Assembly (NCBI GenBank): GCA_937995275.1 | Contig: CALKKN010000222.1 | Span: 1 to 15,512, forward strand | DNA length: 15,512 bases | Direction of reading: 5' to 3' | From: an uncultured Lysobacterales bacterium | GTDB lineage: Bacteria; Pseudomonadota; Gammaproteobacteria; Xanthomonadales; SZUA-36 | Shown here: positions 1 through 15,512 of the stretch, piece after piece | Layout: every line of letters begins with the position of its first letter | Position numbering within the stretch: position 1 is the stretch's first letter | The notes under the pieces: model-generated | Database searches by the model: none | Told to the model about the DNA's origin: nothing | What the model saw: only the letters and a program-made list of their open reading frames with translations | Position numbers and translations under genes: made by a program

Positions 1-1
1 C

Positions 2-127
2 TACCGCATCGATCCGGGGGCGCTTGATCGCCTGCAGCCGGGCACGAAACTTCTATGGCGCGTCACCGCTAATCTGCCGGATGGCAGTGAAACGGTTTCC
101 CCGACCTTCACTACCATCGTTGAGTGA
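2..127 (+). CDS. C-terminal fragment of an unidentified protein (5' end outside window)
   Basis: Reading frame 2 is open from the window edge and ends in TGA at 125-127, giving 41 residues that end in ...TFTTIVE. The fragment contains a PGT-LLWRV-A-LPDG-pattern typical of the last beta strands of an immunoglobulin-like or fibronectin-like sandwich, but no family can be named from so short a piece. GC content and codon use match the neighbouring genes. It is the only plus-strand gene left of mltF and faces the minus-strand grx fusion gene tail to tail. Confidence covers the presence of a coding 3' end, not its function. Confidence 0.5.
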   Translation, partial: YRIDPGALDRLQPGTKLLWRVTANLPDGSETVSPTFTTIVE

Positions 128-142
128 AGGACCGGCGTCAGC

Positions 143-277
143 TCATGTTCTCTTGAATCGCGCCAGCAACCAGGCGGCGCCGGCCGCAAGCAGAACGGCT
201 CCCATGACCCAGTAGAGCGCGCGATGATCGACACAACCCCATTCGCGGCTAAAGCCGCTCCTACAAAGTCGCCCCAC
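143..277 (-). other. Short open frame with a hydrophobic C-terminal tail (possible small membrane peptide or gene remnant)
   Basis: A minus-strand frame ends at TGA (143-145). Its last 20 codons, from an ATG at 205, encode one hydrophobic segment with the pattern MGAVLLAAGAAWLL followed by ARFKRT. This is a helix followed by a basic end, as in a single-pass membrane peptide or a membrane-anchor tail. The frame stays open upstream through the REP element to a GTG at 277. No ribosome binding site is visible before either start. It may be chance, a remnant of a gene cut by REP insertion, or a true small membrane peptide. Confidence 0.15.
242..264 (-). repeat. REP element with GTAG head (repetitive extragenic palindrome)
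   Basis: On the minus strand the element starts with GTAGGA and continues into the palindrome GCGGCT-TT-AGCCGC, then GAA. The stem halves lie at 245-250 and 253-258 with a 2-base loop. A GTAG tetranucleotide placed just before a short imperfect GC palindrome is the hallmark of REP elements in Pseudomonas and Stenotrophomonas, which are moved or maintained by REP-associated tyrosine transposases. An outer inverted repeat (CCCATT at 238-243 and AATGGG at 280-285) surrounds it. It lies between two convergent gene ends, a usual REP position, and could also help end transcription or protect transcripts. Confidence 0.7.
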
Positions 278-303
278 ACAATGGGACGCATGGAGATGGG
301 CCG

Positions 304-1239
304 TCAGTAGGTCGGGACCGAAGGGTCGACCTCCATCGACCAGGCGTGGATGCCGCCGGCGACGTTGCTGATGTCGGAAAAGCCCTGCTTGCGGAAGTAC
401 TCCGCGGCGCCCATGCTGGAGTTGCCGTTATGGCACAGAAATGCGATCGGGCTGTCCTTCGGCATGGCCTCGAGTTTCTCCATGGTCGGCCGATCCGGAA
501 TCAGCGCGCCCTCGATGGAAGCGCGGGCCCGTTCCGATTCGGCGCGGATGTCGACGAGCGTCACGTCGCCGGCCTTCAGCTTGTCGGACAGTTCCTGAAC
601 GGTCATCTGCTTTACCGGAGGCGGCGCCTGGGGCAACCGGATCGTCAGGCCCTCGCCCTGCATGGTGGAAACCCAGTCGATCTCCGCCCCGCGGGCGCGC
701 TGCGCCGTTGCGATATCCATCAGCACCTTGATGCCGTTCGATTCGCTGGCGATTTCGGTGCCCTGGGGCGGGGCCAGGTTGAACTGCGCGTCCCAGTTGG
801 CGTCCACCAGGAAATGCAGAGCGACGCCTTCGTGGCCCTGCATCGCCTCGCGAATCTTGTCCGCAGCGGCCGGGGTCACCGTAATCTCAGGAGCCGTGCG
901 GTCCGGGGCGCCCAGGCCGAGATACTCATGCAATTCGCCGGTGTTGAGCATGTTGAGCACAATGTCACAACCGCCCACCAGTTCGCCGTCGATGTACAGC
1001 TGGGGAATGGTCGGCCAGTTCCCATATGCCTTGATGCCTTCACGGACGTCTTCATCGTCCAGCACGTTGACGGTCGCGTAGTCCGGCAGGATGCTGTCCA
1101 GCGCCGCCACGGTGCGCGCGGAGAAACCGCACATCGGCTGCTGGCGGGTTCCCTTCATGAACAGAACGACCTTGCTGTCGTCAAGGTATGACTCGATTTT
1201 GCCTTTGACGGCGTCGGAAAGTTCCATGGTTTCAATCAT
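304..1239 (-). CDS. Grx4-type monothiol glutaredoxin / IscA-like / rhodanese triple-domain protein
   Basis: A 311-residue cytoplasmic protein made of three domains. Residues about 6-110 are a monothiol glutaredoxin with the CGFS active site (Cys37), the WPTIPQLYI loop and the GGCD motif, which in this family binds a [2Fe-2S] cluster with glutathione. Residues about 120-210 resemble an IscA/HesB A-type carrier, but the usual three cysteines are absent: the C-terminal CGCG region reads MQGEG. Residues about 215-311 are a rhodanese domain with active-site loop CHNGNSS (Cys269). The likely role is in iron-sulfur trafficking or redox sulfur chemistry. ATG at 1239 is chosen because it has AGAGA just upstream and begins shortly before the domain; ATGs at 1284 and 1227 are alternatives. 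It lies 63 bases after the preceding gene and is probably last in that transcript. Confidence 0.9.
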   Translation of the reverse strand: MIETMELSDAVKGKIESYLDDSKVVLFMKGTRQQPMCGFSARTVAALDSILPDYATVNVLDDEDVREGIKAYGNWPTIPQLYIDGELVGGCDIVLNMLNTGELHEYLGLGAPDRTAPEITVTPAAADKIREAMQGHEGVALHFLVDANWDAQFNLAPPQGTEIASESNGIKVLMDIATAQRARGAEIDWVSTMQGEGLTIRLPQAPPPVKQMTVQELSDKLKAGDVTLVDIRAESERARASIEGALIPDRPTMEKLEAMPKDSPIAFLCHNGNSSMGAAEYFRKQGFSDISNVAGGIHAWSMEVDPSVPTY

Positions 1240-1302
1240 TCTCTGGATTTTGAACTGGGGGTCAAATGCGCATATGGCGGCCATTCATGCCGAAATCAAG
1301 CA

Positions 1303-2490
1303 TCAAATAGGACGCGGGCCGCCGCCGGGGGGATGGTCAGCGGCGTCCGGGCGCAGCCGCCGCGTCGTCTCGTCGTAGACGAGGGTGCCGGGAAAGGCGA
1401 CCGTATGCCCGCCGGCGACGCGGTCGCGCAGGCACGCATGAATGTCGTTGAGGCCACCTGGGCTGAGCGGATAGTAGTTCTCGATCATCCCGCCGTGGGT
1501 CACCGTGATGGCCACGGTGCCGAGGCCGTCGAGGCTGTGCTCGGTGACGGTCGGGTCTGGTCCGGCCGTTGCGGCCTCGGAGACTTCCCGGAAAAAACTC
1601 CCCTCCAGGCAGTCCTCGGCGCCCGGCAGGTGGAATTGAACGGTCAGCCCATGCGCCCCCAGGGTGGTCAGGTACTGCCGCATTTCCCGGGTGTGGTCGG
1701 CGTAGGCCTCCGCCAGGGCGAGGCGCCCGGCCGGCAGGTCTGCGCCTCCGCCCTGGACCGCCCAGTAATCGAAGGTTTGAAAATCGGTGTGAACCGCCGA
1801 TTCCCGCCATTCGTAGGTCTGGCCGGAAGGCGTCGTCACAGCCAGCGCATCCTCCCGCCCGGCCAGGGCGGCATCCAGCAGGTCCCACAGGGGCAGGAAG
1901 CCGAAATGCTCGAGCTGCAGGCGCAGCAGCGCGTTGAGATCGGTCAGGGTCATCAGCCGGGCATGGTTGACGGAGACCCCGAAAGCCGCCGCCAGCCAGC
2001 TTGCCGAATGCGCGGACACTTGCCCCTCCTCGAGGAAGCGGTATTCCATGGCATGGCCGATTTCGGTAACCAGCGGCGCGGGGCCGTGGATTGACAGCGG
2101 CAACAATTGCAGCATTCCCAGCGGTATGTCGTCGAAGGGCTGCAGGTCGTCCACCGGCATCCTTCCACCGGTACCGCCGATACTCACCAGGCCCGGCTGA
2201 AATCGGCCGGCACCTGGCGTCGCCGTGGCCTCCAGCGCCGCGAACACGGGGTAACCGGGCCGCAGTACCTGGGTCTGATCGTACAGGGCGCCCGCGGCGA
2301 TCAGGCCGCAACGCGAGATGTCCGGCAGCAGGGCCTGCATGTCGGCCGCGAGGTGCGCGAGCATCTGTTCGGCCTGCGTGGCTTCGAGCAGCGCCGGGCG
2401 CGAGGCGTCGGGCCCGTAGTAGCGGGTGGCGTCGGTTTCTATCGCCACCATGACGCGGTAGAAACCCGGCCGATCGCTGACGTCCGTCAT
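1303..2490 (-). CDS. Conserved-looking protein of unknown function, 395 residues
   Basis: Begins MTDVSDRPGFYRVMV and ends GGGPRPI. The ATG at 2490 shares one base with the TGA of the DUF1232 gene (TGATG), which strongly supports this start over the longer open frame that continues upstream inside that gene. There is no signal peptide or clear membrane helix. The protein is mildly acidic and looks like a soluble globular alpha/beta protein. I recognise no family or catalytic motif. Segments rich in His, Asp and Gly near the C terminus (THGGMIENYYPLSPGG) could form a binding site, but this is speculation. Coupling to the DUF1232 gene suggests a joint role. Confidence 0.8.
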   Translation of the reverse strand: MTDVSDRPGFYRVMVAIETDATRYYGPDASRPALLEATQAEQMLAHLAADMQALLPDISRCGLIAAGALYDQTQVLRPGYPVFAALEATATPGAGRFQPGLVSIGGTGGRMPVDDLQPFDDIPLGMLQLLPLSIHGPAPLVTEIGHAMEYRFLEEGQVSAHSASWLAAAFGVSVNHARLMTLTDLNALLRLQLEHFGFLPLWDLLDAALAGREDALAVTTPSGQTYEWRESAVHTDFQTFDYWAVQGGGADLPAGRLALAEAYADHTREMRQYLTTLGAHGLTVQFHLPGAEDCLEGSFFREVSEAATAGPDPTVTEHSLDGLGTVAITVTHGGMIENYYPLSPGGLNDIHACLRDRVAGGHTVAFPGTLVYDETTRRLRPDAADHPPGGGPRPI

Positions 2491-3047
2491 CAGAACAGGG
2501 AGAATGGTGAGTGCCCGCCGCCCTTGCCCCGGCCGCGCCGGCGGCGCATGCGCGAATGCAGCTGCTTGCGGCGTTCCTCGAGCCAGTCCGAACGGTCGAC
2601 CTCCAGCGCCTCCTTGCCCTGCCTGCTCGATTCCGCCGCACGATAGACGCAAAAGTCACGATAGGCCTGGATCTCATGCTTCAGCTCGCGGCAGACCATC
2701 TCGATCATGATCGCGTCGTCCAGGTAACCCAGCCCCGGGATATCGTCCGGGATCAGGTCCTCGGGCTCCGAGAAGTAGGACATGGCCTCGAGCACATGAT
2801 TCCGATCCTCGGTCTCCAGGCCCCAGCCATCATCGACGACCATGCCGATCAGGGTTTCGAGCCGGTTCAGCCGCTCCCGGATAAAATCGGAAGTCTCCGA
2901 TTCCGAGACTCGCGCGAGCAGCTCGCGCACGTTCTCGATGACGGCGTCGTCGTCCAGGCTCCCGGCCCGTTCACGAGCCCGTAGCATGGCCTGCCTGAAA
3001 AAATCCAGGTCGTCTTCGCTCAGTTCAAAAGTGATTTCCATCGACAC
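2490..3047 (-). CDS. DUF1232 (YkvA-like) domain protein
   Basis: A 185-residue protein. Residues about 97-120 carry the DUF1232 signature LIPDDIPGLGYLDDA, with the conserved acidic pairs and the I-P-D-x-IP-x-LG-x-LDDA pattern. The N-terminal 90 residues are acidic and helical (FELSEDDLDFF; ERLNRLETLIG). The C terminus is very basic (RMRRRRGRGKGGG) and could contact nucleic acid or membrane lipid. GTG at 3047 is chosen because GGAGAG lies 8 bases upstream; the in-frame ATG at 3041 would place that site too far away. The family has no established biochemical role; many members have membrane helices, but none is evident here. It starts a new transcript block and is translationally coupled to the next gene. 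Confidence 0.8.
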   Translation of the reverse strand: MSMEITFELSEDDLDFFRQAMLRARERAGSLDDDAVIENVRELLARVSESETSDFIRERLNRLETLIGMVVDDGWGLETEDRNHVLEAMSYFSEPEDLIPDDIPGLGYLDDAIMIEMVCRELKHEIQAYRDFCVYRAAESSRQGKEALEVDRSDWLEERRKQLHSRMRRRRGRGKGGGHSPFSLF

Positions 3048-3097
3048 GTCGTTCTCTCCACCCCATGCAGTCCTTGCGGGGCCGCGGCCGTAGCCAG

Positions 3098-3114
3098 GAT
3101 TTGTAGACTAAATC
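3098..3114. promoter_or_regulatory. Inverted repeat upstream of the DUF1232 gene
   Basis: The site reads GATTT-gtagacT-AAATC, a 5-bp inverted repeat with a 7-base spacer, in a slightly AT-rich spot about 50 bases before the GTG start. It could be an operator or part of the promoter region of the downstream three-gene block. No clear -35/-10 pair could be assigned. Confidence 0.25.
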
Positions 3115-3120
3115 GGGTAC

Positions 3121-3146
3121 CGGCCCCCGTCAAACGGGCGGGGCCG
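3121..3146 (-). terminator. GC-rich hairpin after the peptide-transporter operon
   Basis: CGGCCCC at 3121-3127 pairs with GGGGCCG at 3140-3146, with further CGT/ACG pairing inside. It lies just after the stop of the LEA14-like gene. No T tract follows on the minus strand, so it would be an atypical terminator or an RNA-stabilising 3' hairpin. The position between two gene blocks fits a transcript end. Confidence 0.35.
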
Positions 3147-3169
3147 ACGTGTCGGAAAGCGCAGGCCGC

Positions 3170-3703
3170 CTAGAGCTTGTCGTCGCGGCGCAACTCCTGC
3201 GCCTGCGTGACGGCCGATCGGAAACTCCCGGGCCTGCCCGGCACCGGGTAGAGGTGTCCTTTCTGCTCGAAGCGCAGATAGCCGTCCTCCTGCGTGAGGA
3301 CGCGGCCGCCGAGTTCGAAGGGCAGGCTGTTGACCTCGCCCCGCTCCAACGAGCCGAGCATGCGGCGCACATCGTCGGCCGGCGTTTCCTCGACGCGGTA
3401 CTCCTCGGCGCTGTTGGCGTCGATCAGCAGCCGCAGTTCGCGGGCATCGCGGGTGAGCTGAACGTCGTCGACCGTCACCGTGACCTCGATGGCCTCGATG
3501 TTCATCGCGACGCCGTTCTGGTTGTCGATCCGGTATTCCGTGGCCAGCCGGCCTTCGGCCAGGCTCATGGTGGAGATACTGACGAACGGTGGGCGGCCTT
3601 TGATGACCTGCGGCCCGCAGGCGGTACAGGCGACGCCCGCCAACAGCAGCACGGCCAGGGTGCCGGGCAGGTACGAACGCAGTCGTTGGGTCAGGAATTC
3701 CAT
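3170..3703 (-). CDS. LEA14/WHy-like putative lipoprotein
   Basis: A 177-residue protein. The N terminus MEFLTQRLRSYL is followed by a hydrophobic stretch and LAGVAC (Cys26), a possible but imperfect lipobox with a second cysteine at 29. The rest contains alternating beta-strand patterns such as FVSISTMSLAEGRLATEYRI and EAIEVTVTVDDVQL, typical of the LEA14/WHy fold, a small immunoglobulin-like domain of unclear function found on the cell surface or in the periplasm. ATG at 3703 is chosen because TAAGGTG lies just upstream; an upstream in-frame ATG at 3775 lies deep inside oppF. The start overlaps the end of the ATPase gene by 13 bases, so it is very probably translated with the transporter. 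Confidence 0.75.
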   Translation of the reverse strand: MEFLTQRLRSYLPGTLAVLLLAGVACTACGPQVIKGRPPFVSISTMSLAEGRLATEYRIDNQNGVAMNIEAIEVTVTVDDVQLTRDARELRLLIDANSAEEYRVEETPADDVRRMLGSLERGEVNSLPFELGGRVLTQEDGYLRFEQKGHLYPVPGRPGSFRSAVTQAQELRRDDKL

Positions 3704-4665
3704 AACAAACACCTTACGCGGTGCGCCGGTTCCCGATCGCCGGCACGGGTTTCCGGCGGCTGTTCGGTGACGCAACGGGCCATTCGTTCGGAGCAGCGCT
3801 TATGAAACACGCAGCCGCGGGTCGGAGTCAAGGCCGAGGGCGGTTCGCCCTGCAGTATTGCCGGTGGCGGCAGGCGGGGGTCGGGCACCGGGGACGCGGC
3901 CAGCAGAGCGCGCGTGTAGGGATGCGCCGGCTGGGCGAACAGCGTTCCGGCCGGGGCGGTTTCGACCAGCGTGCCGAGGTACATGACGGCGACGGCGTCG
4001 GCCAGCCTGCGTACCACGGCCAGGTCATGGGACACGAACAGGAAGGCGATACCGGTCCGGTCGCGCACCTCCAGCAGCAGTTCCACAATACGTCCCTGCG
4101 AGGGCAGGTCCAGGGACGACAGGGGTTCGTCAGCGACGATCAGTCTGGGTTCCGACACCAGGGCACGGGCCAGGGCCACGCGCTGGCGCTGGCCGCCGGA
4201 CAGTTCGTGAGGCAGGCGATGCCGAAGCGACGGGTCCAGGCCCACGGTCTCGAGCGCGGCAGTGGCCCGGTCCCCGCGTTCACCCGCATCACCGATGCGG
4301 AAATGATCGAGTGGCTCCCGCAGCGTCTGGAGGACGCTGCGGCGTGGGCTGAGGGACGCCATCGGATCCTGGAACACGGCCTGGATATCGCGCCTGGCCG
4401 CACGCAGCTGCTGTGGATTCAAAGTGGTCAGGTCTTCGCCCTGCAACAGGATCTGGCCGGCAGCGACGGGCTGCAACCGCAGAATGGCCCGCGCCAGCGA
4501 GGTCTTGCCGGAACCCGACTCCCCCACCAGCGCCAGGATCGCGGCCGGGGCGATGTCGAGGCTGACGCCCCGCACTGCCCTGATGCCATCGCCACGCCGT
4601 CGCCGCCCCGGATACTCAACGACGAGATCACGCACCGCCAGCAGCGTCGCCGTCGCCCCCGTCAT
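3691..4665 (-). CDS. oppF: Peptide ABC transporter ATP-binding protein (OppF/DppF type)
   Basis: A 324-residue ATPase that powers import of a peptide or similar solute from the cytoplasmic face. Walker A is GESGSGKT (residues 48-55), the Q-loop follows in QAVFQDPMASL, the signature is LSGGQRQR, Walker B is LIVADEPLSSLD, and the switch His is in FVSHD. The C terminus has the oligopeptide-transporter extension with HPYT, then a four-cysteine region (GCVFHKRC...ARC...VRC) found in this subfamily. The start overlaps the oppD stop as ATGA. The gene symbol marks the family; substrate is not shown by the sequence. Confidence 0.92.
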   Translation of the reverse strand: MTGATATLLAVRDLVVEYPGRRRRGDGIRAVRGVSLDIAPAAILALVGESGSGKTSLARAILRLQPVAAGQILLQGEDLTTLNPQQLRAARRDIQAVFQDPMASLSPRRSVLQTLREPLDHFRIGDAGERGDRATAALETVGLDPSLRHRLPHELSGGQRQRVALARALVSEPRLIVADEPLSSLDLPSQGRIVELLLEVRDRTGIAFLFVSHDLAVVRRLADAVAVMYLGTLVETAPAGTLFAQPAHPYTRALLAASPVPDPRLPPPAILQGEPPSALTPTRGCVFHKRCSERMARCVTEQPPETRAGDREPAHRVRCLLWNS

Positions 4666-5447
4666 GACAGCAGATTTCCGCGGGCCGCCCCCAGAAGCGC
4701 CGCGGTGTACGGGTGCTGCGGCTGCGCGAACAACTGGTCGACCCCGGCCTGCTCAACGATTCGACCCATCCGCATGACCGCCGCGCGGTCGCAGTAATGC
4801 GCGACAATGCCGAGGTCGTGCGTGATCAGCAGGATCGCCGTTCCGGCCTCGCCCGCCATTTCGGTAAGCCGCGCCAGGACCTGGGCCTGCGTGGTGACGT
4901 CGAGAGCCGTGGTGGGCTCGTCCGCTACCAGGACCCGGGGCCGGCAGGCCATGGCCATGGCGATGACCACGCGTTGCCGCATGCCGCCCGAAAGCTCGTG
5001 GGGATAACTCCGCAGCACATGCCCGGCATCCGCGAAGCCTACCCGTTGAAGCATCTCCAGGGCGGCGCGACGCGCCTCCGCGCGACCCAGCCCCCGGTGG
5101 CGGCGGAACACGTCGGCAATTTGATTACCGGTGCGGAATACCGGGTCGAGCGCGGTCAGCGGTTCCTGGAAAACCATCGAAATATCACGGCCGCGGACCC
5201 GTCGAAGGCGCGCCTCCGGTAGTGCCGCCAGATTGGTGCCGCACAATTCGATGGAGCCGGCTGCGGTCGGCACCAGTCCCATCAGGGCTTCCGCGGTCTT
5301 GGTCTTGCCGCATCCCGATTCACCGACCAGGGCCAGAATCTCGCCTTCGTGCAGTTCGAAGCTGATTGTGTCCACCACTGCCCTCGGCTGCCCGCCATCC
5401 TGCAGGAATACCGACAGGTCGCGAACGGCGAGGACGGGACTCTTCAT
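4662..5447 (-). CDS. oppD: Peptide ABC transporter ATP-binding protein (OppD/DppD type), short C terminus
   Basis: A 261-residue ATPase partner of OppF. Walker A is GESGCGKT (residues 42-49), the Q-loop is in SMVFQEPLTALDP, the signature is LSGGMRQR, Walker B is VLVADEPTTALD and the switch His is in LITHD. It ends shortly after the HPYTAALL segment, so the cysteine-containing C-terminal extension found in typical 320-340-residue OppD proteins and in the neighbouring OppF is missing. No frameshift is visible: the TGA forms the regular ATGA overlap with oppF, so the short form seems genuine. The start overlaps the oppC stop as ATGA. Confidence 0.92.
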   Translation of the reverse strand: MKSPVLAVRDLSVFLQDGGQPRAVVDTISFELHEGEILALVGESGCGKTKTAEALMGLVPTAAGSIELCGTNLAALPEARLRRVRGRDISMVFQEPLTALDPVFRTGNQIADVFRRHRGLGRAEARRAALEMLQRVGFADAGHVLRSYPHELSGGMRQRVVIAMAMACRPRVLVADEPTTALDVTTQAQVLARLTEMAGEAGTAILLITHDLGIVAHYCDRAAVMRMGRIVEQAGVDQLFAQPQHPYTAALLGAARGNLLS

Positions 5448-6292
5448 TGGGAGGCCTGCTTCGGATCGAAGGCGTCCTGCAGGGCGTCGGCCAGCAGGTT
5501 GAACCCCATCAGCAGCGCGAACAGCATCAGCGAGGCCGCCAGAAAGTTGCTGAAATGGCCGGCCAGCACCTCCTGTGTGCTCTCAGCCAACATCAGGCCC
5601 CAGCTGACCCCGTCCTGGACACCGAGCCCGAGGAAGCTCAGGATCACCTCGGTCTTGATTGCTGCCACGAACGCTATGCTGGCCTGCACCAGCAGGATGT
5701 GGATCGTGTTGGGCAGCACGTGACGGCCCAGGATCAGGGCGTCGGGGAGGCCAATGGTGCGGGCCGCCAGGACGAACTCCCGGGTTTTCAACTTCATGAC
5801 CTCGGCGCGAACCAGACGGCCCGTGGTGGTCCAGAAGGTCGCAATCATGGCTACGTGCATGGCCCAGCCCTTGCCCTGCAGGGCGAAGGCAACCGCGGCG
5901 ACGAACAGGTAGAACGGTATCGAGTCCAGTACGCCTTTCAGCCACAGGATCGCGCCATCCACCCAGCTGTGGCTGTACCAGCCGGCAAGCGCGCCCAGCA
6001 GCGCGCCCAGCAGGGTGGACGACACGGCCACGACGAGGCCGATCTCGAAGGCCGTCCTGACGCTGTAGATGGCGCGCTCGAAAATATCCTGCCCGAGGAT
6101 GTTGGTCCCGAACCAGTGGTCGGGTCCGGGCGTCTCCCAGCGGGCGCCGTCGGCAGCGGACCAGTCCTGGCCGATCAGCCCGAGCCAGACTGCCATGGCC
6201 ACCAGCAGAAACAGGCCGACCACGACCAGACCCGCCAGGCCGGCCGGGTCATCGCGGAGCTGCCCCCAGATTCGCCGCTCGGCGTTCATCAC
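5444..6292 (-). CDS. oppC: Peptide ABC transporter permease (OppC/DppC type)
   Basis: A 282-residue inner-membrane permease. It has an N-terminal cytoplasmic segment (ERRIWGQLRDDPAG), a first helix at about residues 20-40, a periplasmic loop with HWFGTNILGQDIFERAIY, typical of OppC proteins, then five further helices. The EAA loop that docks on the ATPases is AARTIGLPDALILGRHVLPN. Translation can begin at GTG 6292 (GTGA overlap with oppB) or at the adjacent ATG 6289 (one-base overlap); both give nearly the same protein. It pairs with OppB to form the translocation pore. Confidence 0.92.
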   Translation of the reverse strand: MMNAERRIWGQLRDDPAGLAGLVVVGLFLLVAMAVWLGLIGQDWSAADGARWETPGPDHWFGTNILGQDIFERAIYSVRTAFEIGLVVAVSSTLLGALLGALAGWYSHSWVDGAILWLKGVLDSIPFYLFVAAVAFALQGKGWAMHVAMIATFWTTTGRLVRAEVMKLKTREFVLAARTIGLPDALILGRHVLPNTIHILLVQASIAFVAAIKTEVILSFLGLGVQDGVSWGLMLAESTQEVLAGHFSNFLAASLMLFALLMGFNLLADALQDAFDPKQASQ

Positions 6293-7227
6293 GCGACCCT
6301 CGGGTCGACCAGCCGGTACAGCAGATCGGTGGCGATCTGGATCAGCACGAAGGCGGCTGCGGTGAGCCCGACGACGGCTTTCAGCACGGGCTGGTCACCG
6401 CTGGTGATGGCGTCGAAAGCGACCTTGCCGACCCCGGGTATCCCGAAGTAGCTCTCGATGAGCAGGCTGCCCGAAATGACGACCAGCGGAATCGAGAACA
6501 TCACGCGCGTGATGATCGGCACCAGGCTGTTCTTGAGCACGTGCTTCCACATCACCACGGTCGGTGAGGCCCCGAACGCGCGGGCCGTGCGAATGTGGTC
6601 GCGGGCGGCCTCTTCCACGAAGATGGCGCGGTAGAACCGGGTGTTGTAGCCGAGGGTCACCAGCACCAGCGACAGGGTAGGCACGGCGACGTAACTCAGG
6701 TAGGAGGGCAGGTCGGTCACCTGCCAGCCCCGCACCGGGAACAGATTGAGGCCGTATGGCGTGCTCAGCAGCACCTGCAGGGCAATGACGATCACCAGAA
6801 AGCTGATGCTCATGCCGGTGACGGACAGCGCGGAAATGAGCCGGTCGGCCCACTGGCCGCGCCGACGGGCGGCGGCCAGTCCCAGCGCGATGCCCAGCAG
6901 GTTGCCCAGCACGAAGCCCGGCAGCATCAGCGCCAGGCTCACGGGCACGGTCCGCGCCAGTATGCGGCTGACCTGCTCGCCGGAGGCGTTCGAGGACCCG
7001 AGACGAAGGGTAAACAGGTCGGTGACGTAATCCAGGTAGCGCTGCATGAACGGCTGGTCGTAACCGAGCTGGTGCCGGACCTCGGCGATCTGCTCCGCCG
7101 AAGCGTTCTTGCCGACCAGCGTGTAGGTCTGATCCGGCCCGAACCAGACCATCAGGACGAAGCTGATGAACGTGACGCCGAGGATCAGCAGCAAGCCGTA
7201 AACGGCCTTGCGCAGCGCATACAGCAC
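6289..7227 (-). CDS. oppB: Peptide ABC transporter permease (OppB/DppB type)
   Basis: A 312-residue inner-membrane permease. The start is GTG at 7227, two bases after the binding-protein stop, giving (M)LYALRKAVYG and then a first helix at about 9-29 as in all OppB proteins. A much longer open frame runs upstream inside the binding-protein gene but is only an out-of-frame shadow. Other helices lie at about 98-120, 135-158 and 175-195 and in the last third. The EAA loop reads RTARAFGASPTVVMWKHVLK. The final segment ATDLLYRLVDPRVA is characteristic of the family. Confidence 0.92.
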   Translation of the reverse strand: MLYALRKAVYGLLLILGVTFISFVLMVWFGPDQTYTLVGKNASAEQIAEVRHQLGYDQPFMQRYLDYVTDLFTLRLGSSNASGEQVSRILARTVPVSLALMLPGFVLGNLLGIALGLAAARRRGQWADRLISALSVTGMSISFLVIVIALQVLLSTPYGLNLFPVRGWQVTDLPSYLSYVAVPTLSLVLVTLGYNTRFYRAIFVEEAARDHIRTARAFGASPTVVMWKHVLKNSLVPIITRVMFSIPLVVISGSLLIESYFGIPGVGKVAFDAITSGDQPVLKAVVGLTAAAFVLIQIATDLLYRLVDPRVA

Positions 7228-7229
7228 CG

Positions 7230-9056
7230 TTACTCGGCCTCGCCCCCGGCCGATTCGGGATCGGCGAAACGGAGGAAAAAGCCACCGACGAAAGAGCGGT
7301 CCGGCAGCATCGCGAGTTCGCGCCTCCAAAGCAGGATCAGCGTGCGGGAAATGCCGCTGATGGTCACGCAGTCGTCGACGACCATGCGGTTCATGTTGCG
7401 GTACATGGCCGTTCGCATCGGCGATGCCTGCATCGTGGCGCTCGCGCGGTAGAGCCGGTTGAACTCCTCGTTGTTGTAGTTGGCGGTATTGGTGCCCGGC
7501 GCGGCGTTGGGGCCGAAGAACAACTGCATGGTGTTCTCCGCGTCGGGATAGTCCATGGTCCAGCCGGTCGTTGTCAGCATGACCTCCCGGTTCAGGTACG
7601 CCCGCGCGTAATCGCCGTAGGTCGCGTAGGTCAACGGGCGGATCTTCTCCTGAGGGTAGCCGATATCCGCCATGAAACTGCGGAACTGTTCGAACATCTG
7701 GCGCTCCGTCACGCTGGAGGGAAACCCGTACTCCAGCACCGGCAGGTTGCCGGCGTGCCAGCCGTGGCTGCTCATCAGGTCCCGCGCACCTTCGAGGTCG
7801 CGGAGCACGGGGGCGCGGTCCTGGTCCGCGTCGAACTCCAGTGTCATGGGCGGGATGATGCCCGGAAAGACCTCGCCAATCCCGTAGTAGAACACCTCGT
7901 TGCGCCTGGGCCAGTCGAAGGCCTTGATGATCGCGCAACGCAACGCGCGATTACGTATCTGCTGGTCCGGATCGGGATGATACCCGATCTGCCGGTCGTC
8001 CATGTTGAAATCCGTGTGCACGAAGCCGGATTCCAGGTTGGCGTTGAGACGGAACCGCTCCGCGAGGTCCGGACTCAGGGTCGGTGGGTCGCGACTTGCC
8101 AGGACCCGGTCGAACTGGCTGACCGGGACCTTGATGAAATCCACCTCACCGGCGATAAACGCATTCCACCGCGCGGCGTCCTCGGCGATAAATTCGACCT
8201 CGATCCGGTCGGCGAAGGGCGGCACCCGGTCGGCCAGTTCTTCCAGGCCGAGTCCACCCTGGCTGTCGGGATCGAAACCTTCCGCCTCGAGGCTGAAGGG
8301 TTCCTGGCGGAAACGCGGGTTGCGCTCGAGGACCGCGCCCGCACTGTTGAACGAAAGCAGGCGATAGGGACCTGAACCGACCGGATGGACGGCGAATTCC
8401 TGCCCGTAAGATTGGACGGCTTCGCGGGGTACGACCGCCGCGAATCCCTGCGCCAGCGTGTGCGTCAGCTGAGGAAACGGTGAAATGAGCTGGATCTGGA
8501 TGGTGCGGTCGTCAACGGCGCGCAGGCCGGGCACCTCCTCGTCGTAGTCCGCGCCGTTCTCTTTCCATTCGTCGAGGCCGACGATCCGACCCTGCCACAG
8601 CCAGGCGCCCTGCGCGCGGGTGGCGGGATCGAAATGCCGCTTGATCGAGAATACGAAATCCTCGGCGCGGACCGCGCGGCCCTTGCCTTCCGGGAAAGCC
8701 GGATCGTCGATGAAATGCACACCCGGCTTGGTGCGGATCGTGTATATGAGGCCGTCCGCCGACACCTGCGGAAGACCGTCGGCCAGGTTGGCTTCGAGCC
8801 GGTAAGGCCTGGCGAGGTACTTGTAGCGGTACAGCGTGTCGAACAGATTGACGGCCAGGAAATTCGCGTAGAGATTCGAGGCGTGGGTCGGATCGAGACT
8901 GCTGGGGGCGCCGTCCATGGCGTGGCGGTACACGCGGTAAGCAGGCTCCGGCCCCTCACTGCTCCGTTCGGGCTTGCAGCCTGCCACGGCCATGACCAGC
9001 GCCAGCAGGGCCACTGGCGGCCAGGCAATGCGGGTGTGTGTCCACAGTCGGCTCAC
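7230..9056 (-). CDS. Peptide ABC transporter substrate-binding lipoprotein (SBP family 5)
   Basis: A 608-residue solute-binding protein of the OppA/DppA family. A signal peptide ends in the lipobox AVAGC (Cys27), so the protein is probably anchored to a membrane by lipid. Family-5 landmarks are DGAPSSLDPTHASN near the start, NLADGLPQVSADGLIYTI, RAEDFVFSIKRHFDP, and HPVGSGPYRLLSF. It is longer than typical OppA (about 520-545 residues), with extra acidic or charged loops. The start is GTG at 9056, with a weak upstream GGAT; no better start is seen. It is the first gene of the transporter block and lies 75 bases after mlaA. Peptide is the family default; sugar, nickel or other substrates cannot be excluded. 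Confidence 0.92.
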   Translation of the reverse strand: MSRLWTHTRIAWPPVALLALVMAVAGCKPERSSEGPEPAYRVYRHAMDGAPSSLDPTHASNLYANFLAVNLFDTLYRYKYLARPYRLEANLADGLPQVSADGLIYTIRTKPGVHFIDDPAFPEGKGRAVRAEDFVFSIKRHFDPATRAQGAWLWQGRIVGLDEWKENGADYDEEVPGLRAVDDRTIQIQLISPFPQLTHTLAQGFAAVVPREAVQSYGQEFAVHPVGSGPYRLLSFNSAGAVLERNPRFRQEPFSLEAEGFDPDSQGGLGLEELADRVPPFADRIEVEFIAEDAARWNAFIAGEVDFIKVPVSQFDRVLASRDPPTLSPDLAERFRLNANLESGFVHTDFNMDDRQIGYHPDPDQQIRNRALRCAIIKAFDWPRRNEVFYYGIGEVFPGIIPPMTLEFDADQDRAPVLRDLEGARDLMSSHGWHAGNLPVLEYGFPSSVTERQMFEQFRSFMADIGYPQEKIRPLTYATYGDYARAYLNREVMLTTTGWTMDYPDAENTMQLFFGPNAAPGTNTANYNNEEFNRLYRASATMQASPMRTAMYRNMNRMVVDDCVTISGISRTLILLWRRELAMLPDRSFVGGFFLRFADPESAGGEAE

Positions 9057-9131
9057 GGTGATCCAGCTTAGCCGATGCGCCGGGGGCAGGGAAGCGGGAC
9101 GCGCCGCGAGGGTACTGATCGCGCGCCCGGC

Positions 9132-9866
9132 CTAGTACTCCTCCAGCAGGGCCTCATAGTCGGGGGCGGGCGGATCCCCGTTGTAGATTTCGAACTGGCG
9201 ATTCTGCAGGTAAACGTCGCGGATGAGCACGTAGGGGTCATTCGCGGCGTCGATGTCGGGCTGCAGGGGCAGCAACTCGGCCCGAAGGGTGATCAGGTCC
9301 GTGACCAGCGGCCAGTAGAGGTCATGCTCGCGCATGGCGTAACTGATGGGATGGAAATAGCCGTAAAAGCTGCGGCCGAGCAGGTCTCTCGCGGTGTAGG
9401 GTCCGAGAAAGGGCATGACCAGGTACCGGCTTTCCTTCCAGCCCCAGACCGCGAGCGTTTGGCCGAAGTCCTCGTTGTAACGGGGGATTCCCACCTTGGT
9501 CGCCACGTCGAAAAAGCCGAGCAGGCCGATCGTCGAATTCATCATGAAGCGGCCGGTCGAGGTGAAGGCGCGCTCCATGTTGCCCTGCAGCAGCGAGTTC
9601 AGGAGGGTGACCGGAAAAGCCAGGTTGCGAAAGAAGTTCCGCACCCCGCGCTGCGGGGCGTCGGGCATGATGGCATCGTAACCTTTTGCCACCGGCCGGA
9701 AGATGGCGTTGTCGAAACCCGTGTTGAAGGCGTGGATCTTGCGGTTGTAGGCCTCCCAGGGGTCTCGCTCGGGGTCGGTCAGCGTGACCTGCCGGGACGA
9801 ACAGCCGCCGAGCAGCATGGACAGCACCAACACCGCCGCGGCCGACCGCCACAATCGGCCCCTCAT
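9132..9866 (-). CDS. mlaA: MlaA (VacJ) outer-membrane phospholipid lipoprotein
   Basis: A 244-residue lipoprotein with signal peptide and lipobox LLGGC (Cys22). The mature part has the VacJ landmarks DPWEAYNRKIHAFN, RNFFRNLAFPVTLLNSLLQG, FMMNSTIGLLGFFD, GQTLAVWGW and YLVMPFLGPYTARD. MlaA sits in the inner leaflet of the outer membrane, removes misplaced phospholipids from the outer leaflet and passes them to MlaC. The start ATG overlaps the mlaB stop as ATGA. In E. coli this gene (vacJ) is separate from the mla operon; here it closes it. Confidence 0.95.
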   Translation of the reverse strand: MRGRLWRSAAAVLVLSMLLGGCSSRQVTLTDPERDPWEAYNRKIHAFNTGFDNAIFRPVAKGYDAIMPDAPQRGVRNFFRNLAFPVTLLNSLLQGNMERAFTSTGRFMMNSTIGLLGFFDVATKVGIPRYNEDFGQTLAVWGWKESRYLVMPFLGPYTARDLLGRSFYGYFHPISYAMREHDLYWPLVTDLITLRAELLPLQPDIDAANDPYVLIRDVYLQNRQFEIYNGDPPAPDYEALLEEY

Positions 9867-10186
9867 GCCCGCTCACCCCGGCCGGAGATGTTGAGCGCGT
9901 CGATCGCTTCGCTCAGCCTGGCGAGGCGCAGCAGGCTGTCGGGGGCGTTGGTGATGGTCAGTTCCCGGCCACGCTTGCGCTGCCGTGCCTGCCATTCGAG
10001 CAGCAGCGCCAGTCCGGCGCTGTCCGCCCCGGAAACGCCGTCCAGGTCGACCGCCTCGATCGGCTCCGTCCCGGGAAGGCGTTTTTCCATGTCACGGTAA
10101 AGCCGCGCGACGGTCTCGAACGTGAGCGCGCCCGTCACGCGGGCGACGCCATCGGAGCCGGCCGCGAATGCACAGCTCTCAGTCAT
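9863..10186 (-). CDS. mlaB: MlaB STAS-domain subunit
   Basis: A 107-residue cytoplasmic STAS-domain protein, the regulatory subunit bound to MlaF. The central motif VDLDGVSGADSAGLALLLEW matches the conserved helix start of MlaB (D-S/T-AGLALL). ATG at 10186 is chosen, which overlaps the mlaC stop by 8 bases; the longer open frame to 10249 would add a Pro/Ser-rich stretch inside mlaC. It ends with ATGA overlap into mlaA. Confidence 0.9.
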   Translation of the reverse strand: MTESCAFAAGSDGVARVTGALTFETVARLYRDMEKRLPGTEPIEAVDLDGVSGADSAGLALLLEWQARQRKRGRELTITNAPDSLLRLARLSEAIDALNISGRGERA

Positions 10187-10799
10187 CGATCCTGACGTTG
10201 CCGGCGGTGATGTCGGCGGTGACCTTGTCGATGCCCTCGGTTTCGACACGGGGGGCGATCTGGTTGCGGAACGTAATTACGTAGGAGATGCCTTCAACCG
10301 TCACGTCGAATGCCTTCCAGCCCTCCTCGGTCATGCGGAACGCGTAGTCCACCGGCGCAAAGCCGCCATTCTCGAGCCTGATCCGGGTGCGGACGCGGGT
10401 CAGCTTTTCGTTGTTCTTGCCTTTCATCGGCAGGACTTCCACCTGCTCGTCGGAGCGGAATTGCAGCAACCCGTCCGCATAACGATTGATCAGAACGCTG
10501 CTCATGGCTTCCGAGAAGGCTTCCAGTTGCTCCGGGCTGACCCCGCGGCCTGCCTTGCCGAGGATGAGGCGGGCGGAATAGCGGAGATCGATCAGCGGCA
10601 GAAGGTCCTCGCGCACGACGGCGCGCAGCTGCTCGGGGTCGGCGGCAAATTCCTCCCGCCGGTTTTCGAGGGTCTGGAAAATGTGCGAGTTCGTGTCCTG
10701 GACGATCGTCACGGGATCGCGTTCGTCCGCGGCATGGGCCCAGGCGACCGCAGTTAGCAGAATGAAGGAAATGACACTCGCGATGCGTATTGTTTTCAT
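10179..10799 (-). CDS. mlaC: MlaC periplasmic phospholipid-binding protein
   Basis: A 206-residue protein with a cleavable signal peptide (hydrophobic residues 6-20, probable cleavage after AWAHA). The mature protein fits the Ttg2D/MlaC family: VVREDLLPLIDLRYSARLIL, AFSEAMSSVLINRYADGLLQF and the late WKAFDVTVEGISYVITFRNQ segment. It carries phospholipid across the periplasm between MlaA and the MlaFEDB complex. The start overlaps the mlaD stop as ATGA. Confidence 0.93.
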   Translation of the reverse strand: MKTIRIASVISFILLTAVAWAHAADERDPVTIVQDTNSHIFQTLENRREEFAADPEQLRAVVREDLLPLIDLRYSARLILGKAGRGVSPEQLEAFSEAMSSVLINRYADGLLQFRSDEQVEVLPMKGKNNEKLTRVRTRIRLENGGFAPVDYAFRMTEEGWKAFDVTVEGISYVITFRNQIAPRVETEGIDKVTADITAGNVRIDD

Positions 10800-11266
10800 T
10801 CCTCTTCTTTCGCTCCGGTATTGAACATGTACTTGCTGATCACCTGCTCCAACACGATGGCGGACTGGGTGATGAATAGCTCATCGCCGTCCTGCAGCAT
10901 GTCCGGCGACCCGCCGGGCTCGAGCCCGATATAACGATCCCCGAGGACGCCCGACGTCAGGATCGAGGCGCCGGTGTCATCCGGTATTTCGTCGAATCGC
11001 GAAGCCACCGCCATGTCTACGACAGCTTCGAATGAGACCGGATCCAGCGAAATTGATTCAACCATGCCTACCGTGACCCCGCCGATTTTCACCGGCGCCC
11101 GGTTGCGCAGGTCGCCAACGTTGCTGAACCGCGCGGAGATCGTGTAGGTCTCGTCGCCGATATCCTGGCCGTAGTCCGTGGCCCTCATGGCCAGCCACAC
11201 CAAGGCGGCGATGCCCAGCAACAGGAAGACTCCGGAGGCGAATTCGACTTTGTAGTTCGCGCGCAT
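10796..11266 (-). CDS. mlaD: MlaD MCE-domain protein
   Basis: A 156-residue inner-membrane protein with one N-terminal helix at about residues 10-28 (GVFLLLGIAALVWLAM) and a periplasmic MCE domain at about 38-118, containing FSNVGDLRNRAPVKIGGVTVG and the DDTGASILTSGVLGDRYIGLEPG core. MlaD forms a hexameric ring that receives or gives lipid at MlaC. The start lies 9 bases after the mlaE stop; GAGGGTAAGAG immediately upstream provides a ribosome binding site. Confidence 0.94.
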   Translation of the reverse strand: MRANYKVEFASGVFLLLGIAALVWLAMRATDYGQDIGDETYTISARFSNVGDLRNRAPVKIGGVTVGMVESISLDPVSFEAVVDMAVASRFDEIPDDTGASILTSGVLGDRYIGLEPGGSPDMLQDGDELFITQSAIVLEQVISKYMFNTGAKEEE

Positions 11267-11275
11267 CTCTTACCC

Positions 11276-12046
11276 TCACGTCAGGAAAGACGTCATGATG
11301 AAATCGAAAATCAGAATCAATACAGAACTCAGGACGACGGTGTTGGTAGTGGCCGTGCCGACGCCCGCGCCCGTTGGCCGGGCCGAATAGCCGAAATACA
11401 CGGCGATCAGGCTGATCGTGCCGCCGAAGACCACGCTCTTCCAGATGCCACCGAGGAAGTCTTTTTCGAAGTAAACGCCCGTCTGCAGTTTGCTCCAGAA
11501 GATGCCGGCGTCCAGCCCAATGACGCCGATCGCGAACACGACGCTGCCCAGGATGGCCATGGCGCTGAACATGGCCGTCAGCAGCGGCACCGAGATGACG
11601 CCGGCCGCGAAGCGCGGCAGCGCGATCCGCTGCACGGGATCGATGGCCATCAACTCCATGGCTTCGAGTTGGTTCGTAGCCTTCATCAGCCCGATTTCAG
11701 CGGTTACGGACGTGCCGGCGCGCCCGGCGAACAGCAGCGCGGTCAGCACGGGGCCGAGTTCACGGAACAGCGACTTGCCGACCAGCAGGCTGACCTGGTC
11801 CGAGGCGCCGAACTGTTCCAGCGCGTTGATGGCTTGCAGCGAGAGCACCATGCCGACGAAAAAGCCGCAGATCATGATGATGACCAGCGAGCGCGCACCG
11901 ATCAGGTAAGTCTGCTGCAGAACGGTCAGTATCTGCGGTCCACTCAGCCGGATCCCCGCCAGCATGCGGAACAGGAACTGCAGGCAGCGGCCCGCCTCGG
12001 TAATGGGTCCGGTGAGCCGGTCCAATCGTGTCGCGGGCAATGCCAT
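11276..12046 (-). CDS. mlaE: MlaE permease
   Basis: A 256-residue inner-membrane permease of the lipid-transport ABC complex. The family core is complete: LIGARSLVIIMICGFFVGMVLSLQ, FRELGPVLTALLFAGRAGTSVTAEIG (with the conserved GRAG), MKATNQLEAMELMAIDP, and YFGYSARPTGAGVGTATTNTVV near the end. The ATG lies one base after the mlaF TGA (TGAAATG). Confidence 0.95.
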   Translation of the reverse strand: MALPATRLDRLTGPITEAGRCLQFLFRMLAGIRLSGPQILTVLQQTYLIGARSLVIIMICGFFVGMVLSLQAINALEQFGASDQVSLLVGKSLFRELGPVLTALLFAGRAGTSVTAEIGLMKATNQLEAMELMAIDPVQRIALPRFAAGVISVPLLTAMFSAMAILGSVVFAIGVIGLDAGIFWSKLQTGVYFEKDFLGGIWKSVVFGGTISLIAVYFGYSARPTGAGVGTATTNTVVLSSVLILIFDFIMTSFLT

Positions 12047-12047
12047 T

Positions 12048-12872
12048 TCAGTCCAACAGGCCCCAGGGCGCGCCCGGTGGTTCGTAGTGGAACGGAATCG
12101 GTCCCTCGACTTTGCCGTTCATGAACTGGTCCACGCGGGGCTCGATGCTGGCCGCGAGTTCTTCCGGGTTTCCTTCGCCGGCGATTCGGCCGGAGGCGAT
12201 GATGTAGCAGTAGTCGGCGAACTGGCGAACCTGGGTCACGTTATGGGACACCACGACGCTGGTCTGGCCCAGCGCGTCATTGGTTTCGCGCATCAGGGTG
12301 CGTATGGTGGACACGGCAATCGGGTCCAGGCCGGTCATCGGTTCATCGTAGAGCATGATATCGGGATCGAGCACGACGGCGCGGGCGAACGCGACCCGCC
12401 GCGCCATGCCCCCCGACAACTCGTGCGGCATCCGGTACTCGATGCCGCCCAGCCCCACGGCATTCAGCTTGCTCATGACGAGTCGCCGCACCAGGGCTTC
12501 GGGCAGATCGGTATGTTCCCGCACCGGGGTCGCGATGTTTTCGAAGACCGTGAGGTCCGTGAACAGTGCTCCGTCCTGCAGCAGCACGCCGATGTTGCGG
12601 CGGAAGTGATGCAGTTCGCGATCGGACATCGAGGAGATCAGATGCCCGTTGATCTCGACCGTGCCGGAATCCGGGCGCAGTTGCCCGGAGATAAGGCGCA
12701 GTATCGTGGTTTTGCCCACGCCGCTGGGGCCCATGAATGCCACGATGCCACCCTTCGGGATATCGATATTGACCCCGTCGAGGATCGTCCGGTCACCACG
12801 GCGGAAGACGAGGTCACGGATGCGTACCACGGGGGTGTCGGGGTTGGGGGATGTGCCGTCGCGCGTTGCCAT
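12048..12872 (-). CDS. mlaF: MlaF ATP-binding protein
   Basis: A 274-residue ATPase of the phospholipid-transport complex. Walker A is GPSGVGKT (residues 48-55), the Q-loop region is GVLLQDGALFTDLTVFENIA (typical of MlaF), the signature is LSGGMARR, Walker B is IMLYDEPMTGLDP and the switch His is in VVSHN. ATG at 12872 is chosen because the protein then begins with a short leader before the ABC domain; an upstream in-frame ATG at 12923 has no visible ribosome binding site and adds an unlikely extension. It is the first gene of the mla operon. Confidence 0.93.
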   Translation of the reverse strand: MATRDGTSPNPDTPVVRIRDLVFRRGDRTILDGVNIDIPKGGIVAFMGPSGVGKTTILRLISGQLRPDSGTVEINGHLISSMSDRELHHFRRNIGVLLQDGALFTDLTVFENIATPVREHTDLPEALVRRLVMSKLNAVGLGGIEYRMPHELSGGMARRVAFARAVVLDPDIMLYDEPMTGLDPIAVSTIRTLMRETNDALGQTSVVVSHNVTQVRQFADYCYIIASGRIAGEGNPEELAASIEPRVDQFMNGKVEGPIPFHYEPPGAPWGLLD

Positions 12873-12938
12873 AGTGTCTCGACCCGGCGCTGCCAAGGGG
12901 ACGCCAGAAAACCGGAAGACCATCGACCGGTTCGCGCA

Positions 12939-12944
12939 ATTGTA
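12939..12944 (-). promoter_or_regulatory. Possible -10 box for the mla operon
   Basis: TACAAT on the minus strand matches the sigma-70 -10 consensus in five of six bases and lies 67 bases before the mlaF ATG. No good -35 box is found 16-18 bases upstream; that space is occupied by the A-rich stretch beyond the terminator. A promoter here is expected because the terminator at 12971-13002 separates mla from the upstream RNA. Confidence 0.35.
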
Positions 12945-12970
12945 GTCGATCCACGGAAATTTTTTGAGAC

Positions 12971-13002
12971 AAAAAAAAGAGAGGAGGCGTGAGCCTCCTC
13001 TC
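12971..13002 (-). terminator. Strong intrinsic terminator of the upstream RNA
   Basis: GAGAGGAGGC (12979-12988) and GCCTCCTCTC (12993-13002) form a perfect 10-bp stem with a 4-base loop. On the minus strand it is followed at once by eight T residues (A tract at 12971-12978 on the plus strand). This is a textbook Rho-independent terminator for transcription coming from the right, and there is no protein gene there. Confidence 0.92.
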
Positions 13003-13514
13003 CGTTGTAGGGCATTGGAACTCCGCTTACGAAAGACTGCAGATCTCTCTAGGCCTTCCCAACTTCGTCCAGTTCCTCAGGACTCTGCGCCTGGACCCCG
13101 GTCGCGGACCCTCTACGTCCGCCTTATTTATCGACGTCTTTCGGCCTTCCAGCTTCCCGGGCCTGCGCCCGCTCCGCTGCCAGCTGCCGGAGCTTTCGCT
13201 CCTTTCGCCTGGTGGGCCCTCCGGCTCGCGCCTTCCGACCCCGAACCCTCCGCGACCGAAGCCGCTTCCGATTCCGACCTTCACCAGCCTAAGCTGCCTC
13301 CGGTCTTCCAGCCTGCTGAGGCCTAAGCCTCCTGGCGTCTATCTCCAGGGATCGCGTATCCCTTTCGAGTCACCCTTGTTGGTACGGCCGGCGTTTGCAG
13401 AGCCCGACCCGGGTGACATGCCCAGTACCACGTGGGCATTCGGTTCCGTTTTCTGTCACCCTCCTGCACCTTTCGGCGGGTCGGCCGTCCGGCCGGTGGG
13501 TTTCATCTAACGGG
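12971..13514 (-). ncRNA. Long structured noncoding RNA candidate (about 540 nt), family unknown, possibly CsrB/RsmZ-like
   Basis: The region is bounded by a TTGACA promoter and a strong intrinsic terminator on the minus strand, yet holds no credible protein. The transcript can form many local hairpins: GGCC-GGAC-GGCC (13494-13483), a long two-part stem joining 13461-13454 to 13418-13411 with an inner ATGCCCA/TGGGCAT stem, AGGGAT/ATCCCT (13363-13347), GAGGC-TTAG-GCCTC (13331-13318), CAGC-TTAG-GCTG (13296-13285), GCC-GGAG-GGC (13225-13216) and GGAGC-GAAA-GCTCC (13202-13189). I count about 23 GGA triplets, at least two in hairpin loops, as in RNAs that bind CsrA/RsmA. Only about five are AGGA, so that identity is uncertain. 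Hallmarks of RNase P RNA, tmRNA, 6S and SRP RNA are absent. The 5' end is inferred from the -10 position. Confidence 0.7.
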
Positions 13515-13520
13515 GAATTA

Positions 13521-13549
13521 AAAGTACTCCTGTGAAATAAGACTGTCAA
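13521..13549 (-). promoter_or_regulatory. Sigma-70 promoter of the long RNA
   Basis: A perfect -35 box TTGACA lies at 13549-13544. After a 17-base spacer comes TACTTT (13526-13521) as the -10 box, matching the consensus in three of six bases, with AAT just beyond. Transcription would start near 13514. No ribosome binding site and lasting frame follow: the first ATG, at 13507, gives only a 16-codon frame. Spacing and the matching terminator downstream support the call. Confidence 0.65.
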
Positions 13550-13550
13550 C

Positions 13551-13808
13551 TCTCCAAATCGCGGGTTTACGGAAATCATCTCAGCATTCGTCTCACATCA
13601 AATTTACAAGTGACTGAATAGCCAACCAACAACAGAATCCGCAGGAAATTTCCATTTGCGACGAACCGAAGTTGATGCTCAAAAAAAGACCAAATCGGCA
13701 TACGCCAAAGGAGCCGAGGGCGAAGAAGCGCAACCGGAGTGCCCTGGCGTGTGAAAGAACGGAAGTCAGGCTCCTTGTTTGCTATCCTGTCTTCTCGCTC
13801 GTCCAGCA
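13551..13808. other. Divergent intergenic region between the RNA promoter and mltF
   Basis: About 260 bases with lower GC than the surroundings and no credible gene. It must hold the upstream control region of the minus-strand RNA and the promoter of mltF. A weak TATCCT -10-like hexamer lies at 13783-13788 on the plus strand, without a convincing -35. No strong ribosome binding site precedes mltF. Confidence 0.5.
13645..13652. promoter_or_regulatory. GAAATTTC palindrome upstream of the RNA promoter
   Basis: An 8-bp perfect palindrome, extended to 10 bp as GGAAATTTCC (13644-13653), lies about 130 bases upstream of the inferred RNA start and about 155 bases before mltF. The core equals the centre of the LetA-type box known for the GacA-family regulator that drives Csr RNAs in Legionella, but the flanks do not match. 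It could serve either divergent gene, or be chance. Confidence 0.2.
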
Positions 13809-15365
13809 ATGAAATCGACCATGCCCAAAGCCTACCTGTTGCTGTCGTTCTGCCTGATCTTCGCCGCCTGCAGCGATGCCGACTCGACCGCACCCGCGCC
13901 GGGGAGCGAGAAACCCGCGGCAGCGGCGCCGCAAGCGCCCGATGCCGAGCAGATCGCCGTGGCCCCGCCCGAACCGCCCGAACCGCTCGAGCAGGACCTG
14001 GGCATACCCGTCCTGTCGGCCGCATGGACCGGCGACCTCGACGGCATGACGCAGCGCCGCGTCATCCGCGTACTGACGGTGTACGGATTCCCGCGTTACT
14101 TTCTGGACGGAGCCACGGAGCGCGGTCTTGTGTACGAATTGTTCAAGTTGTTCGAGGAGTTCATCAACAAAAAATTGGACAAGGATCACCCGAAGGTGCA
14201 CGTGGTGTTGATTCCCGTTGCCCGGGATGAACTGATATCGGGACTCGTCGACGGGCGCGGCGACATCGCCGCAGCCGGGCTCACGATCACGCCGGAGCGC
14301 GAGGAAGTGATTGATTTCACCGACCCGGTGACCCGCGAACTGTCGGAAGTCCTGGTGACCGGTCCGTCAGCCCCGCCCATCGACTCGATCGAGGGTCTCT
14401 CCGGGCAGGAACTGCACGTGCGCCTGTCCAGCAGTTACCGGGCCAGCCTCGACGACCTGAACCGGCGTCTGCGCGAGCGGGGCATGCCGGAGGTGGTGCT
14501 GCGGGATGCGTCCGAGTTCCTGGAAGACGAGGACCTGCTGGAAATGGTCAATTCGGGCATGCTGCCCTGGGCTGTCGTCGACGATTACAAGGCCGACGCG
14601 CTGCTCGACGTGTTCGACGGGCTGGAGGTGCGCAGCGACCTGGTGCTGCGCAAGGGCGGCAGGGTCGGCCAGGCGGTCCGGAAGAACAGCCCCCAGCTGC
14701 TGGCAATTCTCAATGAGTTTCTGAAAACCCACAAACAGGGCACGCTGATCGGCAACGTGCTGATCAACCGTTATGTCCGGGATTTCGACTGGAGCACGAA
14801 TGCGCTGGTGGGGGAGGACTATGAGCGGTTCGAGAGCGTTATCTCCATCTTCGAGAACTACGGTCAGCAGTACGGCCTGGACTACCTGCTGGTGGCGGCT
14901 CAGGGCTACCAGGAGTCCCAGCTGGACCAAAGCCGCAGGAGCAGGGCCGGGGCCGTCGGCATCATGCAATTGCTGCCCAGTACCGCCCGTGATCCGAACG
15001 TGGGCATCCAGGACATTTCCCAGGCCGAGAACAACATCCACGCGGGTATCAGGTACCTGGACTTCATTCGCGGACGCTACTACGACGATCCGGCTATCGA
15101 CCACTTCAACAAGACCCTGTTCGCGCTGGCCTCTTACAATGCCGGTCCGGCCCGCATCCGCGCGGTGCGCGCGAAAGCCGCGGAGCGGGGTTACGATCCC
15201 GATATCTGGTTCGATAACGTCGAACTGGTCGCCTTGCAGGAAGTCGGCACCGAGCCGGTGAACTACGTTGCCAACATTCTCAAGTACTACACCGCGTACT
15301 ATCTGATCGTCTCACGCCATGATGAGCGTGCCGAGGAGCGGGAAAGGGTCGCCCCGGACGGCTAG
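13809..15365 (+). CDS. mltF: Membrane-bound lytic murein transglycosylase F
   Basis: A 518-residue lipoprotein that cleaves the glycan strands of peptidoglycan. The signal peptide ends in LIFAAC (Cys21). After an Ala/Pro-rich linker, residues about 80-315 form a solute-binding-protein family-3-like domain (RVIRVLTVYGFPRYF; DGRGDIAAAGLTITPEREEVIDFT), as in E. coli MltF, where it acts as a regulatory module. Residues about 350-500 are the SLT domain, with catalytic Glu369 in GYQESQLD, then GAVGIMQLLPSTA, NIHAGIRYLD and ALASYNAGPARI. ATG at 13809 gives a normal signal peptide; ATG at 13821 is an alternative, and neither has a clear ribosome binding site. It is transcribed away from the noncoding RNA. 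Confidence 0.93.
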   Translation: MKSTMPKAYLLLSFCLIFAACSDADSTAPAPGSEKPAAAAPQAPDAEQIAVAPPEPPEPLEQDLGIPVLSAAWTGDLDGMTQRRVIRVLTVYGFPRYFLDGATERGLVYELFKLFEEFINKKLDKDHPKVHVVLIPVARDELISGLVDGRGDIAAAGLTITPEREEVIDFTDPVTRELSEVLVTGPSAPPIDSIEGLSGQELHVRLSSSYRASLDDLNRRLRERGMPEVVLRDASEFLEDEDLLEMVNSGMLPWAVVDDYKADALLDVFDGLEVRSDLVLRKGGRVGQAVRKNSPQLLAILNEFLKTHKQGTLIGNVLINRYVRDFDWSTNALVGEDYERFESVISIFENYGQQYGLDYLLVAAQGYQESQLDQSRRSRAGAVGIMQLLPSTARDPNVGIQDISQAENNIHAGIRYLDFIRGRYYDDPAIDHFNKTLFALASYNAGPARIRAVRAKAAERGYDPDIWFDNVELVALQEVGTEPVNYVANILKYYTAYYLIVSRHDERAEERERVAPDG

Positions 15366-15422
15366 CCCGAACATTGCACCAGTATCCCGGATGATGGCTG
15401 AGGACAGGGGCGGCTGGGCGCC

Positions 15423-15512
15423 GGGCTGGACAGAGACCCGTAGCCGTAGCTACGGGTGGAAGGAAGCCCAAGTCCAGGCGTGCCTGGACCAGCCAGGGCC
15501 GGGATAGGGCTT
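15423..15512. repeat. Nested inverted repeats downstream of mltF, running to the window edge
   Basis: Two perfect 8-bp stems stand next to each other: ACCCGTAG/CTACGGGT (15436-15443 with 15450-15457, loop CCGTAG) and GTCCAGGC/GCCTGGAC (15472-15479 with 15482-15489, 2-base loop). Longer pairings enclose them: GGCTGG (15424-15429) with CCAGCC (15489-15494), and AAGCCC (15464-15469) with GGGCTT (15507-15512). No T tract is seen before the window ends. It may be a structured RNA, a terminator of mltF continuing outside, or a dispersed repeat element. Confidence 0.5.

Follow-up and report, generated by a model that had tools for sequence, protein, structure and literature searches.

Introduction

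Bacterial RNA classes of around 540 nt are, to our knowledge, few. Several of the large bacterial RNAs, among them OLE, ROOL and GOLLD, are described as still lacking a function (PMC12286853). OLE RNA is reported as a highly structured molecule of ~600 nt, whose function is not established and whose hosts are mostly Gram-positive (PMC12054373, PMC12265935). ROOL and GOLLD are described as large, structured RNAs without known function that form RNA-only cages and are encoded in phages and prophages, and pseudoknots are reported for ROOL (PMC12286853).

Here we analyzed a putative RNA gene of similar size on a 15,512-nt stretch of DNA (contig CALKKN010000222.1 of assembly GCA_937995275.1; hereafter the window) from an uncultured bacterium of the Lysobacterales, an order within the Gammaproteobacteria. 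The original prediction, made from the letters of the window, had proposed a self-standing noncoding RNA with its own promoter and terminator. Beyond that proposal, we describe pseudoknots, expansion arms, an upstream box shared with the nrdJ locus and a second host family. Features lie on the minus strand unless stated otherwise.

Results

Promoter, terminator and coding potential

The unit spans positions 13549-12971 from promoter through terminator and is predicted to yield a structured noncoding RNA of ~540 nt (12971..13514) starting near 13514. The -35 box TTGACA (13544..13549) is followed after a spacer of 17 bases by the -10 sequence TACTTT (13521..13526), which matches TATAAT at 3/6 positions. 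Since the promoter scan of the window region requires at least 4/6 matches at -10, it listed no promoter. The unit ends in an intrinsic terminator (12971..13003) with a covarying stem of 11 pairs and a 4-base loop (13003-12978) and a run of eight T (12978-12971). Terminator-like sites in the window region number four, compared with 1.4 expected.

The perfect -35 box with a weak -10 and the hairpin with eight T had been the starting points of the original prediction, and both are kept in relatives. All 32 homologues having complete loci carry TTGAC followed by a start motif, CCCG or AACGCC; the invariance of TTGAC is in part due to construction because it was itself used as a search term. The exact TTGACA is present in 29 of these 32, the TA of the -10 sequence in 32, and its consensus TA..TT at the fixed 17-base spacing in 31; a terminator-like hairpin adjoining a T run occurs in every one. 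The folding energy of the minus strand has a z score of -2.82 (1 of 100 shuffles was equally good) and that of the plus strand -1.82, which by itself is modest evidence for an RNA gene.

Open reading frames do exist over the locus, with 85 and 69 residues on the minus strand and 173 and 120 on the plus strand, but none is common to the 32 relatives, in which the longest frames vary in length, frame and place on both strands. A protein-coding reading was rejected on this ground, in agreement with the earlier statement that the unit holds no plausible protein. The 173-residue frame (12989-13510, plus strand) runs antisense across nearly the whole RNA, and the relatives do not have the same frame.

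No match to Rfam 15 was obtained for the window at the gathering thresholds, and a relaxed search of positions 12900-13700 returned five matches with E-values of 6.2-9.4. All matches in ten homologue loci were likewise below gathering, and the weak microRNA and sRNA matches were taken as chance; one to mir-341 (E 1.4e-6, L179:76-199) does not fall within the RNA. The unit was also rejected as the genome's RNase P RNA, tmRNA or 6S RNA, since the window's genome (G000) carries these separately at C129, C318 and C228 and none of their models matches the locus. No SRP family was among the Rfam matches at the locus, gathering and relaxed searches included. OLE, ROOL and GOLLD are included in Rfam, and their covariance models gave no match in the window or in the ten homologue loci. 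Among the papers listed in literature searches, none describes this RNA, judged by titles and the openings of abstracts.

Taken together, promoter, terminator, a conserved covarying fold (see below) and the lack of a common reading frame indicate that the unit is almost certainly a real, standalone noncoding RNA gene. The Rfam result, the homologues, the covariation and the coding analysis all support the proposal that this lineage has an RNA family not described before.

Host range and genomic context

When 41 genomes, 25 of them from the window's family, were searched at the DNA level, 22 had matches, and all 22 belong to that family. A covariance model of core domain 1 built from 19 sequences (R1) matched 33 of 39 genomes of the family, including 21 of the 22 with at least 90% completeness and at most 5% contamination, and had no match in 260 genomes from the rest of the order. 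When the model was rebuilt to include divergent members (R2), 398 genomes of the order yielded the same 33 genomes and three of another family, f5 (E 1.2e-4 to 1.7e-3). Both models were also run on 369 genomes of the class, where G000 alone matched. Searches that covered more than 40 genomes used stricter filters and scored only ~9-13 first-look candidates in each genome, so divergent copies may be missed and these absences are not proof.

The three f5 loci (L177, L178 and L179) look like real homologues. Their promoters read TTGACC twice (18-base spacer) and TTGACT once (17-base spacer), and a terminator as well as the motifs GAGATAGACGC and CGTCGA[AT]AAA are present at each locus.

Six family genomes had no R1 match. 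G004 (96% complete) also lacks mlaF, the gene that usually adjoins the RNA, while G046 gave no mlaF match and G042 only a distant mlaF relative. In G021 (77% complete) mlaF is present with no RNA beside it, in G051 the mlaF piece is interrupted by a contig end, and G054 (60% complete) belongs to genus g7, whose RNA is not near mlaF.

The RNA occupies one place per genome, with the exception of G047 and G048, which have two matches each. Both pairs are pieces at contig ends. Those of G048 (L087, L088) are identical in domain 1 (110/110), whereas those of G047 (L085, L086) agree at 108/110 positions there and differ more upstream. As its two pieces differ, G047, with a contamination of 6%, may contain either a second copy of the RNA or DNA from a contaminating strain. 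The contig-end pieces L085, L087 and L088 were left out of the length survey and of the later counts of 32. The two versions in G047, despite that contamination, would suit an RNA of a mobile element or phage (a ROOL- or GOLLD-like RNA, a retron or an intron), as would the phage and prophage origin described for ROOL and GOLLD (PMC12286853). However, neither blastn-level searches of phages and plasmids nor two exact patterns in viral contigs gave a match, and the single place per genome and the stable synteny with mlaF make such an origin highly improbable.

Downstream of the RNA gene lies an mlaF-like gene on the same strand (12048..12923), outside the RNA and with a -10-like TACAAT of its own, and upstream a divergent mltF-like gene (13779..15365, plus strand). 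Their best NCBIfam models are MlaF (308 bits, cut-off 441) and MltF (169 bits, cut-off 354), both below the curated cut-offs. In relatives, homologues of the RNA stand next to the same genes: of the 33 RNA-bearing family genomes, 30 have mlaF behind the RNA on the same strand, and an mltF relative precedes it in 7 of 35 loci.

This arrangement with mlaF could suggest a long leader or attenuator of the downstream mla operon. Yet a strong terminator separates the RNA from mlaF, and the -10-like sequence stands immediately before mlaF and is kept in G021, where no RNA adjoins that gene. In the three genomes of g7, RNA and mlaF are on separate contigs, and in one of them (G017) the RNA is flanked by the genes for YchF and a bifunctional aspartate kinase/diaminopimelate decarboxylase; a gene of the latter kind also adjoins the RNA in G007. 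In f5, no mlaF-like frame was found within the 7-10 kb stretches around the RNA, and glnE adjoins it in L177. With the RNA relocated in some lineages and mlaF found without it, a role as mla leader is largely refuted and we regard it as very improbable. Since its linkage to mlaF is broken in these lineages, the RNA is an independent gene.

Core fold, covariation and pseudoknots

The consensus fold begins with helix P1, whose 5' strand CCCCGTT (13509..13515) pairs with 13446-13450, and includes core domain 1 (13335..13442), the part covered by R1 and R2. The core motif GAGAUAGACG (13336..13345) is present in 38/38 rows of alignment A4, and its GACG pairs with the CGUC of a second core motif, CGUCGAUAAAUAA (13124..13136).

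In 19 rows of domain 1, 95.9% of the cells are paired and 13 of 33 pairs show changes on both sides, with 37 both-side-changed cells compared with 10.2 in shuffled controls. The 36 distinct rows of A4, an alignment that leans toward the structure because it was fitted to the model, have 94.5% of cells paired and both-side changes in 18/33 pairs, with 110 changed cells vs 28.4 (sd 6.0) in shuffles and 8-24 in slid structures. Under a tree-based null, in which substitutions are replayed on the tree and slid structures serve as controls, 8 of 33 structure pairs in A4 and 13 of 90 in a longer, 28-row alignment (without G007, G010, G017 and G023) reached a two-set E<0.05, compared with 0-1 for the slid controls, the tested structures being derived from the same alignments. 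Thus, testing for covariation, as the original prediction had suggested, finds structure pairs covarying above controls. When all pairs were tested, only one pair passed in each alignment, with weak E-values; clade structure dominates the covariation signal, and the two-set test together with the slid controls carries the argument. Alignments A1 and A2 leave out L020.

Two pseudoknots are predicted. In the first, the loop UGGUAC (13425..13430) of the hairpin at 13418-13439 pairs with GUACCA (13380-13385). It is nearly invariant inside the window's family, with 99.5% of cells paired in A4, and was computed in all three f5 loci, where the register is shifted to GGUGGU/ACCACC in two genomes and GUGGUA/UGCCAC in the third. 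This shift in a second family supports the predicted pairing.

In the second, the loop GUAGAGGG (13109-13116) of a hairpin with covarying stem pairs (13104..13122) would pair with CCCUAC (13007-13012). The mean duplex energy of matched loops and 3' strands was -7.05 kcal/mol, compared with -5.27 kcal/mol for mismatched ones, and 0 of 20000 permutations were as good, a statistic that ignores kinship among the sequences and uses loop and 3' windows chosen by the author (the 3' strand of G010 was set by hand). The pairing was also computed in L177 and L179. Compensatory changes (GUAGUC/GACUAC in G013 and GGUAA/UUACC in G002) support this putative pseudoknot.

Large ribozymes have compact cores with pseudoknots and conserved motifs. 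The present RNA likewise has a compact core, a pair of predicted pseudoknots and motifs that are conserved (GAGAUAGACG ... GAUAAAUAA), which could point to a catalytic RNA, but neither a substrate nor a cleavage site is suggested and no Rfam ribozyme matches, so that we consider catalysis rather unlikely.

Length and expansion arms

Among the 32 copies with a complete locus, the RNA ranges from ~358 to 899 nt (the lengths for G043 and G044 are slightly short, their 3' limit having been placed inside the terminator hairpin). The length varies because two arms expand, while the core is constant: the RNA consists of ~350 nt plus lineage-specific hairpin arms. The large arm, which sits on the GACG/CGUC helix, measures 198 nt in the window (13137..13334) and 5 to 557 nt in relatives, and a second, 5' arm is enlarged in other relatives. 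The arms of G005 and G052 are made of repeated hairpin units. A tandem hairpin array with periods of 34, 58 and 68 forms the arm at L076:5077-5421, and tandem hairpin units were also seen by eye in the arm of L093, upstream of position 601.

CsrB-type sponges carry repeated GGA in hairpin loops that bind CsrA. A protein-sequestering regulatory RNA, CsrB- or 6S-like, whose purine-rich repeated hairpin arms titrate a regulator, would account for the repeated units in the arms and for the conserved sites upstream of the gene, and the GGA count exceeds the shuffle mean in 28/32 RNAs (24 vs 19.9 in the window). The GGA excess is small, however, and reversed in G002, G007, G043 and G044. Moreover, the arms are short in some relatives, down to ~358 nt in total, whereas the sequence of the core is conserved, and a separate 6S RNA is present. 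We therefore view sequestration as an unlikely function, if a less doubtful one than catalysis.

Upstream box and the nrdJ locus

Upstream of the promoter lies a 15-base box with a 12-base core, TTCGGTTCGTCGCAA (13656..13670; consensus TTCGNTTYRTCGCAA), and relatives have this box at their nrdJ locus as well. A second conserved element, TATTCAG.AACTTG (13607..13620), was recognized by eye in the alignment. TTCGNTTYRTCGCAA has 60 matches in the 39 family genomes, compared with three for the reversed pattern. Twenty-eight of them are at RNA genes, including two in G047 and one at a contig end in G052 that was judged by a TTGACA 120 bp on; 24 are at nrdJ, 23 genomes being assigned by a ten-residue word at the gene start and G042 by promoter features only; seven are elsewhere, and one, at a contig end, is undecided. 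One match away from both loci, L152:1520 in G012, falls in a 291-nt open frame and is possibly a further target.

With a slightly looser 12-base core, the box was found upstream of 31/32 RNA genes, at 108-119 bp from the -35 box in 27 and at 19 bp in four; in G052, only 92 bp are available upstream of the RNA gene. The box accompanies the RNA in g7 as well, although the RNA is away from mlaF there. No such box was seen by eye upstream of the three f5 copies. Upstream of the RNA, those loci show, by eye, a repeated element of their own that resembles CAAACCTGGCCCCT / CAAACCCGACCCCT, and a TTCG box was not seen there. In four genomes of one genus (G043, G044, G045 and G019; loci L080, L081, L082 and L083), TTATNCACA, which we take to be DnaA-box-like, occurs between box and promoter, 25-93 bp before the -35 box.

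At the nrdJ locus, the box sits in the region between a divergent gene and nrdJ, which encodes a class II ribonucleotide reductase. The box is inverted there and located 148-151 bp before a TTTGACA in 21/23 genomes, and is followed by ACACAATATCTTGTGT-like palindromes, which resemble NrdR boxes. The one nrdJ product checked, a 302-residue fragment, had NrdJ_Z as its best NCBIfam model (E 1.5e-66, 225 bits, cut-off 400). As the box is close to the start of the divergent gene, which encodes a small exported protein or trmL, that gene rather than nrdJ may be its true target there. In L142, the divergent gene encodes a 190-residue protein without an NCBIfam match, followed by trmL (186.5 bits, cut-off 190.6). 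A small exported-looking protein that is divergent to nrdJ and precedes trmL was also noted in L125, L133, L143-L145, L147 and L149, and in several nrdJ loci inverted TTTGCGACG...CGTCGCAAA flanks the upstream region of the small divergent gene.

Outside the family, the box gave 15 matches in 126 genomes, compared with six for the reversed pattern. The ten of these loci that were inspected are all inside long open frames and show no NrdR-like palindromes. These findings suggest that the RNA is possibly co-regulated with the nrdJ locus.

Discussion

On balance, we favor the explanation that the gene encodes a large structural RNA that would act in trans and possibly be co-regulated with the nrdJ locus. 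A dedicated gene would make a compact, pseudoknotted RNA from a ~350-nt core and lineage-specific hairpin arms. This RNA might serve as the core of a particle, either with protein or RNA-only like GOLLD, ROOL and OLE, and its amount could be set by an activator shared with the nrdJ locus, which would couple its production to DNA-precursor synthesis or fast growth. We give the particle mechanism about an even chance. A broader proposal, that of a hitherto unknown RNA machine of the housekeeping type (a ribozyme or an RNA/RNP particle) in one gammaproteobacterial order, which would run in step with ribonucleotide reductase and serve DNA-precursor supply or chromosome replication, is tentative and rather speculative.

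Most of the genomes sampled from this largely uncultured family carry the RNA, its promoter region is conserved, and it matches no catalogued RNA family. The same upstream box at the RNA and nrdJ loci provides a testable regulatory link, while the defined core, the two predicted pseudoknots and the natural short (~358 nt) and long (~899 nt) forms suit structural work.

Like RNase P RNA, tmRNA and 6S RNA, the RNA described here is a standalone structured RNA gene found across a clade. It shares its approximate size and high degree of structure with OLE RNA as reported, whose hosts, in contrast to those of the window RNA, are described as mostly Gram-positive (PMC12054373, PMC12265935). With ROOL and GOLLD, as described, it has in common that it is large and structured, and with ROOL also the pseudoknots, predicted in the present RNA. 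ROOL and GOLLD are reported as encoded in phages and prophages (PMC12286853), whereas the window RNA keeps a chromosomal neighbor across its family and had no match in the phage, plasmid or viral sets covered. In its predicted architecture, this RNA follows the general plan of the large ornate RNAs, but by the tests applied it falls outside those families.
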